Part shown: piece by piece, positions 1 through 64,000 of the stretch
Position numbering within the stretch: position 1 is the stretch's first letter
How the letters are laid out: every line of letters starts with the position of its first letter
Virus record (IMG/VR): IMGVR_UViG_3300036804_000088
Span: 1 to 64,000 of that record
Source: a virus
DNA length: 64,000 nucleotides
Reading direction: 5' to 3' (one strand)
The notes under the pieces: generated by a model
What the model saw: only the letters and a program-made list of their open reading frames with translations
Database searches by the model: none
Told to the model about the DNA's origin: nothing
Made by a program: the position numbers and the translations under genes

Positions 1-93
1 CCGGCCAAGACAGCCGATTGTGGTGTGTACGTGATACAGGAAACAGACAAACGCGCGTCGTCGCAGCTCAGCGATGGTTTCAGCCGCCGTTGT

Positions 94-120
94 TCCCGTT
101 TCGTCCAGTGAGCAGAACGG
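94..120 (+). repeat. 27-nt exact repeat, copy 1
   Basis: This segment is identical over 27 nt to positions 45414-45440 inside the ParB-like gene. In both places it can be read in the frame PVSSSEQNG. Here it lies in the untranslated leader before the first complete gene, within an open frame that runs from 35 to 136 but has no good start. An exact match this long is not expected by chance in 64 kb. Its role is unknown. Confidence 0.7.
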
Positions 121-132
121 TAGGAGTGGCTT

Positions 133-270
133 ATGACAGCACCGGATGAGCGCCGTATTCGCCTGGCTGAAGCACGGTTGGCTGTCCAGCAGTGTTGCGG
201 GCTGCTCGGCCAGGATCGCACTGACCGGATTGTCGCGGAGATCAACGCCGCGGAAGCGGAGCTGACATGA
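133..270 (+). CDS. Small hypothetical protein (45 aa)
   Basis: The ATG at 133 has an AGGAG ribosome site at 122-126. The product is short, charged and probably helical (MTAPDERRIRLAEARL...), with a Cys pair in the middle. Its stop overlaps the ATG of the next gene by 4 nt (ATGA), which supports both. No family is recognised. It is the first gene of the rightward run leading into the terminase genes. Confidence 0.6.
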   Translation: MTAPDERRIRLAEARLAVQQCCGLLGQDRTDRIVAEINAAEAELT

Positions 271-413
271 GTGTTGAAACGTGTCCCGGTAGCGGTAAAT
301 GGCCGCGCTCCGTCAACGGTATTCAGGGTACCGGCTGGTGTTCGCGCTGCCGTGATCAGCACGTCATCACCAATGGTTTGATTCCGCATCACAACACCGA
401 AAGGAATTCGTGA
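267..413 (+). CDS. Small putative zinc-ribbon protein (48 aa)
   Basis: The gene starts at the ATG that overlaps the previous stop. The product has a CPGSG segment near the N-terminus and a WCSRC segment near residue 25, giving C-x(n)-C...C-x2-C spacing like short phage zinc ribbons. The stop overlaps the next ATG by one base (TGATG). Function is unknown; the metal site is inferred from the cysteine spacing only. Confidence 0.6.
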   Translation: MSVETCPGSGKWPRSVNGIQGTGWCSRCRDQHVITNGLIPHHNTERNS

Positions 414-667
414 TGGCAAGTAAAGGTAACCGCACCGCCAGCGGCGGTGTCTCTCAAGAGGCCCGCGACAAGTACGGCATGGGCGGCAAAGGCAAGTTCC
501 CGGTGTTCGACCACACGTCGGCTATGTCCGCGATTTCGCTTCGTGGGCACGGCGACACCGACCCGGCAGCGGTGCTGGCGAAAGTGGCCAACTACGCGAA
601 CACCCACAACGACGCACAGGCGAAAGCCGCCGTTGCGGCGGCGCGCAAAAAGGATGCTGCAAAGTGA
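413..667 (+). CDS. Hypothetical protein, head-gene region (84 aa)
   Basis: I chose ATG 413 over the in-frame GTG at 410 because AAAGGA (399-405) is well spaced for it and the ATG is coupled to the previous stop. The product contains a stretch FPVFDHTSAMSAISLRGHG followed by an Ala/Lys-rich helix. This layout resembles short conserved phage proteins of the DUF6582 type, in which a histidine-containing motif precedes an amphipathic helix, but the match is by eye. The stop is coupled to the GTG start of the next gene. Confidence 0.65.
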   Translation: MASKGNRTASGGVSQEARDKYGMGGKGKFPVFDHTSAMSAISLRGHGDTDPAAVLAKVANYANTHNDAQAKAAVAAARKKDAAK

Positions 668-1074
668 CCGTCAAAAAGGCTTCCATTCTGGGTCCGGTCA
701 ATCCGTTCGACACGGGGACGCGGGCTTTCACCGACACGTATTCGTCGGCTGAAGACGAGCTGTCCACCAGTGGCGGCATCGATTCGCATTTGAGCCGGGA
801 CCGGGGTGAGGTTGCGGCTTTCCGCGCGGCGCAGACCGCGTCGACCGGTGAGCGCGGCGAGGCCGGTTCAGGGTTCGCGCTGACCAGCAACATGGACAGC
901 GCGTTTTCCACCATGCCGGGCGACGGCGGGCCGACTGACCGTGATGGCGACACGCCTAGCCAGATGTCGGGTGCCGGCAAGGGTATCGCCGGGGAGTTTC
1001 CGATGACCAGCGCCCGGTATAAGGATTCCGACACCGGCAGCGATTCCAGCGGCTACGGCAAAACGATCAGGTGA
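664..1074 (+). CDS. Hypothetical protein with shared DTGSD/GKGIAGE modules
   Basis: The GTG start overlaps the previous stop (GTGA). The 136-aa product is Ser/Asp/Gly-rich and low in hydrophobics. It carries two short modules, GKGIAGEFPM near residue 106 and DSDTGSDSSGYGK near residue 121. The next gene has the same two modules in the opposite order. No known domain is recognised. The composition suggests a disordered protein; a role in packaging or capsid assembly is only suggested by position. Confidence 0.65.
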   Translation: MTVKKASILGPVNPFDTGTRAFTDTYSSAEDELSTSGGIDSHLSRDRGEVAAFRAAQTASTGERGEAGSGFALTSNMDSAFSTMPGDGGPTDRDGDTPSQMSGAGKGIAGEFPMTSARYKDSDTGSDSSGYGKTIR

Positions 1075-1087
1075 GAGGGTAAATCCC

Positions 1088-1408
1088 ATGACTGTTAAAA
1101 CGATGAGCGGTGACGACCAGGGCTCGGCTACCGGTGTGCGCCACGGCGATTTGACCTCGGCGTACAAGTCGAGTTACGCGAAGTATTGCGGCGCTGTCGA
1201 ATCCACGCAGCAATCCGCGGCGGGCGTCGGCCTGGGAACCGACACCGACAAGGGTTTCTCAACTTCCGACTACAACGACTCCGACACCGGCAGCGACACC
1301 AGCGGCTACGGCAAAGGCATCGCCGGGGAGATGCCGATGGTGGCACGCTCGGCCGGCGGTGACTTTCAATCCGACACCGGCCAGTCGGGCGGTCGCCCGG
1401 TTGGTTAG
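1088..1408 (+). CDS. Hypothetical protein, partial paralogue of the preceding gene
   Basis: The ATG at 1088 follows a GAGAGGG ribosome site. The 106-aa product contains DSDTGSDTSGYGKGIAGEMP, joining in one run the two modules that are separate and reversed in the preceding gene. The shared DNA words (for example TCCGACACCGGCAGCGA) point to a local duplication and reshuffle. The N-terminal halves are not alike. Function is unknown. Confidence 0.65.
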   Translation: MTVKTMSGDDQGSATGVRHGDLTSAYKSSYAKYCGAVESTQQSAAGVGLGTDTDKGFSTSDYNDSDTGSDTSGYGKGIAGEMPMVARSAGGDFQSDTGQSGGRPVG

Positions 1409-1420
1409 ACGGTAAAAACA

Positions 1421-1939
1421 ATGCCCGGCCCGTCGCCGAAACACGCCAGCGTCAAAGCCCGCCGCAATAAGGCGTCCACGCGGGCCACGCTGCCCGACGT
1501 GGACGACGACGATATCGAGATCCCGCCGCTGCCGAAGCATTACGAATACTACGTCGACCCGCACACGAATCAGCGTAAACGTGTCGAGACACCGTGGAAT
1601 GAGATGGCCGTCGAGTGGTGGAACGACATCTGGCCGTCCCCGATGGCTCAGGAGTGGCACAGCTCCGACATTCACGGGCTGTACCGGGTGCTTCGCCTGG
1701 TGGATGATTATTGGTGCGCAACCAGTTTGGGTGAGCGTCTGAAGGCGGCTGGCGAAATCCGGCTCAGCGCAATCCCTTACGGGCTGAGTCCGTTGGATCG
1801 GCGGCGGCTGGAATGGACCTTGGAGAACACCAAAAAGGCGCAGCGCGAGAATCTGCGTGCAGAGCAGCAGGTTTGCGCGCCCACAGCGACGACGCCGACA
1901 CCGCCGGCCGATGACGATATTAGATTGCGGGTCGTCTAA
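1421..1939 (+). CDS. Terminase small subunit (putative)
   Basis: The 172-aa product begins MPGPSPKHASVKARRNK, the basic Pro-rich opening typical of actinophage small terminases, followed by a helical middle with conserved Trp and a segment about a residue 100 (DIHGLYRVLRLVDDYW) like the central helices of that family. It lies directly before the large terminase. The small subunit would recognise the packaging start site and regulate the large subunit. Assignment rests on the opening, the size and the position. Confidence 0.75.
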   Translation: MPGPSPKHASVKARRNKASTRATLPDVDDDDIEIPPLPKHYEYYVDPHTNQRKRVETPWNEMAVEWWNDIWPSPMAQEWHSSDIHGLYRVLRLVDDYWCATSLGERLKAAGEIRLSAIPYGLSPLDRRRLEWTLENTKKAQRENLRAEQQVCAPTATTPTPPADDDIRLRVV

Positions 1940-2022
1940 CGACTCCTGGGAAACATGGGGCATCGCTGCCCGATGGAATCCCCAGCACGGCTGGCACAAC
2001 CCGATAGACGAAGAGGCGCGGC

Positions 2023-3663
2023 ATGGCAACCCTGATTGTCCCGCGCGCTGAACGGGTCTCACTGAACCCAACACTAGGCTGGCAGGTCATAGCCGACATC
2101 GAAAAATACTGCGTCTTCGGGCCGGGCAGCCTGCAAGAGCAGCCAGCCCGCCTGGACGACGAAAAGAAAATGCTCATCGCGCGCTTCTATGAAGTGTATC
2201 CGATGGGTCATCGCCTTGAAGGTGTGCGGGTATTCGACCGCTGCGCAATCGAACTGCGCAAAGGTGTCGCGAAAACCGAACTGGCAGCATGGATCGCGCA
2301 CATGGAGCTGCACCCATGGAGCCGCGTGCGGTTCGCCGGGTTCAAAGACAACGGGGAACTACTGGACGGCAGGCCCGTTCGGTCACCGTTCATCCCCATG
2401 CTGGCCACCGCTGAAGAGCAAGTGCAAGAGCTGGCATTCGGTGTCCTGAAGTTCATTGTCGAACACTCCGACACCGCAGGGCTTTTCGACTGCACACTAG
2501 AACGTATCGTGCGACTGTCGGAGTCCGGCATGAACGACGGCATGTGTGTGCCGGTGTCCAATGCGCCCAGCACCCGTGACGGTTCGCGAACCACCTTCCA
2601 GCATTTCGATGAGCCGCACTGGCTGACGTTGCCGCTGCAAAAAGGTGCTGTGGAAACGATGCTGGAAAACCTGAGCAAACGCCAGCTTGAAACCCCTTGG
2701 GCGCTTTACACATCCACGGCGGGCATGCCGGGTATGGGCAGTGTGCAGGAGGATGTGCGCGGCGAAGCGGAGCTGATCGACCAGGGCAGAGCCCCGAACT
2801 CGTCACTGTTCTTTTTCGGTCGCTGGGCCAGCGACAAGCACGACGACCTGACGACAGTGGACAAGCGTGTTGAAGCGATTAAAGAGGCTACCGGCCCGTT
2901 GGGGGAGTGGGGCAAGGGGCAGTTCGAGCGGATCGCGAAAGACTACGACCGTGTCGGCTGTGACCGAATGTATTGGGAGAGAGTTTATCTCAATCGCTGG
3001 CGCAAATCCGGTGCCGGTGCCTACGACATGGAGAAGGTGAAAACCCTTGTCCGAGAGAATGAATCAATTGCGCGAGGCAGCTTCGTTACTGTGGGCTTCG
3101 ATGGGGCACGTCGCAGGGACGCTACCGCCATTGTACTCACTGAGATACCAACAGGCCGACAGCAGATCGCCGGCCTGTGGGAACGTCCAATTGATGCTGT
3201 CGATTGGGAATGTTCTACGGAAGATGTCGACGGCGTCATGCAGCAGGTCTTCAAAGACTACGACGTCTGGCGAGCCTACTGCGACCCGCCCTATTACGTT
3301 GAGACAGTTGCTATTTGGTCTGGTAAGTGGCCGGATAAAGTAGTTGAGTGGTGGACGAACCAGCAGCGCAAAGCAGCCTACATGGCACGCGCTTACGGCG
3401 AAGCCATCGACGGGGACCAAATCCTGTTCGTCGGACCGCAATTGGACGCTTTCAGGCGACACATCAGCCACGCCGGCCGCAAGGATTTGAAGATCACCGA
3501 TGATCAGGGCAAACCGCTGTGGCATCTGCAAAAGCTGAACGGCTTGCCGCAGAACACATTCGATATCTGCATGGCCGGGAATCTGAGCTGGCAGGCACGC
3601 CTGGACGCTATCACAGCAGGCGCGAAGCCACGGCGGTTCGGTCCGCCACGCAGACTGTATTAG
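2023..3663 (+). CDS. Terminase large subunit
   Basis: This is the 546-aa ATPase-nuclease that pumps DNA into the prohead. A Walker A-like loop RKGVAKTE lies at residues 79-86, in the variant form usual for terminases, and a Walker B-like HFDEPH at 194-199. The nuclease half starts with GFDGARRRDATA, giving acidic residues D360 and D366, and a further Asp in YCDPPYY (D421). The start has GAAGAGG (2010-2016) upstream. Length and domain order match the Terminase_1/6-type actinophage proteins. Confidence 0.95.
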   Translation: MATLIVPRAERVSLNPTLGWQVIADIEKYCVFGPGSLQEQPARLDDEKKMLIARFYEVYPMGHRLEGVRVFDRCAIELRKGVAKTELAAWIAHMELHPWSRVRFAGFKDNGELLDGRPVRSPFIPMLATAEEQVQELAFGVLKFIVEHSDTAGLFDCTLERIVRLSESGMNDGMCVPVSNAPSTRDGSRTTFQHFDEPHWLTLPLQKGAVETMLENLSKRQLETPWALYTSTAGMPGMGSVQEDVRGEAELIDQGRAPNSSLFFFGRWASDKHDDLTTVDKRVEAIKEATGPLGEWGKGQFERIAKDYDRVGCDRMYWERVYLNRWRKSGAGAYDMEKVKTLVRENESIARGSFVTVGFDGARRRDATAIVLTEIPTGRQQIAGLWERPIDAVDWECSTEDVDGVMQQVFKDYDVWRAYCDPPYYVETVAIWSGKWPDKVVEWWTNQQRKAAYMARAYGEAIDGDQILFVGPQLDAFRRHISHAGRKDLKITDDQGKPLWHLQKLNGLPQNTFDICMAGNLSWQARLDAITAGAKPRRFGPPRRLY

Positions 3664-3672
3664 GAGGTTGAG

Positions 3673-3759
3673 ATGAACCCGAACTTCAACACGGTAGCTT
3701 TTCTGCTGTTGGTTTCCAACACGGTGATGCTTGTGCTGCTTTGCGCGCACCTGGTCTAA
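3673..3759 (+). CDS. Single-pass membrane microprotein (28 aa)
   Basis: A very strong ribosome site AGGAGG (3662-3667) precedes ATG 3673. The product MNPNFNTVAFLLLVSNTVML... is almost entirely one hydrophobic segment. It sits between the large terminase and two beta-rich proteins. The strong translation signal argues that it is real despite the size. Function is unknown. Confidence 0.6.
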   Translation: MNPNFNTVAFLLLVSNTVMLVLLCAHLV

Positions 3760-3771
3760 AGGAGTTTTAAA

Positions 3772-4080
3772 ATGTCTGATGTCTTCAATGTGGTTGGTAC
3801 ATGGGACAAAGCGTCCTACAACCCTGGCGATACCATCACCGGCACCATTAGCGGCAACGATGTGCAAACCACCACAACCCCGGTTCAGGAGATCGTCGGC
3901 GTTTCGCTTCTGGCGGCTAACGGTGCCACCACCACCTACACGTTTCCGCCCGTGACGGTCAATACCGTTGTCGCAACACCGGAATCCGTGGTTATCGACA
4001 CCACGCAACCGATTGTCGACAGCAGTGGTCACACCTGGCAAGTCTCACCAAATAAGCTGAGCATCACCAGAACCGCATGA
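3772..4080 (+). CDS. Small beta-sandwich-like protein
   Basis: The ATG follows AAAGGAG (3757-3763). The 102-aa product opens VVGTWDKASYNPGDTITGTI and is rich in Thr/Val with alternating polar and hydrophobic residues, as in Ig-like or other all-beta virion proteins. The gene overlaps the beta-helix gene by 4 nt (ATGA), so the two are probably made together. It may be a decoration or fibre-attachment protein; this is an inference from fold and context. Confidence 0.65.
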   Translation: MSDVFNVVGTWDKASYNPGDTITGTISGNDVQTTTTPVQEIVGVSLLAANGATTTYTFPPVTVNTVVATPESVVIDTTQPIVDSSGHTWQVSPNKLSITRTA

Positions 4081-5666
4081 GCGTTCTCGTTCCGGTCATC
4101 TCAGCGGACGGGGCCAAATTTACTGTCCCGTTTTCTGACCCGATAGTTGCGGCTGGTGGGTTCCCTATTCCGCCGCCCGCTCCGTCACCGACCGGCGCAG
4201 CATACTATGTCGCGGCGAATGGCAGCGACTCGAATAGCGGAACCTTACAGGCTCCGTGGCAGACAATATCCAAAGTCAACGCTATGGCGGCGCAGTTTCG
4301 TTTGGGCGACCAGGTGCTATTCAGGTCTGGTGACACATTCTATGGACGGCTGACTACTACAGGCGGACTTAACCCTAATGGCAGCCTGTTTCTGCTGTAC
4401 GGCTCGTATGGCAGCGGCCAGCGGCCCATCCTGAGCCAGTACAAGGTGTGCAACATCGCCAGCGGATGGACCCTGGTCGGCACCAATGTTTGGCGGCTCA
4501 ACTACACCGCTGCGAATGTCGGCGTTAGTTATACGGGTGACCCGACCGGCGCGCTCGGTGTAGCGGGCTACGATGTTGGGTTCGTTAAGATCAACGGGGC
4601 CAATGACACTGGGCTGTCGCTCAAAGGGCAGATCTACGGTAACAAAAAATTCTCGACTGCCGCCCTGGCGCAACAGTGGGATTTTTACTCAGATTTCAGC
4701 AACGGGCTGCTCTACATCTACTCCGTGGGTCGTCCGACATCGGCTGCTACCGATATCCGTATTGCGACGGGCGGATGGAGTGAGTATCCAACTGTTTCCC
4801 CGACTTCCGGTATCTGCCTGCACAATCTGGCGTTTCACGGTAACGGTGGACATGCCGTTGATTGCGCCAATGTCAATTGGGTGCAGGTCATCAACAGCGT
4901 GATTGGCGAGTGCGGCGGCTCCCGACTGTATGTCAACAGCGGCGACACCACCACTTACGGCAACGGATTCTCCTTCGCCAATGTCAATCAGATATTGGTA
5001 GCTGGCAATGTGATTCGGGACAACTACAACACCCCGTTTACTTTACAAGGCGGCGCGTTCTACAACAATGTCGTCTTCACAAAGAACGTGATGTACCGAA
5101 ACACTCAAGGCCCTGAATACGACTTCCAAGGCAGCGGGCCAGGTTTCACAAATTGCGTTGACCAGTACAACACCAGCATTTTCGAGGGCTATGGCTGGAC
5201 GACTCAGGGCTCGCAGCTTGCGATCCAAAACCCTTGCCACCAACTGACTTACGAATGGGACATGACCGCGCCGCCACAGTTGGCTATCAGCAAAAACGCC
5301 TACTACGACGCAGCGAAATGCTTCGCCTATTCATATTCACTGTCCACATCGTCGGCTATCGACAACGGATACAACTCGAAAAACAACTGGATCGGCATGC
5401 GCAGCGGTGCGCTGATGCAGTCTGCCGATCAGGACATGAACTACACCATCGACAATCCGGCACCATGGGTGAGTCTCACTGGGCGAGAACAGGGTTCGAA
5501 ATTCGCGGTGTTGGGTATCACGACACCTGCGCCGCCCGCGGCATCAACCACGGCTACCAACGCAGCTACCGACGCCCAAGTCACCGCAGCGCTGGCAGCG
5601 GTACGGTCAGCGGCACCCGCCTTTGGGATCGCCGGGTCCGGGCTGGCTGATCCGGTGCTGGTATGA
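4077..5666 (+). CDS. Right-handed parallel beta-helix protein
   Basis: The 529-aa product has the pectate-lyase-like opening AAYYVAANGSDSNSGT followed by TISKVNAMAAQFRLGDQVLF, typical of right-handed beta-helix proteins, and then many short Asn-rich turns (residues about 40-430). The C-terminus is Ala/Thr-rich. Such proteins act as tailspikes, polysaccharide-binding fibres or capsid decorations. Its place between the terminase and the portal rather than with the tail genes is unusual. A catalytic site cannot be assigned by eye. Confidence 0.8.
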   Translation: MSVLVPVISADGAKFTVPFSDPIVAAGGFPIPPPAPSPTGAAYYVAANGSDSNSGTLQAPWQTISKVNAMAAQFRLGDQVLFRSGDTFYGRLTTTGGLNPNGSLFLLYGSYGSGQRPILSQYKVCNIASGWTLVGTNVWRLNYTAANVGVSYTGDPTGALGVAGYDVGFVKINGANDTGLSLKGQIYGNKKFSTAALAQQWDFYSDFSNGLLYIYSVGRPTSAATDIRIATGGWSEYPTVSPTSGICLHNLAFHGNGGHAVDCANVNWVQVINSVIGECGGSRLYVNSGDTTTYGNGFSFANVNQILVAGNVIRDNYNTPFTLQGGAFYNNVVFTKNVMYRNTQGPEYDFQGSGPGFTNCVDQYNTSIFEGYGWTTQGSQLAIQNPCHQLTYEWDMTAPPQLAISKNAYYDAAKCFAYSYSLSTSSAIDNGYNSKNNWIGMRSGALMQSADQDMNYTIDNPAPWVSLTGREQGSKFAVLGITTPAPPAASTTATNAATDAQVTAALAAVRSAAPAFGIAGSGLADPVLV

Positions 5667-5824
5667 CCATTATCGGCAAGAGTCGGCTCAACCGGCACCG
5701 CTGCGAATTCTGCGGCTATCCGATCAAACGCGGAAAAGAATGCCGGAAAACAGGAGTCGACATGGCTGACTGCGCTCAAAGAGCTGTCCCGCCTGCGTTG
5801 CTGCGTGTGAAGGGCAGTAAATGA
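5663..5824 (+). CDS. Small zinc-ribbon-like protein (53 aa)
   Basis: The gene is coupled by ATGA overlaps to both neighbours. The product MTIIGKSRLNRHRCEFCGYP... has a CEFC knuckle (Cys14, Cys17) and two further cysteines (27 and 37) that could complete a metal site, with a basic surround. It precedes the portal gene. Function is unknown. Confidence 0.65.
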   Translation: MTIIGKSRLNRHRCEFCGYPIKRGKECRKTGVDMADCAQRAVPPALLRVKGSK

Positions 5825-7419
5825 CTGTCCCGATGACCACCAGCGGCATAGCGCCGATCCCGCCCGTCACAACCGATGATTGGCTGCGGGTGCTGACCAG
5901 GCGTATGGATCTGCGCCGGCTCGGTGTGCTGCTGCTGCGCAGCTACAGCGACGGAAACGCGCCGCTGCCCGAGATGTCGCGCGAGACACGGCAGTCATGG
6001 ATGTACTTTCAGCGCCGCTCGCGGACCAACTGGGGCAAGCTGATTATCGACAGCGTGGTAAACCGGGTCAAACCTATCGGAATCACCATCGCCGGCGATA
6101 ACGAATCAGCGGAAGCCAAGCAGGCGCAAGCTATTTGGCGTAACAGCCGAATGAACAGCGTCTTCAAGGAATGGCTGCGCTACGGGACGACGTTCGGCCA
6201 GTCATATCTGACTGTGTGGACGCGCAACACCGGGCCGGATGCCGGTAAAACCATCATCACCGCCGACAGTCCCGAAACGATGATCGTTGTCACCGACCCG
6301 TTGCAGCATTGGAGACCCGTTGCGGCGCTGCGGGTGTGGCGCAATATGGACGAAGCCCGCGACTATGCCATCGTGTGGACACCCGGCGCGTGGCAGCAGT
6401 ACGTCAGACCCACCTACACCCGCATTGAGCTGAAAATCATCCCCAGCAAATGGATTATCAACCTCGCCGAAGGCGCGTGGACACCCGTTGGACAGCCCAA
6501 CGGGCAATCCAACGACGCCACGGCACCGATACCGGTCGTCGTCTACAACAATCCCGGCGGATCAGGTGATTACGAACTCCATTTGGACGTCATCAACCGG
6601 GTGAACGCGGGAATCCTTGAGCGCCTCGTGGTTACAGCCATACAGGCATTCCGACAGCGGGCCATCACCGGCGGACAACTGCCCGAAGTTGACGAGCACG
6701 GGAATCGAATCAAGTACGAAGAGGTATTCGCCAACGCTCCCGGCGCACTGTGGAACCTGCCCGAAGGCTTAGAACTGTGGGAATCGCAGTTAGCCGACAT
6801 TCCCGGTCTACTCAGCGCGAACAAAGAGGACATCCGCCAACTTTCGGCGGCGACAAGCACACCGCTGCCCATGCTGATGCCCGACAACACCAACACGTCG
6901 GCGGAAGGCGCGAAAGCCACCGAAGCGGCCTACCTGTTCCGGTGCATGGACCGGCTGGACGAAGCCAAGTTCGGCATCGAAAGCTGCATGGACCTCGCGA
7001 TGAGAGTGGACGGCGCGACACTGGCCGATGACCAGTTCGTGGAAGTGCAATTCAAAGATCCGCAGCTCATCACCCTCACTGAGAAGTATCAGGCGGCGCT
7101 AGGTGCTCACAACTGCGGTGAGTCGTGGCATTCCATTGAGCGAAACATTCTCGGCTATAGCCCTGATCAGATCGCGCAAGATGATATCGACCGGGCGCAT
7201 GAAGCCCTCATGGCTGCGACGATGCCGCCGCTGCCCACAACGGTGCAAGAGCGCCTGACCGGGCAGGCACCGGGTGCTGGCCCGATGACCGACGTTCAGA
7301 CGCAGACCGGCCCGAAGCCCAACGGGCAGCAGCCGCAGCCCAAACCGTCCAGCCCGGCGCAGAACACCAAAAAAGTTGCCATGACCAACGGCGGCACGCA
7401 GCCCGGCGGACGAAAATAG
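5821..7419 (+). CDS. Portal protein
   Basis: The 532-aa product matches SPP1 gp6-like portals: an N-terminal helical part with RRLGVLLLRSYSDGNAPLPE, a central beta-rich wing, a long crown helix region, and a Pro/Gln-rich disordered C-terminus (from about residue 475). The dodecameric portal forms the capsid vertex through which DNA passes. It overlaps the preceding zinc-ribbon gene by 4 nt and is followed directly by the MuF-like gene, the normal order. Confidence 0.92.
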   Translation: MTVPMTTSGIAPIPPVTTDDWLRVLTRRMDLRRLGVLLLRSYSDGNAPLPEMSRETRQSWMYFQRRSRTNWGKLIIDSVVNRVKPIGITIAGDNESAEAKQAQAIWRNSRMNSVFKEWLRYGTTFGQSYLTVWTRNTGPDAGKTIITADSPETMIVVTDPLQHWRPVAALRVWRNMDEARDYAIVWTPGAWQQYVRPTYTRIELKIIPSKWIINLAEGAWTPVGQPNGQSNDATAPIPVVVYNNPGGSGDYELHLDVINRVNAGILERLVVTAIQAFRQRAITGGQLPEVDEHGNRIKYEEVFANAPGALWNLPEGLELWESQLADIPGLLSANKEDIRQLSAATSTPLPMLMPDNTNTSAEGAKATEAAYLFRCMDRLDEAKFGIESCMDLAMRVDGATLADDQFVEVQFKDPQLITLTEKYQAALGAHNCGESWHSIERNILGYSPDQIAQDDIDRAHEALMAATMPPLPTTVQERLTGQAPGAGPMTDVQTQTGPKPNGQQPQPKPSSPAQNTKKVAMTNGGTQPGGRK

Positions 7420-8637
7420 TTGATAACGCCCTTTTCCCAGACATATCAGCGGGTAAAGGGTCACGCTGACCAGCAGACGCAGCAGATCTTCGGCAACACC
7501 GCTGACCCCGCCGCTGCGGCGGACTGGACACCGGAGTATGTCGAAACGCAGGCAAGCATTATCGGGCAGATCATAGAAGCTGCGCAGATGGTTGTCGGCA
7601 ATCTGACCACCGTCGACCTGGCCCGCAAACTGCGCAGCAGGCCGGTAGCGGTCAAGTCGTTGATCACGCAGCGCGATACCGGTATTGCGAAACACGAAGA
7701 GTATCAACGCCCCTACTGGGAAGTCGTCAAAGCTGTTCGTGACGGCAAGGATCACCAGCAGGCGCACCAGGCGGGTGTACGGCGGTTGAGCCAGCTCACC
7801 GACACCGACCTGCAAATGGCCAAGGTACGGCAGGCGCAGATATCGCTACAGGCCGCTGGCCGCAAAACATACCGGCGGGTGACCACCAGCGACAACCCGT
7901 GCGCGCTGTGCGAGATCGCTGCAACTCAAATCTATTACACCGATGACCTGATGCCGATCCACGCCAACTGTTCCTGCGACATCGAAGAGGACGACACCGG
8001 CGACGACCAGGCGGCGGCAGATGCCGACTTTCAACCGCCCGACGTCAACCGGGACATCGACCAGAAAAAAGACATCACCGACCTGAACGAAAACGGCGCT
8101 CCCGCACAAGACTACCGAGATTTGATCAGCGTGCGGCAACACGGCGAGGTCGGTCCCATGCTGACATGGCGCGGCCAGCATTTCACCGGGCCGAAAGATC
8201 TACCGGAACCGATCACCGAAATGCGCAAGCAACGCCAGCTCGCCACGATGAGTAAGCAGTTGGCCAGGGCGCAGGAACGCGGAGCGCGCGGCAGCGTTGT
8301 CCCGTTCTATAACCAGCGTGGCCGGCCCATGACAATCGAAGAGGTCAACCAGCGCAATACGGCAGCCCGCGAACAATACCGGCGCAGAGCAGCCGAACGG
8401 GCCGACATCCGTGACACTGTCACCGCGGCGCGGCAGACTGCGGAAGCCCAGCGCGAACTACTCACCACTATTGCGACCGACCATGTGACGACCGTGCGCG
8501 ACATTATCGATCAACTTGCCGGTGGCGCAATCACTTTCGACGCTGCACTAGACCGCGTTCGCGCGATGGTGGCAGACCAGGAAATAACAGACGAGCAGGC
8601 CGCGCAAATCTACGCGGCGCTGTCCCGTGTGAAATAG
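7420..8637 (+). CDS. MuF-like minor capsid / capsid maturation protein
   Basis: A TTG start directly follows the portal stop, implying coupling. The 405-aa product has the actinophage MuF signature around residues 155-190: RVTTSDNPCALCEIAATQ (Cys161, Cys164), then MPIHANCSCDIEE. The C-terminal half is a charged helical region. Proteins here are usually listed as capsid morphogenesis or maturation proteins bound to the portal; no separate protease gene was seen between portal and capsid, so any protease role would fall to this gene, which I cannot confirm. Confidence 0.8.
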   Translation: MITPFSQTYQRVKGHADQQTQQIFGNTADPAAAADWTPEYVETQASIIGQIIEAAQMVVGNLTTVDLARKLRSRPVAVKSLITQRDTGIAKHEEYQRPYWEVVKAVRDGKDHQQAHQAGVRRLSQLTDTDLQMAKVRQAQISLQAAGRKTYRRVTTSDNPCALCEIAATQIYYTDDLMPIHANCSCDIEEDDTGDDQAAADADFQPPDVNRDIDQKKDITDLNENGAPAQDYRDLISVRQHGEVGPMLTWRGQHFTGPKDLPEPITEMRKQRQLATMSKQLARAQERGARGSVVPFYNQRGRPMTIEEVNQRNTAAREQYRRRAAERADIRDTVTAARQTAEAQRELLTTIATDHVTTVRDIIDQLAGGAITFDAALDRVRAMVADQEITDEQAAQIYAALSRVK

Positions 8638-8691
8638 CTTGTCCCGCAGCGGACGGAAATTTAGCTGCATTGCTAAAAGTAGGAGAACCAA

Positions 8692-9381
8692 ATGTCAAGC
8701 CCAACAGGGGATACTGCGCAGCAGGACATCCCCATCACTGTGACCCCTTCACCACTCGACATGCCCGGCGCGAAAGCGATAATGAACCCGCCTGTCGAGA
8801 CCATGAAAGCACCTGCGACGATGCCGGTAGCACCGAAGTCGGACACCAAAGCGCCCGAGAGCGCTTCGACTTCGGCTGTCGACCTTGACGAACTGCAAGC
8901 GAAATACAAAGGTGTTCAAGAGATTGCCCGCAAGTTTGAGCAAGCGGCCAAAGAGAACACCGCCGACGCAGAACGTTACCGCACACTGGTGCAACAGATC
9001 TCAGGCAAAAGCGATGCCCCGCCTGATCCCATGGCTGCAATTCAACAGTTGCAGACAGAGATCGAACAGGAGCGCACAGAACGTGTCCGCGAGCGCATAG
9101 CCCGTGAGACCGGTGTGCCGCCCAGCCAGATCCGTGGTGATGATGAGACATCCATGAAATCGTCCGCTGATGAGGCGCTTGCATGGGCACAGAGCATGGC
9201 GAAACAGTCCGGTGTGCCGATGGCGGCACCGGCTGAGACCGTGAACAGTTCGACGCCAGCACATCAGACAGGTGTGCAGCAGATCAGATCACGGGATGAA
9301 CTAAAAGGCATGTCTTCTCAGGAGATCATGCGGGCATACAACGAAGGACGCCTGGATTATCTCCAAGGCAAAGCTCAATAA
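8692..9381 (+). CDS. Scaffolding protein
   Basis: The 229-aa product is acidic, Pro/Thr-rich at the N-terminus and coiled-coil in the middle (about residues 62-145, with DLDELQAKYKGVQEIARKFE), ending in short helices. This composition and the position just before the major capsid gene are those of internal scaffolding proteins that guide prohead assembly and then leave. GTAGGAG precedes the ATG. Confidence 0.88.
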   Translation: MSSPTGDTAQQDIPITVTPSPLDMPGAKAIMNPPVETMKAPATMPVAPKSDTKAPESASTSAVDLDELQAKYKGVQEIARKFEQAAKENTADAERYRTLVQQISGKSDAPPDPMAAIQQLQTEIEQERTERVRERIARETGVPPSQIRGDDETSMKSSADEALAWAQSMAKQSGVPMAAPAETVNSSTPAHQTGVQQIRSRDELKGMSSQEIMRAYNEGRLDYLQGKAQ

Positions 9382-9396
9382 AATTAGGAGCGACTA

Positions 9397-10251
9397 ATGT
9401 CGATCACCCATTTTATCCCAGAACTCTGGGCTGCATCCATGCTCGAATTGTGGGTGGCCCAAAACGTTTTCCCCAGCCTGGTCAACCGCGAATATGAGGG
9501 CTTGGCCACCAAAGGCAACCAGGTTGCAATCACCGGTGTTGTCATCCCCGTTGTCCACGACTACGCGGCAGCCGGACGGCAGACCACGCCGGATCACATC
9601 TCCGACACCGGACTGACGCTGACGATCAACCAGATGAAGTCAACTGACTTCCTAGTGGACGACGTCGACCGCGCACAGTCCGCCGGTTCGCTGACCCCCT
9701 ACACCGACGCAGCGGCCTACGCCATGGTTGCCGACACCGACCAGTTTATCGCAAACATGCTGGTCGCCAATGGAACCCCGCTGATCCCGACAGGCGTCAC
9801 CGACACGTGGGCACCCGGTGGCATCGGCACCCTGACCGGTAACGACGCCTTCAACCTGGTCAAAGACGCCAGAAAGCAGCTCAACAAAGCCAACGTCCCG
9901 CCGGACAACCGCGTCTGTGTGGTCAACGCGGAAATGGAAGGCTTGCTGTTAGGCGCGGACTCCAAGCTGACGGCGTTCAACATCGCCGGTGACACTGACG
10001 GTCTGCGCAACGCGACTATCGGCCAGCTCTTGGCGATGAGAATCGTTGTGTCCAACCACCTTCCGGCCGTCAACGAACCGCAGTTCGTGTGCTACAACAT
10101 GCGCGGCGCGGCCTTCGTCAGCCAGATCGATGAAGTGGAAGCACTGCGCGACGTCAACAGCTTCTCGGACCGTGTACGTGCCCTGCACGTCTACGGTGGC
10201 CTAGTGGTTCGTCCCACTGGCGTGGTGGTTTACAACCCCGCCGGAAGCTAA
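9397..10251 (+). CDS. Major capsid protein
   Basis: The 284-aa product starts SITHFIPELWAASMLELW and continues with the beta-rich TKGNQVAITGVVIP pattern typical of actinophage coat proteins of the HK97 fold (P22-coat-like subgroup). It lies directly after the scaffold with an AGGAG site 5-10 nt before the ATG. No delta-domain or fused protease is visible. It would form the icosahedral shell. Confidence 0.93.
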   Translation: MSITHFIPELWAASMLELWVAQNVFPSLVNREYEGLATKGNQVAITGVVIPVVHDYAAAGRQTTPDHISDTGLTLTINQMKSTDFLVDDVDRAQSAGSLTPYTDAAAYAMVADTDQFIANMLVANGTPLIPTGVTDTWAPGGIGTLTGNDAFNLVKDARKQLNKANVPPDNRVCVVNAEMEGLLLGADSKLTAFNIAGDTDGLRNATIGQLLAMRIVVSNHLPAVNEPQFVCYNMRGAAFVSQIDEVEALRDVNSFSDRVRALHVYGGLVVRPTGVVVYNPAGS

Positions 10252-10256
10252 CGAAC

Positions 10257-10952
10257 ATGCCAGTGCCGGAACTGAAGCCGTTGGCGCAGGCAGCCGACGT
10301 ACTGACAGCCCTGGGATTTCGGGGCGACGATGTCAGCGTGCTGCCTGTGTCAATGCAGGTCCGCATGCCAACGACCCTGTCAAGGGTATCGCGGCGCTTT
10401 CGCAAAGAGGCTCAGCGAATCTTCACGCCCGGCACCTACACGCACACACTCAACATCCGCAACGGGTTCACCAGGCTCATGGAGATCCCCAATGCCGTTG
10501 AGTCCGTGCAGATTCACGGCTTCGACCCCGTCATGGCGCTCAACCAGCCGCCGCCGCCCGAATTTCCACCGATGCCGCAATGGACGGTGGAAGAGCAATG
10601 GTTACACTGGACGGACTGGGATTTCTGGCAGCTCAGTGGCAAAAACGTTGACGTCACCTACTCCTGGGGCACACCGGTGCCAACCGATGTTGTCGCTTCG
10701 GTCGCTGACATCACCGCACGCAACCTGACCGTCGACCCCATGGGCGCGCTGCGTCAGTCAAAGCTGCTGATGTCACGACACTTCCGGCAAGAGGTAGCGG
10801 ATTGGGTGATGAGCGGTGACTGCGGTTTCACCAAAGCGGACATCGCCGAGGCGCAGTCTTATCGATACCCGCTGCCACCGGCCATCATCGCGACTATCAA
10901 GCAGTTTGATATGTCGCCGTCGTCGGCGTTCCTGGCGGACACGTCATGGTGA
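10257..10952 (+). CDS. Head-to-tail adaptor (putative)
   Basis: The 231-aa product is the first of four small proteins between capsid and major tail protein. It opens with a short helical segment, has a beta core containing VDVTYSWGTPVPTDVV, and ends with helices, as in gp15/gp6-type connector adaptors that sit under the portal. It overlaps the next gene by 7 nt. Function is assigned mainly by fold pattern and gene order. Confidence 0.78.
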   Translation: MPVPELKPLAQAADVLTALGFRGDDVSVLPVSMQVRMPTTLSRVSRRFRKEAQRIFTPGTYTHTLNIRNGFTRLMEIPNAVESVQIHGFDPVMALNQPPPPEFPPMPQWTVEEQWLHWTDWDFWQLSGKNVDVTYSWGTPVPTDVVASVADITARNLTVDPMGALRQSKLLMSRHFRQEVADWVMSGDCGFTKADIAEAQSYRYPLPPAIIATIKQFDMSPSSAFLADTSW

Positions 10953-11365
10953 TGCCGTATGTGCCGTTCACCCCGTGGATGGCCACGCCCTATCAGGTGC
11001 CGTGGTTCAAATGGAACGGCGGCGCAGACGATCCGGTGACCGGTAACACTGTCGACTCATGGGCCAGCCCTGTCCTGCAATGGGTTCAGGGGTGGGACAT
11101 CCTTGACAGTGAGCTACTGCCGGCCATGGAGACTGAGCAGAAATTCTCCATGTTCCTGATGGTGCCCCCGAACGTCTGGCCAAGCATCCGCGACAGGTTC
11201 GGCTTCCCGACACCGGCCAACGGAATGGTCATACCCACAACGCTCACAGATTCAACCGGGCGCGTTATGCCGGGGATCTTCGAAGTGACCGGCCACGACA
11301 TAGAAGTGTTCGGCTTCACCAACTGGCAGCCAGGCAACATTGTGCTGCTGAAAGATGTTGTGTGA
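10946..11365 (+). CDS. Head-to-tail stopper (putative)
   Basis: The 139-aa product is all-beta with many Trp/Pro residues and a central loop, consistent with SPP1 gp16-like stoppers that close the portal channel after packaging. It is the second of the head-tail connection genes and overlaps the adaptor gene. Sequence identity to a named family is not clear by eye. Confidence 0.72.
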   Translation: MVMPYVPFTPWMATPYQVPWFKWNGGADDPVTGNTVDSWASPVLQWVQGWDILDSELLPAMETEQKFSMFLMVPPNVWPSIRDRFGFPTPANGMVIPTTLTDSTGRVMPGIFEVTGHDIEVFGFTNWQPGNIVLLKDVV

Positions 11366-11366
11366 C

Positions 11367-11714
11367 ATGGTCGTCAACGGTCGCAGCGAATTCCATTTCA
11401 ATATAGAGGGTTGGCGTCAGATCGAACGGGAAGTGGTCATCAAGTGGAGCCGTCCTACCGCCGAGAAGATAGCCGCCAAATGCAACGATGAGTCCGCTGC
11501 CGCAGAGCATCCCGGCACTTATCACGGCGAGCCGACCACCGACGCGGAGAAACGCGGCTACCGGGCAGGAACCCAGACTGAGGATCGTGTCGGCTGGCAA
11601 CTGCATAAACGGTTCTACCGCGCCACCGTCGTCACAGCGACGGAACCGGCCATGGCCGACAATGCTCGTCATAACCGGCTGATCAACAATCTGCACATCG
11701 CGGAATCCGAATGA
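11367..11714 (+). CDS. HK97 gp10-like neck / tail-component protein
   Basis: I prefer ATG 11367, one base after the previous stop; an in-frame ATG at 11355 would add four residues. The product of about 115 aa opens VNGRSEFHFNIEGWRQIER and has Lys/Arg/His-rich helices, matching the common actinophage neck protein between stopper and tail terminator. Its last 4 nt overlap the next start. Confidence 0.7.
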   Translation: MVVNGRSEFHFNIEGWRQIEREVVIKWSRPTAEKIAAKCNDESAAAEHPGTYHGEPTTDAEKRGYRAGTQTEDRVGWQLHKRFYRATVVTATEPAMADNARHNRLINNLHIAESE

Positions 11715-12136
11715 CGTTCCCAACACCGCAATTCGGGTACTACGACTATTCGGCGGTAGTGATTCGCGACTACCTGCTGACCAGGGTTCCATCGCAGTAT
11801 GAGGTAACCACCCTGGTTCCCAACCCCCGACCGGCCCTACTGATCGTCGTTCGGACCGCGCCGACCAGCGGCGGGATGAATCCCGTACTTTCCAAGCGTC
11901 GAAACATCATCTGGTGCTACGACCTGTCGGAAGTTCAGGCAGTCCAGACGGGTGAATACGTTCGCGGATATCTGTATGAGGCGATGTATCAGCCGGGCAG
12001 CGGAATTCGGGACACACGGATCGTTGGGGAGCCGTGCTATTTTCCCGATCCCGACGACCCGGCGAAAACTCCAAGAGCGCAGCTCACGGTAGACGTTCTG
12101 TTACGCGCCAGGAAAGTTCAAAATCTTGGCTCTTGA
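11711..12136 (+). CDS. Tail terminator protein (putative)
   Basis: The 141-aa product has the alpha/beta pattern of gpU-like tail terminators: an N-terminal helix (DYSAVVIRDYLLTRVPSQYE), a strand pair with PRPALLIVVRTAP and a C-terminal strand ending QLTVDVLLRARKV. It lies just before the major tail protein. It would cap the tail tube and join it to the head. Confidence 0.78.
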   Translation: MTFPTPQFGYYDYSAVVIRDYLLTRVPSQYEVTTLVPNPRPALLIVVRTAPTSGGMNPVLSKRRNIIWCYDLSEVQAVQTGEYVRGYLYEAMYQPGSGIRDTRIVGEPCYFPDPDDPAKTPRAQLTVDVLLRARKVQNLGS

Positions 12137-12156
12137 TTACCTTGGAGGTAATTGAC

Positions 12157-12783
12157 ATGAGTTTCAACGAAAACAACATCTACAACGCTGAACCGCTGGC
12201 AACCGGCGTGTGCTTCGTTTCCCCTATCGGAACCCCGCTGCCGGTCGACGCTCAGACCCTAATTACCACAGTCAGCCCATTGTGGGTGGATCTGGGGTAC
12301 ACCGGTGTCGACGGGTTCGTGGAAAAGAACGACCGCCGAATCGACCTGAAGCGGTCCTTCGGCGGCAAGGTCGTCAAGACACTTCAGACGGAATACAATG
12401 CGACACTTGACTTCACGTTCATGGAGTCGCTGAACGCCAACGTCTTGAAGGCTGTCTTCGGTTCGACCAACGTCGTCGTCACCCCGGCTACCAACCTGCA
12501 CGGCAATCAGGTTCAGGTGTTCAAAAACAGCCGCAAGCTGCCTCACCAGTGCTGGTGCATCGACACCTACGATGACGCTCTCGGGTCCACGTCGATCATC
12601 AACCCGCTGAACGCCAAGTACCGCAACGTCGTTCCCAACGGGCAGATCATCACCGTCGCGGAGATCAAAGTAGTCCACACCGATGTTATCGAATACAAGG
12701 TGAGCCTGGAATGCTTCGAATCCCCCGCCGGGATGGACAACATCGTCACCTACACCGACGACGGTATGCACCTTGGGTCGTAA
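12157..12783 (+). CDS. Major tail (tube) protein
   Basis: GGAGGT (12144-12149) selects ATG 12157; upstream in-frame ATGs lie inside the previous gene. The 208-aa product opens NENNIYNAEPLATGVCFVSP, a usual start for actinophage tube proteins, and is beta-rich with GYTGVDGF and a C-terminal GMDNIVTYTDDGMHLGS. It would polymerise around the tape measure to form the tail tube. Confidence 0.9.
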   Translation: MSFNENNIYNAEPLATGVCFVSPIGTPLPVDAQTLITTVSPLWVDLGYTGVDGFVEKNDRRIDLKRSFGGKVVKTLQTEYNATLDFTFMESLNANVLKAVFGSTNVVVTPATNLHGNQVQVFKNSRKLPHQCWCIDTYDDALGSTSIINPLNAKYRNVVPNGQIITVAEIKVVHTDVIEYKVSLECFESPAGMDNIVTYTDDGMHLGS

Positions 12784-13460
12784 TGTTCTACCGGATCAAG
12801 GTCGGTGGCCAATGGCGTGAGATCGACTTACGCCCATTAGCGGAAGTCCCCGGCGATGTCATCGCCAACGCGCAGCCGGACGGGCTGATATGGGACGTAT
12901 TCGCCTGGGGCATGGTCGATCCCATGCAAATGATGGTGCTGGATCAGACACCGATGCGGCTGATTCGCGGCCTGTGGCATGAGTGGCAGCAGGACTCGTC
13001 GATACAGGTCAACGATATTCGTCAGCTTCTCGACCTGATCGACAAGCACTCCGAAGCACTAGAAGCCGATCTGATCGACAAGGGGCTGCGGTTACGGGAT
13101 TGCCCGTCACCGCAGTTCAATTGGCGTGACCTGTGGGTGCTGGTGCGCTATTCGGGCCGCAACAGCAACATCGTCGGCGCGTCGAACCCTGATCTGGCCG
13201 GCTGGGATAAACAGTCCATGTTGCAGGCTCAGGCTTGCGATGCCCTGAACTGGCTGGTATGGGCGCAGACCGAAGACGCAGCCAAAGGTAACGACCCGCC
13301 GGACCTGATCGTGCGGCCAGGCGTGAAGCCCAAAGAGATCCGGCCCGGCAGCAAAACGAAGCCACGTCCAATATCCGAGATTCGCCAACTCGCAGGGCTA
13401 GACCCGTCCGCCGATGAGATCGAACGCAGCAAAAAGATTGCTGCGGCGTTTAGGAGATAA
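12783..13460 (+). CDS. Tail assembly chaperone, apparently a G-T type fusion
   Basis: The start is coupled to the tube gene (TAATG). The 225-aa product joins two parts usually made by a -1 frameshift: a G-like N-terminus (WDVFAWGMVDPMQMMVLDQTP, then LWHEWQ) and a T-like part from about residue 78 (RQLLDLIDKHSEALEADLID then FNWRDLWVLVRY) ending in a Pro/Lys-rich tail with VRPGVKP. Here both lie in one frame. Chaperones of this kind bind the tape measure during tail assembly. Confidence 0.75.
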   Translation: MFYRIKVGGQWREIDLRPLAEVPGDVIANAQPDGLIWDVFAWGMVDPMQMMVLDQTPMRLIRGLWHEWQQDSSIQVNDIRQLLDLIDKHSEALEADLIDKGLRLRDCPSPQFNWRDLWVLVRYSGRNSNIVGASNPDLAGWDKQSMLQAQACDALNWLVWAQTEDAAKGNDPPDLIVRPGVKPKEIRPGSKTKPRPISEIRQLAGLDPSADEIERSKKIAAAFRR

Positions 13461-13462
13461 GA

Positions 13463-13762
13463 ATGGCATTCGAATACAAGACGACCACCGAAGAGGGCGC
13501 AGACGTCATTCTGCGGTTCAAGGCGTATGGGCTCGCGCCTGGCCGTATCTCGCGCCACAACATCGGCAACATGGAAGCCCAAGTTTGGGCTTACCTCGAA
13601 TGGGGTTTGGTCGAACCGGCGAACTGGCCCGAAGGCGGCAAGCAGCCCGGCACTGACGTGTTCGACATCATCCCGCAAAACGAGATCACCAAATGCTACG
13701 CGGAATGGCAGTCCAGCGACGACGACGAACCCGAGAAGCCGAAAGTAGTTCCCGGTAGCTGA
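13463..13762 (+). CDS. Second tail assembly chaperone-like protein (G-like)
   Basis: The 99-aa product opens MAFEYKTTTEEGADVILRF and contains AYLEWGLVEP, the pattern of the short G-type chaperone, with an acidic C-terminus. AGGAG at the end of the previous gene serves as its ribosome site. It therefore lies after, not before, the T-like part, and it is followed directly by the tape measure gene with a one-base overlap. No convincing slippery site links it to the preceding gene. Confidence 0.7.
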   Translation: MAFEYKTTTEEGADVILRFKAYGLAPGRISRHNIGNMEAQVWAYLEWGLVEPANWPEGGKQPGTDVFDIIPQNEITKCYAEWQSSDDDEPEKPKVVPGS

Positions 13763-16700
13763 TGACCCACCCGCGCGGCGGCGATGCTCACGGCGCTGAG
13801 CTAGCTACCGGTTACATCGCGCTCACTGTCAAGTACAGCAACGCGATGTCCAAAATTGCCCAAGACTTCGGGCAGCTTCAGCGCGAAGCCACCGTTGCGG
13901 GGGACCGCGCCGGGGTTGCGTTGGGCAGCGGAATCGGGCGCGGCGCGAGAAGCGGCACCAACGCGGCCAGGGCAGAACTGGCAAGCCTGCATTCCGAATC
14001 GCATGTGTGGGGTGACAGGATCGGCAAGGCGATAGGTTACGCGATAGCGCAGCCAATTGCCCTGCCGTTGCGTGCTGTCCGCGGCACCATGCACGAATTA
14101 GAGGACAGCGCAAAGAAACTGGGCGGCGCTCTACGGTCGTCGCTGTCGATAGCTGAACCTATCGGGAAGATGGCGGGCGCGGCTGCCACCATCGGCAGTA
14201 TCGGGTTCGGTCTAGAAAAAGGCTTCCAGCACCTTGAAGCCGTCGAAGAGGCCGAAGCCAGGATGCAGGCACTCGGGCTGTCCGGTGAGCAGATCGAAGA
14301 GACCATGAAACGCGCCGGGGACGCGATTAGGGGCACCGCCTACGGCATCGTGGACGTCGTCGGGGCCGCGGAAAAACTCGTCACCAGCGGCATCAAAGAC
14401 GAAGAGTTGACGCGCACACTCACCGATGTTCGTAACGTGGCATCCCTGACCGGCGGCACCATAGACTCGACTACCGATCTGATGCTGAAATTCCGCTCCG
14501 AATGGAAAGAGGGCGGCTTAGAGCTACGGAAGTTCGCGCAAGAGGGTTTGCCTCAATTGTCGGACTGGCTACAGCAGTTCAAGCATGTCGGACCTGAAGC
14601 CCTGGCCGATATGTTCAAAAAGGGCCAGGTCACCTACGACGACATTCTCGGGGCCATCGAAGCGCACACCGGCGGTGTCGCGGAGCGGATGTCGCACACC
14701 ATCGGCTCTCAAATGCACCTGCTGGGCGTCAACATCGGCAACGTCTTCGACCAGTTGATTAACCCTAGCGGCAAGGGCGGGGATGCCGGTGGTCGCGCAT
14801 TAGAGCACCTGAATAACGAACTAGGCAAGGCCGGTTCATTCCTTCAAGCCCATGGGCAACAAATTGAAGGCATCTACCAGAATGTCGGCCACGCGCTGGA
14901 CAACACCTGGCATGCGGTCACCAATGTGTGGCACGCTCTCGAAAACACCTGGCACGCAGCAACAAACGTGTGGCACGCGGTCACTAACTTTTGGCATGCC
15001 TGCGAAAACACCTGGCACGCAATCACCAACATCTGGCACGCATTCGAAAACGTGTGGCATGCGGTATCCAACGTGGGGCATGCTGTCGAAAACATCCTGC
15101 ATGCCTTGGGGATTCAGACGACCTATGTCGACAACGTCAAAAAGAGCTGGCACGAACTAGAAGACAGCGTTAAGCGGGTCTGGCATGGGGCCGAAGATTT
15201 CTGGCATGCCTGCGAAAGCGCTTGGCACATGGCCGAAAACATCGCGCAAGCGTTCGGGCATATTATCGAAAAGCTGCCTGGCTTCAGCAATTTCCTTAAA
15301 GGGCTTCAACACATCAAAGACTTTTTCACCGGCGGCGGGGGCGGCGGCAGTCCTGGTGGACCGAACCCTAACCAGCCCAGCACATGGCCCACATGGGGCG
15401 GCTTCCCCGGCAGCGGCGGGGCTGGTGCGTACCCACCCAACCCCAACCAGCCCAGCACATGGCCGACATGGGCTGGCTTTGCGAGCGGCGGGTTCGATGT
15501 TCACAAGTCGAGTGCCCACATTCAAAGCGCTGTCGCCCCATCGGGGTTGGTGAACTGGGCTGAACCGTCGACCGGCGGTGAAGCCTACATTCCTTTGCAC
15601 CCGTCGAAACGTTCCCGCTCCATGGAGATCTGGAAGCAGACCGGCAACATTCTCATGGGTGGTCGTATGTTCGGCGCGGGTGGTAAGTCCCGCCCGTGGA
15701 AGATGGACAGTGGCGGCATTCTTAGGATGTTGGCTAATATCAATAGCATTGATCAGCCGTGGCATCCTGGGGATAGTGATCTGCAAAATTTAGTTCCTGA
15801 TGCTCATGCACCATCAAGTGACTGGTTGCCGCAGTTCACAAAACCCGGCGTCGGCGTTCCTGGCGGGCCTGGACCGGGAATAAATACTTCCGGCATACAG
15901 GGCGCAATACCAAAATGGCTGTGGGAAATCATCATGCACGGCGGCGCGCATGGCGGTCACCTTAAAGCGCCGGGCTGGTGGGTCGGTTCGACATGGGGAG
16001 CTGATCCCGATCCTGGGCGGACTCATGGACTTGTCCCCGCCTACGATGACGGCGGTATCGGCAACTGGTGGGGCATGACACCGCAACAGATGTGGGCCGG
16101 AAGCGGAGAAACCGGCAGCGGCAACCTCGCATCCGTGCATTCACTGCTGGGCACCCTGACCGGCGGCACCGGCGGCAAACGCGCACCCTACGTCATGGGT
16201 GGTTTCAGCCCCAGCGGAATCGACTGCTCCGGTCTGGTCTCCGCGGTCGTCAACACCTACCTGGGTTCCAGCCCGTTCAGCTCACGCATGAGCACCCCCA
16301 GCGAGGGATCATGGCTCAAGCAGCGCGGCCTGGTGATGGGCGACGGCCCACCGGGAACACTGCGGATCGGCTGGTACGACAACGGCGGCGGCGAGATGGG
16401 TCACACCGCGCTCACCCTGCCGGACGGAACCAACGTCGAGTCCACCACCAGCCACGGGATCTCCGGTGTCCGTGTCGGCGCGCTGGCAGCCGGTGCCAGT
16501 AGCAGCCAGTTCACCAATCACGCCTATCTGCCCCTGGCGGGCGCGTTTCCTGGCGGCATGGGCGGCGCTGGCAGTAACAGTCTTTTCGGCGGCTACGGCG
16601 GATCTGGGGTGGGATTCGGGGGTGCCGGCGGCAACCGGCGCAGCGGATTCTCCGCGGGGTTCGGCGGCGCAGGCGGCGGCGACTTCAGCGGCGGGACGGG

Positions 16701-17628
16701 TGGCGGCTTCGGCGGCGGGGTGGACAACTCAACCGGCGTCGACTATGGACCCGGCAGCGGGCGCGGGCGGCGCGGCGGGGGTGTCGACCCGAAAAAGGAA
16801 CGTGACCTTAACGAGAAAATCGACAAGCTACAGCACGAGATCGATGTGCTGGAACAAAAGAAATCCGAATTCACCGCCAAGACAAAAGAATCCGAGAAGC
16901 AGTCCGTCGAGAATGACCTGAACGAGCACAAGCAGAAACTCTCCGATGCTCAGGCCGATCTTCAGGCCATGCAGCAGCAGGGCGCGGGCGGCGGGATGGG
17001 CGGCAGCCCGTTCGGCACAGCCTACGGCGGCACAATGGGCATCCCCGGTGTCGGATTCCCCGATATGGGTCAACTGGGCGACATCGTCAGCAAGGGGCTG
17101 GTGGAATCATTCCTGCCGCCAGGGTTCACGAACCCGTTCGCTACCGACGCTATGCGTATCCCGTCCGTGCTGCTGAGCTTTTTCGGCGGTCTCGGCCAGA
17201 AATATGGCGGACCGCTCGGCGGCAACACTGGGGTTGCATTGACGATGGGTGGCGCTCTGCTGTCCGGCAAGGGCGGCAACATTGTGAAGGCGCTGGGCGG
17301 CTTCGCACAGCAACCCTACGGAAAGATTCAACCAGGTGCACCCAACTACGGGCAGGTACCCGATGATCCGCTGGGCGCTATCAACCTGCCCGGCAGCGGC
17401 GGCGCGGGCGGCGGAATACCGGGCGGGGATTTCCTGAAAAATGCGGGGAACCTGATGATGAACGGAACCGGCGGCGCACCCGGCAGCTACACCAACGACT
17501 TTCGCGGTTCCACCTTCGGCAACAAAGACGACGTCCAAAAAGTGGTCACCGATCACGGGCTGGCATATTCCCGCGCCAAGGGACCGGGCGCGAGTATCGA
17601 CATTCACACGAGTCCTAGCGGGAACTGA
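13762..17628 (+). CDS. Tape measure protein with NlpC/P60-like peptidase domain
   Basis: This 1288-aa protein sets tail length. Residues about 20-370 are helical with the conserved tape-measure core (TKGIKDEELT-like region and GLPQLSDWLQQF). Residues 381-450 are ten Trp-His heptads. Gly/Pro-rich linkers follow. Residues about 800-920 form an NlpC/P60-like domain with Cys822 in DCSG and His881 in GHTALTL, which could cut peptidoglycan during DNA injection. A charged coiled coil (about 1012-1075) precedes a Gly-rich C-terminus. The gene is coupled at both ends. Confidence 0.93.
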   Translation: MTHPRGGDAHGAELATGYIALTVKYSNAMSKIAQDFGQLQREATVAGDRAGVALGSGIGRGARSGTNAARAELASLHSESHVWGDRIGKAIGYAIAQPIALPLRAVRGTMHELEDSAKKLGGALRSSLSIAEPIGKMAGAAATIGSIGFGLEKGFQHLEAVEEAEARMQALGLSGEQIEETMKRAGDAIRGTAYGIVDVVGAAEKLVTSGIKDEELTRTLTDVRNVASLTGGTIDSTTDLMLKFRSEWKEGGLELRKFAQEGLPQLSDWLQQFKHVGPEALADMFKKGQVTYDDILGAIEAHTGGVAERMSHTIGSQMHLLGVNIGNVFDQLINPSGKGGDAGGRALEHLNNELGKAGSFLQAHGQQIEGIYQNVGHALDNTWHAVTNVWHALENTWHAATNVWHAVTNFWHACENTWHAITNIWHAFENVWHAVSNVGHAVENILHALGIQTTYVDNVKKSWHELEDSVKRVWHGAEDFWHACESAWHMAENIAQAFGHIIEKLPGFSNFLKGLQHIKDFFTGGGGGGSPGGPNPNQPSTWPTWGGFPGSGGAGAYPPNPNQPSTWPTWAGFASGGFDVHKSSAHIQSAVAPSGLVNWAEPSTGGEAYIPLHPSKRSRSMEIWKQTGNILMGGRMFGAGGKSRPWKMDSGGILRMLANINSIDQPWHPGDSDLQNLVPDAHAPSSDWLPQFTKPGVGVPGGPGPGINTSGIQGAIPKWLWEIIMHGGAHGGHLKAPGWWVGSTWGADPDPGRTHGLVPAYDDGGIGNWWGMTPQQMWAGSGETGSGNLASVHSLLGTLTGGTGGKRAPYVMGGFSPSGIDCSGLVSAVVNTYLGSSPFSSRMSTPSEGSWLKQRGLVMGDGPPGTLRIGWYDNGGGEMGHTALTLPDGTNVESTTSHGISGVRVGALAAGASSSQFTNHAYLPLAGAFPGGMGGAGSNSLFGGYGGSGVGFGGAGGNRRSGFSAGFGGAGGGDFSGGTGGGFGGGVDNSTGVDYGPGSGRGRRGGGVDPKKERDLNEKIDKLQHEIDVLEQKKSEFTAKTKESEKQSVENDLNEHKQKLSDAQADLQAMQQQGAGGGMGGSPFGTAYGGTMGIPGVGFPDMGQLGDIVSKGLVESFLPPGFTNPFATDAMRIPSVLLSFFGGLGQKYGGPLGGNTGVALTMGGALLSGKGGNIVKALGGFAQQPYGKIQPGAPNYGQVPDDPLGAINLPGSGGAGGGIPGGDFLKNAGNLMMNGTGGAPGSYTNDFRGSTFGNKDDVQKVVTDHGLAYSRAKGPGASIDIHTSPSGN
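14902..15111 (+). repeat. Ten tandem 21-nt (heptad) repeats in the tape measure gene
   Basis: Ten consecutive heptads of the form N-x-W-H-A-x-x (last two with Gly or Leu for Trp) occupy residues 381-450. Codons differ between units, so the array is old or kept by selection at protein level. Two or three degenerate units follow near 15150-15240 (SWHELED, VWHGAED, FWHACES). Confidence 0.9.
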
Positions 17629-19106
17629 TGCCAACCGCGGCAGCGAATCTGAGCGGCCACGGCGCACTCACCGCCACCGGCGAGATATACAAAGTCGGCT
17701 TCTGGAACTTCGTCACCTGGGAAACCCACCACAAGCACGGTCCGCCGCCGGCGTCCTACCATGTGTTCTCTTCGGTCAGCGGCCAGGGCACACTGTCGGC
17801 AGCCAAAGTCGTCCCGAAGATAGCCGGTCCCGCCGCCGGGCACGGCCAACTTACGATGGCGCTGAACTTTCAGCTTCAGCATTCCACCCCGCAGCCGCGA
17901 AGCGTGGCATGGCTGGTCGACGCCAACCACACCACGCGCGGAAACACCAGCGGCACCGGGCTGCTCACCGCGACAGCGGTTGCTACGGCGTGGGAATTGC
18001 CCACCGGCTCACCACCCTTGCCACAGTTGCCGACGACGATCTTCGAACGACTGGACACCCGCTGGCAGAACCTTGACACGAAAATCGTGTGGATCGGTGT
18101 CGACGGAAGTTTCTGGAATCTGAACGGAAACTACGCCGGGCAAGAGGGTTTGACCATGGCACCCCACATGAGTGGGTTTATGCACACCCCGTTCGCGTCG
18201 ATCTTCTCCGAAGGTCCGTACCAGATCGGCGGCTTCTACGAGAGAACCGACTATAAGAAACGCGAAATCAACTTCGGTGTCATGGTGGGGATCGACTACG
18301 GTCCCGACACGACGAGCTGGAAATACCGGATGCTGGAACAGGCGTGGTGGCGTTCCTGGTCGGTCAGCCAGGAGGGTTATCTGTGCTGCTACACCCGCAC
18401 GCACGGCTGGCGGTTCCTGCGCATGCGGCTCGGTGAGCATCCCAAGACGCCAATCGAGCTGGACCCCACCGCTTTCGGGAACAACTTCATGCAGTGGGAT
18501 GTGATAGCCGTTGCCACGCAGCCGTTCTGGAACAAAAAAGCTATCACCGCCAGTTGGACGAATGACCCGTTTACGGCAACACCGATCAACACTGTGGTCA
18601 ACCAGTTCCAAGCCCTAGTGAATCCGTTTCTAGGCGGGCTGCTGAAGGGTCAGGGCGGGGCACTGCTGCCGGGCCGCGACGTCGGCAAGCACACGTTCAA
18701 CCTGTTCAATAACGGCGACTTCCCGGCATCCCCGAAGTTCCTGGTATCAACCCCTGGTGTCGCCTGGATTCAGGACGGCCCCGGCGGAAACATGCTGGAA
18801 CTTCCCACCGTCAAAACAAACATCGGGTCATACCTGGTCGACACCGACCCGAATAACCGGGTGATCACCGCACCCACAGATCCGAACGACCTGCTGCTAT
18901 TTCAACGTAACTCTGTGACCGGGCTGACCGATCTGCTGCTGAATCCGACGATCAACAAAAACCAGCCGCTCTGGAAACAGTTCAAACAGTTCTTTACCAC
19001 AGCGATGCCGCCGCACGCGCAGTCGGCCATCGAAGTCTTCCACTCTGATCCGACCGGCACGATAACCATGTTCGTGCCGCAGCAGTACGATAAGGCGTAT
19101 GGGTGA
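17628..19106 (+). CDS. Distal tail-like minor tail protein
   Basis: The 492-aa product follows the tape measure with a one-base overlap, the Dit position. The N-terminus carries four copies of a G-x-G-x-L-x-A unit (SGHGALTA, SGQGTLSA, AGHGQLTM, SGTGLLTA), the same repeat seen in later tail proteins. From about residue 140 it has the beta-rich, Trp-rich body typical of actinophage distal tail proteins (KIVWIGVDGSFWNLNG). It would form the ring joining tube and tip. Confidence 0.8.
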   Translation: MPTAAANLSGHGALTATGEIYKVGFWNFVTWETHHKHGPPPASYHVFSSVSGQGTLSAAKVVPKIAGPAAGHGQLTMALNFQLQHSTPQPRSVAWLVDANHTTRGNTSGTGLLTATAVATAWELPTGSPPLPQLPTTIFERLDTRWQNLDTKIVWIGVDGSFWNLNGNYAGQEGLTMAPHMSGFMHTPFASIFSEGPYQIGGFYERTDYKKREINFGVMVGIDYGPDTTSWKYRMLEQAWWRSWSVSQEGYLCCYTRTHGWRFLRMRLGEHPKTPIELDPTAFGNNFMQWDVIAVATQPFWNKKAITASWTNDPFTATPINTVVNQFQALVNPFLGGLLKGQGGALLPGRDVGKHTFNLFNNGDFPASPKFLVSTPGVAWIQDGPGGNMLELPTVKTNIGSYLVDTDPNNRVITAPTDPNDLLLFQRNSVTGLTDLLLNPTINKNQPLWKQFKQFFTTAMPPHAQSAIEVFHSDPTGTITMFVPQQYDKAYG

Positions 19107-21025
19107 CAACGGCTTTCGCGCCGACATCCCCACCAACATCTAACGTTACCTGGGCACCGGTCAGTGCCGCACCCTACGCCGACCCGGTCAACAATCCCTA
19201 CTCGGCGTTCCAATACCTGGACGGCTACCGGCAACTGCTGCTGCAATCCGCGCACCAGCGCCCGATGTGCCGTCTATGGGATCAGAACCATGACTTGGTC
19301 GGCCAGATAGCGCAAGAGGTCTCAGTAGAAGCCGAGGAGATCTACTGCGACACAGGATCGGCCACCGTTCAGATACGGCGCGACAACTGGTTGTCGGATC
19401 AAATCCTGTTCAACCGCATGCCGATTCAGGATTTGCACCTGACGATTGATCCTATGCCCACTATGCGCTCCTGGCGGACGCGCTGGGGCGGCAAGATTAC
19501 CGGCGTCACGGCCAAGCGTGACTCGCAGGGGTTGCACACCATTGAACTGTCCGCGGTGCATAACCGTGAGCATCTGAAACATGTTCTGGCAGGGGCGAAT
19601 CCGATATTTCCGCCGGAACTTCAGATACCGAAGATGTGGATCTTCCCGTGGAATTGCCGTACAGCACTTAGCATTTCGTTGTGGATCAACCTGGCGCGAC
19701 AGTTCGAACCGTTCCTTGAAATCCCGACGAACATCTTCAACCCGACATCGTTTCTGGGACTTGATCTTTCGAACATAAATCCCTTGGCGTGGCCTATACA
19801 GGTGCAGTACCTCAACCCATACTTCGACCAGTCCCGCTTCGAAGTGTTCGCGGCGAGATGGCAAGACTTTCACACGGTTTCAGGCCCGCTACTAGAAGAT
19901 GCAGGGTGCATCTGGCGGGCATACACGTTTCTGAAGGGCGAAGACGACGAGTCACCGCACCCTGAACTGATAGACCATATAAACAGTACCGGGCTGGGCA
20001 CTCTCGGCTTGGGTGGTCTGACGCAATCCGCCACCAGCGCGACTATTTCCGGCACTGTTACCTCTAATCTGGGGATGCCGACACGCTCCTGCGTAGTGCT
20101 GGCATGTGAGGACCACTCGGGAGTGACAGGCCCGCTCGGGAATTTCACTACAGGATTCCTTGACGCCATCGCCGTGACAGCCGACGACCTGACCACTAAC
20201 CTGATCATGCCGCAGTTCGCCGAGAACGGAAGCCTTTACACGGAAGGACCGGCAGCCGAAGGGCCGCTCGTGTCGGCCACGCCTCATCAGATAGCGAATG
20301 CTTTCGGGTTGGCACCGGCACCGCCGACCGTTGTATTCCAAGACGGCGAGTACAGCGGCATCGTGGAATCCAACCATATGATCAACGGCACAACCGCCAA
20401 AACCATTATGACAGGCGGAAAGTCGCCTGGTTGGATAAACGATCTAATTACTTTTGGGATCAAGTACGGGCTCAGCCAACTGTCCGACGTCATCGAATTC
20501 GCCTACGTCGGCGGTCTCGCTGTAGGGGAGGGCGCGGTTCAGGCAACCGGCACACCGGGCTTGGACGAGCTGTACCAGGGCGAACTCGATGACACCGTGG
20601 CGGCGTATCAACGCTTTTCGGACCCGGCGCGTGAAATCTGGACCGGTGACATGGGGTTCCTTGAGGAATTCCAGCAGGGCACCGGGACCGCCTACACCAT
20701 CTCCGGTATTCTGAGTTTACGTGCGGGACAATGGAAGACGCGCCCGTTCACCAACTACAAGACAACGGTCCGCAACGCGGCACCGTGGATCTACGGGATA
20801 GATTTCACCCTGGGAGACCGCGTCGGCTTCGCGATGGACAACCTGATCTACTGCGACATGGTGGCCGCTGCGAAATACAAGTGGAACATAAATGAGCCGG
20901 TTAACTATTCGATATCCATCGGCACCGACTACCACCTGATAGACCCGGTGTCCAAGGCAATGATCGCCATCGCCGGTATATGGAACCTCTTCGGCATGAT
21001 GGCGGGATCGGGACAGTTGTTCTAA
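19103..21025 (+). CDS. Minor tail protein, tail-associated (gp37-like)
   Basis: GTG 19103 overlaps the previous stop. The 640-aa product has the features of the actinophage second minor tail protein (ReqiPepy6 gp37-like family): an early RLWDQNHDLVGQIAQE segment, WTRWGGKITGV-type strands, and a C-terminal TLGDRVGFAMDNLIYCDMV. It is placed directly after the distal tail protein as expected for the hub or Tal-like component. Assignment is by order and pattern. Confidence 0.78.
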   Translation: MTTAFAPTSPPTSNVTWAPVSAAPYADPVNNPYSAFQYLDGYRQLLLQSAHQRPMCRLWDQNHDLVGQIAQEVSVEAEEIYCDTGSATVQIRRDNWLSDQILFNRMPIQDLHLTIDPMPTMRSWRTRWGGKITGVTAKRDSQGLHTIELSAVHNREHLKHVLAGANPIFPPELQIPKMWIFPWNCRTALSISLWINLARQFEPFLEIPTNIFNPTSFLGLDLSNINPLAWPIQVQYLNPYFDQSRFEVFAARWQDFHTVSGPLLEDAGCIWRAYTFLKGEDDESPHPELIDHINSTGLGTLGLGGLTQSATSATISGTVTSNLGMPTRSCVVLACEDHSGVTGPLGNFTTGFLDAIAVTADDLTTNLIMPQFAENGSLYTEGPAAEGPLVSATPHQIANAFGLAPAPPTVVFQDGEYSGIVESNHMINGTTAKTIMTGGKSPGWINDLITFGIKYGLSQLSDVIEFAYVGGLAVGEGAVQATGTPGLDELYQGELDDTVAAYQRFSDPAREIWTGDMGFLEEFQQGTGTAYTISGILSLRAGQWKTRPFTNYKTTVRNAAPWIYGIDFTLGDRVGFAMDNLIYCDMVAAAKYKWNINEPVNYSISIGTDYHLIDPVSKAMIAIAGIWNLFGMMAGSGQLF

Positions 21026-21561
21026 TGGACGAAGATTCACGCAAACCGCTGGCGAATCTGTACGCCAACATCGAACAGCGCAGGCAGGCAACGCAAGCGG
21101 CTAAAGAGGCTGAGATCGAATTCAACCTTGCCGCGGCATGCCTCATCGGTGACATGAGATACCCAATCTCCAAAGACGGCTCAGTGCTGGACCTTACCTA
21201 TTTCGCGCCACTCATCGCGTGGCATCTCGCCCGCTGCGGCTGGCGCTGCGACCAGAGCAAACGGAAGATCAAACCCCGCCCCATCACCGCGCGCGGCGTG
21301 GTCGAGGGAGCCGTCGAATGGGTGCCCGCCAGCGCGCCGGACGACCCACTGGAAAACCTCGCTGACATGACCATGGCGCAGATTAAAAAACTGCCGCCGA
21401 TGCAACGCGCCGAAGCGCTACGCAGAATGGGCGGACCCGAGACACCTGATCTGCCAACGAACACCGGCTGGCACGTGACCGCCAACCTGAAGATCGAAGA
21501 CGCACCAGACCCCGACGACGGATTGTCGTGGACCGGTCGCAGAGATGGGGCACAACGATGA
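21025..21561 (+). CDS. Small minor tail-region protein
   Basis: ATG 21025 overlaps the previous stop by one base (TAATG). The 178-aa product has an N-terminal helix rich in Glu/Ala/Arg, a segment HLARCGWRCDQSKRKIKPRP, and a disordered acidic C-terminus. Genes of this kind commonly sit between the hub protein and the fibre proteins in mycobacteriophages. The role is unknown. Confidence 0.65.
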   Translation: MDEDSRKPLANLYANIEQRRQATQAAKEAEIEFNLAAACLIGDMRYPISKDGSVLDLTYFAPLIAWHLARCGWRCDQSKRKIKPRPITARGVVEGAVEWVPASAPDDPLENLADMTMAQIKKLPPMQRAEALRRMGGPETPDLPTNTGWHVTANLKIEDAPDPDDGLSWTGRRDGAQR

Positions 21562-22784
21562 GCGCGCCAGTTCTGGGTGACAGCGTATTTCTGGGCAGCA
21601 TGCTTTCCGTACTCGAATTCTGGGGTGTCATAGGCGACGGCCAGGCACCCCCGATGATCAACGGCAGCTTCGAACTGTCCGGCACAGACGGCGGCGTGGC
21701 CCTGGACGCGATAGAGGGACCGCAGGGACCGCCCGGCGCACCCGCCGACATCGTCAAAATGCAATTCCAAAACAACTTCACCAGCCCCGCCGACCTGCCC
21801 GAAAACCTCGAAAACGTGGACATCGACATCGGAAAAGCCTGGTGGATAGGCAATGTCGTCTACGTCTGGTCAGGCACCAACTTTTTCCAAAAGCAAATGG
21901 GTGTGCCCGGCCCTCCCGGTCCGACACCCCAAATCGTCTGCCAAGCAGACCTTATCCCGTCCGGCGAGCCCACCAGCCTGACACTGCCGATTGAGGTTAA
22001 ACAGTTCGGCACACCACTGAACCCGTCGCTGCTGTTCCAGTTCGATCAGGACAGCATCACCGGACCAGCGGGACCAACTGGGCCGATCCGCGGCGCTACC
22101 GACTACGACAACACGGTGGCACCCGACAACGGCGCGGCCATCCTGTGGAACGCGGCGCTACAACTGTGGGCACCGGGCACATTCGACCTGTTATCGCTTC
22201 CGGTCTATTCCATACCGGAACAGGGATTCACGTCGGTGATCAAGCTAGCCGGCGGCGTTCAGGAGGTCGCGACTTTTGCGGTACCGCCGCAGCCGTTCGA
22301 TTGGATGCCGCTAGTACTGGGGAACATCGCCGCAGTCGGCGGAAACCAGGGCGGAATACTGGGCGACATCGTCCAGTTTTTCGAGGATCTTTTCGGCTTC
22401 GCCGGAACCAACAAAGCGGCCAACGCCGGTGCCACAGTCACATTGGGTGACCCGATCACCGGGCAGGTTGTCGGGCGCGGCTTCGGCAACACCAGTAACT
22501 ATGCGTTCATCCTGCCGCACTTCTCGACACCTAGCACCCCCAGTGTCAGTGTCAGCCCCACCAGCAGCACCGCCGTTGTTCCCGCCTACCACACCGGAAG
22601 CCAGGGCACGCTGTTCGTGACGGTCCACAACGAACAGGGCTTGTTCAACGGCTTCCATTTCGAATCCCAGAACGCGCAACTGGTGATCGTCTGCATTCCC
22701 ACATCCGACTTCATTCCCCCACAAGGGCCGGGCAAGATCCTGTCCGGCAAGGGCAGGCTGTCAGCGCTGGCGGTGTCGGTGTGA
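21558..22784 (+). CDS. Minor tail protein with collagen-like segments (paralogue A)
   Basis: The start is coupled by ATGA. The 408-aa product has DSVFLGSMLSVLEFWGVIGD at the N-terminus, GPQGPPGAP and VPGPPGPTP collagen-like triplets, FQFDQDSITGPAGPTGP in the middle, a beta-rich region, and a C-terminal SGKGRLSA unit of the tail repeat family. The following gene is a clear paralogue with the same layout. Probably a trimeric tip or fibre component. Confidence 0.78.
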   Translation: MSAPVLGDSVFLGSMLSVLEFWGVIGDGQAPPMINGSFELSGTDGGVALDAIEGPQGPPGAPADIVKMQFQNNFTSPADLPENLENVDIDIGKAWWIGNVVYVWSGTNFFQKQMGVPGPPGPTPQIVCQADLIPSGEPTSLTLPIEVKQFGTPLNPSLLFQFDQDSITGPAGPTGPIRGATDYDNTVAPDNGAAILWNAALQLWAPGTFDLLSLPVYSIPEQGFTSVIKLAGGVQEVATFAVPPQPFDWMPLVLGNIAAVGGNQGGILGDIVQFFEDLFGFAGTNKAANAGATVTLGDPITGQVVGRGFGNTSNYAFILPHFSTPSTPSVSVSPTSSTAVVPAYHTGSQGTLFVTVHNEQGLFNGFHFESQNAQLVIVCIPTSDFIPPQGPGKILSGKGRLSALAVSV

Positions 22785-23992
22785 CCGTGCCGGGCGCGGT
22801 CGGGGACAGGGTCTATCTGGGCAGTATGGTTGCCACCCTGAACTTTTGGGGCATCGTCGGGGACAAGAGAAACGTGCCGATGACCAACGGCGCTTTCGAA
22901 CTGGTCACCGACCCCAACATAGGGCCGGTGGGTACGGTCACCCTGAACACGGCTATCGGCCCGCCGGGGCAGCGCGGCGAAGACGCCAAAGTCGTTAAAA
23001 TGCAGTGGGAGACCAACTTAACGTCGGCGTCGGAACTGCCCGCCCACCTGACGGACACCGATGACGATATCGGGAAAGCCTTTTGGATCGGCAACCAGAT
23101 CTACATCTGGTCAGGCACTGACTGGTTTCCCAGACTGCTGGGCGTGCCCGGCCCTCCCGGTCCCGTTCCCCAGTTGACCGTTGCGGGAGAACTGGTGGAA
23201 TCGGGCACATTAGAGAGCCTGACAACACCGATCAACATCGTGCCCAGCGGGATACCTGAAGAGTTGTCGCTGATATTCCAGTTCGATCAGGACAGCATCA
23301 CCGGCCCGGCTGGACCTGACGTCGGCCCGCTGCGGGATGCCGCAGACTTCGACAACACCACAGGAGTTCTGGACGACCGCGCGGCCATCGTGTGGAACAG
23401 TTTCACGCAGAAATTCCAGCCGACCCCGTTCAATAACCTGCGCATACCGACGTATTCGATTCCAGAGTCTAGCTTCTCGTCGGTGCAGACGTCGACCGGC
23501 AGTGATCTACAGATATGCAGCTTCGCTGTACCGCCGCAAGCATTCCCGTGGCGTCCGCTGGTGCTGGGCAGTTTCACCGGCGCTAAGCAGCACGGGTTCG
23601 CCGCGTTGTTCCAAAAGGCTATGCAGCTCGGCGCATCCGTCACACTGGGTGACCCGGTCAACGGAACCCTGATCGGCCGCGCGTTCGGCAACATCACCAC
23701 CGTGGCTATCATCTTCCCGCACTACTCCTGGCCCTCTTCCCCGCGAACCAACATCAACCCGAACAACCAGTTAGCTATCGTGCCGCCAAACCACACCGGA
23801 ACCCAAGGGACCGTGTATGTTACGGTCACCAACGAAGGTGCGATAGGTAGCTGGTCGCTGACCAGCATGGACGCGCAACTGATCGTCATGTGTATCCCGG
23901 TGATCGATCAGCCGCCGGTGATATCACCGCCACAAAGGTTCTCTGGTAGCGGCAACCTGACAGCCAGCACGACAATCATCGGTGGAAGTTAG
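22781..23992 (+). CDS. Minor tail protein with collagen-like segments (paralogue B)
   Basis: GTG 22781 overlaps the previous stop. The 403-aa product repeats the plan of the preceding gene: VYLGSMVATLNFWGIVGD, GPPGQRG, VPGPPGPVP, FQFDQDSITGPAGP, ending in SGSGNLTA. The pair arose by tandem duplication and has since diverged. Proteins like these probably bind the cell surface or build the tail tip; the binding target is unknown. Confidence 0.78.
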   Translation: MTVPGAVGDRVYLGSMVATLNFWGIVGDKRNVPMTNGAFELVTDPNIGPVGTVTLNTAIGPPGQRGEDAKVVKMQWETNLTSASELPAHLTDTDDDIGKAFWIGNQIYIWSGTDWFPRLLGVPGPPGPVPQLTVAGELVESGTLESLTTPINIVPSGIPEELSLIFQFDQDSITGPAGPDVGPLRDAADFDNTTGVLDDRAAIVWNSFTQKFQPTPFNNLRIPTYSIPESSFSSVQTSTGSDLQICSFAVPPQAFPWRPLVLGSFTGAKQHGFAALFQKAMQLGASVTLGDPVNGTLIGRAFGNITTVAIIFPHYSWPSSPRTNINPNNQLAIVPPNHTGTQGTVYVTVTNEGAIGSWSLTSMDAQLIVMCIPVIDQPPVISPPQRFSGSGNLTASTTIIGGS

Positions 23993-23998
23993 CTTTCG

Positions 23999-26900
23999 AT
24001 GACGAACCCGACACCACTGGTAACGGTGCCGGGTCCGACTCCGTGGCCGCAGACCGGCGCGCTGGACGGAGTTAATCCGCCCGCCGATTACAACCCGCTG
24101 AAATCGAATAATACTCAAATCCCTGATGCGGCAGGCAATGTCGCGGAGTTCATCGCCACCGTTGTTCTGCAAGCAATAACAGGGTTGCTTGGCGCGCTGT
24201 TCGACGGACTGTGCAGCATCTTCGGCGGGGTACCCATCACGGGCACCACACAGAGCAGTTTCCTTTCCGGCACACAAAACGGCATGGACAGTGTTTGCAA
24301 CCTGTTCTCCGGTGGCGGATCAACGGGCACCAGCGGCGCGAGCATGATAGCCGGGGCACAAGGTGTCATCGGCACCGGATCTAATCTGCTCACCGGCGAT
24401 TCCGGCGCTATCAACAGCGGCAGCGGCCTCATGGACGGCAGCATATCGCTACTGAACACGCTGTGCAGCTTGTGTACCGGCGGTCTGGGAATGCCTGAAC
24501 AGGCTGCGCAGCGGCGGATGGGGCGGCTGTCGGAGCGGGCCAGGGAACGGATGGGCCTGCCGCCGAAGGTGGGCACCGTGACACCTTTGGTCAGCGGCGC
24601 TTCGCTGGTGTCGGGGATACAGGGCTGGATAGCCACCGGCTCTTTCCATCTCGCCGGCGACCCCACCGTGCTCACCAACGGGCATGCTCTGGCCAACCAG
24701 GCGCAGACTCATCTGGATACGGTCACCGGGATTATGGGCGGCATGGGGACCGGCAACTCCATGCGGAGTGTGCTGAATCTCGGCACTCAATACCATGCTG
24801 ACGCAAAAGGATTGCTGGGTAATCCCGGTGGGCTGGGGACGGGCAGCCCGACGATAGCTGTCGACGCGGCCAGCATTCCGATCCTGGGACCGGCCAACAT
24901 CGCCCACCACGACCTTATCGACAAACTGTTTGGCGCGTTCACTGGTATATCCAGCACTGGGCACAGTCCCGCCGACGTCGCCAACGCGGCGGCGAACCTG
25001 GCGCAGACAGCTCAGACCGCCGCGCAGCAGGCGCAGGTGGGTCAAACCTACGTCGACCTCATGGCGGTCAACAGCCCTGGTCATCACGCCGTAGATCCAA
25101 GCCTGACAGCGACATTCGATATCACGTCGATCACAGGCACGACCGCTGACACGATCCCGGTCAATTCCACCACATCGGCAATCGGGTACATCCACATCGG
25201 GGCGGCAGCGGTCAAATCGTCCATCGCCTGGTACGGCGGCGGTGTCACCGGCCTGTCCGCAGCGTTCCTGAATCTGTTCTCCGTCGACCCTGCCACCGGC
25301 ATCAACACGCTGGTATGGTCGTCGGGCAACATCATCGCATCGATCAGCACCGCGGTCGACTGGGTGTATGTTTCGATGCCGCCGGTGTCGGTGTCGCAGA
25401 ACAGTTGGTACGCAGTCGAATTAGCCGTCGTCGGGTCTGGCACACACACAATGGTCGGCCTGCCTAATCACTGGCTGAACCCGAACCCGACTGTGTTCCC
25501 CAAGCAGCTCGGCGCTACCCGTAACACGACACTGCCGGTCGTGGACACGGTAAGCACCTACGGGTCAGCCGCTTTGGTGACAACGGATAGCTGGACGCAA
25601 ACGCTGTCGGCCTTATCTACGGCGATGTACGTTCTGCTGAACGCATCCACCACCGGCGCGATTCCCACCGCAACAGCGAAAATCGGTCTCACACCGATGA
25701 CGCTGATTGAGACATTCCAATACGACAGCACTTCCATCGCCTTCGACGCTGTAGGCACGGGGGCGAACGCTTCCGGCGCGTCGATAACATGGTCACACAC
25801 AGCAGCATCAGGCGCTTACGTTATCGCTGCGATAGAGGTTGCGGTCGGAACACCGACCAGCGTCACCTACGGCGGCGTAGCGATGACGTTACTGAAAACG
25901 CAAACCGCCAACAATAATTCGAGTAACGGCGCGCTATGGGTTTACGGGCTTGCCAGCCCACCCACCGGCGTCCAGAGTGTTATCGCCAGTCTCCCGGCAG
26001 GTAACGCCGCTTCCGGCAACAGCGTGTCCTATCTCGGTGTCGCATCGGTGGGAACCATACCGACCCCGGTTTTCGGGAATGGTACCTCACCGTCCGAAGG
26101 TCCGATCACCTGCCCTGCCAACGGAATGATCGTGCAAGCGTTCGGCAATAACGGAACGTCAACCGGATTCAGCTCACCGACCGGCGGCACAAACCGGTTT
26201 ATCGGTACGGAATCCAGTGCTAAAACATCGATCTCAGACTCGTCAGCTACAACCACATTCGGCATTACCGAAGGCAACCTTAGTTCGTATGCCGGTATCG
26301 CCATACCTTTGGTTCCGAACGCAGCCACCCGTGCTGGGCTGATCTATGTTTTCGAGTTGCTGACACCGCCGACCGGGCTGCAAACCATCTCTTACACACT
26401 GAGTTCCAGCGCGCTGGTGTCCGGCGTGGGTGCGTCGTATGAGGGCGCTAACGGTGTCGGAACCATCGCCACCAACAGCGGCACTGGCACGGCGATGACA
26501 CAATCGGAGACAGCAACAGCTAACCAGCTCGTGCTGCAAGCGTTCGCCAACGATACCGGTCTGGGTAGCATCACCGGATACAACCAGACCGCCGTTGCCT
26601 ACGAACCAGGCGGCACCGGCCATGATCCGCTTTTCGTCGGGCAGGCTGTCGCCACCGGGTCGGCGCAAACATTCAGCGCCACAGCGGGAGTCAGCGCACC
26701 ATGGGGTGCAGTTGCGATACCGCTGACCGCCGCGTCGTACATTGCTCCGAACCCGGTCATCGGGTCGCTGCCCAGCGGCGCGGCAGCCTACTCACCGAAC
26801 CTGCCATGGCTTGCGCTGTCATCCGAAAACGTCACCACCCAAGGCACATTCGCGCCGGTAACCATCCCCTACTACGTGCCCGGCACCTACATATTCGACA

Positions 26901-28498
26901 TCCCGTTCTGGGCCAGCTTCATTGACCTGGTTGGGCTCGGCGGCGGCGGCGACGGCGCAAATGGTACTGCTCTCGGGCGTGGCGACGGCGGCAGCGCCGG
27001 AAACTGGAACGGCAGAGTCATCGAACGTGCGGTCGACTTCATGGACTCTCCGACCGCGACGTTGACGGTCGTCGTCGGAACCGGCGGCATCAACAACGGT
27101 CCCGGCGTGGCCACCACGATCAGTTGGACCGACACACTAGGGCACACGCAGACCTTGACTTGTGCAGGTGGCGCGGCTGCCACGCAACCCACCTATCTCG
27201 GGCAGGCCGCGCCGATATTCATCTTCGACGGCGCACCGTACTACGGCGACATCACCGGTACCACGTTCAGCTTCGGCGGCGGCGGCATCGGCGGCAAAGC
27301 GTTCGGCGGTCCCAGCTCGGGCGGCGGCAACGGCGGCGTATTCCTGAACATGCGCAGCGGCGCAGGCGCTGCCAGAGAGATCCCCGTATCGGTCGGCATA
27401 TCCGGCAGCGGAACCCTGGCAGCAGCGGCAGGGCGGCGCGGGAATCTCACCGGCCATGGTGCGCTTTCAGCGGCAGCGTTCCCCCACTATGTTCGTACCG
27501 CGGCACTACCCGGCCACGGTGTCATATCGGCTACAGCAGGACGACACGGAAACCTGGCTGGCAGCGGCACGCTTTCCGCGACAGCCTTCGCGCGGTATGC
27601 GTGCCCGGCGGCGCTACCCGGTCAGGGTGTGTTGGCTGCGCCGATCCAAGTCAAACTGTCCGCACCGCTGCCCGGCAGTGGCGCACTGTCGGCCACAGCA
27701 GGGCGACACGCAAACCTGGCCGGTCATGGCATCGTGTCGGCCACAGCGGGCCGTAGGGGCAATCTGATTGGGCACGGTGTGCTTTCGGCGAAGATCAAAG
27801 TCAAGCTGACGGGACCGCTCACCGGTCGAGGCGTGCTGTCGGCCCCGATCAAAGTCAAACTGAAGGCGCTGCTTTCGGGGCACGGTGCGCTGTCGGCGGT
27901 GACTAAACCACCGGTGATGTTCGACGCTGTGGGGACTGGCGCGCTGAGCGCTGGCGGCAGCGGCAGCAGCAGCATCTCGTGGACACACGACGCGGCAGCA
28001 GACTCTTACGTCATCGTCGGGATTACCAGCAACGGTACGGTAGCCATCACCACAATGACCTATGGCGGTCAGCCTATGTCGTTGCTGGGATCACAGGAAA
28101 CCAATAACACCAGTAACGAAAGCACCATCTACTTCTACGGATTGGCCAATCCGCCCACCGGCAGCCAGACCGTTTTAGCTGTGTTCGCAAGCCCGACAGC
28201 CTCGGTCGGCAACAGTGTGTCGTACCTGAACGTCAATTCGGTGGGGACGGTACAAACAGTATTCGGAACCGGCACCACGACATCGCAGACGGTCACCTGC
28301 ACCAGCGAGCAGATGATTGTGCAAGCGTTCGACGCCTGGGCATTCGGCGGCTCTATCGCCCCCAGCGGCGGAACGAACCGGTCCATCCTTGAGCGCAGCT
28401 TCAGCAGAGTGGCAATCAGCGATGCCACGGTCAGCACAACATTCACCGCCGCTATCAACAGCTCCGACTGGGCCGGTATCGCGGTCGTTCTCACCTAG
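23999..28498 (+). CDS. Large minor tail / fibre protein (1499 aa)
   Basis: The N-terminal ~370 residues are Gly/Ser/Asn-rich with helices. Residues about 570-1000 hold repeated beta domains of the type ITWSHTAASGAYVIAAIEV followed by VTYGGVAMTLL. A glycine-rich stretch (GLGGGGDGANGTALGRG) lies near residue 980. About ten G-x-G-x-L-x-A units follow (1135-1300). The C-terminal ~195 residues are another copy of the same beta domain (ISWTHDAAADSYVIVGI). Probably a host-binding tip protein; the binding domain cannot be pinned down. Confidence 0.8.
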   Translation: MTNPTPLVTVPGPTPWPQTGALDGVNPPADYNPLKSNNTQIPDAAGNVAEFIATVVLQAITGLLGALFDGLCSIFGGVPITGTTQSSFLSGTQNGMDSVCNLFSGGGSTGTSGASMIAGAQGVIGTGSNLLTGDSGAINSGSGLMDGSISLLNTLCSLCTGGLGMPEQAAQRRMGRLSERARERMGLPPKVGTVTPLVSGASLVSGIQGWIATGSFHLAGDPTVLTNGHALANQAQTHLDTVTGIMGGMGTGNSMRSVLNLGTQYHADAKGLLGNPGGLGTGSPTIAVDAASIPILGPANIAHHDLIDKLFGAFTGISSTGHSPADVANAAANLAQTAQTAAQQAQVGQTYVDLMAVNSPGHHAVDPSLTATFDITSITGTTADTIPVNSTTSAIGYIHIGAAAVKSSIAWYGGGVTGLSAAFLNLFSVDPATGINTLVWSSGNIIASISTAVDWVYVSMPPVSVSQNSWYAVELAVVGSGTHTMVGLPNHWLNPNPTVFPKQLGATRNTTLPVVDTVSTYGSAALVTTDSWTQTLSALSTAMYVLLNASTTGAIPTATAKIGLTPMTLIETFQYDSTSIAFDAVGTGANASGASITWSHTAASGAYVIAAIEVAVGTPTSVTYGGVAMTLLKTQTANNNSSNGALWVYGLASPPTGVQSVIASLPAGNAASGNSVSYLGVASVGTIPTPVFGNGTSPSEGPITCPANGMIVQAFGNNGTSTGFSSPTGGTNRFIGTESSAKTSISDSSATTTFGITEGNLSSYAGIAIPLVPNAATRAGLIYVFELLTPPTGLQTISYTLSSSALVSGVGASYEGANGVGTIATNSGTGTAMTQSETATANQLVLQAFANDTGLGSITGYNQTAVAYEPGGTGHDPLFVGQAVATGSAQTFSATAGVSAPWGAVAIPLTAASYIAPNPVIGSLPSGAAAYSPNLPWLALSSENVTTQGTFAPVTIPYYVPGTYIFDIPFWASFIDLVGLGGGGDGANGTALGRGDGGSAGNWNGRVIERAVDFMDSPTATLTVVVGTGGINNGPGVATTISWTDTLGHTQTLTCAGGAAATQPTYLGQAAPIFIFDGAPYYGDITGTTFSFGGGGIGGKAFGGPSSGGGNGGVFLNMRSGAGAAREIPVSVGISGSGTLAAAAGRRGNLTGHGALSAAAFPHYVRTAALPGHGVISATAGRHGNLAGSGTLSATAFARYACPAALPGQGVLAAPIQVKLSAPLPGSGALSATAGRHANLAGHGIVSATAGRRGNLIGHGVLSAKIKVKLTGPLTGRGVLSAPIKVKLKALLSGHGALSAVTKPPVMFDAVGTGALSAGGSGSSSISWTHDAAADSYVIVGITSNGTVAITTMTYGGQPMSLLGSQETNNTSNESTIYFYGLANPPTGSQTVLAVFASPTASVGNSVSYLNVNSVGTVQTVFGTGTTTSQTVTCTSEQMIVQAFDAWAFGGSIAPSGGTNRSILERSFSRVAISDATVSTTFTAAINSSDWAGIAVVLT
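27399..27900 (+). repeat. About ten G-x-G-x-L-x-A repeat units
   Basis: Units such as TGHGALSA, PGHGVISA, AGSGTLSA and PGQGVLAA recur every 15-19 residues with linkers like AGRRGNL or KIKVKLTGP. The same unit occurs in four other tail genes of this window. The DNA words (GGCCACGGTG and variants) are similar but not identical. Confidence 0.85.
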
Positions 28499-28560
28499 AC
28501 CTTTTCAACCCAAATATATTGCGGCGCTTCGCCGTGTCCAACAAATGATGGAGAAATAAA

Positions 28561-28908
28561 ATGGTTGCTTGCACAGCGACTCTGAACACCCTGGCAGCCG
28601 ACTACGCCGCGCTGGGAACCGATGTGGGTCTGGCCACCGGCACACCCGGCTCGTCATCCACCCCAGCCAACGAGGCCACCGGCGGTAGCCCGGCCTACGC
28701 TCGTGTGGCTACGGTCTGGTCTGCCGGTACCACCGGCGTTCAAAACGGCACGGCGGTGACGATCAACGTGGCCGCGGCGACGTACACGTTTATGATTCTG
28801 TGCTCCGCTGGGTCCGGTAACAACATGATCGACAACTGCGCTATCACTTCGGTGGTAATGTCGGCTCAGGGTCAGATTGTGGTTACACCTACCTATACGC
28901 AAACATAA
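28561..28908 (+). CDS. Small tail-region protein (115 aa)
   Basis: GGAGAAATAAA precedes the ATG. The product is Ala/Thr/Ser-rich, opening MVACTATLNTLAADYAALGT and ending with a beta segment AQGQIVVTPTYTQT. A short protein of this type is frequent beside fibre genes in actinophages. It is the last gene before the inserted homing endonuclease. Function unknown. Confidence 0.65.
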   Translation: MVACTATLNTLAADYAALGTDVGLATGTPGSSSTPANEATGGSPAYARVATVWSAGTTGVQNGTAVTINVAAATYTFMILCSAGSGNNMIDNCAITSVVMSAQGQIVVTPTYTQT

Positions 28909-28911
28909 TCC

Positions 28912-28927
28912 GCTATCGTATGATAGC
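28912..28927. promoter_or_regulatory. Perfect inverted repeat overlapping a -10-like box
   Basis: GCTATC-gtat-GATAGC is a perfect 6-bp inverted repeat with a 4-nt loop, 9 nt before the HNH start. It contains TATGAT (28919-28924), a good -10 match, though no clear -35 is seen. It could be a promoter for the HNH gene, a stem hiding its start, or a scar of its insertion. Confidence 0.4.
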
Positions 28928-28935
28928 CTGGTTGG

Positions 28936-29523
28936 ATGATATGTACTGTCGAAGGATGTACTTCAGTCATCAAGTCGGGCAATCGATTCTGCGAAAAGCA
29001 TCGGGCGCGCTTTCGGCGGCACGGCAACCCTAATGTCGTTCTCAAAGATCACACCCCCGCAACCGAACGGTGGAAAACCTCCTATGAGGTTGATCCCGAA
29101 ACCGGATGCTGGAACTGGACCGGACCATTCAGCCGCGGATACGGATTCATACAGGATGGTGCTCGAAAGCGTTACCAGGCACATAGATTCGTCTATGAGC
29201 AGGTGGTTGGTCCGATACCGGACGGTAAAGAGATTGATCATGTGTGCCGAAATACCAAGTGTGTCAATCCAGATCCCGGCCACTGTGAACCTGTTACGCA
29301 CGCTGTCAACGTCCAGCGAGGCAATGCCGGTATTGCAAACGCCCTTAAGACGCACTGCAAGCGCGGGCACGAATTTACACCTGAGAACACATACGACAAT
29401 CATGGCCATCGGGGTTGCCGTGAATGTCAACGCACACAGGTTCGGGAATACATGCGCGAGAAGCGCCGCCGCGAACGTATAATCAAGGCAAAACAATTCC
29501 TTGAACGAGAAGGTGAATTATAG
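28936..29523 (+). CDS. HNH homing endonuclease
   Basis: The 195-aa product has an N-terminal Cys/His knuckle (CTVEGC...CEKH), the segment WNWTGPFSRGYGFIQ, and the HNH core AHRFVYEQVVGPIPDGKEID-H with Asp101-His102, then CRNTKCVNPDPGHCEP and THAVNVQRGN. This is the HNH_3-type free-standing endonuclease common in phages. C-terminal zinc knuckle and basic tail (residues 140-195) would bind DNA. It interrupts a run of tail genes, as expected of a mobile homing gene. Confidence 0.9.
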   Translation: MICTVEGCTSVIKSGNRFCEKHRARFRRHGNPNVVLKDHTPATERWKTSYEVDPETGCWNWTGPFSRGYGFIQDGARKRYQAHRFVYEQVVGPIPDGKEIDHVCRNTKCVNPDPGHCEPVTHAVNVQRGNAGIANALKTHCKRGHEFTPENTYDNHGHRGCRECQRTQVREYMREKRRRERIIKAKQFLEREGEL

Positions 29524-29901
29524 ATGTCCGCACCCAACGGAAATGGTCAGCATCTCGTTGCGCCACCACCGGTCAATCATGGCGAATTGACGGTCCAGGT
29601 TTGGCCCGCGTATCTCGGCTTGGCTGAGTCGGCTGACGGTGTGCAGTTCACGGAGAATGTCGGCAACCCCGACTATGACCGTGGCCAGATCGTCTGGGAG
29701 ACACGTAAAGACAAGTCGATCTACGGGCATGCGCGGGTGTACGCCCCGAAGGGTGTCTACACCCATTTCGTTTTCTGCGGCGGACCGACCGAAAACGTGT
29801 GGGATGTGAAGCAATTGGAGCATCCGATTGTCTTCGACCGGCCCGGCTACGTGGATGTCGACCCGATCCAGAACCAGGATTACCTACCAAGAGGAACATG
29901 A
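29524..29901 (+). CDS. Tail-region protein (125 aa), probably beta-rich
   Basis: The ATG follows the HNH stop directly. The product contains LTVQVWPAYLGLAESADGVQ and GKGVYTHFVFCGG-type strands and ends in a Pro/Asp-rich tail. It precedes the fibre-adaptor-like gene. Before the HNH gene entered, it probably followed the 115-aa gene at 28561. Function is unknown. Confidence 0.65.
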   Translation: MSAPNGNGQHLVAPPPVNHGELTVQVWPAYLGLAESADGVQFTENVGNPDYDRGQIVWETRKDKSIYGHARVYAPKGVYTHFVFCGGPTENVWDVKQLEHPIVFDRPGYVDVDPIQNQDYLPRGT

Positions 29902-29902
29902 C

Positions 29903-30190
29903 ATGTCCGGTCCCTTCATAAAATTCACTGACGCGGTCAAAGATTATGAAGTGGACTGGACAGCATGGCTTGATGACGACGTTATCACCGCGTCGACTTG
30001 GACGCCGGATGATAGTGGCATTGTGGTGCAGTCCATGAGCCACACGGCCACGACGACAACAGTATGGTTGTCCGGTGGCCCGGCCACCACTGACGGTAAC
30101 GCAGTGAGATGTGTTGTTATTAACCACATTACGACTACCGGCGGTCGGCAAGAGGACTACATTCTCAACATTGATGTAAGGTCACCGTAA
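29903..30190 (+). CDS. Fibre-tail adaptor-like Ig-fold protein
   Basis: ATG 29903 has GAGGAA just upstream. The 95-aa product has KFTDAVKDYEVDWTAWLDDD, then TASTWTPDDSGIVV, then VWLSGG and a C-terminal EDYILNIDVRSP. This spacing (DY-x-x-DW...STW...G...D) is that of the phage fibre-tail adaptor family of small Ig-like proteins. It lies immediately before the giant fibre gene and probably links it to the tail. Confidence 0.7.
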   Translation: MSGPFIKFTDAVKDYEVDWTAWLDDDVITASTWTPDDSGIVVQSMSHTATTTTVWLSGGPATTDGNAVRCVVINHITTTGGRQEDYILNIDVRSP

Positions 30191-30194
30191 TAAT

Positions 30195-33100
30195 GTGGCG
30201 GTAACGCGGATCGGTTCCGGCGCTGGCGGCACCAGCACCGGCGCAGCTGTAACATTCAACGGCCCAACCATCTCCGCTTCTGACGCCACCACGGTAATGG
30301 TGGTTGGTGTTGTCCTGTCTGTCTCATCGAACGCTTCTGCTACGTGCTCGGTGACGTGTGGTGGCGTAGCGATGACACAGCTCAATCTGACGCTGGCGGG
30401 TTCGTCTACCAGCCGCAGCGCGACCGGCCTGTATTACCTTTTCAACCCCGGCACCGGCACGAAAAGCATCGTCGTCACTCCTGGCGGCGCGACCATAGCG
30501 CAGGTGCGTTGTCAGGCTGTCGCGTTCACCGGTGTCGCCGCCACTGGTGTTGGCACAGCCCAAGTTTCGGCTGCGACGTCGCACTCTCCGACATCTGTTG
30601 TTGACGGCTACGATGTCCGCGTTCTGTGCAATGGTGCTGCTTTAACGTCACCGAACCAGACGCAGGAATATCTTGGCGGTGCATCAGTTTCCGGTATTGG
30701 CGACTACATGTGCATGCAGTCCGCTGTGGGGACTGGCAGCGCTATCAGCTTCACAGCGTCGGGGACTGCGACCACGCCGGAATCTGTTGCGGTCGCGCTG
30801 TCCCCGTTTATCGGCTATGTCCAAGGCAACTCCGCAACCCCGGCTAGTGGTTCCCCTGTCACCGTCGCATATACGGTGGCGCAGACTGCGGGGAACCTGA
30901 ACGTTGTCGCTGTCGGATGGAACGACAACACATCAACCATCAGCTCAGTCACCGACACAAAGGGCAACAGCTACCAGTTAGCTGTTCCAATCGCACGACA
31001 GGCAACGCCGGGTCCTTTAAGCCAAGCAATCTACTATGCGCCGAACATCGCCGCAGCCGCAGCGGGCGCTAACACGGTGACGGTCACGTTCAGCACGTCG
31101 GTCAGCTTCCCTGATATACGAATCGCCGAGTACAGCGGTCTGGCAACTACGAGCCCGTTCGACCCAGCCGGTTCCGGCTCTGGTACGGGTAACAGCGCTG
31201 CCCCTTCGGCTGGTCCGTTCACCACCACCGCAGCCAACGAGGTGCTTGTCGGCGCCGGGATGAACTCGAACATACTCTCGGCAGGGTCTGGCTATACCAG
31301 CCGGATTGTTACCGCTAACGACTTCGATCTGCTCGAGGACAAGGTAGTTACCTCTGCCGGTAGTAATACCTGCACTGCCGGTATAAGTGCTTCCGGCCCG
31401 TGGGTGCTGCAAGTCGCGGCGTTCAGCCACACGTCGATCAGCGTTAGCGCTAGTGCACCCCTTTCCGGCCACGGTGCACTGTCCGCCGCAGTTATAGCAC
31501 AGTATGTTCGCACCGCCGCGCTGCCCGGTCATGGTGCGCTCACCGCGTCGGCGCGGCTGTCCGAAGAGGCCAGTCATGCAGCCCTGCCCGGCCATGGCGT
31601 CTTATCCGCCACAGTCATAGCGCAATACATCAGAGCCGCAGCACTATCCGGCCACGGCGTGCTCACCGCGTCGGCGCGGCTGTTCTCCATAAATGAGCCA
31701 GCGCCCCTTATCGGTCACGGTATACTGTTCGCCACAGCCATAGCGCAATACGTTCGCACCGCGGCCCTGTCCGGCCATGGTGCCCTGTCCGCCACCGCTG
31801 TGGCGCAGTACGTTCGCACCGCAGCATTATCCGGCCATGGTGTGCTCACAGCCACAGCGGTGAAAGCTGGCCAGACAGCAGCGCCATTAACAGGTCGTGG
31901 CGTACTCACCGCAACAGCGCGACTGTTCGAAGAGGCCAGTGCTGCGGCACTACCGGGCCATGGTGCGCTATCCGCCACAGGCACGGCGCAATACGTCAGA
32001 GCCGCAGCACTTTCCGGCCACGGTGCGCTGAGTGCCATAGCCGTAGCGCAATATATAAGAGCCGCAGCACTACCCGGCCACGGTGCACTCACCGCTTCGG
32101 CGCGGCTATCCGAAGAGGCCAGTCACGCAGCGTTACCCGGTCATGGTGCGCTGAGCGCCATAGCCGTAGCGCAGTATGTTCGACCGGCAGCGCTGTCCGG
32201 TCACGGTACAGCTTCGGCTACGGCACGCCTGTCCGAAGAGGCCAGTCACGCAGCACTGTCCGGTCACGGTGCGCTGAGCGCCATAGCCGTAGCGCAGTAT
32301 GTCAGAGCCGCAGCACTAGCCGGTCACGGTGCGCTCACCGCGTCGGCGCGGCTATCCGAAGAGGCCAGTCACGCAGCACTGCCGGGTCATGGTGTCCTGT
32401 CCGCCACAGCCACATCGCAATATATTCGCGCGGCAGCGCTGTCCGGTCATGGTGCTCTATCTGCTATTGCTGTAGCCAGGTACCCCGCAGCGGCGGCGCT
32501 GTCCGGCCATGGTGCTCTCACAGCCATAGCGGCAAAAGCCGGCCAGTCAGTAGCACCGCTGCCCGGCCGCGGCGTACTCACCGCGTCGGCACGGCTGTTC
32601 TCCATCCACGAAACAGCCGCTCTGTCCGGTCTAGGTGTTCTATCCGCCACGACCACAGCACGATACGCCAGAGCCGCTGCATCGTCCGGTCATGGTGCCC
32701 TATCCGCCACGGGCATAGCGCAGTACGTTCGAACCGCAACACTATCCGGTCACGGTATAGTTTCGGCTGCGGCGCGGTTGTTTAAAGAGGCCAGTCCCGC
32801 AACGCTCCCAGGTCATGGCGTTGTGACCGCGACGGCCATCCCCCAATACAACCGCGCCGCAGCCTTGTCCGGTCACGGTGCCCTATCCGCCACTGCTGTA
32901 GCCAGATATCCGGCGGCAGCAGCACTGCCCGGCCATGGCGCTCTTACCGCATCGGCGCGGCTGTTCTCCATCCACGACACCGCAGCCCTCGCCGGCCACG
33001 GCGCAGCGTCAGCCACCGGGGTAGCGCAATACACCAGAGCCGCAGCATTGTCCGGCCACGGTGTGATCAGCGCGACCAGCACACCGAGATACAACCGCAC

Positions 33101-33497
33101 CGCAGCCCTGTCCGGTCATGGAGCACTATCGGCCACAGTTTCGCCCCACTACAAACTCGCCGCCAACCCCGCCGGTATCGGAACACTGACAGGGCATGCT
33201 TTCCGGCGTGTATCTATAACCGCCGCGCTGCCCGGCCGCGGCAGCCTGAAAGCCAGCGGTGCGCTGCCTGCCACTGCAACACTGCCTGGCCGCGGTGTGC
33301 TGACGGCGGTTATCAGTGCGGTCAGGCCGACACCGCCGGAACGTATCGCCGTAGTGGCGGCTGAAAACCGAAGCGTCATAGCTACCAGTGAAGGCCGTAT
33401 TCCTGCCGTCAGCGCCGACAATCGGACTACCACCGTAGCTTTCGATACACGAACAGTGACAACACAATTCGAAACAAGATTGGTGACAGTAGTATGA
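30195..33497 (+). CDS. Tail fibre with ~31 tandem G-H-G-x-L-x-A repeats (1100 aa)
   Basis: GTG 30195 is the only workable start near the previous stop. Residues 1-215 and 215-410 are two beta domains of the type in the 23999 gene. From about residue 421 to 1038 there are ~31 units, mostly 17 aa long, with a core such as SGHGALSA and linkers alternating AVAQYVRTAAL, ARLSEEASHAAL and similar. A C-terminal ~60 residues end with short ENRSVIA/DNRTTTV-type strands. Probably a long fibre that binds the host surface. Confidence 0.82.
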   Translation: MAVTRIGSGAGGTSTGAAVTFNGPTISASDATTVMVVGVVLSVSSNASATCSVTCGGVAMTQLNLTLAGSSTSRSATGLYYLFNPGTGTKSIVVTPGGATIAQVRCQAVAFTGVAATGVGTAQVSAATSHSPTSVVDGYDVRVLCNGAALTSPNQTQEYLGGASVSGIGDYMCMQSAVGTGSAISFTASGTATTPESVAVALSPFIGYVQGNSATPASGSPVTVAYTVAQTAGNLNVVAVGWNDNTSTISSVTDTKGNSYQLAVPIARQATPGPLSQAIYYAPNIAAAAAGANTVTVTFSTSVSFPDIRIAEYSGLATTSPFDPAGSGSGTGNSAAPSAGPFTTTAANEVLVGAGMNSNILSAGSGYTSRIVTANDFDLLEDKVVTSAGSNTCTAGISASGPWVLQVAAFSHTSISVSASAPLSGHGALSAAVIAQYVRTAALPGHGALTASARLSEEASHAALPGHGVLSATVIAQYIRAAALSGHGVLTASARLFSINEPAPLIGHGILFATAIAQYVRTAALSGHGALSATAVAQYVRTAALSGHGVLTATAVKAGQTAAPLTGRGVLTATARLFEEASAAALPGHGALSATGTAQYVRAAALSGHGALSAIAVAQYIRAAALPGHGALTASARLSEEASHAALPGHGALSAIAVAQYVRPAALSGHGTASATARLSEEASHAALSGHGALSAIAVAQYVRAAALAGHGALTASARLSEEASHAALPGHGVLSATATSQYIRAAALSGHGALSAIAVARYPAAAALSGHGALTAIAAKAGQSVAPLPGRGVLTASARLFSIHETAALSGLGVLSATTTARYARAAASSGHGALSATGIAQYVRTATLSGHGIVSAAARLFKEASPATLPGHGVVTATAIPQYNRAAALSGHGALSATAVARYPAAAALPGHGALTASARLFSIHDTAALAGHGAASATGVAQYTRAAALSGHGVISATSTPRYNRTAALSGHGALSATVSPHYKLAANPAGIGTLTGHAFRRVSITAALPGRGSLKASGALPATATLPGRGVLTAVISAVRPTPPERIAVVAAENRSVIATSEGRIPAVSADNRTTTVAFDTRTVTTQFETRLVTVV
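31456..33308 (+). repeat. Array of ~31 units of ~51 nt (17 aa)
   Basis: The core DNA word CCGGTCACGGTGC or close variants recurs about every 51 nt. Longer blocks of two or three units also repeat (for example the SARLSEEASHAALPGHG block appears several times), showing growth by unequal recombination. Copy number is likely to vary between relatives and to challenge short-read assembly. Confidence 0.92.
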
Positions 33498-34312
33498 AGC
33501 TAGGTCTTAAACCTGCTGTACCCGGCGCGGTCAAGCTGCGGCTGGGAACCTACCTGAACTGGCGCGAACTACCGCAACCGCCAACCCATTTCGGGCACGC
33601 CGACCTGGTGAAAAACTGGGGGATGATGGCCAACGGTGCCGCCGAAGACAACCCGCCAGGGCTGCCGGACGGCGCGGGCTGCTGCGCATTCGCCGGCCCC
33701 GTCCACCAAACCATGCTGTGGTGCGCCGAAGGTCAACGGCCCGCGCCGTTCTCCGCGGAATCGACACTGGAAAACTATTCCGCCGTCACCGGGTTCAGGA
33801 TCATCGATCCGATCACCGGCGCACCGTACCCGCCTGACCAGAACCCCACCGACCAGGGGACCGCGCTGGACGACATGGCGAAATACTGGCGCACCAACGG
33901 GCTGATCGACGACGACGGCAACGCTCACAAAATCCTCGCCTACGTCGACATGAACCCCGGCGATCTTCGCGAACTGTGGCTGGTGTCCTGGCTTTTCCAG
34001 TCCGCCTGCATGGGATACGAGCTGCCCGAAAGCGCGCTGGAACAAAGTCAAGCAGGCGTCGTGTGGGATGTGGTACCGGGTTCACCTATCGCTGGTGGGC
34101 ATTGTGTTCCGACCATGGCCCGCCTGAGTGAAACATGGGGACTGGGTGTGTCGTGGGGTAAAAAGCAGCCGTTCACCGACCGATGGTTCACCACCTACAA
34201 CACGCAGGGTATCGCTGCGCTGGACGAAGAGATGCTGATCAACGCGAGAAGCATTGATGGCATTGACGATGCGATGCTGCGGGACGATTTGGAACAGGTG
34301 ACAACGGCATGA
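33494..34312 (+). CDS. Papain-like (C39-type) cysteine peptidase-fold protein
   Basis: The 272-aa product has GAGCCAFAGPVHQTMLWC (Cys63/Cys64) followed much later by AGGHCVPTMAR (His203). Cys in a G-x-C-x-x-A-G-x-x-H motif and a GGH motif are the marks of a phage family with a papain-like fold seen next to tail and lysis genes. It could process virion proteins or cleave the cell wall, or be an inactive structural homologue. The gene is coupled to the fibre gene. Confidence 0.65.
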   Translation: MKLGLKPAVPGAVKLRLGTYLNWRELPQPPTHFGHADLVKNWGMMANGAAEDNPPGLPDGAGCCAFAGPVHQTMLWCAEGQRPAPFSAESTLENYSAVTGFRIIDPITGAPYPPDQNPTDQGTALDDMAKYWRTNGLIDDDGNAHKILAYVDMNPGDLRELWLVSWLFQSACMGYELPESALEQSQAGVVWDVVPGSPIAGGHCVPTMARLSETWGLGVSWGKKQPFTDRWFTTYNTQGIAALDEEMLINARSIDGIDDAMLRDDLEQVTTA

Positions 34313-34467
34313 CCGCGCCGGCGTTCCAATACATTCTGCTGGTGGAAATGGAAGGCACCACACCTATCGCCTACGGCCCGTATCTGGCGCTGGGGCAGGC
34401 GCAGATCGACCTGGCTAACCAGACGTCGGCTGCCGCCGTCGTCCCCCTGTATCCGGCGATATCGTGA
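34309..34467 (+). CDS. Small hypothetical protein (52 aa)
   Basis: The start overlaps the previous stop (ATGA) and the stop overlaps the next GTG start. The product MTAPAFQYILLVEMEGTTPI... has a beta start, a short helix and a hydrophobic end. No family is recognised. The tight coupling on both sides supports translation. Confidence 0.6.
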   Translation: MTAPAFQYILLVEMEGTTPIAYGPYLALGQAQIDLANQTSAAAVVPLYPAIS

Positions 34468-35048
34468 CCGACGATCCGCGTATCGCAGAGCTGGCGCAGT
34501 TCGCCTATGAGGGACGCCTGACGCCGAATTACGGCGACTCTTATCTGTTCTTTGTGGGCCGCGACAAGGTGCACGAAGTGCTGAAATATCTGCTGGTTAA
34601 AGAGCGGATGGCGCTGAAGTTCAGCATGTTCGGCTACGACGACGACGAGCTGAACGACATCATCATGCGGATGATGCACAGCGAACACATCCGCGTGCAG
34701 GCCAGTCTGGATAAAAGCCAGTCGCGCGGCGTGCATGAACGCAAACTGCTCGAATTGGACGCCAGGTTAAATCCGATGCAATTCAATAATTCGTTTGTGA
34801 TCACCACATCTTCGACCAATCAAATTCTGCACACTAAAGGCGGGGTGTGCTGCGGATTGGGTGTAGCATTCGAAGGTAGTACGAATTGGTCGGCCAGCGG
34901 TGAGGGAACCGGCACTGGTGAAAATGTATCCCACGTGAAAGCCCAAAGCAACACGCTACTCGTGAGCACTAATCCCGTTCTAGTGGCCCGCTTTACCGCA
35001 AATCTCGACAATGAACACGCCATCGGATTGGCCAGGCGCGGATCGTGA
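34464..35048 (+). CDS. Phospholipase D-like superfamily protein with degenerate HKD motif
   Basis: The 194-aa product has one PLD-type half-site: FGYDDDELNDIIMRMMHSEH, RVQASLDKS, then HTKGGVCC (His123, Lys125) and FEGSTNWSASGE (Gly138, Ser139, Asn141). That is HxK...GSxNW as in the Nuc-like PLDc_2 group, which work as dimers. The Asp normally four residues after Lys is Cys here, so activity may be altered or lost. It could be a nuclease or a lipid-acting enzyme; neighbours are lysis genes. Confidence 0.72.
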   Translation: MTDDPRIAELAQFAYEGRLTPNYGDSYLFFVGRDKVHEVLKYLLVKERMALKFSMFGYDDDELNDIIMRMMHSEHIRVQASLDKSQSRGVHERKLLELDARLNPMQFNNSFVITTSSTNQILHTKGGVCCGLGVAFEGSTNWSASGEGTGTGENVSHVKAQSNTLLVSTNPVLVARFTANLDNEHAIGLARRGS

Positions 35049-35305
35049 CCGGCATCGGCTGGTGCGCGGTAGTTCTCAGCGCTGTATGTGTGATCGCTAC
35101 CGGCGGGTGGATGATCACCGTCGCGGAGATGCATCACCGCACCGGCCAACTGGCGAAAATCGTTCAGCCCCAGAAGATTATTTCGTTGGACTGGCCGACG
35201 CTGATGATGGCCGTCGTCGCGCTGATACAGCCGCCGCCGCCCGCCGACATGACCGGGCTAACCCAAGCCGTCGAAGATTTTATGACCCTGATCCCCACGG
35301 AGTGA
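35045..35305 (+). CDS. Membrane protein (86 aa)
   Basis: GTG 35045 overlaps the previous stop. Residues 4-24 (IGWCAVVLSAVCVIATGGWM) form one membrane segment; the rest is soluble and ends acidic. Genes of this size next to LysA are often holin-like or accessory lysis proteins, but a single segment and no charge-rich tail make the assignment weak. Confidence 0.6.
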   Translation: MTGIGWCAVVLSAVCVIATGGWMITVAEMHHRTGQLAKIVQPQKIISLDWPTLMMAVVALIQPPPPADMTGLTQAVEDFMTLIPTE

Positions 35306-35307
35306 CT

Positions 35308-35529
35308 ATGGTACAGCCAACCCCGAACCCCGTTCCCACCGATCTGGTTTCCGTCAGCCAAGGCGAACTGAACGATTTCTGCGCTGCGTTCAACAGTGTA
35401 AAAACAGCGCTCGGAACCTACATCAGTCTGCTGGTCACCAACCAGGATGTGAAAACCGGGTTGCAGCAGGCGTATTCAAACCTGACCACGCTGGCACCGC
35501 CGACACCGGTCATCCCGTCAGGCTCATAA
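35308..35529 (+). CDS. Small hypothetical protein (73 aa)
   Basis: ATG 35308 lies 2 nt after the previous stop. The product is Pro-rich at both ends (MVQPTPNPVPTD... and APPTPVIPSGS) around one amphipathic helix (LNDFCAAFNSVKTALGTYIS). It ends just before LysA. Short helical proteins of this type may be tail-tip or lysis accessory proteins; nothing decisive is visible. Confidence 0.6.
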   Translation: MVQPTPNPVPTDLVSVSQGELNDFCAAFNSVKTALGTYISLLVTNQDVKTGLQQAYSNLTTLAPPTPVIPSGS

Positions 35530-35530
35530 C

Positions 35531-37168
35531 ATGACCGTCACACTGGCCGACGTCAACTACATGTGGCAGCAGGTCATCATCCCCCGCGTCGGTGACGTCT
35601 ACGTTTTCGGCGGCAGCCTCTCACCCACAGCGGTCAACCAGGGAACCGATTGCAGCGGCGCTGTCTCGGAAGTCAACGAAGCGCTGCTGTACGGGCCGCA
35701 GATGAATTGGCAACGCCAGTTCTGGACCGGAACGTTTGCGGGCGCGAACCCCGGTGACCATGGCCCGTTCGGCGGCGTCCCCAGCACCGCTGACTGGGTG
35801 TGTATCGCTGACCCACGCAACCCGCCGGCCGGCGCGGTGATGACGGTGGCCGTGCTGCAAGATCCTGACCCTTCGCAGGCGCACATGGTGTGCGCTGTGC
35901 AAGATCCCGACAATGTGACCGGCTTCGGCGGACCCGGCGTCTACGTCGGCATCGAATCAGGCGGCAGCTTCACCGACGCCAACGGCAATTCGACGCTGCA
36001 TATCGGGCCGGAAGCAACCGGTGTTGACGACCCTGAGTTCGACCAGTATTTCGCGCTGACTGACACCATTTCAGGTACGCCGACACCGCCGCCGCTGACG
36101 CCATTGCAGGCCAACGCACTCAAGGTGATCGCGGCGGGCGAGGCGATGGGTATCACCCCGCTGGGGTGTCAGATGGCGCTGGCCTGTGTGTTGGACGAAT
36201 CCAGCGGCCTGATGTACGCGAATTCGAATGTGCCTGAGTCGCTGAACTATCCGCATGACGCGGTTGGTAATAACGGGCAAAGCTGCGGACCTTTCCAGCA
36301 GCAGGCGCAGTTCGGCTGGGGGACCGTTGCGTGTGAGATGGACTGGACCTGTTCGTCCAACCTGTTTTTCACAGCGCTGGCGAAGCTGCCGTATAACAGC
36401 GGCGCGCAGCCGCCATGGATGTATATCCAGAACGTGCAGAATTCGGCCACGGCTGACGGCTCCAATTACGAGGCGCAGTGGAATGCCGCTGTAGCGCTTT
36501 ACAATTCAGTTATCAACCTTCCATCCGAAGGATTTCTCATGGTACTAAACGACCAGCAACAGTCCGACGTCTACACCTGGCTAGGCGATATTCACGGCGG
36601 TCTGTTCAATGCGATTGGCAGCCAGTCGCCGTTCCGCGCGCTGGGCGAGGGCGAGATCTGGCAGCAGCACCAGCTACCGATCAATGACGATGGGTTCCTG
36701 CATCCCCAGTATGTGGAATGGGCCGCGTCGGCGGGTGATCCGGTCAGTCTCGCGGTGTTGCAGTCGGTAGCTAACGGTGACGTCACTCAATACCCTGACC
36801 GGATTGAGGATATCCGGCTGGCGCAGGCGGTGTTGGCCCGTATCACCAGCGGTCCCACACCGACACCGACCCCGACTCCCTTACCCACACCCACACCCAC
36901 ACCGACGCCGGCTCCGACACCCGTTCCGACGCCGACACCGGGTGGCGGGATCAACATCACCGGTGCCCAACTCGCTCAATGGGGCAAAAACCTGGTCACC
37001 GTGCTAGGTGGCATCGCCACCTGGGCAACTACTGCCCATGACATCCTGGGCCAGTATTTGAACGGCGCTAACGGCACGGTTGTCCCTGTGGCTATCGCGC
37101 TAGCCGACGCGGTGTTCACCACCCACACCATTCGAGAGCGCAACCGCGCTGTTAGATTTCCTGGTTAA
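35531..37168 (+). CDS. lysA: Endolysin LysA: NlpC/P60-like peptidase, lysozyme-like domain, membrane C-terminus
   Basis: The 545-aa product has an N-terminal NlpC/P60-like domain (Cys41 in TDCSG, His118 in AHMVCAV) and a second domain from about residue 190 with Glu223 in VLDESSGLMY and SCGPFQQQAQFGW, as in goose-lysozyme/transglycosylase folds. A Pro-Thr linker (about 440-475) then leads to two hydrophobic segments (about 485-505 and 515-535). It would degrade peptidoglycan at lysis. A membrane-anchored, holin-like C-terminus is unusual for LysA. Confidence 0.85.
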   Translation: MTVTLADVNYMWQQVIIPRVGDVYVFGGSLSPTAVNQGTDCSGAVSEVNEALLYGPQMNWQRQFWTGTFAGANPGDHGPFGGVPSTADWVCIADPRNPPAGAVMTVAVLQDPDPSQAHMVCAVQDPDNVTGFGGPGVYVGIESGGSFTDANGNSTLHIGPEATGVDDPEFDQYFALTDTISGTPTPPPLTPLQANALKVIAAGEAMGITPLGCQMALACVLDESSGLMYANSNVPESLNYPHDAVGNNGQSCGPFQQQAQFGWGTVACEMDWTCSSNLFFTALAKLPYNSGAQPPWMYIQNVQNSATADGSNYEAQWNAAVALYNSVINLPSEGFLMVLNDQQQSDVYTWLGDIHGGLFNAIGSQSPFRALGEGEIWQQHQLPINDDGFLHPQYVEWAASAGDPVSLAVLQSVANGDVTQYPDRIEDIRLAQAVLARITSGPTPTPTPTPLPTPTPTPTPAPTPVPTPTPGGGINITGAQLAQWGKNLVTVLGGIATWATTAHDILGQYLNGANGTVVPVAIALADAVFTTHTIRERNRAVRFPG

Positions 37169-37200
37169 ACAAACCGGGTCCACAAAGTAAGGAAACAAAA

Positions 37201-37392
37201 ATGACCGACCAACCATTAGAGGCCACCCTTCCCAACGTCGGTTCCATCCTCGCCGGGGTGCAAAAGGCACTTGCTGAAGGCATCTCGGTAGCGGAGATGG
37301 CCGAAAAAGTGCTGGCCTTCGTGTCGCCTACCGACGCGGCGGCGCTGGAAACACTGATCAAGGTGTTGCAGGAAGCGCAGAAACTCTTATGA
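37201..37392 (+). CDS. Small helical protein between LysA and LysB (63 aa)
   Basis: AAGGAAA precedes ATG 37201. The product is Ala/Leu/Val-rich with two amphipathic helices (VGSILAGVQKALAEGISVAE and ALETLIKVLQEAQKLL) and no true membrane segment. Its stop overlaps the LysB start. It belongs to the lysis cassette by position; function unknown. Confidence 0.6.
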   Translation: MTDQPLEATLPNVGSILAGVQKALAEGISVAEMAEKVLAFVSPTDAAALETLIKVLQEAQKLL

Positions 37393-38135
37393 CGCTCACG
37401 ATATTCAGCATCAACGGCTTCGGCGGCAACATGTGGGCCGGGCCGCAAGCCGAAGTGGCGCAGTACCTTTCGAACCAGGGATTGAACCTGGCATACTGGC
37501 AGCCCATCGGCTACAACAGCGGCGCATTCCCGCTGTCTATCGGTGTGAACAGCGGCCTGGCTGAACTGAAAAACCAGCGTGCCCAGCATCCCGGCCCCTA
37601 CCTGATCTCCGCATGGTCGGAGGGTGCAATCATTTCGGAACTGTATCTGCAACAGGACAAGTCCGGCGACTGTAAAGGCGGCGTGATGTACGGCAACCCG
37701 TACCGCGCCGCCGGCCAGTGGAACCCTATCGCACCAGCTCTGGGCGCGGTGCCCGATCCCGGTGGGGCTGGCATCGGTGGTCCGCGGAACAACTGGCGGA
37801 CACCGGATTCCGTTCACCATTACTGCCACGGTCCGAATCAGCCGTCGTATGACGGCAAGCCGGGCGTCGACATGTATACCTGCTGCCCGACGAACGGTGT
37901 CGGCGTCGTCATTCGGATCATCTTCGATTTCGTGCTGACGCAGTGGACCGGTGAGATATTGGATCTGTGGCTGTTCGGCGAAGAGTTGATCACCAGCGGG
38001 GCGCACGCAGCACTCGACGTCACGCAGGCCATCATCATGGCTATCAGTTTCTACGGCGGTCAGACCAAACCACACGTCGATTACGACTCCTACGCCGGGA
38101 AGACTTACCTCGCGAACCTCGCGAGATCGCTGTAA
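37389..38135 (+). CDS. lysB: LysB, mycolylarabinogalactan esterase
   Basis: The 248-aa alpha/beta hydrolase opens TIFSINGFGGNMWAGPQAEV and has the nucleophile Ser77 in SAWSEGA (a G-x-S-x-G variant with Ala first), an Asp candidate in KPGVDMYTC (Asp161) and His229 in KPHVDYDSY. This is the cutinase-like LysB family that frees the mycolic acid outer layer from arabinogalactan, needed for efficient lysis of mycobacteria. It strongly indicates a mycolic-acid-bearing host. Confidence 0.92.
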   Translation: MTLTIFSINGFGGNMWAGPQAEVAQYLSNQGLNLAYWQPIGYNSGAFPLSIGVNSGLAELKNQRAQHPGPYLISAWSEGAIISELYLQQDKSGDCKGGVMYGNPYRAAGQWNPIAPALGAVPDPGGAGIGGPRNNWRTPDSVHHYCHGPNQPSYDGKPGVDMYTCCPTNGVGVVIRIIFDFVLTQWTGEILDLWLFGEELITSGAHAALDVTQAIIMAISFYGGQTKPHVDYDSYAGKTYLANLARSL

Positions 38136-38180
38136 TAGCTTGGGCGTTCGCTATTAATAGGCAGGGGTAGTGGGTATGAG

Positions 38181-38357
38181 ATGTTCACTCAAGACGAGCG
38201 TGCCGAAATTCGGATATTGTTCTACAACGAACTGGTCTGTATTCACAAGGCTATGCTGAAAGCCGGTTCGTATCATTACCTTTGCCTGGTAGACGGCAAA
38301 GTTGTCTATACTCATTCGCCGATTGGTAAAGTCATCTGGCATACGCCGTGGCTATAA
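38181..38357 (+). CDS. Small hypothetical protein (58 aa)
   Basis: The frame MFTQDERAEIRILFYNELVC... runs without stop to 38357 and ends overlapping the next GTG start. It has a helical N-terminus and a beta C-terminus with LCLVDGKVVY. The ribosome site is poor, so this is a modest call; continuity of coupling to the next gene is the main support. Confidence 0.5.
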   Translation: MFTQDERAEIRILFYNELVCIHKAMLKAGSYHYLCLVDGKVVYTHSPIGKVIWHTPWL

Positions 38358-38875
38358 TAGACTGGACGAACGTCGCGCCGGTTGTCGCCGCCGTTCTGGG
38401 GTTTGTCGGTATCGTCGTCGGAGCGCTGGCGGATCGCCGGGCGAAGGAACGCACCGCCAGCGCTCAAATCGCCGTCGCTAAGGCGCAAGAGGCCGCTGTG
38501 GCAGCGCAAGCGGCAGCGCAGCAGCTCGCGGCGAAAGCCGCCGATAAGGCTGCCGAAGCGGCGGCACAAACCGCGGAAGCCGAAATGCGCAAAGCTGTTG
38601 CGGCGGAACGCGAAGCGCAAGCCAGACAGTGGGCGCAGATCACCGAAGGCATGCAGAAATGGAACATGAGTTTGCAGGACGATATCAAGGAAAACTCGCG
38701 CCGTATCGATGACGCCGAACTACGGGCCGAAGCCGACAGGGAACGCGCCGACCGTAACGAGCGGTTGTACTCGCGAGCAATCATCTACTTGCGCAAGCTG
38801 ATCCGCTGGATAGACGACGTCGTACCGGGTGAAGAGTATCCGACGATCCCGCCTGAGCTGAAGGTAGATCTGTGA
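38348..38875 (+). CDS. Membrane-anchored coiled-coil protein (175 aa)
   Basis: GTG 38348 starts MAIIDWTNVAPVVAAVLGFV, one membrane segment (about residues 9-28), followed by a ~110-residue Ala/Glu/Lys coiled coil and a short C-terminal domain with LIRWIDDVVPGEEYPTIPPE. Proteins with one N-terminal segment and a long helix follow LysB in several mycobacteriophages and may act as holin partner or spanin-like lysis protein. That role is inferred from place and shape. Confidence 0.7.
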   Translation: MAIIDWTNVAPVVAAVLGFVGIVVGALADRRAKERTASAQIAVAKAQEAAVAAQAAAQQLAAKAADKAAEAAAQTAEAEMRKAVAAEREAQARQWAQITEGMQKWNMSLQDDIKENSRRIDDAELRAEADRERADRNERLYSRAIIYLRKLIRWIDDVVPGEEYPTIPPELKVDL

Positions 38876-38958
38876 GTTTGCTTGGCGCGGTCGCGCTTTG
38901 GTTGACGATAATCGTTGTGGTGGTACCGATATTCGCCTATGTGGCGCACCGCCGATGA
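38872..38958 (+). CDS. Single-pass membrane microprotein (28 aa)
   Basis: GTG 38872 overlaps the previous stop. The product MSLLGAVALWLTIIVVVVPI... is a single hydrophobic helix with a basic end (AHRR). Very small one-segment proteins sit in lysis cassettes and can modulate holins. The coupling and clean hydrophobic profile support it. Confidence 0.6.
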   Translation: MSLLGAVALWLTIIVVVVPIFAYVAHRR

Positions 38959-38973
38959 CGAGTTGACCTAGAA

Positions 38974-40035
38974 ATGGCAGGGTTTGCGGCGCTGCCACCT
39001 GAGATCAATTCGGCGCTGATCGAGACCGGCCCCGGCCCGGCCCCGCTGATCGCAGCCGGCGTGGCGTGGCGCAGTCTGGCCGCAGAACACCACGCGGCAG
39101 CGGCGCAATGGAGTTCGATCATTGCGTCGATACCGTGGCAGGGTTCGGCGGCGCAGGCTATGCGGGCCAACGCTGCGGCGCAGGCAGCGTGGATGCAGCA
39201 GGCTGCCATGCACGCTGAGTTGTCGGCAACGCAGGCGCAGCTCGGGGTGTCGGCGTTCGAAGCGGCGCGCGCGGCTATGGTGCCGCTGGCCGCGGTGACC
39301 GCCAACCGGGCGCAGCTCGCGATGCTGATAGCCACCAACCTGTTGGGGCAGAACACCGCGGCTATCGCTGCGACCGAAGCCCAGTACGGAGAGATGTGGG
39401 CGCAGGACGTGACCACCATGGCCGGGTATCAGGTGGCGTCGGCTGCTGTGACCGCGGCGCTTCCGGCCCCGCCCGCCCCGCCACCGTCGCCGCTGCCCGG
39501 CGGGATCATCGGGTTTCTGAACGGGCAGGGTGTCGGCGGGATACAAGGGCTGGGGCTGCTGATCGAAGAGTATGGCACATCGATTGTGTCCAGTTCCCCG
39601 GTGTCGACGCTGCTGGCGCTGCTGGCGATAGCGCAGGATCAGCAGCAGACGCAGCAGCAGTCGTCCGGCAGTCCGTCCGATGAGCGCCGCGCGGAGCCGT
39701 TCGCGGGCAGGGGCATGCCGATTATCAGCCCGGCCGGCTTCGCTGCGTCCGCGGGGATGGGTGACGCGCCGCAACTCGGGCGTCGGGTCAGCGTGCCCGC
39801 CAGTTGGACACAGGCCGCGGGGAAGCCGCCAGCGGCGGTGCCGGTCGAGTTGGCCGCGTCGGTGTCACCGCTGGCCGGCGAAGGGGTGGGGTTGCCGGTG
39901 CTGCCGTTCATGCCGGTAGCCGGGACGTCATCGCGCGCGCCGGACACCAGGAAAGAGAAGCCGAAGCCCGCGGGGTGTGAGGCGCCGCTGGTGGCGTTGC
40001 GCCCGCCGGTGGGCGGCTACAATTCGTCACTGTGA
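38974..40035 (+). CDS. PPE family protein (PPE-SVP subgroup)
   Basis: The 353-aa product begins MAGFAALPPEINSALIETGP, the PPE hallmark. It has the W-x-G turn at Trp55-Gly57, the conserved LGQNTAAIAATEAQYGEMWA (125-144), and in the C-terminal half the SVPxxW motif (SVPASW, 273-278) followed by Pro/Val-rich sequence. In mycobacteria PPE proteins pair with PE proteins and leave the cell through ESX secretion. No PE gene is beside it. Codon use looks richer in GCG/GCC than its neighbours, suggesting capture from a host. It follows the lysis genes and precedes a new promoter. Confidence 0.93.
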   Translation: MAGFAALPPEINSALIETGPGPAPLIAAGVAWRSLAAEHHAAAAQWSSIIASIPWQGSAAQAMRANAAAQAAWMQQAAMHAELSATQAQLGVSAFEAARAAMVPLAAVTANRAQLAMLIATNLLGQNTAAIAATEAQYGEMWAQDVTTMAGYQVASAAVTAALPAPPAPPPSPLPGGIIGFLNGQGVGGIQGLGLLIEEYGTSIVSSSPVSTLLALLAIAQDQQQTQQQSSGSPSDERRAEPFAGRGMPIISPAGFAASAGMGDAPQLGRRVSVPASWTQAAGKPPAAVPVELAASVSPLAGEGVGLPVLPFMPVAGTSSRAPDTRKEKPKPAGCEAPLVALRPPVGGYNSSL

Positions 40036-40036
40036 C
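40026..40036. promoter_or_regulatory. Short palindrome at the end of the PPE gene
   Basis: GTCAC-T-GTGAC spans the PPE stop codon, 22 nt upstream of a -35 box, and is followed by a T-rich run (CTCTTTTTTATTT at 40043-40055). It could be a weak terminator for the late genes or an operator for the next promoter. Confidence 0.35.
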
Positions 40037-40058
40037 GGTAGTCTCTTTTTTATTTACC

Positions 40059-40087
40059 TTGACATGTCCCCCCACTGGGCTTACAGT
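40059..40087 (+). promoter_or_regulatory. SigA-type promoter for a leaderless transcript
   Basis: TTGACA (40059-40064), a 17-nt spacer and TACAGT (40082-40087) form a near-consensus promoter. The ATG of the next gene begins 6 nt after the -10 box, where transcription would start, so the message would be leaderless. No ribosome site precedes that ATG. Confidence 0.8.
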
Positions 40088-40093
40088 CTAGGT

Positions 40094-40537
40094 ATGAGCC
40101 AAGCAACCGAGCAGCACAAGGGTTTAACCGTCAACGTCTACCGCAACGCCCGATGGGCGCGCGAAGGTGCCGACTGCACCAATAAAGGCGCGTCCAGCCA
40201 GGTCGAAGAGTTCACAGTGGTGGGCGTCGTCCGACAGAAGCGCGGCAAGACAGTTGAACCGATGCCCCGCGGGTCGCAGGTGTTCACACCCGATGAAAAG
40301 GCACCGGCTGCCGTGCTGGTGCAAAGCCAGCTTGACGGTGCCCCGCCGCACCTGGTGCCGCTGGACGTGCATGAGTCGGGCCGCTGGTCGATGGATGGCG
40401 GCAACCTGGTCGACAGCAGCGACTCACGCTGGACGGAGGTCGTGTCGAGTTTCCTGCCCGGCAGACTGCACGTGTCGGCGGTCAGCATCCATGACCGTGT
40501 CGAGACCGCTGAGCAGTCACGCGCGCTGAGCATCTGA
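40094..40537 (+). CDS. Hypothetical protein, first gene of a leaderless operon (147 aa)
   Basis: ATG 40094 coincides with the predicted transcription start. The product MSQATEQHKGLTVNVYRNAR... is beta-rich, has a segment TVVGVVRQKRGKTVEPMPRG, and no recognised motif. It heads a run of small genes up to 41673. A high-quality promoter just after the late genes suggests expression independent of the virion genes, perhaps in the lysogen or early. Confidence 0.7.
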   Translation: MSQATEQHKGLTVNVYRNARWAREGADCTNKGASSQVEEFTVVGVVRQKRGKTVEPMPRGSQVFTPDEKAPAAVLVQSQLDGAPPHLVPLDVHESGRWSMDGGNLVDSSDSRWTEVVSSFLPGRLHVSAVSIHDRVETAEQSRALSI

Positions 40538-40719
40538 TGTCCACCCGACACCGGCATTTCCGCTGCGACGACGACCCATGGGATGCAGCCCAGCAGCGCG
40601 CCATCGGTGAAGGCACCACCATATCGGCCCTGCTCCGCGAATTCGTGGTGGCTTACGGTGCCGGGCGGGTCGCTCGCGACTGGACAACCAGCAAGACGAA
40701 AAGGAAAGTGAAGCCATGA
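40537..40719 (+). CDS. Ribbon-helix-helix-like DNA-binding protein (60 aa)
   Basis: The start overlaps the previous stop (TGATG). The product has an R-H-F-R strand, then DPWDAAQQRAIGEGTTISAL followed by LREFVVAYGAG, the strand-helix-turn-helix layout of small RHH proteins, and a basic tail. It would bind operator DNA as a dimer. Target unknown. Confidence 0.65.
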   Translation: MSTRHRHFRCDDDPWDAAQQRAIGEGTTISALLREFVVAYGAGRVARDWTTSKTKRKVKP

Positions 40720-40940
40720 TGACTGCACGGCAGAAATTCGTGCTCTGGTTCGTCGGCATCTGGCTGCTGTTTCTGGCAGCCATGGCGCTGATCGGGGCAC
40801 CCGCCAGCCACGCCGACACACCTGAACCCCAGCCCGTTCCCGCACCGCACGTCACACTGCTGCCGCCCTGGTGCTTCCCCGACCCGACAGTGTGCGGCTT
40901 CAAGTTCGACCCATCACACGGAGGGTGGTACCAGCCATGA
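40716..40940 (+). CDS. Small secreted or membrane protein (74 aa)
   Basis: ATG 40716 (or 40719) overlaps the previous stop. It has a basic N-terminus, a strong hydrophobic segment (FVLWFVGIWLLFLAAMALIG) and an ASHAD cleavage-like site near residue 34, then a Pro/Trp/Cys-rich mature part (PPWCFPDPTVCGFKFDP). This looks like a small exported protein with one disulphide. Function unknown. Confidence 0.65.
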   Translation: MMTARQKFVLWFVGIWLLFLAAMALIGAPASHADTPEPQPVPAPHVTLLPPWCFPDPTVCGFKFDPSHGGWYQP

Positions 40941-41083
40941 CAACTGATCCGGCATCGGTAACCTGGCTAATCGAACCCACCGGCGAGACTGCTATCGGTG
41001 ATGAGTTCGGCATGAAAACACTTGAGCAAGTAGAGATTTGGGTGTTTGGCGGATCTCTCGGAAAGTTTTGGAGAGAAGTATGA
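40937..41083 (+). CDS. Small hypothetical protein (48 aa)
   Basis: The start is coupled by ATGA and the stop overlaps the next ATG. The product MTTDPASVTWLIEPTGETAI... is short, acidic at first and ends with Trp/Phe/Lys residues. No family recognised. Confidence 0.55.
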   Translation: MTTDPASVTWLIEPTGETAIGDEFGMKTLEQVEIWVFGGSLGKFWREV

Positions 41084-41673
41084 GCGACGTCGACACCCAA
41101 TCGGCTGAGCCGGTCGTGGACTACCCGACGATGGCCGCGCAGCCCGCGCTGGCCTGGTCGGTCGCCGAAACGCAGCCGACACCAGCGCAGCGCCGCCCCA
41201 TGTCGCATGCCTGGACCGGGCTGCTGGCCGCGGTGATGCTCTCGGCTATCGGCCTGGCATCCTATGTACTGGCTACCGGGCACGCGCCGCCGCTGCCGCG
41301 CCCGGCAGACCCCGCGCCGGCCACAACCACGCCGGACCGACCGTTAAAAACGGCTGACCGCGCACCGGTCACGGTGACCACCACCCCGCCCGCGGTGACG
41401 GTGACCGCAGCCCCGCCCGTCGCGCCCGCCGATAAGGATCAGCGCTACCTGAATATGGTTGCCGCCGACTGGAAACCCTACGACTGGCACATCGAAGATC
41501 CCGCCCTGGTCATCCACAACGCTCACACGGTGTGCGCGATGCTGGCCGACCCTAGCCACCCCACCCGCTCGCAGGTGGCGCACGCTATCAACTCGCCTGA
41601 CAACCCGCCGTTCGGTGTAATTTCGGTGTTGGTGGCGGATGCTAATGCGGTGTACTGCCCGCAACTGGGCTGA
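41080..41673 (+). CDS. DUF732-domain membrane/secreted protein (197 aa)
   Basis: ATG 41080 has GGAGAG just upstream. Residues 44-66 form a membrane segment; a Pro/Thr/Val-rich linker follows; the C-terminal ~70 residues match DUF732: DQRYLNMV, AHTVCAMLAD, and ISVLVADANAVYCPQ with the two conserved Cys. DUF732 is a small extracytoplasmic domain common in mycobacteria and their phages. A second copy is at 46971. Confidence 0.8.
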   Translation: MSDVDTQSAEPVVDYPTMAAQPALAWSVAETQPTPAQRRPMSHAWTGLLAAVMLSAIGLASYVLATGHAPPLPRPADPAPATTTPDRPLKTADRAPVTVTTTPPAVTVTAAPPVAPADKDQRYLNMVAADWKPYDWHIEDPALVIHNAHTVCAMLADPSHPTRSQVAHAINSPDNPPFGVISVLVADANAVYCPQLG

Positions 41674-41709
41674 TCCGCAAACTGATGGTTAACGACCGAA
41701 TAAACGGTA

Positions 41710-41738
41710 TTGCAAATCGGGCGGATAAGCGGTAGCGT
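41710..41738 (+). promoter_or_regulatory. SigA-type promoter for a second leaderless transcript
   Basis: TTGCAA (41710-41715), a 17-nt spacer and TAGCGT (41733-41738) precede ATG 41746 by 7 nt. The design is the same as at 40059: no ribosome site and the start codon at the expected transcription start. Confidence 0.65.
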
Positions 41739-41745
41739 TAATCCC

Positions 41746-41949
41746 ATGAAACCTAACACCGGAAGCCCAACATGGCGTGTCATCCCAAGCCCCTACACAG
41801 ACGGTGGCCCTCTTTATGCCATCGTCAACCAGGGCGGCAAGATCGCATCCGACATGCTCGACGGTCGGCTGTGCGTGTTCATCACGCGAGCGACTGCTGA
41901 ATACCAGTTGTCCTACCTCCGATCACGCGACAGGCTGGCTGCGGTCTGA
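41746..41949 (+). CDS. Hypothetical protein (67 aa), leaderless start
   Basis: ATG 41746 lies at the predicted transcription start. The product has TWRVIPSPYTDGGPLYAIVN and a helical C-terminus (TRATAEYQLSYLRSRDRL). No family recognised. Its stop overlaps the next ATG by one base. Confidence 0.65.
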   Translation: MKPNTGSPTWRVIPSPYTDGGPLYAIVNQGGKIASDMLDGRLCVFITRATAEYQLSYLRSRDRLAAV

Positions 41950-42230
41950 TGGCTCGTGGTATCAGGGGCACCGCTGGTGAACCGTGCAATCTCCCGTTTA
42001 AGGGGGGTAGATGCGACCTCGCCCCGAATCACAGTGGGCCGCACTACAACTACACCACGGCGCGAAAGAAGTCTGCTGGTCGGCCCGAAGTTGGCACGCC
42101 GATCAACGTTCGTCTTGGCGACGAGCTGCTAGCGGCGGTCGATGCCAAGGCCAATCGTCTTGGCGTGTCGCGCGCTGAACTGATCAGGATGTTGCTCGCG
42201 GACAGCCTACAAGGCGAGATGTCGACGTGA
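41949..42230 (+). CDS. Ribbon-helix-helix protein with N-terminal Cys/His segment (93 aa)
   Basis: The N-terminus has EPCNLPFKGGRCDLAPNHSG, a short Cys/His segment common in actinobacterial proteins. The C-terminus is a CopG/Arc-like RHH domain: GTPINVRLGDELLAAVDAKA then NRLGVSRAELIRMLLAD. It is likely a DNA-binding regulator encoded next to the integrase. Target unknown. Confidence 0.75.
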   Translation: MARGIRGTAGEPCNLPFKGGRCDLAPNHSGPHYNYTTARKKSAGRPEVGTPINVRLGDELLAAVDAKANRLGVSRAELIRMLLADSLQGEMST

Positions 42231-42261
42231 CCTCTAACCCCTTGATTGCAGGTAGGAGCAC

Positions 42262-42480
42262 ATGAGCGACGACTACCTAGTGTGCTGCCCATTCTGCCTG
42301 TCGACGGACCCGAACAAGGTGGGCATCGAGCAGGCTACCGGGATCAGGTGCAATCACTCGTTCCACTGCCCCAGCCCAAAATTTCACGGCAACCCGTTCC
42401 GCATCTGTCCGCACTGCGCGTGGAGCGAAGACGGCGCGGCTGAGGATGCGCTGATCAACAATCCAGACCGGTACCGCTAA
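42262..42480 (+). CDS. Zinc-ribbon protein (72 aa)
   Basis: TAGGAGC precedes ATG 42262. The product has CCPFC, a central Cys/His cluster (RCNHSFHCPSPKFHGNPF) and CPHCAW, giving two CxxC knuckles. A structural zinc site is likely. Role unknown; it lies between a regulator and the integrase region. Confidence 0.65.
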   Translation: MSDDYLVCCPFCLSTDPNKVGIEQATGIRCNHSFHCPSPKFHGNPFRICPHCAWSEDGAAEDALINNPDRYR

Positions 42481-42511
42481 CCCGGTGGTTAACGACAGGA
42501 GCAAGCATCAG

Positions 42512-42709
42512 ATGATCGAGACACCGCTGACGCTGGCGACACAAGCCATAGATGCAAGCGCAGCCACGCGGCCAGTTGACGTTGCCCGCGACGTGCTGAA
42601 GTCCCTGCGAGCCGCAGGGTATGTATTCGTCACGCTGCCTGAAAACGTCAACCCGGCAGAGGTCGAATGGAGCTGGCACTACCGGCCACGAACCGACCCA
42701 GACCTCTAA
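42512..42709 (+). CDS. Small hypothetical protein (65 aa)
   Basis: AGGAG (42497-42501) selects ATG 42512; an in-frame GTG at 42485 would add nine residues. The product has a helix PVDVARDVLKSLRAAGYVFV and a Trp-rich end. It is the last rightward gene before the integrase and its stop codon lies in the hairpin at 42706. Confidence 0.6.
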   Translation: MIETPLTLATQAIDASAATRPVDVARDVLKSLRAAGYVFVTLPENVNPAEVEWSWHYRPRTDPDL

Positions 42710-42721
42710 TCGGTAGATCAG
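42706..42721. terminator. Hairpin at the end of int (direct-repeat copy A)
   Basis: CTAATC-ggta-GATCAG is an imperfect inverted repeat inside a 21-nt block that recurs at 43790-43810 with two changes (ACCTCTAATC...GTAGAT.AGC). It covers the stop codons of both converging genes. Placement at the 3' end of int suggests a terminator or a retroregulator-like element; protein binding is also possible. Confidence 0.45.
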
Positions 42722-43596
42722 CAGGCGGTTCCGGCGGCTTCGCTGACCAGCCGGATTTCCGCCGACGACACCGCCGTGTACCGCTGCGTCGTCGCCACCG
42801 ACGTATGACCTAACGCCTCTTGCACCGCCCGCAGATTGTGTGTCCCGGCGTAGCCGCGGGTGGCGAACCGGTGCCGCAGCTTGTGCATGGACCACCCCGG
42901 CGGCATCACCTTGGACACCAGATGCCCGACCCGGTCGGGGCTCATGTGCCCGTCGATCTTGCCGGGGAACAGGAACCCGCCGCGCGGGCAGCCCACCACG
43001 ATGGCATTGGCCAGTGACATGGTGATCGGCACCACCCGCTGTTTGGACCCTTTGCCATGCACGATCAGCGCCGCCCCGTCGCTGCCGTTGACCAGATCGT
43101 CGGTGTGCACGCCGGCCACTTCCGCGCGGCGCAGACCGGCCTCACACGCTAGGCGTGCCATCAACACGGTGCGCGGGTCGGCTACCGCCAGCAGCTCGCG
43201 CCAGATAGCGTCGGTGGCCGGCTTGGGCGCACCGGTGGCCGCGCGCACCGGCGGCAGCTTCACGGTCGGATCGATCATCACGATGCCCGTCACCGTGACG
43301 AACCGGTAGAACGATGCCAGGCTGGCCCGCACCCCGCGGCGGTGCTCTACGGACATCTGGGGGCGTCCCAGTATGGCCAGCAGGTCATCGGCGGTGACGT
43401 CGCCGGGCTCCGCTATGCCCAGCTCGCGCGCGACAGCGCGGACATGGGAGCGCCGGGTGCGCCGGGTGGCCGCGGACGTTCCGGCGGCAACCAGCCATGT
43501 CAGCCAGGCGTCAATCGCGGTGTCCCATCCTCCCGGTAGTGTGTAAGACAGTGTGTGAATCCCCGATGAACTATTGCCCATAGTCACGGTTCGCAT
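42718..43596 (-). CDS. int: Tyrosine recombinase integrase
   Basis: I chose the ATG at 43596 because GGAG lies 5 nt before it on the minus strand; longer frames exist. The 292-aa product has a SAM-like core-binding domain (about 20-105) and a catalytic domain with Arg156 (EAGLRRAEV), a Lys in GKGSKQR, His238/Arg241 (HKLRHRFATR), His264 (ALGHTS) and Tyr273 (TTQRYTAV). It is short, with little room for an arm-binding domain. It would integrate the phage at a host attB. Confidence 0.93.
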   Translation of the reverse strand: MRTVTMGNSSSGIHTLSYTLPGGWDTAIDAWLTWLVAAGTSAATRRTRRSHVRAVARELGIAEPGDVTADDLLAILGRPQMSVEHRRGVRASLASFYRFVTVTGIVMIDPTVKLPPVRAATGAPKPATDAIWRELLAVADPRTVLMARLACEAGLRRAEVAGVHTDDLVNGSDGAALIVHGKGSKQRVVPITMSLANAIVVGCPRGGFLFPGKIDGHMSPDRVGHLVSKVMPPGWSMHKLRHRFATRGYAGTHNLRAVQEALGHTSVATTQRYTAVSSAEIRLVSEAAGTAC

Positions 43597-43791
43597 ATTT
43601 ACTCCGACGTCAGGGGCAGCGCGAGTTTCTGTGAAGACAACGCGCGTTGTCACAGGTTCACGTTCAGTAATGCACCCGAAGATGCAGGATTGCATCCGCG
43701 CATGCGGCGTTGCCGTTGCCGGTTTCTGTGAACAATCACAGTGATCTACATCTGTCCAATAGCCTGTGGATAATGCGCGCTGCGCAAACCT
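43597..43791. promoter_or_regulatory. Palindrome-rich control region upstream of int
   Basis: No gene is seen here. The segment has a perfect 16-bp palindrome GACAACGCGCGTTGTC (43636-43651), GATGCA-ggat-TGCATC (43681-43696), CTGTGA-acaa-TCACAG (43726-43741), and two direct copies of GTTTCTGTGAA (43625-43635 and 43722-43732). These are candidates for integrase or excisionase binding sites or operators controlling int. No clear promoter for int could be fixed. Confidence 0.6.
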
Positions 43792-43807
43792 CTAATCAGT
43801 AGATTAG
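43792..43807. terminator. Hairpin after the repressor operon (direct-repeat copy B)
   Basis: CTAATC-agta-GATTAG is a perfect 6-bp inverted repeat, 5 nt beyond the stop codon of the last minus-strand gene at 43812. With its flanks it repeats the block at the end of int (42704-42724). It is well placed to end the repressor transcript before the int control region. Confidence 0.5.
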
Positions 43808-43811
43808 CGGT

Positions 43812-43961
43812 TTACGCACCCCATTGGCGACAGCATGTCCGGCATCGCCACACCATGGGACGTTCCCCAAGGCTGTCGAACACCAGCACATGCCCGCGGA
43901 GCTGATGCCAGAGCAAGGTGAGGACCACCCGCAACGGCGGAACCGTGCCGGCCTGCTTCAT
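43812..43961 (-). CDS. Small zinc-ribbon-like protein in the repressor operon (49 aa)
   Basis: The ATG (43961-43959) overlaps the stop of the preceding minus-strand gene (ATGA), which favours this frame over another open frame here. The product MKQAGTVPPLRVVLTLLWHQ... ends with MVWRCRTCCRQWGA, a CxxCC knuckle. Function unknown; it is co-transcribed with the repressor. Confidence 0.65.
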   Translation of the reverse strand: MKQAGTVPPLRVVLTLLWHQLRGHVLVFDSLGERPMVWRCRTCCRQWGA

Positions 43962-44140
43962 GCTGTCCTCCCCAGTTCCTTATGTCCCAGCCACTCATAT
44001 CCGCAACCGGCGCAGCGATGCTGACCCTCATGCGTCACCCACCAGTCGGTGCCGGTGCGCGTGGCCGGCATCATGCAATGATGCACCAGCACGCCCGCGC
44101 ACGGGTGGGCGGTGTCGTAGAGCTGCATATTGCACGTCAT
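43958..44140 (-). CDS. Small zinc-ribbon-like protein in the repressor operon (60 aa)
   Basis: The start overlaps the repressor stop (ATGA). The product has several Cys/His: MTCNMQLYDTAHPCAGVLVH and HRCAGCGYEWLGHKE with a CxxC knuckle. It may be a two-knuckle metal protein. In an integrated prophage it would be separated from the repressor promoter if attP lies in the repressor gene. Confidence 0.7.
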   Translation of the reverse strand: MTCNMQLYDTAHPCAGVLVHHCMMPATRTGTDWWVTHEGQHRCAGCGYEWLGHKELGRTA

Positions 44141-44598
44141 GCTGCGTCTTTCAGGTCGTCAGGCTCCGGTGAATTGACCGGCTCATTGGGACAGAATGTG
44201 CGAGCGAACCATTCCGGCACGTTGCCGCGCCAACTCCAACCGAAGGGTTGGAGGTTCGACTCCTCCCAGGGGAGCGACTCCCCGGCGGGAACCTTCCTTA
44301 GTCGCCGGGGACCGGGATGCGGGTGGCCTGACTGTTCCGGCAGCGCCCGGTACCCCGTGGTCACATATTCATAGGAGATCCCTGCGACCCGGCAGAATTC
44401 GTCCAGCTCATCGACGTCCCACGGAATGGACCCGGTCATCCGTCGTGACAGCTTTTGTTGACTCTCCCCGGCCAACCGCGCGACCGCGGAAACGCTGAGC
44501 CCCTTGCGGGCCAGCTCTTCGCGAACACGCCGTGTAACAGCCTGGCTCCTGGTTTCACCATCGTCGCCAGCATCCACCAACATGAATGATGTACTCAT
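44137..44598 (-). CDS. HTH immunity repressor with C-terminal degradation-like tail
   Basis: The 153-aa product starts at the ATG 7 nt after a -10 box (leaderless). Residues about 17-80 are an XRE-type HTH (LSVSAVARLAGESQQKLSRR). The rest is poorly conserved-looking; residues 111-120 (WEESNLQPFG) are the antisense reading of a tRNA T-arm, and the protein ends DLKDAA, like ssrA-type degrons. This is the layout of repressors in integration-dependent immunity systems, where attP lies in the gene and integration removes the tail. Confidence 0.8.
   Translation of the reverse strand: MSTSFMLVDAGDDGETRSQAVTRRVREELARKGLSVSAVARLAGESQQKLSRRMTGSIPWDVDELDEFCRVAGISYEYVTTGYRALPEQSGHPHPGPRRLRKVPAGESLPWEESNLQPFGWSWRGNVPEWFARTFCPNEPVNSPEPDDLKDAA
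44241..44272 (+). other. attP: Candidate attP core (tRNA 3'-end-like, inside the repressor gene)
   Basis: On the plus strand GGAGG-TTCGACT-CCTCC (44250-44266) is a perfect tRNA T-arm: five paired bases and a loop fitting TTCRANY. CAGGGG follows as the start of an acceptor strand. The rest of a tRNA is absent. A tRNA 3'-end fragment next to an integrase is the usual form of an attP core. Edges given here are estimates. Confidence 0.6.
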
Positions 44599-44605
44599 GG
44601 CGCGT

Positions 44606-44633
44606 ATTTTACCTACTAAGCGAGTATCCGCAA
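44606..44633 (-). promoter_or_regulatory. Repressor promoter, leaderless
   Basis: On the minus strand TTGCGG (44633-44628), a 16-nt spacer and TAAAAT (44611-44606) precede the repressor ATG by 7 nt. There is no ribosome site, so the repressor message is predicted to be leaderless. Confidence 0.65.
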
Positions 44634-44686
44634 GTCGGTAGCCTGCCGGCCGAAAATTCACCGTTGCGACACACCCCTGACATCCC

Positions 44687-44715
44687 TTGTGTTTTACGCG
44701 CTGAGGGTGTAACCC
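44687..44715 (+). promoter_or_regulatory. Divergent promoter for the Cro-like gene, probably leaderless
   Basis: TTGTGT (44687-44692), a 17-nt spacer and TAACCC (44710-44715) precede ATG 44723 by 7 nt. The -10 match is weak but the spacing matches the other leaderless promoters of this phage. The -10 box lies within the inverted repeat at 44704-44716. Confidence 0.5.
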
Positions 44716-44716
44716 T
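44704..44716. promoter_or_regulatory. Candidate operator
   Basis: AGGGT-gta-ACCCT is a perfect inverted repeat overlapping the -10 box of the rightward promoter. It is well placed for binding by the repressor or the Cro-like protein so as to block rightward transcription. Confidence 0.55.
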
Positions 44717-44722
44717 TATCAC

Positions 44723-44947
44723 ATGCCGTGTAAACCACTCTCTGAGCGAGTAACCGCGGCGCTTCGCGCCGAGATGGCACGCCGCAACATCACCCAAGCA
44801 TCACTCGCACGCAAACTCGGACGCCGCCAACAGTTCATCTCCCGCCGCCTATCCGGCCGCGTCGTGCTGACCGTAGACGAGCTGGGCAACTTCGCGGACG
44901 CCCTCGACGTCCCCCTAGTCGATCTGGTCGCACCCAACGGCAGCTAG
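44723..44947 (+). CDS. Cro-like HTH protein (74 aa)
   Basis: The product has an XRE-type HTH: MARRNITQASLARKLGRRQQ then FISRRLSGRVVLTVDELGNF. The recognition helix and the xTVDEL segment resemble the repressor (DVDELDEFC), so both may share operators. It is divergent from the repressor, in the Cro position, and leads the rightward early genes. Confidence 0.8.
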   Translation: MPCKPLSERVTAALRAEMARRNITQASLARKLGRRQQFISRRLSGRVVLTVDELGNFADALDVPLVDLVAPNGS

Positions 44948-44988
44948 ATCCACCCATCACCGCCAGAGAAAAGAGAGTCAGCACCGCC

Positions 44989-45939
44989 ATGAATGACCTG
45001 CCCAACTACTTCGGACTCGTTCCCATCGACACTATAGAGATAGGGGAACGTTACCGCGCCCAACCTGAAAAAGATCTCGACAAACTCACAGCTTCCATTG
45101 CGGAGCTGGGGCTGCTGCACCCCGTCGTCATCACACCGGACCGCAAACTCATCGCCGGGCAGCGCCGAATCCTGGCCTGCCGGCAGCTCAACCGAACCGA
45201 CATCGAAGCGCACATCGTGTCCGACCTGGACGAAGCCGCCCGGCTGCTCGCCGAACACGACGAGAACACCTGCCGGGTAGCGTTCACCACTGGCGAAGCC
45301 CGCGCGCTGTATAAAAAGCGCAAGGAACTACTGGAACCACTCGGTGAAGCCAAGCGCAACGCCACCCTGAAAAAAGGGAAAGCCGCACCACCCAAGCCTA
45401 ATCCGAAGCCGGCTCCCGTTTCGTCCAGTGAGCAGAACGGGAAACCCGAGCTCCTACCAGAGACACCAGCCGAACACGACGAACCGTCCGCGGTCAAATA
45501 CATAGACCTACCGCAGCCCGTCGTGAAGATGGACACCGGGGCAGCCGCAGCCAAAGGCACCGGCAAAAGCCGTCAAACCCTGGACCGGGCCGAGAAGATC
45601 GAAGCCGTCGCCAACGACGAGAAGCTACCCCAAGAGGTCCGCGACTTCGCCAAGGCTGAACTGACAGCCGTCGACAAAGACGAGAAGCCCGTCAACACCG
45701 CCCTGGCCGAAGTGCAAAAGCAGGTCGAAAAGGCGCAGAACTACCGCAACCAGGCAGCGGTGATCAAAGGTGCTGTGTCCGCGTTCGAACGTCACGCATT
45801 CCTACTGGAAGCCGCATTCATCGGTGCCGACAACTTCGACCCCGACTGCAACATCGACACCGTGCGCGACGGGTTCAAACAGATCCGCGCCCTGGTCGCA
45901 CGGATCAATAAGTGCGGCAAAGAAATCAGCAACATCTGA
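44989..45939 (+). CDS. ParB-like nuclease-domain protein (316 aa)
   Basis: The N-terminal ~90 residues are a ParB/Srx-like domain with ELGLLHPVVITPDRKLIAGQ then RRILACRQL, as in ParB box I and II. A Lys/Pro-rich linker (about 118-150) and a helical C-terminus with a coiled coil (about 230-300) follow. No HTH typical of chromosomal ParB and no ParA gene are seen, so it is more likely a phage DNA-binding or nuclease protein than a partition protein. It carries one copy of the 27-nt repeat. Confidence 0.78.
   Translation: MNDLPNYFGLVPIDTIEIGERYRAQPEKDLDKLTASIAELGLLHPVVITPDRKLIAGQRRILACRQLNRTDIEAHIVSDLDEAARLLAEHDENTCRVAFTTGEARALYKKRKELLEPLGEAKRNATLKKGKAAPPKPNPKPAPVSSSEQNGKPELLPETPAEHDEPSAVKYIDLPQPVVKMDTGAAAAKGTGKSRQTLDRAEKIEAVANDEKLPQEVRDFAKAELTAVDKDEKPVNTALAEVQKQVEKAQNYRNQAAVIKGAVSAFERHAFLLEAAFIGADNFDPDCNIDTVRDGFKQIRALVARINKCGKEISNI
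45414..45440 (+). repeat. 27-nt exact repeat, copy 2
   Basis: Identical to 94-120. Here it encodes PVSSSEQNG in the linker of the ParB-like protein and its ends (CCCGTT...AACGGG) are complementary, allowing a small hairpin. Confidence 0.7.
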
Positions 45940-46121
45940 TGTGCAGCCACGACACACAGCCGGTGGTTATCGCCGCGTGCGTGGACAATCCGCACCCGTG
46001 GGAATTCGGCATCGTGTACTTCGATGAATGCGATTGGCCCGCACCGGGTTACCGCCTGGTGAAACGGATCACCGGCTGCACCAAAAACGAGCTGCTGCGA
46101 ATGATAGCGGCACGACCATGA
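45939..46121 (+). CDS. Small hypothetical protein (60 aa)
   Basis: TGATG coupling to the ParB-like gene and ATGA coupling to the next gene. The product MCSHDTQPVVIAACVDNPHP... has strands then a helix (GCTKNELLRMIAARP). No family recognised. Confidence 0.6.
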   Translation: MCSHDTQPVVIAACVDNPHPWEFGIVYFDECDWPAPGYRLVKRITGCTKNELLRMIAARP

Positions 46122-46351
46122 GCCGGCCTGTCGTGGTGCGCCGCCGTATATTCGATCCCGACCCAAGGGTGTTCGCTATTTACGTCTGGGAAATCAAGGT
46201 CAACGGCGTGGTGGTCGGCATGTTCGAAACCGGCAAACGCGCACTCGTACACGTCAACCGCGAGATGACCAACTGGTACCGCCAGCAGGCACAGGAACAG
46301 GCCAAAGCCCGCTTCGCACAACAAATCCTCGCCAACCTGGGGCTGAAATGA
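46118..46351 (+). CDS. Small hypothetical protein (77 aa)
   Basis: Coupled at both ends. A beta N-terminus (FAIYVWEIKVNGVVVGMFET) is followed by a basic helix (NWYRQQAQEQAKARFAQQIL). The layout could be a small nucleic-acid-binding protein, but there is no recognised motif. Confidence 0.6.
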   Translation: MSRPVVVRRRIFDPDPRVFAIYVWEIKVNGVVVGMFETGKRALVHVNREMTNWYRQQAQEQAKARFAQQILANLGLK

Positions 46352-46494
46352 CGCTATATGGGATCGACAAGCTGCGGTCCGAAGAGATCGCCCCGCCGGT
46401 GAACCGCGACGGCGAATGCCTGCAATGCAACCGGCACACACAGTGGGGATGGTGCCCGAACTGCACACCCATCCACTACCAGGAGCTGCCATGA
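46348..46494 (+). CDS. Small zinc-ribbon protein (48 aa)
   Basis: Coupled by ATGA at both ends. GECLQCNRHTQWGWCPNC gives two CxxC knuckles ten residues apart, a compact zinc ribbon. Function unknown. Confidence 0.65.
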   Translation: MTLYGIDKLRSEEIAPPVNRDGECLQCNRHTQWGWCPNCTPIHYQELP

Positions 46495-46712
46495 GCGGCA
46501 CCGTAGCGCTGGACGACGTCCGCGACACACTGAAAGAACACTTCCCCGAATGGTTATCGGGCTACTGCTCATGCGGAGTCGAAATCCCCATCTACAACGA
46601 CTGGCTGGAACACGTTATGCGGCAACTAGAGCCGCCCGCTGTTGCACAAGGTGACTCCGCTATCGCTGCGGCAGTGCACGAAACAGATAGGTGGTACAAC
46701 GATGGATCTTGA
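46491..46712 (+). CDS. Small hypothetical protein (73 aa)
   Basis: The start overlaps the previous stop. The product contains DTLKEHFPEWLSGYCSCGVE and then NDWLEHVMRQLEPP, a pattern common in small mycobacteriophage early proteins in which CxC is followed by a W-x-x-H helix. It overlaps the next gene by 11 nt. Function unknown. Confidence 0.6.
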   Translation: MSGTVALDDVRDTLKEHFPEWLSGYCSCGVEIPIYNDWLEHVMRQLEPPAVAQGDSAIAAAVHETDRWYNDGS

Positions 46713-46974
46713 AGACGTCCGCGGCCAAGTCGAAATCATGCAAGCCTGCAAACAACGCATCAACACCCTACAGGAAACCTACGACCAGGCCCGCGCCGCC
46801 GTGGAAGAGAAACTAGGCGACTGCGAACACGGAGAACTCGACGGCAACGTGGTACTCACCTGGCGAACCACCAAACAGCGCCGCTTAAATCAGGCATACC
46901 TGAAACAACACTACGCGGGCATCCGCGAAATCTGCATGGAGACAACCGAAGTCCGCCGCATGGAGCTGAAATGA
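46702..46974 (+). CDS. Hypothetical protein near exonuclease-type genes (90 aa)
   Basis: ATG 46702 overlaps the end of the previous gene. An N-terminal coiled coil (QACKQRINTLQETYDQARAA) leads to GNVVLTWRTTKQRRLNQAYL and a C-terminal EVRRMELK. Small proteins with this W-x-x-x...R-L ending are often found beside phage recombination exonucleases. That link is by analogy; here the exonuclease is 4 kb downstream. Confidence 0.6.
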   Translation: MDLEDVRGQVEIMQACKQRINTLQETYDQARAAVEEKLGDCEHGELDGNVVLTWRTTKQRRLNQAYLKQHYAGIREICMETTEVRRMELK

Positions 46975-47318
46975 AACGAACCACGCTACTCGCAGCCCTC
47001 GCCGTGGTCGTCGCGCTGGTTGTCGCGTTCCTGTGCATATCAGCAGCCATCGCGCCTGACGCTAACGCCGACAGCAACGACGACGCATACCTGTCCCTGC
47101 TTGACGCCGGGCACATCGAAAACTGGGACGGTGTCGGAGCCGAAATCGCCGGGGCACACTACATCTGCATGCTGCGGGCAGCCGGTGAAACTGAAAAGCA
47201 AGTCATCAAAGAGGTTTACGGCCTGTCGCAGCTCAACCTGCGCGACAGCATCTACCTTGTCGGTGCCGCCGAGAAGATCTACTGCCCGTCCTACTGGTCA
47301 GGCAGCACCACCGTATGA
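46971..47318 (+). CDS. DUF732 secreted protein (115 aa)
   Basis: Coupled to the previous gene. A signal sequence (MKRTTLLAALAVVVALVVAF, cleavage near ANA-DS at about residue 37) is followed by a DUF732 domain: DDAYLSLLDAGHIENW, GAHYICMLRAAGE and YLVGAAEKIYCPSYW with the two conserved Cys. It is the second DUF732 protein of this phage. Probably an exported small domain of unknown role. Confidence 0.82.
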   Translation: MKRTTLLAALAVVVALVVAFLCISAAIAPDANADSNDDAYLSLLDAGHIENWDGVGAEIAGAHYICMLRAAGETEKQVIKEVYGLSQLNLRDSIYLVGAAEKIYCPSYWSGSTTV

Positions 47319-47506
47319 CCGACATCGACGCTTACAACGAACTGCGGCTGGCCGCAGCCGTCAACCTGATCAGCCTGATAAACATGATCCGGTTCGACAG
47401 CCCTGGCGAACAAATCACCCTGCAAGCCAAATACGTCGTTGACGACATGGTCCGTGCAGCCACGCAGGCGCAAGTCGATTGTCTATCAAAAGGATTGGAA
47501 CAGTAA
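47315..47506 (+). CDS. Small helical protein (63 aa)
   Basis: Coupled at both ends. The product MTDIDAYNELRLAAAVNLIS... is almost all helix with hydrophobic faces and ends DMVRAATQAQVDCLSKGLEQ. No family recognised. Confidence 0.6.
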   Translation: MTDIDAYNELRLAAAVNLISLINMIRFDSPGEQITLQAKYVVDDMVRAATQAQVDCLSKGLEQ

Positions 47507-47841
47507 TGCCCGACATCCTGCACTACCGCGGCAACCGTGTCCTCTTCGACGCACGGCGCATCGTCGGGCCTGACATGGACGGCGGATTCTGGCTACCCGT
47601 CACCGCCGGATACGACACCGAAGCCGACATGACCACCATCGGATACCAGCCCGTCCCGCCGGCACGCTGGCCCGCCGAAACACTGCTCATGCGGGCCGAA
47701 CACGAACGCCGCAAAGAACTACGCCTAACCCTGCTGGCATCCGCCGGGCACCGCGACACCTGCAAGCGGCTGGTCGAAGCCGCCATGCGCGCACCGCAAC
47801 CCGTCAAACACACCGAGATCGGAAAATGGCTGAACACATGA
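47506..47841 (+). CDS. Hypothetical protein (111 aa)
   Basis: The start overlaps the previous stop by one base. N-terminal strands (GNRVLFDARRIVGPDMDGGF) are followed by a basic helical C-terminus (RAEHERRKELRLTLLASAGH). No recognised domain. Confidence 0.6.
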   Translation: MPDILHYRGNRVLFDARRIVGPDMDGGFWLPVTAGYDTEADMTTIGYQPVPPARWPAETLLMRAEHERRKELRLTLLASAGHRDTCKRLVEAAMRAPQPVKHTEIGKWLNT

Positions 47842-48089
47842 TCTCCTACCGCGACACCTGGCCGAAACGCAAAATCGTCAACCGGCTACTCACCCAATCC
47901 GCGCACTGCCACCGGGGATTCAAAAAAGCGGACGCCGATGGCGAATACTGCGTGCGGCACTGCAAACGCTGCACCCGCGTGCAGCTATGGAAACACGGCA
48001 AACAGCAGATCGAAGCACACAGAGAGGCGCAGCAGCATGGGAAAGCCAAGAGAGGTAAAAGATCTCACCGTGAAATGGCGGGACGGTAA
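47838..48089 (+). CDS. Basic Cys-containing protein (83 aa)
   Basis: I use ATG 47838, which overlaps the previous stop (ATGA); an in-frame ATG at 47826 also exists. The product has CVRHCKRCTRVQLW in the middle and a very basic C-terminus (HGKAKRGKRSHREMAGR), suggesting nucleic-acid binding. It overlaps the next gene by 53 nt in another frame. Confidence 0.6.
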   Translation: MISYRDTWPKRKIVNRLLTQSAHCHRGFKKADADGEYCVRHCKRCTRVQLWKHGKQQIEAHREAQQHGKAKRGKRSHREMAGR

Positions 48090-48318
48090 GCCCCCGTATG
48101 TCGAGATCCGTTGGGCCGGTGAGCTCGTGATCGCCGGATGGGTACACCCCACACCCGAAGGGCCGGGACACCGCCGCTCCAAGTGTGTCGGGTGTGCAAC
48201 ACCAGGCGAATGCGCCGCAGTGGGCTACGACTGCGGGCACGATGACACACTGCGAGAAGACAATCAACCGGCGGGCGTCGTACTCGCTTTCACAGAGAGA
48301 GATGACATCCGATGCTAG
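48037..48318 (+). CDS. Hypothetical Cys-containing protein (93 aa)
   Basis: ATG 48037 lies inside the end of the previous gene. Strand-rich start (LTVKWRDGKPPYVEIRWAGE) then KCVGCATPGECAAVGYDCGH, four Cys in a compact cluster. Function unknown; probably a metal-binding fold. Confidence 0.6.
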   Translation: MGKPREVKDLTVKWRDGKPPYVEIRWAGELVIAGWVHPTPEGPGHRRSKCVGCATPGECAAVGYDCGHDDTLREDNQPAGVVLAFTERDDIRC

Positions 48319-48521
48319 CCCTGCAAGACTTCGCACCCACCCCCACCGAACTACTCGCGGTCGCCCCCTACCCCGAACAGGTAGCCATCGGATACCTGCG
48401 TGCCTGGCGGAAAACCAACGGTGGCAAACGATCCGATGGACGGCCCATCTACGACCCTGACCGCTACAGCGGCGACGTCGGTGACCTGTTCAACAGCATC
48501 TTCAAACCGAAAGAGCAGTGA
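48312..48521 (+). CDS. Small hypothetical protein (69 aa)
   Basis: Overlaps the previous gene by 7 nt. Contains AIGYLRAWRKTNGGKRSDG and a C-terminal DVGDLFNSIFKPKEQ. No family recognised. Confidence 0.58.
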   Translation: MLALQDFAPTPTELLAVAPYPEQVAIGYLRAWRKTNGGKRSDGRPIYDPDRYSGDVGDLFNSIFKPKEQ

Positions 48522-48676
48522 TGACCGTCGAACATGTCGACCCCCGTGCCCGCACCTGCCCCGAACCCGCATGCGGCCAAGAGCTGGCGCATGAACGCCA
48601 CGGCGACGAAACCGTATACATGTGCCCCGAACACGGCTGGCAGGCGACCATATTCGAAGAGGGCAGCGGGTCGTGA
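48521..48676 (+). CDS. Small zinc-ribbon protein (51 aa)
   Basis: TGATG coupling at the start and GTGA at the end. CPEPACGQEL and MCPEHGW provide CxxxxC and CxxH metal ligands. Function unknown. Confidence 0.6.
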   Translation: MTVEHVDPRARTCPEPACGQELAHERHGDETVYMCPEHGWQATIFEEGSGS

Positions 48677-48954
48677 TACAGCACCGCAAACGCGGGCAAG
48701 ATCACATCTTCACCGCCCAAGGTCAAGGCTACGACGTGCGCGTCACCGTCGCCGGTCACGGCTACGAATTCACGGTGGCCAGTAAAGCCGACTACGCCGC
48801 CATGACCGACGAGCAAGTAGAAGCATCACGCATCGACCTGGCCGACGCGCTGGTACAGGCTGCCGCGCAGTCCGACTCGCTGCGGCACCACAACCCGCCA
48901 CTCTTCGACCTGACCAGCCTCAAAGGACAGACGAAGGGGATCAACGAACTATGA
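48673..48954 (+). CDS. Hypothetical protein (93 aa)
   Basis: GTG 48673 overlaps the previous stop. Beta start (HIFTAQGQGYDVRVTVAGHG) then a helix (MTDEQVEASRIDLADALVQA). No recognised family. Its end overlaps the next ATG. Confidence 0.58.
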   Translation: MIQHRKRGQDHIFTAQGQGYDVRVTVAGHGYEFTVASKADYAAMTDEQVEASRIDLADALVQAAAQSDSLRHHNPPLFDLTSLKGQTKGINEL

Positions 48955-49112
48955 GAAAACTACTCGCAGACGCCCTCTACGCCGCCGCCAACACGCTGTG
49001 CATTGCCGCGCAAGCACTCTGGGCCGACGACGACTACTGGAACAGCGAGCTGGAAGAGATGTACGCCTGGGCCGACGACTGGGCTAACGCGGAAGACACC
49101 GGCGATGACTAG
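48951..49112 (+). CDS. Small acidic protein (53 aa)
   Basis: ATGA coupling at the start. The product MRKLLADALYAAANTLCIAA... has an amphipathic N-terminal helix and a Trp/Asp-rich C-terminus (MYAWADDWANAEDTGDD). It resembles the very acidic small proteins that mimic DNA or bind basic host proteins, but this is only a composition-based remark. Confidence 0.55.
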   Translation: MRKLLADALYAAANTLCIAAQALWADDDYWNSELEEMYAWADDWANAEDTGDD

Positions 49113-49359
49113 ACAACTGATGATCTACACACTGGGCAAAGACGAGCATGGCAACGAACTCTGCCAAGCATGCCGCCTCACCAAAACCATGGTCGAATCA
49201 AAACACCTGACCTACACCGAGATCGACGTCACCGCCGACGACAAAGTGCGCGACATGCTGAAAGCCGCCGGGCACAAAGAAATGCCCGTCGTCGTCACTG
49301 GCAACGACGTGTGGACCGGGTTCCGGCCAGACAAGATAAGAGGACTCAACCATGGGTAG
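49105..49359 (+). CDS. NrdH-like glutaredoxin (84 aa)
   Basis: The product has MIYTLGKDEHGNELCQACRL, with the CxxC redox pair Cys20-Cys23, then ESKHLTYTEIDVTADDKV and MPVVVTGNDVWTGFRPDKI, the cis-Pro and glycine loop of glutaredoxins. NrdH redoxins reduce class Ib ribonucleotide reductase. No phage ribonucleotide reductase gene is visible, so it may serve the host enzyme to raise dNTP supply. Confidence 0.85.
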   Translation: MTRQLMIYTLGKDEHGNELCQACRLTKTMVESKHLTYTEIDVTADDKVRDMLKAAGHKEMPVVVTGNDVWTGFRPDKIRGLNHG

Positions 49360-49576
49360 ACACGACATCGCCCCTACTCGTTATCTATACCCTGGCCTGC
49401 GATCCAGCGGGCGGCTGCATGGCGACGTCGAACAATGGCAGCGACTCGACCGCCACGAAATCACCTACATCCTGGTCTATTTGAACTGGACGAAAGACGA
49501 TGTTATCTGGCCCGTGGACCGCACACCCCCCGCCTGGTACCGGATGGGCGTCAGCATGATGGAACCACTCACGTGA
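49352..49576 (+). CDS. Small hypothetical protein (74 aa)
   Basis: Overlaps the redoxin gene by 8 nt. Contains LDRHEITYILVYLNWTKDDV and ends with PPAWYRMGVSMMEPLT. No family recognised; its stop overlaps the next GTG. Confidence 0.58.
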   Translation: MGRHDIAPTRYLYPGLRSSGRLHGDVEQWQRLDRHEITYILVYLNWTKDDVIWPVDRTPPAWYRMGVSMMEPLT

Positions 49577-49803
49577 GCAACAATGAAGGCGCATGGCTTT
49601 ACGTGTCCACGCCAGAAGTCAGGGACAAAATTCCGCGCGATGCCTACATGGTCGGAGCAGACAGACCGTGGATAGAGTGCTTGCCTCGCTTCGGTCCCGA
49701 TGGATATCTGGTGATTCCCGAACTGCCGTTCTATGCCTGGCACCCGACATTCTCCCACTGGAATGAGCGCGAAATTTACAGATTGTCAGGCGCAGACACA
49801 TGA
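49573..49803 (+). CDS. Small hypothetical protein (76 aa)
   Basis: GTG 49573 overlaps the previous stop. The product is rich in Trp, Tyr and Pro (YLVIPELPFYAWHPTFSHW), with alternating strands. No family recognised. The stop overlaps the WhiB-like gene start. Confidence 0.58.
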   Translation: MSNNEGAWLYVSTPEVRDKIPRDAYMVGADRPWIECLPRFGPDGYLVIPELPFYAWHPTFSHWNEREIYRLSGADT

Positions 49804-50096
49804 GCACGGAATACACCTTCGCCCCAATGAACGACGCCCGCGCCGCCTGCATCGGCCACGCCCGCACCATGGACGGAACCACCTACGAAGACGTCATCAA
49901 CGCTCTATACCTGTGCGCCGACTGCCCCGTGCTCGTCGCCTGTCACCTGTGGGCGGTCGCGCACACCCGGCGCAGCAGCGGCGGCACCCGCACCGCCAAC
50001 CTAGCTGGCGTCATCGGCGGCAAAGTATACGGCGAACCGCACAAAAAATTCCGCCACCAACTACGCCGCCGCGCAACGAAAAGAGCAGCCGCATGA
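49800..50096 (+). CDS. WhiB-family transcriptional regulator
   Basis: The 98-aa product has the four Fe-S cysteines: Cys17 (AACIGH), Cys39 and Cys42 (LYLCADCPV) and Cys48 (ACHLWA), then GVIGGKVYG (the GVWGG turn with Ile for Trp) and a basic tail. WhiB proteins bind the primary sigma factor; phage copies can alter host WhiB regulation and superinfection. It is the first large-family regulator in the early run. Confidence 0.9.
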   Translation: MSTEYTFAPMNDARAACIGHARTMDGTTYEDVINALYLCADCPVLVACHLWAVAHTRRSSGGTRTANLAGVIGGKVYGEPHKKFRHQLRRRATKRAAA

Positions 50097-50761
50097 CGCG
50101 CCGGCCGCTACTCCTTGATCTGTTCTGCGGGGCAGGCGGCGCAGCAATGGGATACCACCGTGCCGGCTTTCGGGTACTTGGCATCGATATTGATCCGCAG
50201 CCGAATTACCCATTTCAGTTTATTCAGACCTGTGCGTTGAAAACCATCAAGATTATCGGACACCACGCCGACGCAATACACGCATCCCCACCCTGTCAGG
50301 CTTATTCCACCATGACTGCCGATCCTGGCCGGCATGCGCGCTTGATCCCCGTCGTTCGGGAATTAGTCCAACGATCTTCTGTCCCATATGTGATCGAGAA
50401 CGTCGAAGGCGCGCAACGTGAATTGATCAATCCAGTCAGATTATGTGGATCGTCGTTTGGGCTGGCAGTGCGCCGCCATCGGTACTTTGAGACAAGCGTA
50501 GCCATATTAGGCGTTCCTTGCTCCCACGCTTCGCAAGGCGTACCTGTCGGGGTTTACGGTGACCACCCTGAGCCTAATGAGTATCTGCGCCCCGGCAGCG
50601 GAACGCGCCGCGGCATCAAAGCAAAGAGCTTGGAGCACGCCCGCGAAGCAATGGGCATTGACTGGATGAAGTCTTACACCGAACTAGCCCAAGCCATCCC
50701 GCCCGCCTACACCGAGTACATCGGCGCTCAACTCCTCGACGCAGTCAGGAGCGCCGCATGA
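50093..50761 (+). CDS. C5-cytosine DNA methyltransferase
   Basis: The 222-aa product has motif I (LLLDLFCGAGGAAMGYHRAG), motif IV with the catalytic Cys68 (HASPPCQAYST), motif VI (VIENVEG) and a later RRHRYFET that fits motif VIII. It is shorter than usual DCM enzymes and lacks an obvious large target domain, like other phage orphan methylases. It probably protects phage DNA from host restriction; no partner nuclease is adjacent. Confidence 0.88.
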   Translation: MTRRPLLLDLFCGAGGAAMGYHRAGFRVLGIDIDPQPNYPFQFIQTCALKTIKIIGHHADAIHASPPCQAYSTMTADPGRHARLIPVVRELVQRSSVPYVIENVEGAQRELINPVRLCGSSFGLAVRRHRYFETSVAILGVPCSHASQGVPVGVYGDHPEPNEYLRPGSGTRRGIKAKSLEHAREAMGIDWMKSYTELAQAIPPAYTEYIGAQLLDAVRSAA

Positions 50762-50886
50762 TCCCCCGCTGGGTGCACGCCCTGCTACTCGACATCTTCG
50801 AAGCCCTCATGGCCGCAACCAACTTCGACACAGCAGCCGACGACCTATGGCAACACCCCACCCCGCCGAAAGCGCCCGCCGCATGA
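50758..50886 (+). CDS. Small hypothetical protein (42 aa)
   Basis: ATGA coupling at both ends. The product MIPRWVHALLLDIFEALMAA... is one amphipathic helix followed by a Pro/Ala tail. No family recognised. Confidence 0.55.
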   Translation: MIPRWVHALLLDIFEALMAATNFDTAADDLWQHPTPPKAPAA

Positions 50887-51743
50887 CCGCCAATGTGTCC
50901 GAGACATTCTTTGCGCCCAGCCCGCGTGACCCCGACCCGCTGCTCGCGGATCTCAAAACCATGGTCAAAAACCACGCCCACAGCCATCCCCGGCACGCCC
51001 AAGTAGCGCTCGGCCCTTCACAAGTGGGGCATCCGTGCGCTAGGAATGTCATCACCGGTCTGCTGGCCGACGACAAGCACACCGTGAACCCGCAATTCGA
51101 TGTGCTGCCATCCTATGTCGGTGTCGCTGCGCACCGCGCCATGCAAGACGCCGCCGACTACGACAACAAACAGCTAAAGCATTTCAACGATGTGCCAGCC
51201 TTTGGAAAACCGCTGCCCCGCTGGCTGGCTGAACGGAAAGTGACCGTCCGCGAAGGCTTATCAGGAACCTGCGACCTCTACGACACCTGGACCCACACCG
51301 TCATCGACTACAAATTCCCCGGCACCACAAAAATGGCTGAATACCGCAAACACGGCCCGACGCCGCTATACCGCACACAAGCCCACCTATACGGACGCGG
51401 CTACCGCAACGAAGGCTACGACGTCAAACGAGTCGGCATCTGGTTCCTGCCCCGCGGCGGTCTGCTCTCAACCTCGCTGCTATGGACCGAACCCTACAGC
51501 GACGACATCGTGGAAACCACACTCGCTAAACTGGATTCGCTCATCATCCTCATGGACGAACTAGACCTGGAACACCACCCCGAACGCCTCGCCGCCATCC
51601 CCACCACACCGTACGAATGCTCCTGGTGCCCCTACTTCGCCGCCAACCCGGCACGCCACCAAGACAACCCCTACGCCTGCCCCGGCGGACCCGACTTCCA
51701 GCCCACCATCACCAACCACAGCGGAATGACGGTACCCAAATGA
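50883..51743 (+). CDS. Cas4/RecB-like PD-(D/E)XK exonuclease with probable Fe-S site
   Basis: ATG 50883 overlaps the previous stop. The 286-aa product has GTCDLYD (Asp131), VIDYKFPG (Asp142, Lys144) and QAHLYGRGY, the motif II-III-QxxxY set of RecB-family nucleases. Cys52 (GHPCARN) plus Cys246, Cys249 and Cys266 (YECSWCPYF...YAC) form a Cas4-type 4Fe-4S layout. It probably makes single-stranded ends for recombination or replication, with the SSB-like protein downstream. Confidence 0.85.
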   Translation: MTANVSETFFAPSPRDPDPLLADLKTMVKNHAHSHPRHAQVALGPSQVGHPCARNVITGLLADDKHTVNPQFDVLPSYVGVAAHRAMQDAADYDNKQLKHFNDVPAFGKPLPRWLAERKVTVREGLSGTCDLYDTWTHTVIDYKFPGTTKMAEYRKHGPTPLYRTQAHLYGRGYRNEGYDVKRVGIWFLPRGGLLSTSLLWTEPYSDDIVETTLAKLDSLIILMDELDLEHHPERLAAIPTTPYECSWCPYFAANPARHQDNPYACPGGPDFQPTITNHSGMTVPK

Positions 51744-51883
51744 CTGTCAGTTTCGCGCCGTGCCTATGCCGCTGCCCCCACTCCGCGCACTGGCTGCGCA
51801 AACAAAACGGCATCACCACCCACCCCTGCGAATGCGGCTGCCCCGACTACCGGCCCGACTACAGCAGGAGAACCCAAACATGA
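51740..51883 (+). CDS. Small Cys-rich protein (47 aa)
   Basis: ATGA coupling at both ends. MTVSFAPCLCRCPHSAHWLR and THPCECGCPDY provide CxCxC and CxCxC-like clusters with His, a likely metal-binding peptide. Function unknown. Confidence 0.6.
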   Translation: MTVSFAPCLCRCPHSAHWLRKQNGITTHPCECGCPDYRPDYSRRTQT

Positions 51884-52047
51884 ACTGGCACAAAATACTA
51901 CAGGCAGCCCGCGCACTGGGAATCATCATCGGAATCTGCCTGCTGCCCTACCTAGGTTACATGTGGTGGAAAACAGCAGGGGAAGACCCCTGCAACTACT
52001 ACCCACACCCGCCATGCCACACACAACAGCTCAGGGACTACCGGTGA
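51880..52047 (+). CDS. Single-pass membrane protein (55 aa)
   Basis: Coupled to the previous gene. One membrane segment (LGIIIGICLLPYLGYMWW) with a basic N-terminus and a Cys-containing outer end (DPCNYYPHPPCHTQQ). Function unknown. Confidence 0.6.
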   Translation: MNWHKILQAARALGIIIGICLLPYLGYMWWKTAGEDPCNYYPHPPCHTQQLRDYR

Positions 52048-52469
52048 TCAAATCCACGCGGGACGCCCTGATACGCACCTACTACGACATGTTCCCAGAC
52101 GGCTGGTACATCTCCCTCTACGGCTACCCCATCCACCACCAGAAACGCTGGAACTGGCGCACATTCACACACACCTGGCACGTAGTGGTCGACTACAGCC
52201 AACGCATCGAACTCACCCGCCGCATGTGGACACCGATACGGCTGGAGGACGGCAGAATCATCCCCAAATTCGCCGAATTCACCTACGACAAACTGCAATC
52301 CGGCATCTACGACCGCATCGCCCTGCACCCCAGCTACGGCGACACAGCCCCCGTCGACATGACACCCCTAGCCATGGACTGGCCGATACGCATCAACGGC
52401 ACACCACTATCCGACCCCGGCGACTCGATCCGCGTCCTGCTCGACGGATTCGGGAACTGGCTACGATGA
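52044..52469 (+). CDS. Hypothetical protein (141 aa)
   Basis: GTG 52044 overlaps the previous stop. Rich in Tyr, Trp and His with alternating strands (WYISLYGYPIHHQKRWNW); ends DSIRVLLDGFGNWLR. No recognised domain. It is co-translated with its neighbours. Confidence 0.6.
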   Translation: MIKSTRDALIRTYYDMFPDGWYISLYGYPIHHQKRWNWRTFTHTWHVVVDYSQRIELTRRMWTPIRLEDGRIIPKFAEFTYDKLQSGIYDRIALHPSYGDTAPVDMTPLAMDWPIRINGTPLSDPGDSIRVLLDGFGNWLR

Positions 52470-52780
52470 AAATCACCGAGCCGCAGCAGATCATCGCCTA
52501 CACCGACACCGGCGTCATGTTCCCCTGCGCCATCAACTTCGAATGCTGGCAAACCGCCCGCTTCCAAACCCCGCTCGGCATCACCCAAGAGCGGGTACGC
52601 AAATACCGGGTCGTCTGCGAAATCCCCTGGGAAAGAGTCAACGTCGTCCGATTCGACATCATCGGCTGGCCCGACGACGTCACATTCGCCTTCGACCTGC
52701 CCAACATGACCGAAGCCGAATCAAAGGCGTGGGCGCAGCGAATCCCCATGAACGAACTACCCTTTCAGGAGACCAAATGA
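52466..52780 (+). CDS. Hypothetical protein (104 aa)
   Basis: ATGA coupling at both ends. Mixed alpha/beta with VRKYRVVCEIPWERVNVVRF and an acidic C-terminus. No family recognised. Confidence 0.6.
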   Translation: MKITEPQQIIAYTDTGVMFPCAINFECWQTARFQTPLGITQERVRKYRVVCEIPWERVNVVRFDIIGWPDDVTFAFDLPNMTEAESKAWAQRIPMNELPFQETK

Positions 52781-52926
52781 GCAAGCACCGTCTGCGGGAC
52801 GCCCGGCACCGCCGCGGGTGGCACTGCCACATCGGAAAAACCGGTGACCTCTTCCATGTCTGGGTCGGACAACTAACCATTAAACCCGGCCACTGGCTAA
52901 CCGTCACACAGGAGACGCTGCTATGA
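52777..52926 (+). CDS. Small basic protein (49 aa)
   Basis: ATGA coupling at the start and at the end. The N-terminus is Arg/His-rich (MSKHRLRDARHRRGWHCHIG), then strands. Possibly nucleic-acid binding. Confidence 0.58.
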   Translation: MSKHRLRDARHRRGWHCHIGKTGDLFHVWVGQLTIKPGHWLTVTQETLL

Positions 52927-53105
52927 GCGCGCGACTGTGCGACGACTGCGGCGAAAACATCAACATCCACATCCGCAACGGCAAAGCACTCTGCGCCATG
53001 TGCCGCCTAGAGCGCGCCGGCGTATCCAGCTACGCCACAGCACACCCCGACGACCAGCATTTCGCTGACACCGCTAAACGCCATGGCGGGCAACGCTTCC
53101 GATAA
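52923..53105 (+). CDS. Zinc-ribbon protein (60 aa)
   Basis: ATGA coupling at the start. LCDDCGENINIHIRNGKALC followed by AMCRLE gives two CxxC knuckles 14 residues apart, a classic small zinc ribbon. Function unknown. Confidence 0.68.
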   Translation: MSARLCDDCGENINIHIRNGKALCAMCRLERAGVSSYATAHPDDQHFADTAKRHGGQRFR

Positions 53106-53110
53106 CTCGG

Positions 53111-53124
53111 GCGCGGGGCCGCGC
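53111..53124. terminator. GC-rich inverted repeat in a 106-nt gap
   Basis: GCGCG-gggc-CGCGC lies 6 nt after the stop at 53105. It is the start of the first sizeable gap in this gene run (53106-53211), so it may be a partial terminator. No T-run follows. The rest of the gap is A-rich before the SSB-like gene; AGGAAAGAGAAA (53197-53208) can serve as its ribosome site. Confidence 0.35.
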
Positions 53125-53211
53125 AAACCACACCAACTTACTTAGACAGGCTAGGAAAAAAGAGTACCTGCACCAAAAGGACAGCAGGACAACAGGAAAG
53201 AGAAACACACC

Positions 53212-53796
53212 ATGGATAACGCAAGCGCCGACTTTTTCGCAGGCGGCATCAAACCAGCACAATTCCCCCAATACGGAGCCACCGTCACCGGGAAAATAAC
53301 CGACATGACCCAATCCCAACAAACCGAACCCTCCAAAATCGCCGGCCAGCCCGGCAAACCCAAAACCTGGGACGACGGATCACCCGCCATGCAACTCGTC
53401 GTCACCCTCGCAACACAGGAACGCGACGACGAAGAGGACGACGGACTACGGCGCATCTACATCAAAGGGCAAATGAAAGCCGCCATGCAAGCCGCCATCA
53501 AAGCAGTCGGAGCCAAACAACTCGACCTGGGCGGGACGGTCACCGTCACCTATACCCACGACGGTGAACGCACCAACCCCGCCTTCAGCCCGCCCAAACA
53601 GTACGCCGTGCAATACGTCCCACCCAACGCCAGCGCCGGATTCCTAGGTGCCGGAACCGGAACCGGCAACGGCACAGTCTCCGCCATCGCCACCGCAGTG
53701 CAGCCCGCCGAACAAATCCCAGCAGGGCTGACACCCGAAATCTGGGCCACCATGTCACCCGAAGCGAAAGCGGCCCTAGCCGCCCTCAACAAATAA
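53212..53796 (+). CDS. Single-stranded DNA-binding-like protein (194 aa)
   Basis: The product has YGATVTGKITDMTQSQQTEP, then KTWDDGSPAMQLVVTLATQE, then DDGLRRIYIKGQMKAAMQAA and a beta segment GGTVTVTYTHDGE, ending in a Gly/Ala-rich tail. This is the pattern of an actinophage family annotated as ssDNA-binding (OB-fold-like) protein. It would coat single strands in replication or recombination. Set apart by gaps on both sides, it may be strongly expressed. Confidence 0.72.
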   Translation: MDNASADFFAGGIKPAQFPQYGATVTGKITDMTQSQQTEPSKIAGQPGKPKTWDDGSPAMQLVVTLATQERDDEEDDGLRRIYIKGQMKAAMQAAIKAVGAKQLDLGGTVTVTYTHDGERTNPAFSPPKQYAVQYVPPNASAGFLGAGTGTGNGTVSAIATAVQPAEQIPAGLTPEIWATMSPEAKAALAALNK

Positions 53797-53802
53797 GAGA
53801 AC

Positions 53803-53864
53803 GTGCCCCGCGTCCGTTAGAACAATCCACACTAATACGGGATCTAATCGCGGACGCGGGGCAC
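53803..53864 (+). ncRNA. Long perfect stem-loop after the SSB-like gene
   Basis: GTGCCCCGCGTCCG (53803-53816) pairs perfectly over 14 bp with CGGACGCGGGGCAC (53851-53864), with a 34-nt loop whose ends (TTAGA...TCTAA) can pair further. It may end the SSB-like transcript or be part of the structured RNA that follows. There is no T-run. Confidence 0.65.
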
Positions 53865-53874
53865 CACCAAAGCC

Positions 53875-53989
53875 GGGAATCGGGCTGCGCCACAACTGAA
53901 TAGGACTCCGTCTGATGAGTGGTGCTGAACCTGTGAGTCCAGACTGCCAGCACGGCTCCGCCGGCAGCCGAGAGCGCAACCCGATTCCC
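53875..53989 (+). ncRNA. Three-way-junction-like structured leader RNA
   Basis: GGGAATCGGG-C-TGCGC (53875-53890) pairs with GCGCA-A-CCCGATTCCC (53974-53989): 10 bp, one mismatch, 5 bp. Inside are GGACTC/GAGTCC (53903-53908 with 53935-53940) and CTGCC/GGCAG (53944-53948 with 53963-53967). The outer stem ends 11 nt before AAAGGA of the methyltransferase gene, so it could control its translation. It does not fit any riboswitch I can recall with confidence. Confidence 0.6.
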
Positions 53990-54013
53990 CCCACCCGCCA
54001 AAAGGATCGACAC

Positions 54014-54622
54014 ATGTACCTACTCACCCTGGACGACATCGCCGAACACCACGGCACCGACAAATCCTGCATCGACCACAACTACTGCCCCATCTACGAA
54101 AAAACCTTCGGCCACCTACGCCACCACCCCGTCATGCTGATCGAACTCGGCGTATGGCAAGGCGCAAGCCTCAAAACGTGGGCCGACTACTTCATCCACC
54201 CCGACCGGATCATCATCGGAATCGACCACAACCCCGACTGCTGGCAATCCGACCGGTCCGGCGTCTACACCTACATCTGCGACCAAACCGACACCGACAT
54301 ACCCGCCGCAAAAATGCAGCCCGACATCATCATCGACGACGCCAGCCACATCAGCGCGAAAACCATCGCCTCATTCCAAGCATGGTTCCCGCTGCTGAAA
54401 CCCGGCGGACACTACATCGTGGAAGACATCGTAACCTCCTACTACTACCGCGAAGATCTTGCCAGCCCGCATCTTTCGGCCATGAACTACTTCAAATCAT
54501 TAGCCGACTGCGTCAATAAATACGACGTCAACCTGTCCGGCACAGCCAAACTGTTATGGGACGTTGCCTCACTGGCCTTCCATCCCAACATGGTCATCAT
54601 CGAAAAAGGTGGCGCACAATGA
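54014..54622 (+). CDS. SAM-dependent methyltransferase, sugar O-methyltransferase-like
   Basis: AAAGGA (54001-54006) selects ATG 54014; an in-frame ATG at 53915 lies inside the structured leader. The 202-aa product has EHHGTDKSCIDHNYCPIYEK, motif I VMLIELGVWQGASLKTWADY, then IIIGIDHNPD, DIIIDDASHI and LLKPGGHYIVEDI. This is the MycE/ElmMII-like family that methylates sugar hydroxyls. Substrate is unknown; a glycan made by the right-end cluster is a possibility. Confidence 0.82.
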   Translation: MYLLTLDDIAEHHGTDKSCIDHNYCPIYEKTFGHLRHHPVMLIELGVWQGASLKTWADYFIHPDRIIIGIDHNPDCWQSDRSGVYTYICDQTDTDIPAAKMQPDIIIDDASHISAKTIASFQAWFPLLKPGGHYIVEDIVTSYYYREDLASPHLSAMNYFKSLADCVNKYDVNLSGTAKLLWDVASLAFHPNMVIIEKGGAQ

Positions 54623-54813
54623 AACCCGGCGTGATGGACCCCGCCCTATGGGAAGCCATCAAAGCGCTACAACCCACCAGCGGTGTGCGCGCCGCCATCA
54701 GCCAGCGCAAAACACACCCCTGCACCTGCACACCCGTCAAACACACCCGCAAGCACCATAAAAAGACAGGGCACTGCCGCCCCGGCTGCAACTGCCAAGC
54801 CAGAACCCGGTAA
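54619..54813 (+). CDS. Small basic Cys-rich protein (64 aa)
   Basis: ATGA coupling at the start and directly followed by the primase-helicase gene. The C-terminus has HPCTCTPVKHTRKHHKKTGH then CRPGCNC, a Cys/His cluster with many Lys/Arg. Probably a metal- and nucleic-acid-binding peptide; function unknown. Confidence 0.62.
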   Translation: MKPGVMDPALWEAIKALQPTSGVRAAISQRKTHPCTCTPVKHTRKHHKKTGHCRPGCNCQARTR

Positions 54814-56946
54814 ATGCTGATCCCCCGGCTGCCCGACGACGCTGAAAACCTCAGCGCCGCACTACTCTACGCGCAAGCCGGAATCTACCTGCTACCCGTA
54901 CAACCAGGCACCAAACACCCCGGCAGCCGGGTAGGCGACCAATGGCAAGACAAATCATCCACCGATCCCGACACCATCACCGCCTGGTACGCAGGCACCA
55001 GCGACGGCATCGCCTTCGACCTGGGCCGGTCTGGTCTCGTCGTCATCGACGTCGACAAACCCGACCTACTGCCCGACTGGCTGGCCACCATGCTGCACCA
55101 GACAACCAACGCGCCGTATCAGTCCACCCGGCCAGACACCCCCAACCGCGGCCACCATGTCTTCGCCCAGCCGCCGGGACGACGCATCGGCTGCGGACGC
55201 GGCCACCTGACCGGCATGGGCCTCGACGTCAAAGGCGCAGGCGGCGTCATCATCGCCCAACCCACCACCCACCCCGAAGGCGGACAATACCAGTGGATCG
55301 GCATCGCACCAGCAGGCTCCGAAATCCCGGTACTACCCACACCGCTGGACGAAATGCTGCCCGACACCGACGAAGCCGAATCAGCGGTCACCGACGCCGA
55401 AGTCACCGCATTCAAAAACACCTACACCGGATCAGCACGGCCCAAGCTGATCGGCAACTGGGCACGCAAATTCCGCAACGAAACAGCCAAAGGAAACTCT
55501 CGGCACGACACCATGGTGTCCCTGCTCACCGCCGCGCTCGAAGAGGCCCGCGCCGGATACTATCCCGCCCGCGACGTCATCGACGTCCTGCAAGAGGCAT
55601 TCATCCAATCCTTCATCAACACCAACGGGACCGGACGCCGCCTGTCCGAGACCCGCGCGGCAGCCGAATTCCGCGACATGCTGCCCTGGTCGATAGCCCA
55701 AGCCGTGCACACCCCGCTGGCCGACATCCGCGCGAAAACAGAACACAACACCGGAAACGACTTCTCGGGCCTGTGGACCCCGCCACGCCTGTCCCTGGTG
55801 CCGCCACCCGCCCCAACCCCCGAAAACCCGTCAGCGGTCGCTACAGCCCCGGCAACACCCGTCAGCGGCCCCATCGTCAACGGCCACAAACGGGTGCACC
55901 TGACGCTGCTGAAAGAACTACGATCCAACGTCCCAACCTGGGCGTGGGAATACGACGGGCGCGGACGAATCCAGCGCGGCACCATGGCCATCCTCGCCGG
56001 ACGCCCCGGCGCAGGAAAATCCAATGCCGCCCGATGGTTCGCCGCTGGCTACTCCAACGGCACCATGGCAGGCTGCTGGCAGGGCCAGCCCGTCAACGTC
56101 GCCTACATCAGCCCCGGCGAAGAGTCCCACGCCTACGTCATCAAACCCGGCCTGGATGCCGCCGCCGCCGACCCGACACGCATCTGCTTCCCCGACATGC
56201 GCGACGACGAAGGCAACCCCACCAAACTGCTCGTCGCCGCGCACCGTGATTTCCTGATCGAAACGTTCACCGCTGCGCAGATCCGCGTCGTTGTCGTGGA
56301 CCCCATCATGTCCACCATCCCCGGCGCGACCAACATCAACCAGAACAACGAAACACGGGTCCACGTCGAACCCTGGGCGCAGCTCGCCGAAGCCATAGAC
56401 GGCATCGTGCTCGGCGTCTGCCACTTCACCAAATTTCCCGGCAACGATCTCGTCGCCGCCATCAACGGATCATCGGCGTTCGGCGAAGTCGCCCGCTCCA
56501 TATTCGGATTCGTCCGCGAAAAGAAAACCGGCGTCCGCGTGTTCAGCCAAGTCAAAAACTCCACCGGCATCGAAGACTTATCATTGCGCTACGAAATCAC
56601 CACCGTTCAAGTACCCACCGACCTGGGCGGAATCGCCGAAGCAGCCGCATTCACCATCACCGGGCGCAGCGAACTCACCGCCGGTGACGTATTAGACGCC
56701 AACGCAGACGGGGAATACGAACTGGGCGGGCCGGGATTCGCCATGCAATGGCTTTCTGAATACCTGACAGAACAGGGGCAGGCACCCGCCAAACAAATCA
56801 TGGGAAAAGCCAAAGCCGATCAGGACATATCCCGACCCACCCTGTACCGGGCCATGAAACAACTCGGAGTCGTGTCCTACCGCGAAGGCTTCCCGTGCAC
56901 CGCCTACTGGCGGCTGCGCCAGCCGGGGGAGGGCTTCGACCTATGA
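54814..56946 (+). CDS. Bifunctional primase-polymerase / RepA-like helicase
   Basis: The 710-aa product starts directly after the previous stop. Residues about 15-190 form a Prim-Pol domain with IYLLPVQPGTKHPG and the catalytic DxD at Asp79-Asp81 (VVIDVDKPD), plus GHHVFAQPPG. Residues about 370-600 are a RecA-type ATPase of the RepA/AAA_25 group with Walker A GRPGAGKS (396-403) and VVVVDPIMST. The C-terminus has a winged-helix segment (DISRPTLYRAMKQLGVVSYR). It would prime and unwind at the origin, which probably lies just downstream. Confidence 0.9.
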   Translation: MLIPRLPDDAENLSAALLYAQAGIYLLPVQPGTKHPGSRVGDQWQDKSSTDPDTITAWYAGTSDGIAFDLGRSGLVVIDVDKPDLLPDWLATMLHQTTNAPYQSTRPDTPNRGHHVFAQPPGRRIGCGRGHLTGMGLDVKGAGGVIIAQPTTHPEGGQYQWIGIAPAGSEIPVLPTPLDEMLPDTDEAESAVTDAEVTAFKNTYTGSARPKLIGNWARKFRNETAKGNSRHDTMVSLLTAALEEARAGYYPARDVIDVLQEAFIQSFINTNGTGRRLSETRAAAEFRDMLPWSIAQAVHTPLADIRAKTEHNTGNDFSGLWTPPRLSLVPPPAPTPENPSAVATAPATPVSGPIVNGHKRVHLTLLKELRSNVPTWAWEYDGRGRIQRGTMAILAGRPGAGKSNAARWFAAGYSNGTMAGCWQGQPVNVAYISPGEESHAYVIKPGLDAAAADPTRICFPDMRDDEGNPTKLLVAAHRDFLIETFTAAQIRVVVVDPIMSTIPGATNINQNNETRVHVEPWAQLAEAIDGIVLGVCHFTKFPGNDLVAAINGSSAFGEVARSIFGFVREKKTGVRVFSQVKNSTGIEDLSLRYEITTVQVPTDLGGIAEAAAFTITGRSELTAGDVLDANADGEYELGGPGFAMQWLSEYLTEQGQAPAKQIMGKAKADQDISRPTLYRAMKQLGVVSYREGFPCTAYWRLRQPGEGFDL

Positions 56947-57141
56947 GTTGTCTCAACGGTTGTCTCACAGTTGTCTCAGGCGATGAGACAACCGTCCTCG
57001 CGCGCGTAGAGAGAATGAGACAAGTGAGACAACTGTTTTTACCAGGCAATACACGTGAGACAACTGTGAGACAACTGAGTGAGACAACTGCGGTTATCTC
57101 AGGCCAGATCGCTGCGGCTGCACGGTTGTCTCACTGTCTCA
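56947..57141. repeat. Iteron-like array of TGAGACAAC in both orientations
   Basis: About twelve copies, nine perfect. GTTGTCTCA on the plus strand: 56947, 56959, 56970, 57125 (and variants at 57093 and 57135). TGAGACAAC: 56984, 57025, 57056, 57067, 57080 (variant at 57016). Neighbouring copies are often 11-13 nt apart, about one helical turn. The array begins inside the stop of the primase-helicase gene. It has the form of a plasmid-type origin with initiator sites, or of a large operator. Confidence 0.88.
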
Positions 57142-57232
57142 GCGTGTCCACGCGCGCGCAGGCGCGTGCACGCGCGCATGACACACGCCTGCGCGCACGC
57201 GAGACACGTGTCAAGTTCACCTAGAGAGGGAT
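57142..57232. other. GC-rich nested palindromes beside the iterons
   Basis: GCGCGCAGGCG (57154-57164) and CGCCTGCGCGC (57186-57196) are an 11-bp inverted repeat that encloses the palindrome GCGCGTGCACGCGC (57162-57175). GACACGTGTC (57203-57212) is a further 10-bp palindrome. Long alternating CG/CA runs could adopt Z-form. A ribosome site (AGAGAGGG, 57223-57230) for the next gene closes the region. With the iterons this looks like an origin or a strong regulatory structure. Confidence 0.7.
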
Positions 57233-57238
57233 CAAACG

Positions 57239-57463
57239 ATGGCTGATAACGAACGGCGCGACATCGATTTCACCGTTAATATGCCGGATCGCCTAGAGGA
57301 CGTCACGCTGGCATGGCGGGAATTCCGCGGGCCACTACCCGAACCTGGCCCGCCCGTGCGATTCACCATCCGCCAACGAATCCGCATCGCCAAATACAAT
57401 CTCCGCTGCGCAATAGAGCAGTGGATACACGACCGTCTACACAATGCAAGGTGTGATAACTGA
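57239..57463 (+). CDS. Small hypothetical protein (74 aa)
   Basis: AGAGAGGG precedes ATG 57239. Contains VTLAWREFRGPLPEPGPPVR and a basic helix (IRQRIRIAKYNLRCAIEQWI). It is the first gene after the iteron array. No family recognised. Confidence 0.62.
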   Translation: MADNERRDIDFTVNMPDRLEDVTLAWREFRGPLPEPGPPVRFTIRQRIRIAKYNLRCAIEQWIHDRLHNARCDN

Positions 57464-58122
57464 TGGTTCAATGCAACGACGCCGCGTTTGCGGGAATGAC
57501 ATGCCCGAACCCTAACGGCTGCGTAGGCGGGAAATGCGTGCGCCGGCAAGAGTATTTCGGATCGCTGCCCTCCTATTTACCGTGTCCCCGCTGTGGCGCA
57601 CTTACCGACGTCCCGTGGCAGCCGGATATTCTCGGACCGCTTTGCTTTCGATGTGCTGCCACTCCGCGGCCTAATTGGTTCGCCAGAGCACGAATCGAAT
57701 ACGAACGCCGCGACTACCGGGCGGCACAAGCGGCGGCACTCATCGCCATCATGGAAATGGCGCGGCCCGCGCCGCAACACCTGATATGCACCCGGCCCAA
57801 AAACGCCGTCTGCACAAAATGCGCGCGGCCAGTCCTTTACGCGGTCGTGCACGGCGAACACACCCGAATGGACCCCATCCATTTATCGCTGCGCGGCGAA
57901 GCGATGGTACTACTCTCCGGTGCGTCCACTTACCAGACCGGCGACACCCGCGACGACGCGACCCGGTTGCGCACCGCCGAGATGATCACCCGTGGGCTGC
58001 CGGCCGGCGCGTACATCCACCCCGGCCACCGCTGCGGAGCCGACTTCAACCACGACGGCTATACCGATGACCGCACCCCCACACTGCCGCTGCACTACAG
58101 CGGCGCGGCACCGCCATTCTGA
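57463..58122 (+). CDS. Multi-zinc-knuckle protein (219 aa)
   Basis: TGATG coupling at the start. Three or more Cys pairs occur: CPNPNGCVGGKC, CPRCGAL...LCFRCAA, and AVCTKCARPVLYAVVHGEHT. The C-terminus has HPGHRCGADFNHDGYTDDRT. It looks like a phage zinc-ribbon protein that binds nucleic acid or protein; its role is unknown. Confidence 0.65.
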   Translation: MVQCNDAAFAGMTCPNPNGCVGGKCVRRQEYFGSLPSYLPCPRCGALTDVPWQPDILGPLCFRCAATPRPNWFARARIEYERRDYRAAQAAALIAIMEMARPAPQHLICTRPKNAVCTKCARPVLYAVVHGEHTRMDPIHLSLRGEAMVLLSGASTYQTGDTRDDATRLRTAEMITRGLPAGAYIHPGHRCGADFNHDGYTDDRTPTLPLHYSGAAPPF

Positions 58123-58137
58123 GAGGACGAAAACACC

Positions 58138-58782
58138 GTGTCAGGCGCAACCACCCACGAAGGCGGCGAAAACCCGCCCACGGGCCTCTCAGCCCGTCCA
58201 GAGCCACGTTCTGAGTCCGACGTCATCGCCCGCATAGACGAACTCGTGGACGAACAACTGGACCGCGGCGTCTACGGCAGCTACGGCTACGGCTCCAAAG
58301 AGACATTCGAACCGTGCCCCGACTGCGGCCACGACTTTCACGGGCTGGGATGCCTGCGCTACACCGATGGGCTGTGCTGCGACTGCGGGCACACCGAAAA
58401 AATCTACGTCGACCAAGTCAGCGGCACGTCGCTGTCATGGACACACACACCCGTCGACGGCACCGCCGCGATAGTTTCAGCGCCCTGCGGTACCGCGATA
58501 GTCACCGCATACCTGCGAAACGGGGCGCTATGCGTTCTGGAAAACGGCGTAGCCGTCGACCTTTTCGACGCTTTCACCAGATTTCGGGACATGATGATCA
58601 GGGTTGTCGAAATCCTGTTTCCAGGGTTAGGGGAAATGATCCATGGCGAAGACTGCTACACGGGTCTGCAAAGACTGCTCAGGGGAAGGGATTACGACGA
58701 AACGCCCGGCACCCCACCCCGGCCCGCGATGCACGACCCATCACCGCCGGAAACGCAGACAAACCAGCAGCCGGGCGCATGA
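58138..58782 (+). CDS. Zinc-ribbon-containing hypothetical protein (214 aa)
   Basis: The GTG at 58138 follows GAGAGGACG. After a disordered start, residues about 58-84 have PCPDCGHDFHGLGCL and LCCDCGHTE knuckles; the rest is beta-rich then helical (FDAFTRFRDMMIRVVEILFP). The last 140 nt overlap the endonuclease VII gene in another frame. Function unknown. Confidence 0.62.
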   Translation: MSGATTHEGGENPPTGLSARPEPRSESDVIARIDELVDEQLDRGVYGSYGYGSKETFEPCPDCGHDFHGLGCLRYTDGLCCDCGHTEKIYVDQVSGTSLSWTHTPVDGTAAIVSAPCGTAIVTAYLRNGALCVLENGVAVDLFDAFTRFRDMMIRVVEILFPGLGEMIHGEDCYTGLQRLLRGRDYDETPGTPPRPAMHDPSPPETQTNQQPGA

Positions 58783-59080
58783 ATTGCGCACCGAAAAAAC
58801 CTACGGCATCACCGGTGTCGAATACTGGACGATCTACCTCATCCAAGACGAGCGTTGCCCAATCTGCCGACGCGCCACCGGCAAAACGAAACGACTCTCC
58901 GTCGACCACGACCACCGAAAATGCGACAACCATCCGCCGGACATGGGCTGCCGCAACTGTATCCGCGGACTGCTCTGCGACCCCTGCAACCAGCTCGTCG
59001 GATACTACGACATCGACGCCCTGCTGCGTGCTGTCGAATACAAACGCAATCCGCCCGCGCAAAAGGTACTCAACCCGTGA
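58643..59080 (+). CDS. Recombination endonuclease VII
   Basis: The 145-aa product has the full actinophage Endo VII form: RVCKDCSGEGITTKRPAPHP and CTTHHRRKRR at the start, DERCPICRRATGKTKRLSVD then HDH (Asp88-His91), and IRGLLCDPCNQLVGYY with Cys112, Cys115 and Asn116. The conserved N-terminus supports ATG 58643 even though it lies within the previous gene. It would resolve branched DNA before packaging. Confidence 0.9.
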   Translation: MAKTATRVCKDCSGEGITTKRPAPHPGPRCTTHHRRKRRQTSSRAHELRTEKTYGITGVEYWTIYLIQDERCPICRRATGKTKRLSVDHDHRKCDNHPPDMGCRNCIRGLLCDPCNQLVGYYDIDALLRAVEYKRNPPAQKVLNP

Positions 59081-60021
59081 CAGACCATCTGTGTGCTGCC
59101 GGGAACCGTTGCCGCGACTACATACTCGACAACGGGCATCGCACCCCGGCCACCATCGAAGACGCCCACGGATTATGCCGGCGCTGCGCAACCATGGTCC
59201 GCCACGCAGTCGCCGCCCTGGAAACCGACTGGAACCGGCTATCAGCGGCGGTAGGCGACAAACACAGCGGCGCAGGGGTTTACGTGTCCGGCACTCGCGA
59301 ACTGCCCATGCCGCTCAACGGTACCGTGATAGCGCTGCGCAGCTCACTGTCCGAATGGTCGGAAGCGGCCATGTGGATGATCGCCGAAACGCTGGGGATC
59401 GACGTCAAGACACGGCACAAAGCCAAGGGCTGGCCGGTGCGCGACCTCCCCGTGGTGCAGCAGGCCGCGCGCGCGCTGCCCGACAACCTCAAAGCGCTAC
59501 TGGCCGCGCCCACACAGGCGGTGTCGGTATGGAGCAAAAACGGGTTCGGCTGGATCACCAGCGAACTCGACGGCATCGCCGTAGCCCTGAAACTGGCCGA
59601 CCTGCACCACGAAGTGAACTCGGTACTGGGGGAGACCAATCCGCGTGTGCGGCTGTCCATGCCGTGCCCCAACTACGACTGCGGCGCTAAAGGCACACTC
59701 GGAGTCGACAACGGGCAGACCGATGTCAGTTGCACCGCGTGCGGCGGCAGGTGGACACACCTGGAATACGACTGGCTGGCGAAACTGCTGATCACCGACC
59801 ACGACGAAAAGGAACGCGACATGCTGAAATGGCTGCACGCCGAAGCGGTATGGAAACTCGCTGAAGCCAACCGGAAACTCGCCGAAGCGCAGCGCCAACT
59901 CGCCCAGTTGCAGCGCATCACCCGCCTGACCGAAGATGACCTGATCGGGATCGACGGCTACGCGGTCATAGAGCTGATCCGTGAAAGCATCGACGCCGAA
60001 AACGTGCTAGTCGGAAGCTGA
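59077..60021 (+). CDS. Hypothetical zinc-ribbon/coiled-coil protein (314 aa)
   Basis: GTG 59077 overlaps the previous stop. N-terminus CAAGNRC...GLCRRCATMV; a helical middle; a zinc ribbon CPNYDCGAKGTLGVDNGQTD then SCTACGGRWTHLEYDWLAKL near residues 205-245; a short coiled coil (ANRKLAEAQRQLAQLQRI); and a C-terminal helix bundle. The domain set resembles actinophage proteins of unknown role in the early region. It ends the rightward run and converges with minus-strand genes by 15 nt. Confidence 0.65.
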   Translation: MTDHLCAAGNRCRDYILDNGHRTPATIEDAHGLCRRCATMVRHAVAALETDWNRLSAAVGDKHSGAGVYVSGTRELPMPLNGTVIALRSSLSEWSEAAMWMIAETLGIDVKTRHKAKGWPVRDLPVVQQAARALPDNLKALLAAPTQAVSVWSKNGFGWITSELDGIAVALKLADLHHEVNSVLGETNPRVRLSMPCPNYDCGAKGTLGVDNGQTDVSCTACGGRWTHLEYDWLAKLLITDHDEKERDMLKWLHAEAVWKLAEANRKLAEAQRQLAQLQRITRLTEDDLIGIDGYAVIELIRESIDAENVLVGS

Positions 60022-60285
60022 CACGTTTCGCGTGTTCACACAGCTATAAATAATGGCCCCATACCCTTTGGCGTGCATCTCATCCCACACACTCATCGCT
60101 TCGCGTTCTGTGGTGAACGGGCCTTCTAGCGACTCTTCGATCCAGTAACCACCGTAGAACACTCGCACAATGAAATGCGGTGCTTCGCTTATCGGCTTCC
60201 CAAGCCCGCATGAACGTTTCGGCAGGTGGTCTAGAAGCCACAGGCGCAAACGGCTCTTTCGTCGCATACACGGATGCTTGCTCAT
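60007..60285 (-). CDS. Small basic hypothetical protein (92 aa)
   Basis: The frame opens with a basic N-terminus (MRRKSRLRLWLLDHLPKRSC) and continues with strand-helix APHFIVRVFYGGYWIEESLE and EREAMSVWDEMHAKGYGAII. The pattern (strand, T-x-R-E-A helix, Y-x-A-x-I) is common in small phage proteins. It is the last of three minus-strand genes. Confidence 0.62.
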   Translation of the reverse strand: MSKHPCMRRKSRLRLWLLDHLPKRSCGLGKPISEAPHFIVRVFYGGYWIEESLEGPFTTEREAMSVWDEMHAKGYGAIIYSCVNTRNVSASD

Positions 60286-60289
60286 TAGA

Positions 60290-60640
60290 TCACTCCTGTG
60301 TTGTCTGCTTGTAGGTGAGCGCTACTCCGCTGCGCTCCCGCACCCGGCTGGCAATAGCCCGGTAATACCGCGGCGGAAACGTGTCATCACCATTCCTGAC
60401 GCTGGACGGCACCGGCAACGCGCGCACATCTTTCGGCCATTCCAACGTCAAACGTCCCACTGCCTGCTCAGCAGCCGCCAGCATCTCCGACATAAACTCA
60501 GACGCATACGCCGGAACCTTAGTGGACTGCCAGGTGTGAACCGTGTGATCGGTGACCTTCAACTTAATCGCAATCCACTGCGTCGACAGGCCCAAAAACT
60601 CTCGGGCGCAGAAAAACTCGGCAGGCGTCATCGATGTCAT
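60290..60640 (-). CDS. HTH regulator, YdiL/DUF1870-like (116 aa)
   Basis: The N-terminal ~55 residues read TPAEFFCAREFLGLSTQWIA then IKLKVTDHTVHTWQSTKVPA, a helix-turn-helix of the DUF1870/Aca2-type, in which M-T-x-x-E-F-x-x-x-R-x-x-L-G-L opens the domain. The C-terminus is unlike known domains. It is probably an autoregulator of the minus-strand operon at 60.0-60.9 kb. Confidence 0.72.
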   Translation of the reverse strand: MTSMTPAEFFCAREFLGLSTQWIAIKLKVTDHTVHTWQSTKVPAYASEFMSEMLAAAEQAVGRLTLEWPKDVRALPVPSSVRNGDDTFPPRYYRAIASRVRERSGVALTYKQTTQE

Positions 60641-60845
60641 TGGTATAGGCCACCTTTTCGTAATTCCAAGCGCCGCCAGCGCTCGGGCTGATTCGCCATA
60701 GGCGATGAGACTCGCCGTGCAATTCCACTAGCATTTGCAGCGTTCGCACTGCGCGGTCGGTGCAGTCGTCCCCGAAATCGTCTAGGTCAACTATGCGGGA
60801 ATCGTTCTCTGCATTGGGTATGATTTCCCCAGAAACGTCGTCCAT
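60564..60845 (-). CDS. Hypothetical acidic protein, first gene of a leaderless minus operon (93 aa)
   Basis: The ATG (60845-60843) lies 6 nt after a -10 box. The product MDDVSGEIIPNAENDSRIVD... has an acidic start, a helix DDCTDRAVRTLQMLVELHGE and AWNYEKVAYTNDIDDACRVF. Its end overlaps the HTH gene by 77 nt in another frame. Promoter position supports it; no family recognised. Confidence 0.58.
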   Translation of the reverse strand: MDDVSGEIIPNAENDSRIVDLDDFGDDCTDRAVRTLQMLVELHGESHRLWRISPSAGGAWNYEKVAYTNDIDDACRVFLRPRVFGPVDAVDCD

Positions 60846-60851
60846 TGGTTA

Positions 60852-60880
60852 ATCCTAGATCAGAGATCAGACATCTACAA
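60852..60880 (-). promoter_or_regulatory. Minus-strand leaderless promoter at the second switch
   Basis: On the minus strand TTGTAG (60880-60875), a 17-nt spacer and TAGGAT (60857-60852) precede the ATG at 60845 by 6 nt. The -35 box abuts the ATG of the divergent gene at 60881. The direct repeat GATCAGA-GATCAGA (60858-60871) lies in the spacer and may be an operator. Confidence 0.6.
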
Positions 60881-61279
60881 ATGATGCCTTGGCCGTGGCC
60901 CGCAGACACCCGCGAAGACAAAGCACGCCGCATAGCCATGTCCTACCGCCGCCTGATCGAACTCGCCCTGATGGGCCAAATAGACGACCTCAAAACAGCA
61001 TTCGACACACTCGACACCAAATGGAACGAACTCGGACAGACCTGGATACACCCCACCGACAGCCGACCACTACGACTGGACGAATGGCTACGGCCCGGCG
61101 AACTCGCCGAACTATTCGACATCGACCCCCACGCATTTAGGGACTGGGCGCGGCGCGGCCACATCCGCGTTATGCGCAACGACGCCGGATGGCGAATCTA
61201 CTGCGTCGGAGACATTGTCGAATATTGGCGAAAACGTAGCGCATGCGCTACCCTGCGCCTAGGACAACTCTGCCCTTAA
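60881..61279 (+). CDS. MerR-like/excisionase-type DNA-binding protein (132 aa)
   Basis: ATG 60881 or 60884 starts MMPWPWPADTREDKARRIAM. The C-terminal ~60 residues are a winged HTH: LRPGELAELFDIDPHAFRDW then ARRGHIRVMRNDAGWRIYC and DIVEYWRK, as in helix-turn-helix_17 and phage Xis proteins. It diverges from the minus operon at 60845. It may be an excisionase or a regulator of the right-end genes. Confidence 0.72.
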   Translation: MMPWPWPADTREDKARRIAMSYRRLIELALMGQIDDLKTAFDTLDTKWNELGQTWIHPTDSRPLRLDEWLRPGELAELFDIDPHAFRDWARRGHIRVMRNDAGWRIYCVGDIVEYWRKRSACATLRLGQLCP

Positions 61280-61296
61280 TCGGTTGGGAGCACCAA

Positions 61297-61749
61297 ATGC
61301 CGCCGACACTGCAAACTTTCCTGGTCACCAACACACTCTACGAAGTCGTGGAAACCGATCAGGTCGACACCACCGGCAGCCAGCCAACCATCATGCCGAT
61401 AAGCGGCACAGCCACATTCACCCCGTGCGATGCCAACGGAAACGTCATCACCGAAATCGACAGCATGGTATTGGACACCACCATCATGCTCGACCCCATC
61501 CAAGGGCGATTCAACGTGGACTACACCAGCGGCGCACCGGACGGCGCGCTGCGAACCCTCAACGGCAGCTACGGTGTATCACTGATCGACAATGTCAACC
61601 TGGGGCTAGATCCCGGCGGGCTCACCTACCGTGTCGACTACTCCAATGTGGTATTCGACGGAATGGGCAACAGGCACATCAACAGCCTGCGATTCACCGC
61701 GCCCGGCAACGGCGCGACAATCGACCTGAACACCGTGCAACGGCTGTGA
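61297..61749 (+). CDS. Beta-rich virion-like protein (150 aa)
   Basis: TTGGGAG (61284-61290) selects ATG 61297. The product has VTNTLYEVVETDQVDTTGSQ, SGTATFTPCDANGNVITEID and GLTYRVDYSNVVFDGMGNRH with alternating strands, ending TIDLNTVQRL. It resembles beta-sandwich domains of phage minor tail or surface proteins. It opens the right-end glycosyltransferase cluster and overlaps the next gene by 4 nt; it could be the substrate of that cluster. Confidence 0.65.
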   Translation: MPPTLQTFLVTNTLYEVVETDQVDTTGSQPTIMPISGTATFTPCDANGNVITEIDSMVLDTTIMLDPIQGRFNVDYTSGAPDGALRTLNGSYGVSLIDNVNLGLDPGGLTYRVDYSNVVFDGMGNRHINSLRFTAPGNGATIDLNTVQRL

Positions 61750-62363
61750 CCCGGCTGCTGATCGGCACCTACCGCCAACGTCAGCACATCGAAGCCTGCC
61801 TGAAATCCATGGACGAACACCTAAAAGGCGTCACCGACATTGTGTTCGTGGACGACTCAGGCAACCCTGAACACTGCCAATGGTTATCGCAGTACGGCAA
61901 AGTCATCGAAATACCCGCACTCGGATACACCACAGCCATGAAACGCCTCTCCGAAGCAGCCGAAGGCCAAGCGGCATTCATCCTCGAAGAGGACTTCACA
62001 TTCCTGACCGACGTCAATATCGACAAACTGCATGAAATACTCTGGACCCGCCCCTATCTCGCGCAGATCGCGTTACTACGCGGACCGCACTTCCCGATAG
62101 AACACCAATGCGGCGGGCTCATCGAAGCACTACAGGCCAAAGGCAACGTGTTCCGCGAGGTTGCCGGTGTCATCGAACACGTCGCCACCTTCACCATGAA
62201 CCCCGCACTGATCCGCGGCGAAGTATGGGCAGCCGGCTGGCCATCAGGACGACTGTCCGAAGAGAGAAAACGCGACCAGCTACGCCAGATGGGATTCTGC
62301 TTCGGGCACCTGCCCGGCATCCGCGTAGCACACCACGGCACCCGTCAAGGCCGCGACTACTGA
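61746..62363 (+). CDS. Glycosyltransferase-like protein, GT-A fold (205 aa)
   Basis: GTG 61746 overlaps the previous stop. The product opens TRLLIGTYRQRQHIEACLKS, has ITDIVFVDDSGNPEHC-type strands (Val-Asp-Asp), and AFILEEDFTFL at about residue 75-90 where GT-A enzymes carry their acidic metal site. A short version of a family 2-like enzyme, as in other phage virion-modifying sets. Donor and acceptor sugars are unknown. Confidence 0.75.
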   Translation: MTRLLIGTYRQRQHIEACLKSMDEHLKGVTDIVFVDDSGNPEHCQWLSQYGKVIEIPALGYTTAMKRLSEAAEGQAAFILEEDFTFLTDVNIDKLHEILWTRPYLAQIALLRGPHFPIEHQCGGLIEALQAKGNVFREVAGVIEHVATFTMNPALIRGEVWAAGWPSGRLSEERKRDQLRQMGFCFGHLPGIRVAHHGTRQGRDY

Positions 62364-63001
62364 TGAGCAAAGCAACCGTGTGCATACCCTGGCGACCCAC
62401 CGACGACCGGCTGTCCGCGCACGACCGCATACGCCGATTCTGGGACCACTTCGGCTTTCACGTAGTCGAAGGCGACAGCGACCCGAATAGGCCGTTCCAC
62501 CGGGCGCAAGCACGCAACAACGCCATAGACAAGGCATACACCGACGCCATCATATTCTGCGATGCCGACACACTGCCCATGATCAGCGTCGTCTACGCCG
62601 CCCTAGACGAACTCGACACCGCTGGCGTCGTCTACCCACACACCAGCTACCGGCACATCCCCGCCGAATACGTGTTCAAAGAGGACATCATGCTAGCCCC
62701 GCCCGTCAAGGAATACCGCAACTCAGACGGCGGCGTATTCCTCACCACCAAAAAAACCTATTGGGATGTCGGCGGCATGGACGAACGACTACACCCCGTC
62801 TGGGGATTCGAAGACTCCTGTTTCTCTCTCGCCGCAGCAACACTGTCCACCGTCAAACGGCTCGCCGGGATAATGATCTCATTCAACCATCACGTCGACG
62901 GAGACCGGATCATCGGGGAAAGCGCCAACTGGCATCGCTGGCAACTGTATGTGATGTGCCAAGGCAAGCCGGACCTCATGCGGGAGCTGATCAGAAAATG
63001 A
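62363..63001 (+). CDS. Family 2-type glycosyltransferase (212 aa)
   Basis: TGATG coupling at the start. The product has ATVCIPWRPTDDRLSAHDRI, the nucleotide-sugar site AIIFCDADTLP (D-x-D), GGVFLTTKKTYWDVGGMDER then HPVWGFEDSCF, and a C-terminal His pair. This is the galactosyltransferase-like GT-A form with the FED acceptor-loop motif. It is the best-defined enzyme of the right-end cluster. Confidence 0.85.
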   Translation: MSKATVCIPWRPTDDRLSAHDRIRRFWDHFGFHVVEGDSDPNRPFHRAQARNNAIDKAYTDAIIFCDADTLPMISVVYAALDELDTAGVVYPHTSYRHIPAEYVFKEDIMLAPPVKEYRNSDGGVFLTTKKTYWDVGGMDERLHPVWGFEDSCFSLAAATLSTVKRLAGIMISFNHHVDGDRIIGESANWHRWQLYVMCQGKPDLMRELIRK

Positions 63002-63007
63002 TCACCC

Positions 63008-63544
63008 ATGCCTGAATGGATGACCATTCCCGACCTGCCCGACGACAGCCAAGAGCGCCGCATACATTTCGAACGCTACGAATACGCGGCCGGCATGCTA
63101 AAAGGCAAACGGGTGCTGGATTGCGCTTGCGGGATGGGATACGGAACCGACCTCATGCGCCGGGCGGGCGTGGCATCCTACGGAGTCGATATAGACCCGG
63201 CTGCCATAGAACTAGCCCAGCAGCGTTATGGCGGCAGATATGCAGTGGATGATATTCACACCACACCGTTAGACGGATACGACGCAGTGGTGAGTTTTGA
63301 AACCCTGGAACACGTAGACAACCCGGTGCAGATCATCGACCGTTTCGCCGCGAACATACCGGAAATCATCGCCAGTGCACCGATCCGCCCGACCATTCAC
63401 ATAAATCACTGGCACCGTAGCGATTTCACCCCATCCTCTTTTCGGGCGCTGATCAGACGCGGCTACCGGATCATCCACGAGCAAGGGCAGTTATGGTCCG
63501 ATGGTGAAGACATGTACCTGCTGATCCACGGAAAAAGACAATGA
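63008..63544 (+). CDS. Class I SAM methyltransferase (178 aa)
   Basis: The product has RVLDCACGMGYGTDLMRRAG (motif I), YGVDIDPAAIELAQQRYGG and YDAVVSFETLEHVDNP, a UbiE/Methyltransf_11-type enzyme. The N-terminus HFERYEYAAGMLKG is typical of methylases in glycan clusters. It sits between glycosyltransferase genes, so a sugar or lipid-linked acceptor is likely, by context only. Confidence 0.85.
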   Translation: MPEWMTIPDLPDDSQERRIHFERYEYAAGMLKGKRVLDCACGMGYGTDLMRRAGVASYGVDIDPAAIELAQQRYGGRYAVDDIHTTPLDGYDAVVSFETLEHVDNPVQIIDRFAANIPEIIASAPIRPTIHINHWHRSDFTPSSFRALIRRGYRIIHEQGQLWSDGEDMYLLIHGKRQ

Positions 63545-63711
63545 TCACCCGCGTTCCGAAACTGCTGCACACAGCCAACTGCGAGGTATGCAACCCTCAC
63601 CCGTTCTGCGAGCCGGTGTGCTACGACGACATCGAAAAACGCGACCACGACGCACAAGAGCACGCCAACCGCACCGGTCACCGTATGTACGTCGGATTCG
63701 TGTTCGTATGA
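63541..63711 (+). CDS. Small Cys-rich protein (56 aa)
   Basis: ATGA coupling at both ends. MITRVPKLLHTANCEVCNPH then PFCEPVCYDD gives CxxC...CxxxC, a likely zinc knuckle, followed by a charged helix. Function unknown; it belongs to the glycosyltransferase operon. Confidence 0.62.
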   Translation: MITRVPKLLHTANCEVCNPHPFCEPVCYDDIEKRDHDAQEHANRTGHRMYVGFVFV

Positions 63712-64000
63712 AAATAGGTGTCGTCGCGCACGAATCCCGCATACGACAAGCACACCAGCTCGTCCAAAACGTGCACGCCGACTACATCTCCGTCGACCGC
63801 AACCACATGCTCGGCCCCAACAAAAACCATCGCCACGTCTGGGAACACCTGAACGCTATTGCCGGGCGTGACGAATGGTGCATAGTGCTCGAAGATGACG
63901 CGATAGTGCTGGAAGATGACGCGATAGTAGGCTACGACTTCCGCAGACAAGCGGCACAAGTCCTGTTTAGCTGCCCGACCAATGTCGACGTCGTATCGCT
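63708..64000 (+). CDS. Glycosyltransferase-like protein, cut by window edge
   Basis: ATG 63708 overlaps the previous stop; the frame is open to the end. The visible ~97 residues read MKIGVVAHESRIRQAHQLVQ, ADYISVDRNHMLGPNKNHRH, EHLNAIAGRDEWCIVLEDDA. The opening strand and the LEDDA motif match GT-A/GT25-like enzymes, in which the acidic triplet binds the metal-nucleotide sugar. The VLEDDAI segment occurs twice in tandem (21-nt duplication). Confidence 0.7.
   Translation, partial: MKIGVVAHESRIRQAHQLVQNVHADYISVDRNHMLGPNKNHRHVWEHLNAIAGRDEWCIVLEDDAIVLEDDAIVGYDFRRQAAQVLFSCPTNVDVVS
63882..63923 (+). repeat. 21-nt tandem duplication
   Basis: ATAGTGCTCGAAGATGACGCG is followed at once by ATAGTGCTGGAAGATGACGCG (one base change), doubling VLEDDAI in the reading frame. 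The change keeps the frame open. Confidence 0.9.

What the first reader, a model, noticed from the sequence alone, without database searches (positions are those of the whole stretch)
38974..40035. A full PPE-family protein carried by a phage
The sequence shows the PPE N-terminus (MAGFAALPPEINS), W-x-G, the LGQNT...EMWAQD block and the SVPxxW motif of the PPE-SVP group. PPE proteins are known as mycobacterial proteins exported with PE partners by ESX systems. A complete one next to a phage lysis cassette is unexpected. It has no adjacent PE gene and its codon use looks more GC-rich than its neighbours. Inference: a captured host gene kept as a moron, perhaps displayed by lysogens to alter the surface, block superinfection or change host interactions.
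Basis: partly seen in the sequence, partly recalled or inferred. Interest (0 to 1): 0.88.

Follow-up and report, generated by a model that had tools for sequence, protein, structure and literature searches.

The report
PPE surface-protein gene carried by mycobacteriophages
The window is a temperate mycobacterium-infecting phage with an intact gene for a PPE protein, a protein type that mycobacteria export to their cell envelope; relatives of this gene sit in at least seven other phages and prophages, and most of these copies form their own branch of the PPE tree, so it is a long-term phage cargo gene rather than a stray host fragment.

Summary
Window 38974-40035 (+) encodes an intact 353-aa PPE protein (Pfam PF00823, 1.4e-52). 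Its modelled fold matches the ESX-5 substrates PPE15 and PPE41. The record is a temperate phage (terminase, portal, tail, lysis, integrase, repressor, primase). The PPE gene is the last gene of the rightward lysis region, 4.2 kb from the predicted attP, with no PE or WXG100 partner.

It does not look like a recent capture. Intact PPE genes occur in eight further sequence types from other phages and prophages, nearly all on the lysis/late strand. Seven copies form one exclusive clade (97/94). Across 397 Mycobacterium genomes the best match is another prophage PPE. One phage copy has third-position GC of 0.49, below all 199 cellular PPEs compared (minimum 0.675). Some prophages carry PE_PGRS genes instead or as well.

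Best explanation: phage cargo encoding an envelope protein that pairs with a host PE, is exported by the host (probably ESX-5) and alters the infected or lysogenic cell's mycomembrane. Identity and phage residence are shown; export and function are inferred. Precedents: one PPE noted in M. avium prophage phiMAV_1 (2014), and prophage ESX-toxin (PEST) cassettes. I found no description of a phage-specific PPE clade in the papers I could search.

The parts
38974..40035 (+). PPE gene, 353 aa, intact
38983..39462 (+). PPE domain (residues 4-163): five-helix fold, WxG at 55-57, LL (hh-type) pair at 123-124 in the helix 4-5 loop
   Evidence: Pfam PF00823; six-frame match coordinates; AlphaFold pLDDT of 90 or more over 160 residues; PDB alignments
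39790..39807 (+). SVPASW motif (residues 273-278), degenerate PPE-SVP signature in a mostly disordered C-terminal half
   Evidence: translation; Pfam PPE-SVP not matched at E<=1; low pLDDT
35531..37168 (+). lysin A-like endolysin gene
   Evidence: phrog_317/phrog_700
37389..38135 (+). lysin B-like endolysin gene
   Evidence: phrog_102, 1.5e-34; the name lysin B is inferred from position
38348..38875 (+). membrane/coiled-coil gene of the lysis region; a homologue directly precedes the PPE gene in L002 (47% identity over 119 aa)
38872..38958 (+). 28-aa transmembrane ORF overlapping the end of the coiled-coil gene, 15 b before the PPE start
40024..40038 (+). terminator-like stem followed by a T run, overlapping the PPE stop codon
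   Evidence: consensus scan only
40059..40087 (+). sigma-70-like promoter TTGACA-17-TACAGT after the PPE gene (for the next gene)
   Evidence: consensus scan; number found not above chance for the region
42718..43695 (-). tyrosine integrase; 73-75% identical to integrases in Mycobacterium genomes G130, G209 and G245
44137..44661 (-). repressor with helix-turn-helix
   Evidence: phrog_4583/phrog_2328
44240..44275 (.). predicted attP core (tRNA 3'-end-like), inside the repressor gene
   Evidence: 35-36 b match to the sequence beside the integrase in G245 (94%) and G130 (89%)

Best explanation
The gene is a phage-resident PPE gene carried as accessory cargo by temperate mycobacteriophages. Shown: it is a true PPE with an intact secretion-type N-terminal domain, and it belongs to a phage-specific PPE clade found in several different phages. 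Supported by position: it is the last gene of the rightward lysis region, so it is probably made with the late genes. Inferred: with no PE of its own, the protein pairs with a host PE, is taken up by the host chaperone EspG (most likely EspG5) through its helix 4-5 loop, is exported by the host ESX system (most likely ESX-5), and sits in the mycomembrane or at the surface, where its disordered C-terminal half changes the envelope of the infected or lysogenic cell. The benefit could be blocking further phage adsorption, helping to breach the mycomembrane at lysis, or a fitness effect for the lysogen; these are not separated here.
For: PPE domain 1.4e-52. Model TM-score (target-normalised) 0.87-0.90 to PPE15 in the PE8-PPE15-EspG5 complex (48% identity) and to PPE41. 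The LL pair aligns with the helix 4-5 loop (hh motif) that EspG5 binds. Phage context: terminase, portal, head protease, tape measure, tail and primase genes, lysis, integrase and repressor genes, predicted attP. PPE genes in L002, L003, L083, L084-L087, L096/L097, L098 and L223. Clade of seven phage PPEs against 38 cellular and two other phage PPEs, 97/94; six of them 96/95 before L223 was added. Best match in 397 genomes is the prophage PPE of G209. L003 PPE GC3 0.493 against a minimum of 0.675 in 199 cellular PPEs. In L084, L085 and L098 the gene starts within about 5 b of the upstream ORF's end and its stop is followed within about 17 b by the next gene, leaving little room for a separate promoter. 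dN/dS about 0.49 between L084 and L085.
Against: No experimental evidence of expression, pairing, export or phenotype. Partner PE unknown; PPE proteins lack the YxxxD/E export signal (PMC7028111), so export depends on a host PE. In L223 the gene lies among replication genes, so late expression is not universal. No phage record in INPHARED carries a detectable PPE. L083 and L096/L097 fall outside the clade; one common origin for the eight phage types then in hand is neither shown nor firmly rejected (AU p 0.076). The clade rests on about 180 columns with several long branches.
Confidence: 0.6

Rival explanations
1. Late lysis helper: the PPE is made only with the lysins, is exported or inserted into the mycomembrane shortly before lysis, and helps to open it alongside lysin B.
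For: Same strand and end of the lysis region in the window, L002, L003, L083, L096/L097; inside the late operon in L084, L085, L098; terminator-like stem at the stop codon.
Against: L223 carries it among replication genes; other prophages with related lysis genes (L099, L100, L101) lack it; isolated phages lyse without it; export through a type VII system may be too slow for a lysis step.
Confidence: 0.2
2. Superinfection exclusion or other lysogenic conversion: expressed from the prophage and displayed to hide or alter a phage receptor or to improve fitness.
For: Slot between lysis genes and integrase, near a prophage end, where accessory genes sit; PE_PGRS genes occur in the same region of other prophages; prophage ESX cassettes (PEST) are expressed from at least some lysogens (PMC10654092).
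Against: No separate promoter recognised upstream in the window (the scan covers only one promoter type); operon-internal position in three prophages.
Confidence: 0.27
3. Interference with the host ESX system: the phage PPE titrates host PE partners or EspG and so changes the host's secretome, without being an effector itself.
For: Intact PPE domain with no PE partner. Host precedent: ppe38 deletions go with loss of secretion of PE_PGRS and PPE-MPTR proteins (own knowledge; the review PMC7028111, discusses these mutants).
Against: The C-terminal half is kept and intact in all copies; a pure titrant would need only the N-terminal domain.
Confidence: 0.1
4. Recent accidental capture of a host PPE gene, soon to be lost.
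For: Highest GC3 in the window phage, closer to host PPEs than to its neighbours.
Against: Nearest relatives are other phage and prophage PPEs; shared clade; intact in all copies; codon use fully adapted in L003.
Confidence: 0.04
5. Artefact: chimeric contig or host DNA at a prophage edge.
For: None found for the window; such a host flank does occur in L088.
Against: Phage genes on both sides within an otherwise full gene set; same neighbour gene in an independent contig.
Confidence: 0.01

Closest known systems
Mycobacterial PPE proteins (PF00823), especially ESX-5 substrates such as PPE15 and PPE41
   Same: PPE motif, WxG, helix 4-5 hydrophobic loop, five-helix fold, SVP-like motif in the C-terminal half
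   Different: Encoded by a phage; no adjacent PE; belongs to a separate clade of phage PPEs; 61% domain identity to another phage's PPE and at most 58% to the cellular PPEs found
PPE gene MAV_0790 of M. avium 104 prophage phiMAV_1 (PMC3986857)
   Same: A PPE gene inside a mycobacterial prophage; possibly the same kind as L084-L087 (their strain names were not shown, so this is a guess)
   Different: Reported in one sentence, not recognised there as part of a family spread over several phages
[quoted passage not shown] abscessus prophages (PMC10654092)
   Same: Prophage-borne type VII secretion substrates; PEST1/2 N-terminal dimers resemble PE25-PPE41
   Different: PEST has a WXG100 partner, a toxin domain and an immunity gene; here no PE or WXG100 partner and no known toxin domain were found; an immunity gene was not searched for specifically

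Membership tests
PPE family (PF00823) | N-terminal PPE domain above the curated cut-off | tested here: met
   178.5 bits against a cut-off of 26
PPE family (PF00823) | PPE motif near the N-terminus and WxG between helices 2 and 3 | tested here: met
   P8-P9-E10; W55-x-G57, between modelled helices 23-52 and 58-101
PPE family (PF00823) | Five-helix PPE fold | tested here: met
   Helices 9-18, 23-52, 58-101, 105-120, 128-161; TM-score 0.87-0.90 to PPE15 and PPE41
PPE family (PF00823) | Hydrophobic hh motif in the helix 4-5 loop for EspG binding | tested here: met
   L123-L124 aligned to the same loop of PPE41; binding itself not tested
PPE-SVP subfamily (PF12484) | GxxSVPxxW and the Pfam PPE-SVP region | tested here: inconclusive
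   SVPASW present with one extra residue after the G; Pfam model not matched in the window protein at E<=1, but matched above the cut-off in L002, L084 and L085
ESX-exported PE/PPE heterodimer | A PE partner encoded next to the PPE (usual but not universal) | tested here: not met
   No PE in the 66-kb record; many host PPEs also lack an adjacent PE (own knowledge)
ESX-exported PE/PPE heterodimer | Secretion dependent on an ESX system | not testable with these tools
   Needs an export assay
PEST cassette | WXG100 effector, polymorphic toxin and immunity gene | tested here: not met
   No WXG100 in the record; no known toxin domain in the PPE
Phage moron (accessory gene) | Present in some but not all related phages, at a place where other accessory genes can stand | tested here: met
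   Present in L096, L097, L098; absent from the related cassettes L099, L100, L101; a PE_PGRS gene at the matching end in L178
Phage moron (accessory gene) | Own promoter and terminator, expressed in the lysogen | tested here: inconclusive
   Terminator-like stem present, no promoter-like site upstream; operon-internal in three relatives; expression not testable

The most novel reading that the evidence does not exclude
Mycobacteriophages have evolved their own lineage of PPE proteins, handed between unrelated phages, that use the host's ESX machinery as a viral export route to remodel the mycomembrane during infection or lysogeny; phages may also have acted as carriers in the spread and diversification of PE/PPE genes.
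Probability: 0.4. Interest if true: 0.82.

Novelty: new variant of a known kind. Interest (0 to 1): 0.63.

Why it matters
PE/PPE proteins are a large, poorly understood group of mycobacterial envelope and secreted proteins, usually treated as chromosomal or plasmid genes that grew with the ESX systems. A distinct PPE lineage carried by several phages, with PE_PGRS genes in other prophages, means that phages probably use this export route and can move these genes. It also offers small, deletable systems in which to ask what a PPE does for its carrier.

Tried and rejected
Phage databases: no PPE, no PE and no homologue of the coiled-coil neighbour in INPHARED, so all comparison copies come from viral contigs of IMG/VR and prophages. 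A C-terminal 'PEYG'/basic-patch signature looked phage-specific at first, but 5 of 174 SVP-type cellular PPEs also have E-Y-G and K/R counts overlap, so it was dropped. L088 and L229 carry PPE genes but look like host flank or element edge, not phage cargo. Several cellular PPEs aligning over the full length (G016, G118, G244, G127 and others) lie in ordinary chromosomal neighbourhoods. Single origin for eight phage types: not in the best tree, AU p 0.076. Viral structure library: no match at E<=0.001. The C-terminal half is not confidently modelled. Failed calls for format reasons: 20, 49, 68, 96, 114.

Full report
What is there. The window is part of a 66,486-b virus record. It has the gene set of a temperate tailed phage: large terminase, portal, head protease, tape measure, minor tail protein and primase-polymerase, lysin A- and lysin B-like genes, tyrosine integrase, repressor and a ParB-like gene. 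GC is 60%. The portal is closest to M. abscessus prophages at about 50%, and the integrase is 73-75% identical to integrases in Mycobacterium genomes, so the host is a mycobacterium (inference).

The PPE gene. ORF 38974-40035 (+), 353 aa, no stops. Pfam PPE E=1.4e-52, residues 4-163. PDB sequence search gives PPE15 (1.9e-32), PPE41 and PPE4. AlphaFold, with 59 sequences from the window and fetched loci, gives 160 residues at pLDDT 90 or more, essentially the five-helix N-terminal domain; the C-terminal half is mostly below 50. Foldseek gives PPE15 in the EspG5 complex, PPE41 and PPE4 at target-normalised TM-scores of 0.81-0.90. The loop between helices 4 and 5 reads TNLLGQN; the hydrophobic hh motif of this loop is what EspG5 binds (PMC12209268). 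No PE or WXG100 occurs in the record.

Place in the phage. Order: lysin A-like, lysin B-like, a coiled-coil membrane gene, a 28-aa membrane ORF, PPE, terminator-like stem at the stop codon, then a promoter-like site for the next gene. About 2.7 kb on comes the integrase and then the repressor. A 36-b tRNA-3'-end-like sequence at 44240-44275, inside the repressor gene, matches the sequence beside the related integrases in G245 (94%) and G130 (89%), so it is the predicted attP. An attP within the repressor gene is the arrangement of integration-dependent immunity phages (own knowledge); phage Angel has the same order of lysin A, lysin B, integrase and repressor. In the prophage state the PPE gene would thus lie near one prophage end but inside it.

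Other phages with PPE genes. Viral contigs: L003 (61% identity over the domain), L002 (49%; its coiled-coil neighbour is 47% identical to the window's), L083 (integrase 52% identical to the window's), L084 and L085-L087 (contigs from isolate genomes by their names; the L085, L086 and L087 PPEs are identical), and L223, a different 78-kb phage with the PPE gene among replication genes next to an SSB gene. A search of 347 Mycobacterium genomes with a lysis-region marker led to two prophage copies in G127 (L096, L097) with PPE at the end of the lysis region, beside an integrase in L096, and one prophage in G209 (L098) with a PPE inside the late operon and a PE_PGRS gene close by. Three prophages with related cassettes (L099-L101) have none. 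All copies are intact. Counting L085-L087 once and L096/L097 once, there are nine distinct PPE types including the window's; L084 and L085 may be two versions in one phage lineage, which makes the number of clearly different carriers eight.

Not a recent capture. In a tree of the N-terminal domain, WIN, L003, L002, L084, L085, L098 and L223 form one clade against 38 cellular PPEs and two other phage types (bootstrap 97, SH-aLRT 94). Before L223 was added, six formed a clade at 96/95. L083 and L096 stand apart, so there was more than one capture or their placement is unresolved (AU p 0.076 for the eight then in hand). Searching 397 genomes of the genus with the window PPE, the best hit is the G209 prophage copy. 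L003's PPE has GC3 0.493, like its own phage (0.54) and below all 199 cellular PPEs compared (minimum 0.675). The window's own PPE has GC3 0.82, above its neighbours, which leaves open a later acquisition from another, GC-richer phage.

How it may work. The intact PPE domain with its EspG loop and WxG implies pairing with a host PE and export by a host ESX system, most likely ESX-5 by similarity to PPE15 (inferred). PPE proteins lack the YxxxD/E signal (PMC7028111), so a host PE must supply it. Some PPEs are thought to work as outer-membrane nutrient transporters (PMC7028111). Position on the late/lysis strand in eight of nine types, and tight spacing inside the operon in three, argue for synthesis with late genes; L223 shows that this is not obligatory. 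I put the general model (host-exported, envelope-modifying cargo) at 0.6, and do not claim which benefit applies.

Known and new. A PPE gene in prophage phiMAV_1 was mentioned in 2014 (PMC3986857). ESX-secreted WXG100-toxin cassettes in prophages are described, with PE/PPE named there as the structural comparison (PMC10654092). I found no paper in the searchable library that describes a phage clade of PPEs or PE_PGRS genes inside prophages; most subscription papers were not searchable.

Noticed in passing
L098 6908-7630 (-); L178 17430-18458 (+); L177 3-434 (-): PE_PGRS genes (Pfam PE plus PGRS) in Mycobacterium prophages: in L098 between tail and lysis genes next to a PPE; in L178 between tRNA-Lys and the lysis region (also in IMG/VR loci L230 and L231); in L177 beside the integrase at a contig end.
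   Followed up: partly
window 44137-44661, 44240-44275: Predicted attP lies within the repressor gene, the arrangement of integration-dependent immunity.
   Followed up: partly
window 41038-41673: DUF732 protein gene between PPE and integrase; small secreted-looking ORFs at a similar place in L085 (14189-14569) and L098 (15173-15529) may be alike.
   Followed up: no
L083 10880-11644 (-), L085 13539-14204 (-), L098 14441-15163 (-), L097 3902-4591 (+): A conserved gene of unknown function near the lysis region and integrase in several PPE-bearing prophages.
   Followed up: no
L223 3721-4785 (+): A PPE of the phage clade in a different 78-kb phage, placed among replication genes (RNA ligase, SSB, DNA polymerase exonuclease subunit).
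   Followed up: partly
window 40094-40537 (+): ORF directly after the promoter-like site downstream of the PPE gene; no assignment made.
   Followed up: no
L084 and L085, PPE genes from 7995: The first 130 or so residues are nearly identical while the rest differs, suggesting recombination between prophage PPE genes.
   Followed up: no

Follow-up and report, generated by a model that had tools for sequence, protein, structure and literature searches.

The window analysed here comprises 64,000 nucleotides, bases 1-64000 of a 66,486-bp IMG/VR virus record that has no terminal repeat. At the locus of interest a repressor gene, two small open reading frames and a tyrosine integrase gene lie on the minus strand, with a Cro-like gene divergent from them on the plus strand, an arrangement of integrase, repressor and Cro that the initial annotation had described correctly. 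The repressor gene (44137-44598) starts at the ATG at 44598, and its 153 codons specify an HTH protein with the C-terminus PDDLKDAA, as that annotation had also read it. The protein matches Pfam HTH_31 (8e-6) and a PHROG transcriptional repressor family (2e-9), and is 46-63% identical to the immunity repressors of M. abscessus and Gordonia phages. The Cro-like HTH protein (44723-44947, 74 aa; Pfam HTH_3, 4.5e-8) is 36-54% identical to the HTH protein that related phages encode divergently. It is followed in the early region by a gene for a ParB-like protein (44989-45939, plus strand), and a similar gene lies beside the repressor region of a related IMG/VR record (3300050821_002954, hereafter L003).

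The control region between the two divergent genes (44599-44722) gave no promoter match in a sigma-70 scan. The sequence TAAAAT lies 7 nt upstream of the repressor ATG, and a similar GGTAAAGTACG precedes the ATG in the related contig L041, a spacing that suggests a leaderless repressor transcript. Downstream of the repressor, a Cys-rich 60-aa ORF (43958-44140) and a 49-aa ORF with a CRTC motif (43812-43961) are each joined to the preceding gene by an ATGA overlap, so that the three are probably co-translated; neither small ORF has a homolog in Pfam, PHROG or the related phage loci. The operon closes with a hairpin on the minus strand (43783-43818, -28.2 kcal/mol, z -4.6), a probable terminator, and since this follows the small ORFs the integrase gene may have a promoter of its own. 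Upstream of that gene, the segment 43625-43735 (plus strand) contains two copies of GTTTCTGTGAA and a 14-bp palindrome, ACAACGCGCGTTGT, possibly the integrase promoter or operator. The integrase itself (42718-43596, about 292 aa; PF00589, 8.6e-22) is 47-48% identical to those of the BPs group (Liefie, Angel) and prophi79-1, and 69-75% identical over their length to those of L003, L025/L015 and L004.

The PPE-family gene of the window and the relatives that were found point to a likely Mycobacterium phage. The PPE-family protein (38974-40035, plus strand; PF00823, E 1.4e-52) is encoded directly behind the lysis genes and within a few kb of what would become attR. It has no match among 50,697 phage records and may be a prophage-supplied substrate of type VII secretion.

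The initial annotation had noted a perfect tRNA T-arm inside the repressor gene. This T-arm (GGAGG-TTCGACT-CCTCC, 44250-44266, plus strand) is indeed present, and it belongs to a longer tRNA-like stretch, 44238-44275 = AACCGAAGGGTTGGAGGTTCGACTCCTCCCAGGGGAGC, that extends from tRNA position A37, adjoining the anticodon, to the end of the acceptor stem. A blastn search of 7.3 Gb of plasmid records with this stretch returned a single strong match (E 1e-7, 94.7% over 38 bases), to a tRNA-Asn(gtt) gene as called by ARAGORN in the M. ulcerans record NZ_CP083743.1 (L013). With this one record as the host comparison, 36 of the 38 bases are identical to the mycobacterial tRNA-Asn(GUU) gene, well beyond a generic T-arm. 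The tRNA gene is flanked there by dnaG and a DUF4395 gene, and given that the record, although labelled a plasmid, carries dnaG, cysE and cysK, it is probably misassigned chromosomal DNA.

The two mismatches fall at T-loop position 59 and acceptor position 67, leaving an unbroken identity of 22 bp between phage and host (44238-44259), within which the crossover site most likely lies, judging from the sequence. When the phage core was joined in silico to the host tRNA, tRNA-Asn was restored with a fully Watson-Crick acceptor stem; position 67 changes from a T-G to a T-A pair, so the tRNA restored at attL would be slightly better paired than the original. No host match came from scanning GTDB genomes or IMG/VR for exact 28-mers of the phage core, nor from an exact-pattern scan of GTDB with position 59 left free, an outcome explained for both GTDB patterns by their demand for the phage A at position 67, where the M. 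ulcerans tRNA has G. The absence of arm-type integrase sites beside the core is a criterion for integration-dependent immunity (PMC9635641), and an ungapped search, which weak sites can escape, found no repeat pair close to the core on either side.

The core lies in frame within the repressor gene, as codons 108-120 of 153, and the gene is uninterrupted across it, so the DNA of the window represents the unintegrated form. Joining in silico at every tested point of the core shortened the repressor from 153 to 120 aa (44239-44598), followed by TAA, with the C-terminus LPWEESNLQPFG subject to small changes within the core by joining point. GGT is followed by TGG in the phage and by TAA in the host, and the new TAA is the reverse complement of tRNA-Asn bases U35, U36 and A37. 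The predicted prophage repressor is thus 33 residues shorter (the lost tail is encoded by 44137-44238) and lacks PDDLKDAA, while its HTH part is unaltered. The lost tail has an ssrA-like -AA end, shared, among the 56 long ORFs of the window, by only one besides the repressor. The destabilising tag of viral repressors in such systems often takes the form -AA, and from the two terminal alanines we infer that the KDAA tail of the viral repressor may act as a proteolysis tag. Given that attP lies within the repressor gene, insertion at tRNA-Asn should remove such a tag.

Relatives in IMG/VR are found in both states. Three other intact attP forms (L003, L029 and L040) have the tRNA-Asn core within the repressor gene and read it in the same frame, the core of L003 being identical to that of the window at 37 of 38 positions. 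Their repressors end in ...LPWEDSNLQPFG/YQTDTEAMAFAEWRLSCFDEAA (L003), ...LPREDSNLQPFD/HKFAA (L029) and ...LPRVDSNHQPSG/QRRAA (L040), so that all four intact repressors of the tRNA-Asn group, that of the window included, end in -AA on otherwise dissimilar tails; the repressors of L007 and L008 likewise end in -AA. On the other hand, four provirus contigs (L015, L041, L055 and L079) stop exactly at the predicted TAA, after SN(L/Q)QP(F/S)G. These are the only ones among 45 motif-bearing stretches (L041 being counted twice, the second time as L087) in which a reading frame open for over 80 codons runs into the tRNA-Asn motif, and each such frame resembles an HTH repressor. Proviruses in IMG/VR seem to be cut back to gene boundaries, and this would account for contigs that end at a stop codon. 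The proposal that integration shortens the C-terminus of the repressor is thus borne out both by the in silico joining and by the truncated state at the provirus ends of relatives; a lysogen of the window phage itself was not found, and the integrated state is seen in relatives only.

The repressor of L041 belongs to the family of that in the window (36% identity over 3-120), and a 73% identical integrase lies at the opposite end of the L015 record. Integrases related to that of the window also occur in L027, L028, L029 and, as two pieces, in L040; no tRNA-Asn core was found near those of L027 and L028 in the DNA examined, and the far end of the L004 record stops short of any repressor. The genome of L079 (G007) encodes only a distantly related integrase (33%), and those of L055 (G006) and L041 (G008) have no match to the window integrase, so the tRNA-Asn design may extend beyond one integrase family. 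In a short IMG/VR contig (L014, 1-330) a tRNA-Asn core lies about 80 bp from the end with an integrase gene right beside it; this looks like the attR of another actinophage, and the integrase has a Cys-rich, zinc-finger-like insertion.

On the strength of what the sequence shows, namely where the core lies, how it matches tRNA-Asn, that the tRNA is restored, that truncation is predicted and that relatives occur in the truncated state, we are confident in reading the locus as a switch for integration-dependent immunity. In the lytic cycle the 153-residue repressor, marked for proteolysis by its KDAA tail, would be unable to hold lysogeny. The integrase would recombine the core (44238-44275) with the 3' half of the host tRNA-Asn gene, restoring the tRNA at attL, where the repressor frame would read antisense through the tRNA to a TAA directly behind codon 120. 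The coding sequence of the 33-residue tail would end up at attR together with the two small ORFs and the integrase gene, off the repressor promoter; the initial annotation had expected the small genes to be severed in this way, and their ATGA-overlapped layout and the position of att agree. The 120-residue repressor would presumably be stable, repress the cro/early promoter and confer immunity.

The most serious competing possibility, which we consider improbable, is that attP does fall within the repressor gene and yet the tail of the protein is neutral, the long and short forms both being stable and active and immunity independent of integration. Two terminal alanines are weak evidence for a degron, and the truncation leaves the HTH part unchanged, as a neutral tail would allow. 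However, the -AA end is kept in four of four intact tRNA-Asn-group repressors despite dissimilar tails, as against 1 in 55 background ORFs, and BPs and MabB provide precedents for a tail that matters. It is much less probable still that the true crossover is a 16-bp repeat, CTAATCNGTAGATNAG, on both sides of the integrase gene (42706-42721 and 43792-43807), the tRNA fragment being a relic, although the initial annotation had named these positions as an alternative. The repeat is far above chance (two copies found, 0.07 chance matches expected), but it occurs in none of the other phage loci compared, while phages with related integrases do retain the tRNA-Asn core; moreover, both copies lie in one genome and bound the integrase gene rather than matching an attB, and the copy at 43792-43807 sits in the strong hairpin 43783-43818 and is more terminator-like. 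Phages frequently carry tRNA genes, but an accidental T-arm, or a tRNA gene of the phage that decayed and turned coding, is a negligible prospect, in that only the 3' part is present and begins exactly at A37, no complete tRNA gene was called in the window, the stretch is conserved in frame across several unrelated repressors, and the blastn match has an E value of 1e-7.

Taking the locus as an integration-dependent switch, the repressors that share its core are diverse. Alignment of the window repressor with those of L003, L029 and L015 is essentially confined to the segment encoded by the core. The L003 repressor is a relative of BPs gp33 (53% over 73 aa) and unrelated to that of the window, those of L029 and L055 appear alike by eye, and that of L079, likewise judged by eye, is apparently a further type, making at least four kinds of repressor, partly typed by eye, with one tRNA-Asn core, frame and stop. 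The family of the window repressor also occurs with other tRNAs and frames, namely tRNA-Thr (MabB) and tRNA-Lys (L032/L035/L036). The occurrence of different repressors with the same core and frame makes the N-terminal part of the repressor resemble a module that can be exchanged, with att as the point of the cut, and it is plausible that exchange made by the integrase at att lies behind this mixing; tandem prophages with different repressors arise by recombination at such sites (PMC9934374).

A stop at U35-U36-A37 is fixed by the identity of the tRNA, and truncation would therefore work in any host species; with a common core and frame, att exchange could swap repressors between phages with tag removal preserved. 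We therefore put forward, tentatively and as a possibility that we would not yet favor, that the tRNA-Asn site was selected for its anticodon-derived stop, and that integrase exchange at att swaps whole immunity repressors while tag removal is kept. In this frame an immediate stop would arise only with anticodon NUU, or with NCU or NUC plus A37, which is simple enough to be checked in every integration-dependent phage. An anticodon stop universal to tRNA-based systems was also considered and rejected, since the frame differs at the MabB, BPs and tRNA-Lys loci. The int-attP pair, for its part, could supply a new site for integration vectors.

The repressor and Cro of the window are homologous to the immunity proteins of MabB/MabC-type prophages of Mycobacterium abscessus, for which integration-dependent immunity has been reported (PMC8092301), and the annotations of prophiGD16-1 and prophiGD43A-3 themselves place attP within the repressor. 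Among the closest parallels is MabB (phiGD21-1 and prophages, attB-2, tRNA-Thr), in which the repressor (about 46-55% identity) and Cro are homologous to those of the window, the repressor is followed in phiGD21-1 by two small genes and then the integrase gene, attP is at a tRNA 3' end inside a repressor ending in -AA, and the tRNA points toward the truncated repressor. MabB differs in its integrase, tRNA and frame, in having seven host-coded residues before the stop, and in an integrase that ends in -AA. The initial annotation had rightly observed two small Cys proteins between repressor and integrase and an integrase without a clear degron (it ends SEAAGTAC, with no -AA end), but neither sets the locus apart: some integration-dependent systems have three to five genes in the former position (PMC8092301, Fig. 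3 legend), as phiGD21-1 has two, and several have integrases without a tag (PMC8092301), a C-terminal degron on the integrase being frequent in such systems but no defining trait of them.

BPs and Angel (cluster G) share with the window a 47% identical integrase, attP inside the repressor gene and a divergent gene beside it, and the BPs repressor also loses 33 residues on integration (PMC4557955). They differ in tRNA and reading frame; the window repressor has no significant alignment with BPs gp33, the repressor and integrase genes of Angel are directly adjacent, and those of BPs share Prep, whereas the window integrase may differ given the probable terminator between. In the portion of the Gordonia phage PhrostedPhlake record that was examined, the repressor is 52% identical over its first 94 aa, ends AAA and contains a T-arm in the same frame, but the integrase gene overlaps it directly and the tRNA is another. 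L003, of which no description was found in the literature, resembles the window in core, frame, -AA end and integrase (75% identical) and departs from it in its BPs-type repressor. No paper linking integration-dependent immunity to tRNA-Asn was found in the literature searched, which lay outside the founding and most subscription papers. The switch design is already known, and the tRNA-Asn anticodon-stop pattern is the added observation; integration-dependent immunity thereby gains a group of phages, from the environment as well as isolates, that target tRNA-Asn.

Follow-up and report, generated by a model that had tools for sequence, protein, structure and literature searches.

Two separate folded elements in the gap between a phrog_1911-family gene and a sugar O-methyltransferase-like gene in a virus related to cluster K mycobacteriophages

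The 217-nt gap (53797-54013) between a phrog_1911-family gene and a sugar O-methyltransferase-like gene of IMG/VR virus record IMGVR_UViG_3300036804_000088 holds two separate folded elements, not one leader. The first, hereafter hairpin 1, is an ordinary kind of gene-end hairpin whose position is conserved across many relatives of the phage. The second, element 2, precedes the methyltransferase-like gene and has one counterpart in another phage. With modest confidence, we propose that hairpin 1 acts as a terminator or attenuator and that element 2 is a separate cis-acting leader of the methyltransferase gene.

Results

Genomic setting of the gap

The window, i.e., the whole stretch of DNA that was analysed, comprises positions 1-64000 of a 66,486-base virus record. 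To judge from the genes that flank the gap, the annotated phages closest to this virus are cluster K mycobacteriophages (Weiservirinae in the records opened). The phrog_1911-family gene upstream of the gap (53212-53796, plus strand; PHROGs E 4e-55) has matches in 255 phage records, 250 of them named Mycobacterium, and the DNA primase/polymerase gene downstream (54814-56946, plus strand; Pfam Prim-Pol 8.7e-28; phrog_10729) finds its best matches in the same kind of phages. The methyltransferase-like gene lies between them (54014-54622, plus strand; PF13578 E 2.4e-07; phrog_21658). Its first assignment to the sugar methyltransferases was borne out by Pfam (Methyltransf_24) and by PDB matches to demethylmacrocin O-methyltransferase (6.5e-16) and to 3ssm (9.5e-16), the mycinamicin enzyme MycE. 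In its sequence, the protein resembles the macrolide-sugar O-methyltransferases.

The AlphaFold2 model of the phrog_1911 protein (mean pLDDT 71.9) is weakly OB-fold-like in the order of its strands and helices, with a disordered stretch ahead of the C-terminal helices. The Foldseek list for this model is rich in OB-fold proteins, SSBs included, and none of the matches reaches E <= 0.001. The candidate role as an ssDNA-binding protein, suggested by the model, is a lead only.

IMG/VR searches with the methyltransferase and the primase returned one syntenic relative only, the locus L002, which is the nearest relative found (59% identity for the methyltransferase and 79% for the primase). The primase/polymerase gene stands downstream of element 2 in both phages.

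The two stems do not form a single leader

Folded whole, the gap reaches a z of -4.75, with 0/200 shuffles as stable. The initial annotation regarded a gap of this size as exceptional in a genome of overlapping genes. This was not confirmed: 23 of 59 junctions overlap or touch and 22 gaps exceed 100 nt, counts that are a weak test since the crude gene calling behind them misses small genes. Among 12 phage records opened, the gap that follows the phrog_1911 gene measures 86-112 nt in 10, as is the rule in the cluster K phages opened; the exceptions are Amgine (22 nt) and the Gordonia phage Hibiscus, which has none.

The gap had also been described as one structured leader. This view was abandoned, because stem 1 is part of the phrog_1911 gene's 3' end and recurs there in many phages without this methyltransferase. 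Moreover, the two stems differ in their evolution, since L002 is devoid of stem 1 and keeps stem 2 in the same gene order.

Hairpin 1 is a gene-end stem-loop of conserved position

Hairpin 1 (53803-53864, plus strand) lies directly after the phrog_1911 stop. The perfect 14-bp stem reported for it was recovered in full (53803-53816 with 53851-53864, 14/14 pairs), with a loop of 34 nt, and when folded alone it gave a z of -7.68, 0/200 shuffles being as stable. It is thus a GC-rich stem-loop just past a gene end, as expected of a terminator, and its tail, CACCAAAGCC, contains no T-run of the intrinsic type. A terminator pattern scan returned no sense-strand site, with a loop limit of 8 that could not have caught hairpin 1. 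No second copy of the hairpin-1 arm above chance was found in the genome. A pattern scan using the stem-1 arm proved far too unspecific and was dropped.

Long, GC-rich stem-loops follow the phrog_1911 gene in many phages, keeping their position while their sequence keeps changing. We examined the 90 nt past the phrog_1911 stop at 51 places, namely the window, 9 IMG/VR loci, 12 phage records hand-picked for spread from the 255, and 29 bacterial-genome loci. At 39 of these, none of 60 dinucleotide shuffles gives a stem as good as the best real one. The 39 stems are redundant and form 21 groups with no 8-mer shared in an arm, a grouping that replaced a clustering at 60% identity, which had chained almost all of them together. 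The 12 misses (L002, L004, L005, L225, L230, L215, L238, L244, L245, L247, L248 and L251) include the nearest relative and Hibiscus; of these, L004, L005 and L225 still form well-folded, though interrupted, stems (z -4.0 to -4.7). Four loci from the genome search, L218-L221, stand outside the 51: L218 and L219 carry no long stem after the phrog_1911 gene, and L220 and L221 are weak matches. As a control, we compared gene ends in 11 annotated phages, where a helix of at least 14 pairs is present at 9/11 phrog_1911 ends versus 2/78 other gene ends.

The wobbles within the stems bear on the strand that is used. Under symmetric scoring, 35 G.U were counted versus 3 A.C, which favours a function in the sense RNA; counted by unrelated groups, the bias is only 9 versus 2 (P 0.065), one group counting on both sides. 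The hairpin 1 of the window has no wobble in either direction. The T fraction in the tails of the 39 stems is 0.21.

Published transcripts of a relative bear on the role of hairpin 1

Gene 65 of the phage Adephagia is a homologue of the phrog_1911 gene (E 7e-8), and the gap between genes 65 and 66 contains a 19-bp stem. According to the text of the Adephagia paper, early lytic RNA-seq gives high levels for genes 44-65 and lower or near undetectable levels for genes 66-83 (PMC11373665), a drop that is known here from that text and that may have other causes. The same text names a 17-base stem in the gene 90-91 gap as a candidate for termination or processing (PMC11373665). Like hairpin 1, that stem is long, GC-rich, placed directly past a gene end and without a T-run; unlike hairpin 1, it does not lie at the phrog_1911 boundary, and the stem named in the text is the one at 90-91, whereas the transcript drop is at 65/66. 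For a K1 phage, 19 predicted terminators are reported, their places not being given in the text consulted (PMC13402561).

Taken with its position and with the wobbles of the related stems, the published RNA-seq of this relative fits hairpin 1 as a terminator or attenuator without a classical T-run. It would end or attenuate the sense transcript at the phrog_1911 3' end and would thereby lower the expression of the downstream genes, replication genes among them. A role as an mRNA 3'-end stabiliser or processing site instead is possible but doubtful. The stem without a T-run after it would suit such a role, and the Adephagia paper, as far as its text goes, leaves processing open for its own stem (PMC11373665). 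The published transcript levels of Adephagia fall past the boundary, which speaks against mere stabilisation or processing, yet both readings predict a drop.

Structure of element 2 in the window

Element 2 (53875-53989) is built on the second stem of the gap, 53875-53890 with 53974-53989. This stem was reproduced with 15/16 pairs, one C.A mismatch and 83 nt between the arms. Inverted repeats of at least 15/16 pairs with 60-110 nt between arms occur at three places in the real window and at none in 10 block shuffles. The two inner hairpins first drawn within it are less certain, since the minimum-energy fold of the plus strand has one long interior hairpin, and the three-way form with a 6-bp P2 lies ~1.1 kcal/mol above it.

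Read along the plus strand, the 5' arm of the outer stem P1 (53875-53890; 14/16 positions identical in L002:5553-5568) is followed by a conserved, unpaired junction, CACAACTGAATA (53891-53902; 11/12 identical in L002; mean unpaired 0.83). A possible hairpin P2 comes next (53903-53940, pairing 53903-53908 with 53935-53940), in the place of which L002 has an 8-bp hairpin of other sequence, and then a possible hairpin P3 (53944-53967), where the complementary strand pairs 11 bp with G.U wobbles. A short junction, GAGA (53970-53973; GAGT in L002), leads to the P1 3' arm (53974-53989; 15/16 positions identical in L002:5668-5683). The ribosome-site-like AAAAGGAT (54000-54007, plus strand) stands just ahead of the start codon; the stretch 53999-54004, which overlaps it, has a mean unpaired value of 0.69, and no sequestered ribosome site is evident in the fold of element 2.

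On each strand, none of 200 shuffles folds as well as either member of element 2, and the two members have opposite preferences. Relative to shuffles, the minus strand scores better in the window (z -4.47 versus -2.89 for the plus strand), and in L002 it is the sense strand (z -4.70 versus -2.91 for the other strand). Element 2 is a single copy in the window's record, and no second copy of the junction or of the P1 arm above chance was found elsewhere in the genome.

Element 2 is conserved in two phages

The element recurs once, at L002:5553-5683, in the same place and gene order and before the same methyltransferase. Two conserved blocks are 27/30 and 21/23 identical between the window and L002 (48/53 together), compared with third-codon identities of 0.57, 0.65 and 0.60 in three neighbouring genes. 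The binomial P of at least 48/53 at 0.60 is 7.7e-7, an optimistic value because the block ends were picked after alignment. Similarly high conservation is also met inside the coding genes, where 31-nt windows with at least 28 matches number 36/504, 25/537 and 292/2070. Overall, the comparison establishes a conserved element in two phages.

As for its pairing, 14 of the 16 P1 pairs are invariant between the two phages and one is compensatory (A-U to G-C), a count of 1/16 that 244/500 shuffles equal in this two-sequence check; where the window has its C.A mismatch, L002 has a U-A pair. The interior of the element is unalignable. Both phages have a hairpin directly after the junction, of 6 bp in the window and 8 bp in L002, and the two are unrelated in sequence; a helix as long arises in 4.1% (0.041) and 0.28% (0.0028) of the shuffles, respectively. 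A further observation concerns L002:5541-5570, where a hairpin just past the phrog_1911 stop takes up the P1 5' arm and would exclude P1, a possible switch.

Further members were sought in several ways. Scans for the junction and both arms in IMG/VR and in GTDB genomes gave only L002 plus chance matches, judged as such by stem extension and, for one IMG/VR scan, by eye. A two-sequence model, R1, recovered the two members among 32 loci (L002 appearing a second time as L172), scored their own complementary strands lower, and produced six further weak matches (E 0.86-7); a run over 4 whole records gave matches in those of the window and of L002 only. It returned nothing in 301 genomes of one family or in 3 genomes, runs that had no positive control. 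A plasmid search gave one chance-like match, and the regions upstream of 9 other methyltransferase homologues showed no such element by eye. Nor was it seen upstream of the homologue in Mycobacterium abscessus-complex prophages, where the gene directly follows a glycosyltransferase gene without a gap, or in Cosmo, where it directly follows another gene, again without a gap.

Two side observations arose from these searches. Among 27 further loci, R1 gave a single match in L227 (phage Pixie; 1220-1328, minus strand; 16.1 bits, E 0.044), far under the 131-157 bits of the members and outside the phrog_1911 gap. Motif matches in ThulaThula, Angelique and others were set aside, as they looked like a different short palindrome. 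This TGTTGCGCCACAACA-like palindrome lies in other actinophage gaps (L157 1501-1519, L158 1501-1552, L133 3333-3348); it is exact in ThulaThula and L133 and one letter off in Angelique. It may be an operator, and its resemblance to the element 2 junction is one of sequence only.

Comparison with known RNA and repeat classes

The earlier failure to place the gap in a known RNA class was upheld, as an Rfam 15 search of the window gave 0 matches at gathering score. When the E limit was relaxed to 10 for both members, the matches were confined to microRNA models or an unrelated small RNA, all of them weak and chance-like. The Rfam 15 riboswitches (SAM, SAH, cobalamin and others) likewise include structured leaders before genes of SAM-dependent-type enzymes; element 2 differs from these classes in that none of their models reaches its gathering score on it. 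Within the window's copy of the element, CTGATGAG was considered as a hammerhead-like motif and dropped, since no GAAA strand follows it and L002 has no CTGATGAG.

The ESAS of cluster K phages are described in the text consulted as 17-bp inverted repeats with spacers of mostly 4-13 bp, present in many copies and usually accompanying the 13-bp SAS (PMC3203893). Like the gap stems, they are inverted repeats lying in intergenic gaps upstream of genes in related phages, with a function that is unsettled in that text (PMC3203893); unlike them, the gap stems have spacers of 34 and 83 nt and are single copies. No SAS with up to 2 mismatches was found in the window (0 matches), and neither gap stem combines 17-bp repeats, a 4-13 bp spacer, an adjoining SAS and several copies per genome. 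Within the text consulted of five open-licence papers, neither element is described (PMC3203893, PMC11373665, PMC12699233, PMC7302621, PMC13402561).

Repeats elsewhere in the window

Right after the primase/polymerase gene, at 56947-57133, nine exact copies of TGAGACAAC occur on both strands, where 0.4 are expected and the maximum in 100 shuffles is 2. Their arrangement suggests a replication origin or a group of operators. In the related phage L172, three copies of TGAGACAA stand immediately after the primase gene. Many diverged CCGGCCACGGTGC-like repeats lie at 31446-33255 and 27390-27905, at intervals of 60 nt and of multiples around 123 nt, and TGGCACGC-like tandem repeats with a period of 21 nt lie at 14899-15228.

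Discussion

We read element 2 as a structured leader that is distinct from hairpin 1 and would act in cis on the methyltransferase mRNA; in it, the long stem would close the conserved junction and two variable hairpins, and which may insulate or tune the methyltransferase gene. The strand and the mechanism of such a leader are weakly held inferences.

For the gap as a whole, the initial annotation had offered a riboswitch, a protein-binding leader or a stable small RNA as candidates. A more specific role, that of a new-class riboswitch or protein-binding RNA acting on the methyltransferase gene with the junction CACAACnGAATA as its recognition site, appears unlikely. It would account for an unpaired junction that is conserved within a conserved stem while the outer hairpins vary, for the vicinity of a gene of a SAM-dependent enzyme type, and for the misfit with every known Rfam class. 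Moreover, a 10-bp hairpin of L002 built on the P1 5' arm (-13.4 kcal/mol) could compete with P1, but its counterpart in the window is only weak (-6.7 kcal/mol). Against it also stand the number of members, two only, and the lack of both a sequestered ribosome site and a terminator with a T-run. Such a role is unproved, and neither a ligand nor an expression platform finds support in the data.

We consider it improbable, too, that element 2 acts at the DNA level or through RNA from the opposite strand, be it as a protein-bound inverted repeat, as a boundary of recombination or of a module, or as antisense RNA. The arms are kept as sequence, beyond what mere pairing asks for, around an interior that cannot be aligned, and the minus strand of the window forms a clean three-way junction with G.U in place of the A.C of the plus strand. 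However, L002 prefers the opposite strand, the element is not repeated in the window's record, and no sigma-70-like site was detected on either strand of 52800-54900 by a simple consensus scan for that promoter type only.

Combining these ideas, 53875-53989 and its relative might be the first members of a new phage regulatory-RNA class, a three-way junction in which the conserved, unpaired CACAACnGAATA strand would sense a small molecule or protein and set methyltransferase expression, while hairpin 1 would split the early transcript upstream; we rate this combination as distinctly unlikely, and the two sequences of element 2 do not carry the class claim at present. That translation begins at ATG 53915 and extends the methyltransferase at its N-terminus, which the initial annotation had named as a refutation of its own reading, is hardly credible: the frame is open from 53915 (235 aa, with AGGA ahead of the ATG), but L002 has no in-frame ATG or GTG before its start at 5701, and alignments to phage homologues begin no earlier than residue 3-4 counted from the 54014 start. 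A non-coding leader is therefore the best reading.

If element 2 as a methyltransferase leader is indeed a regulatory RNA, it would represent a phage-borne leader class on a sugar methyltransferase. Hairpin 1 and its counterparts provide a testable rule for a much-used group of phages: the same gene, followed by a stem-loop of changing sequence. The site of this stem-loop is where early transcripts of Adephagia fall, and it may therefore set the level of the genes behind it, those of replication included.
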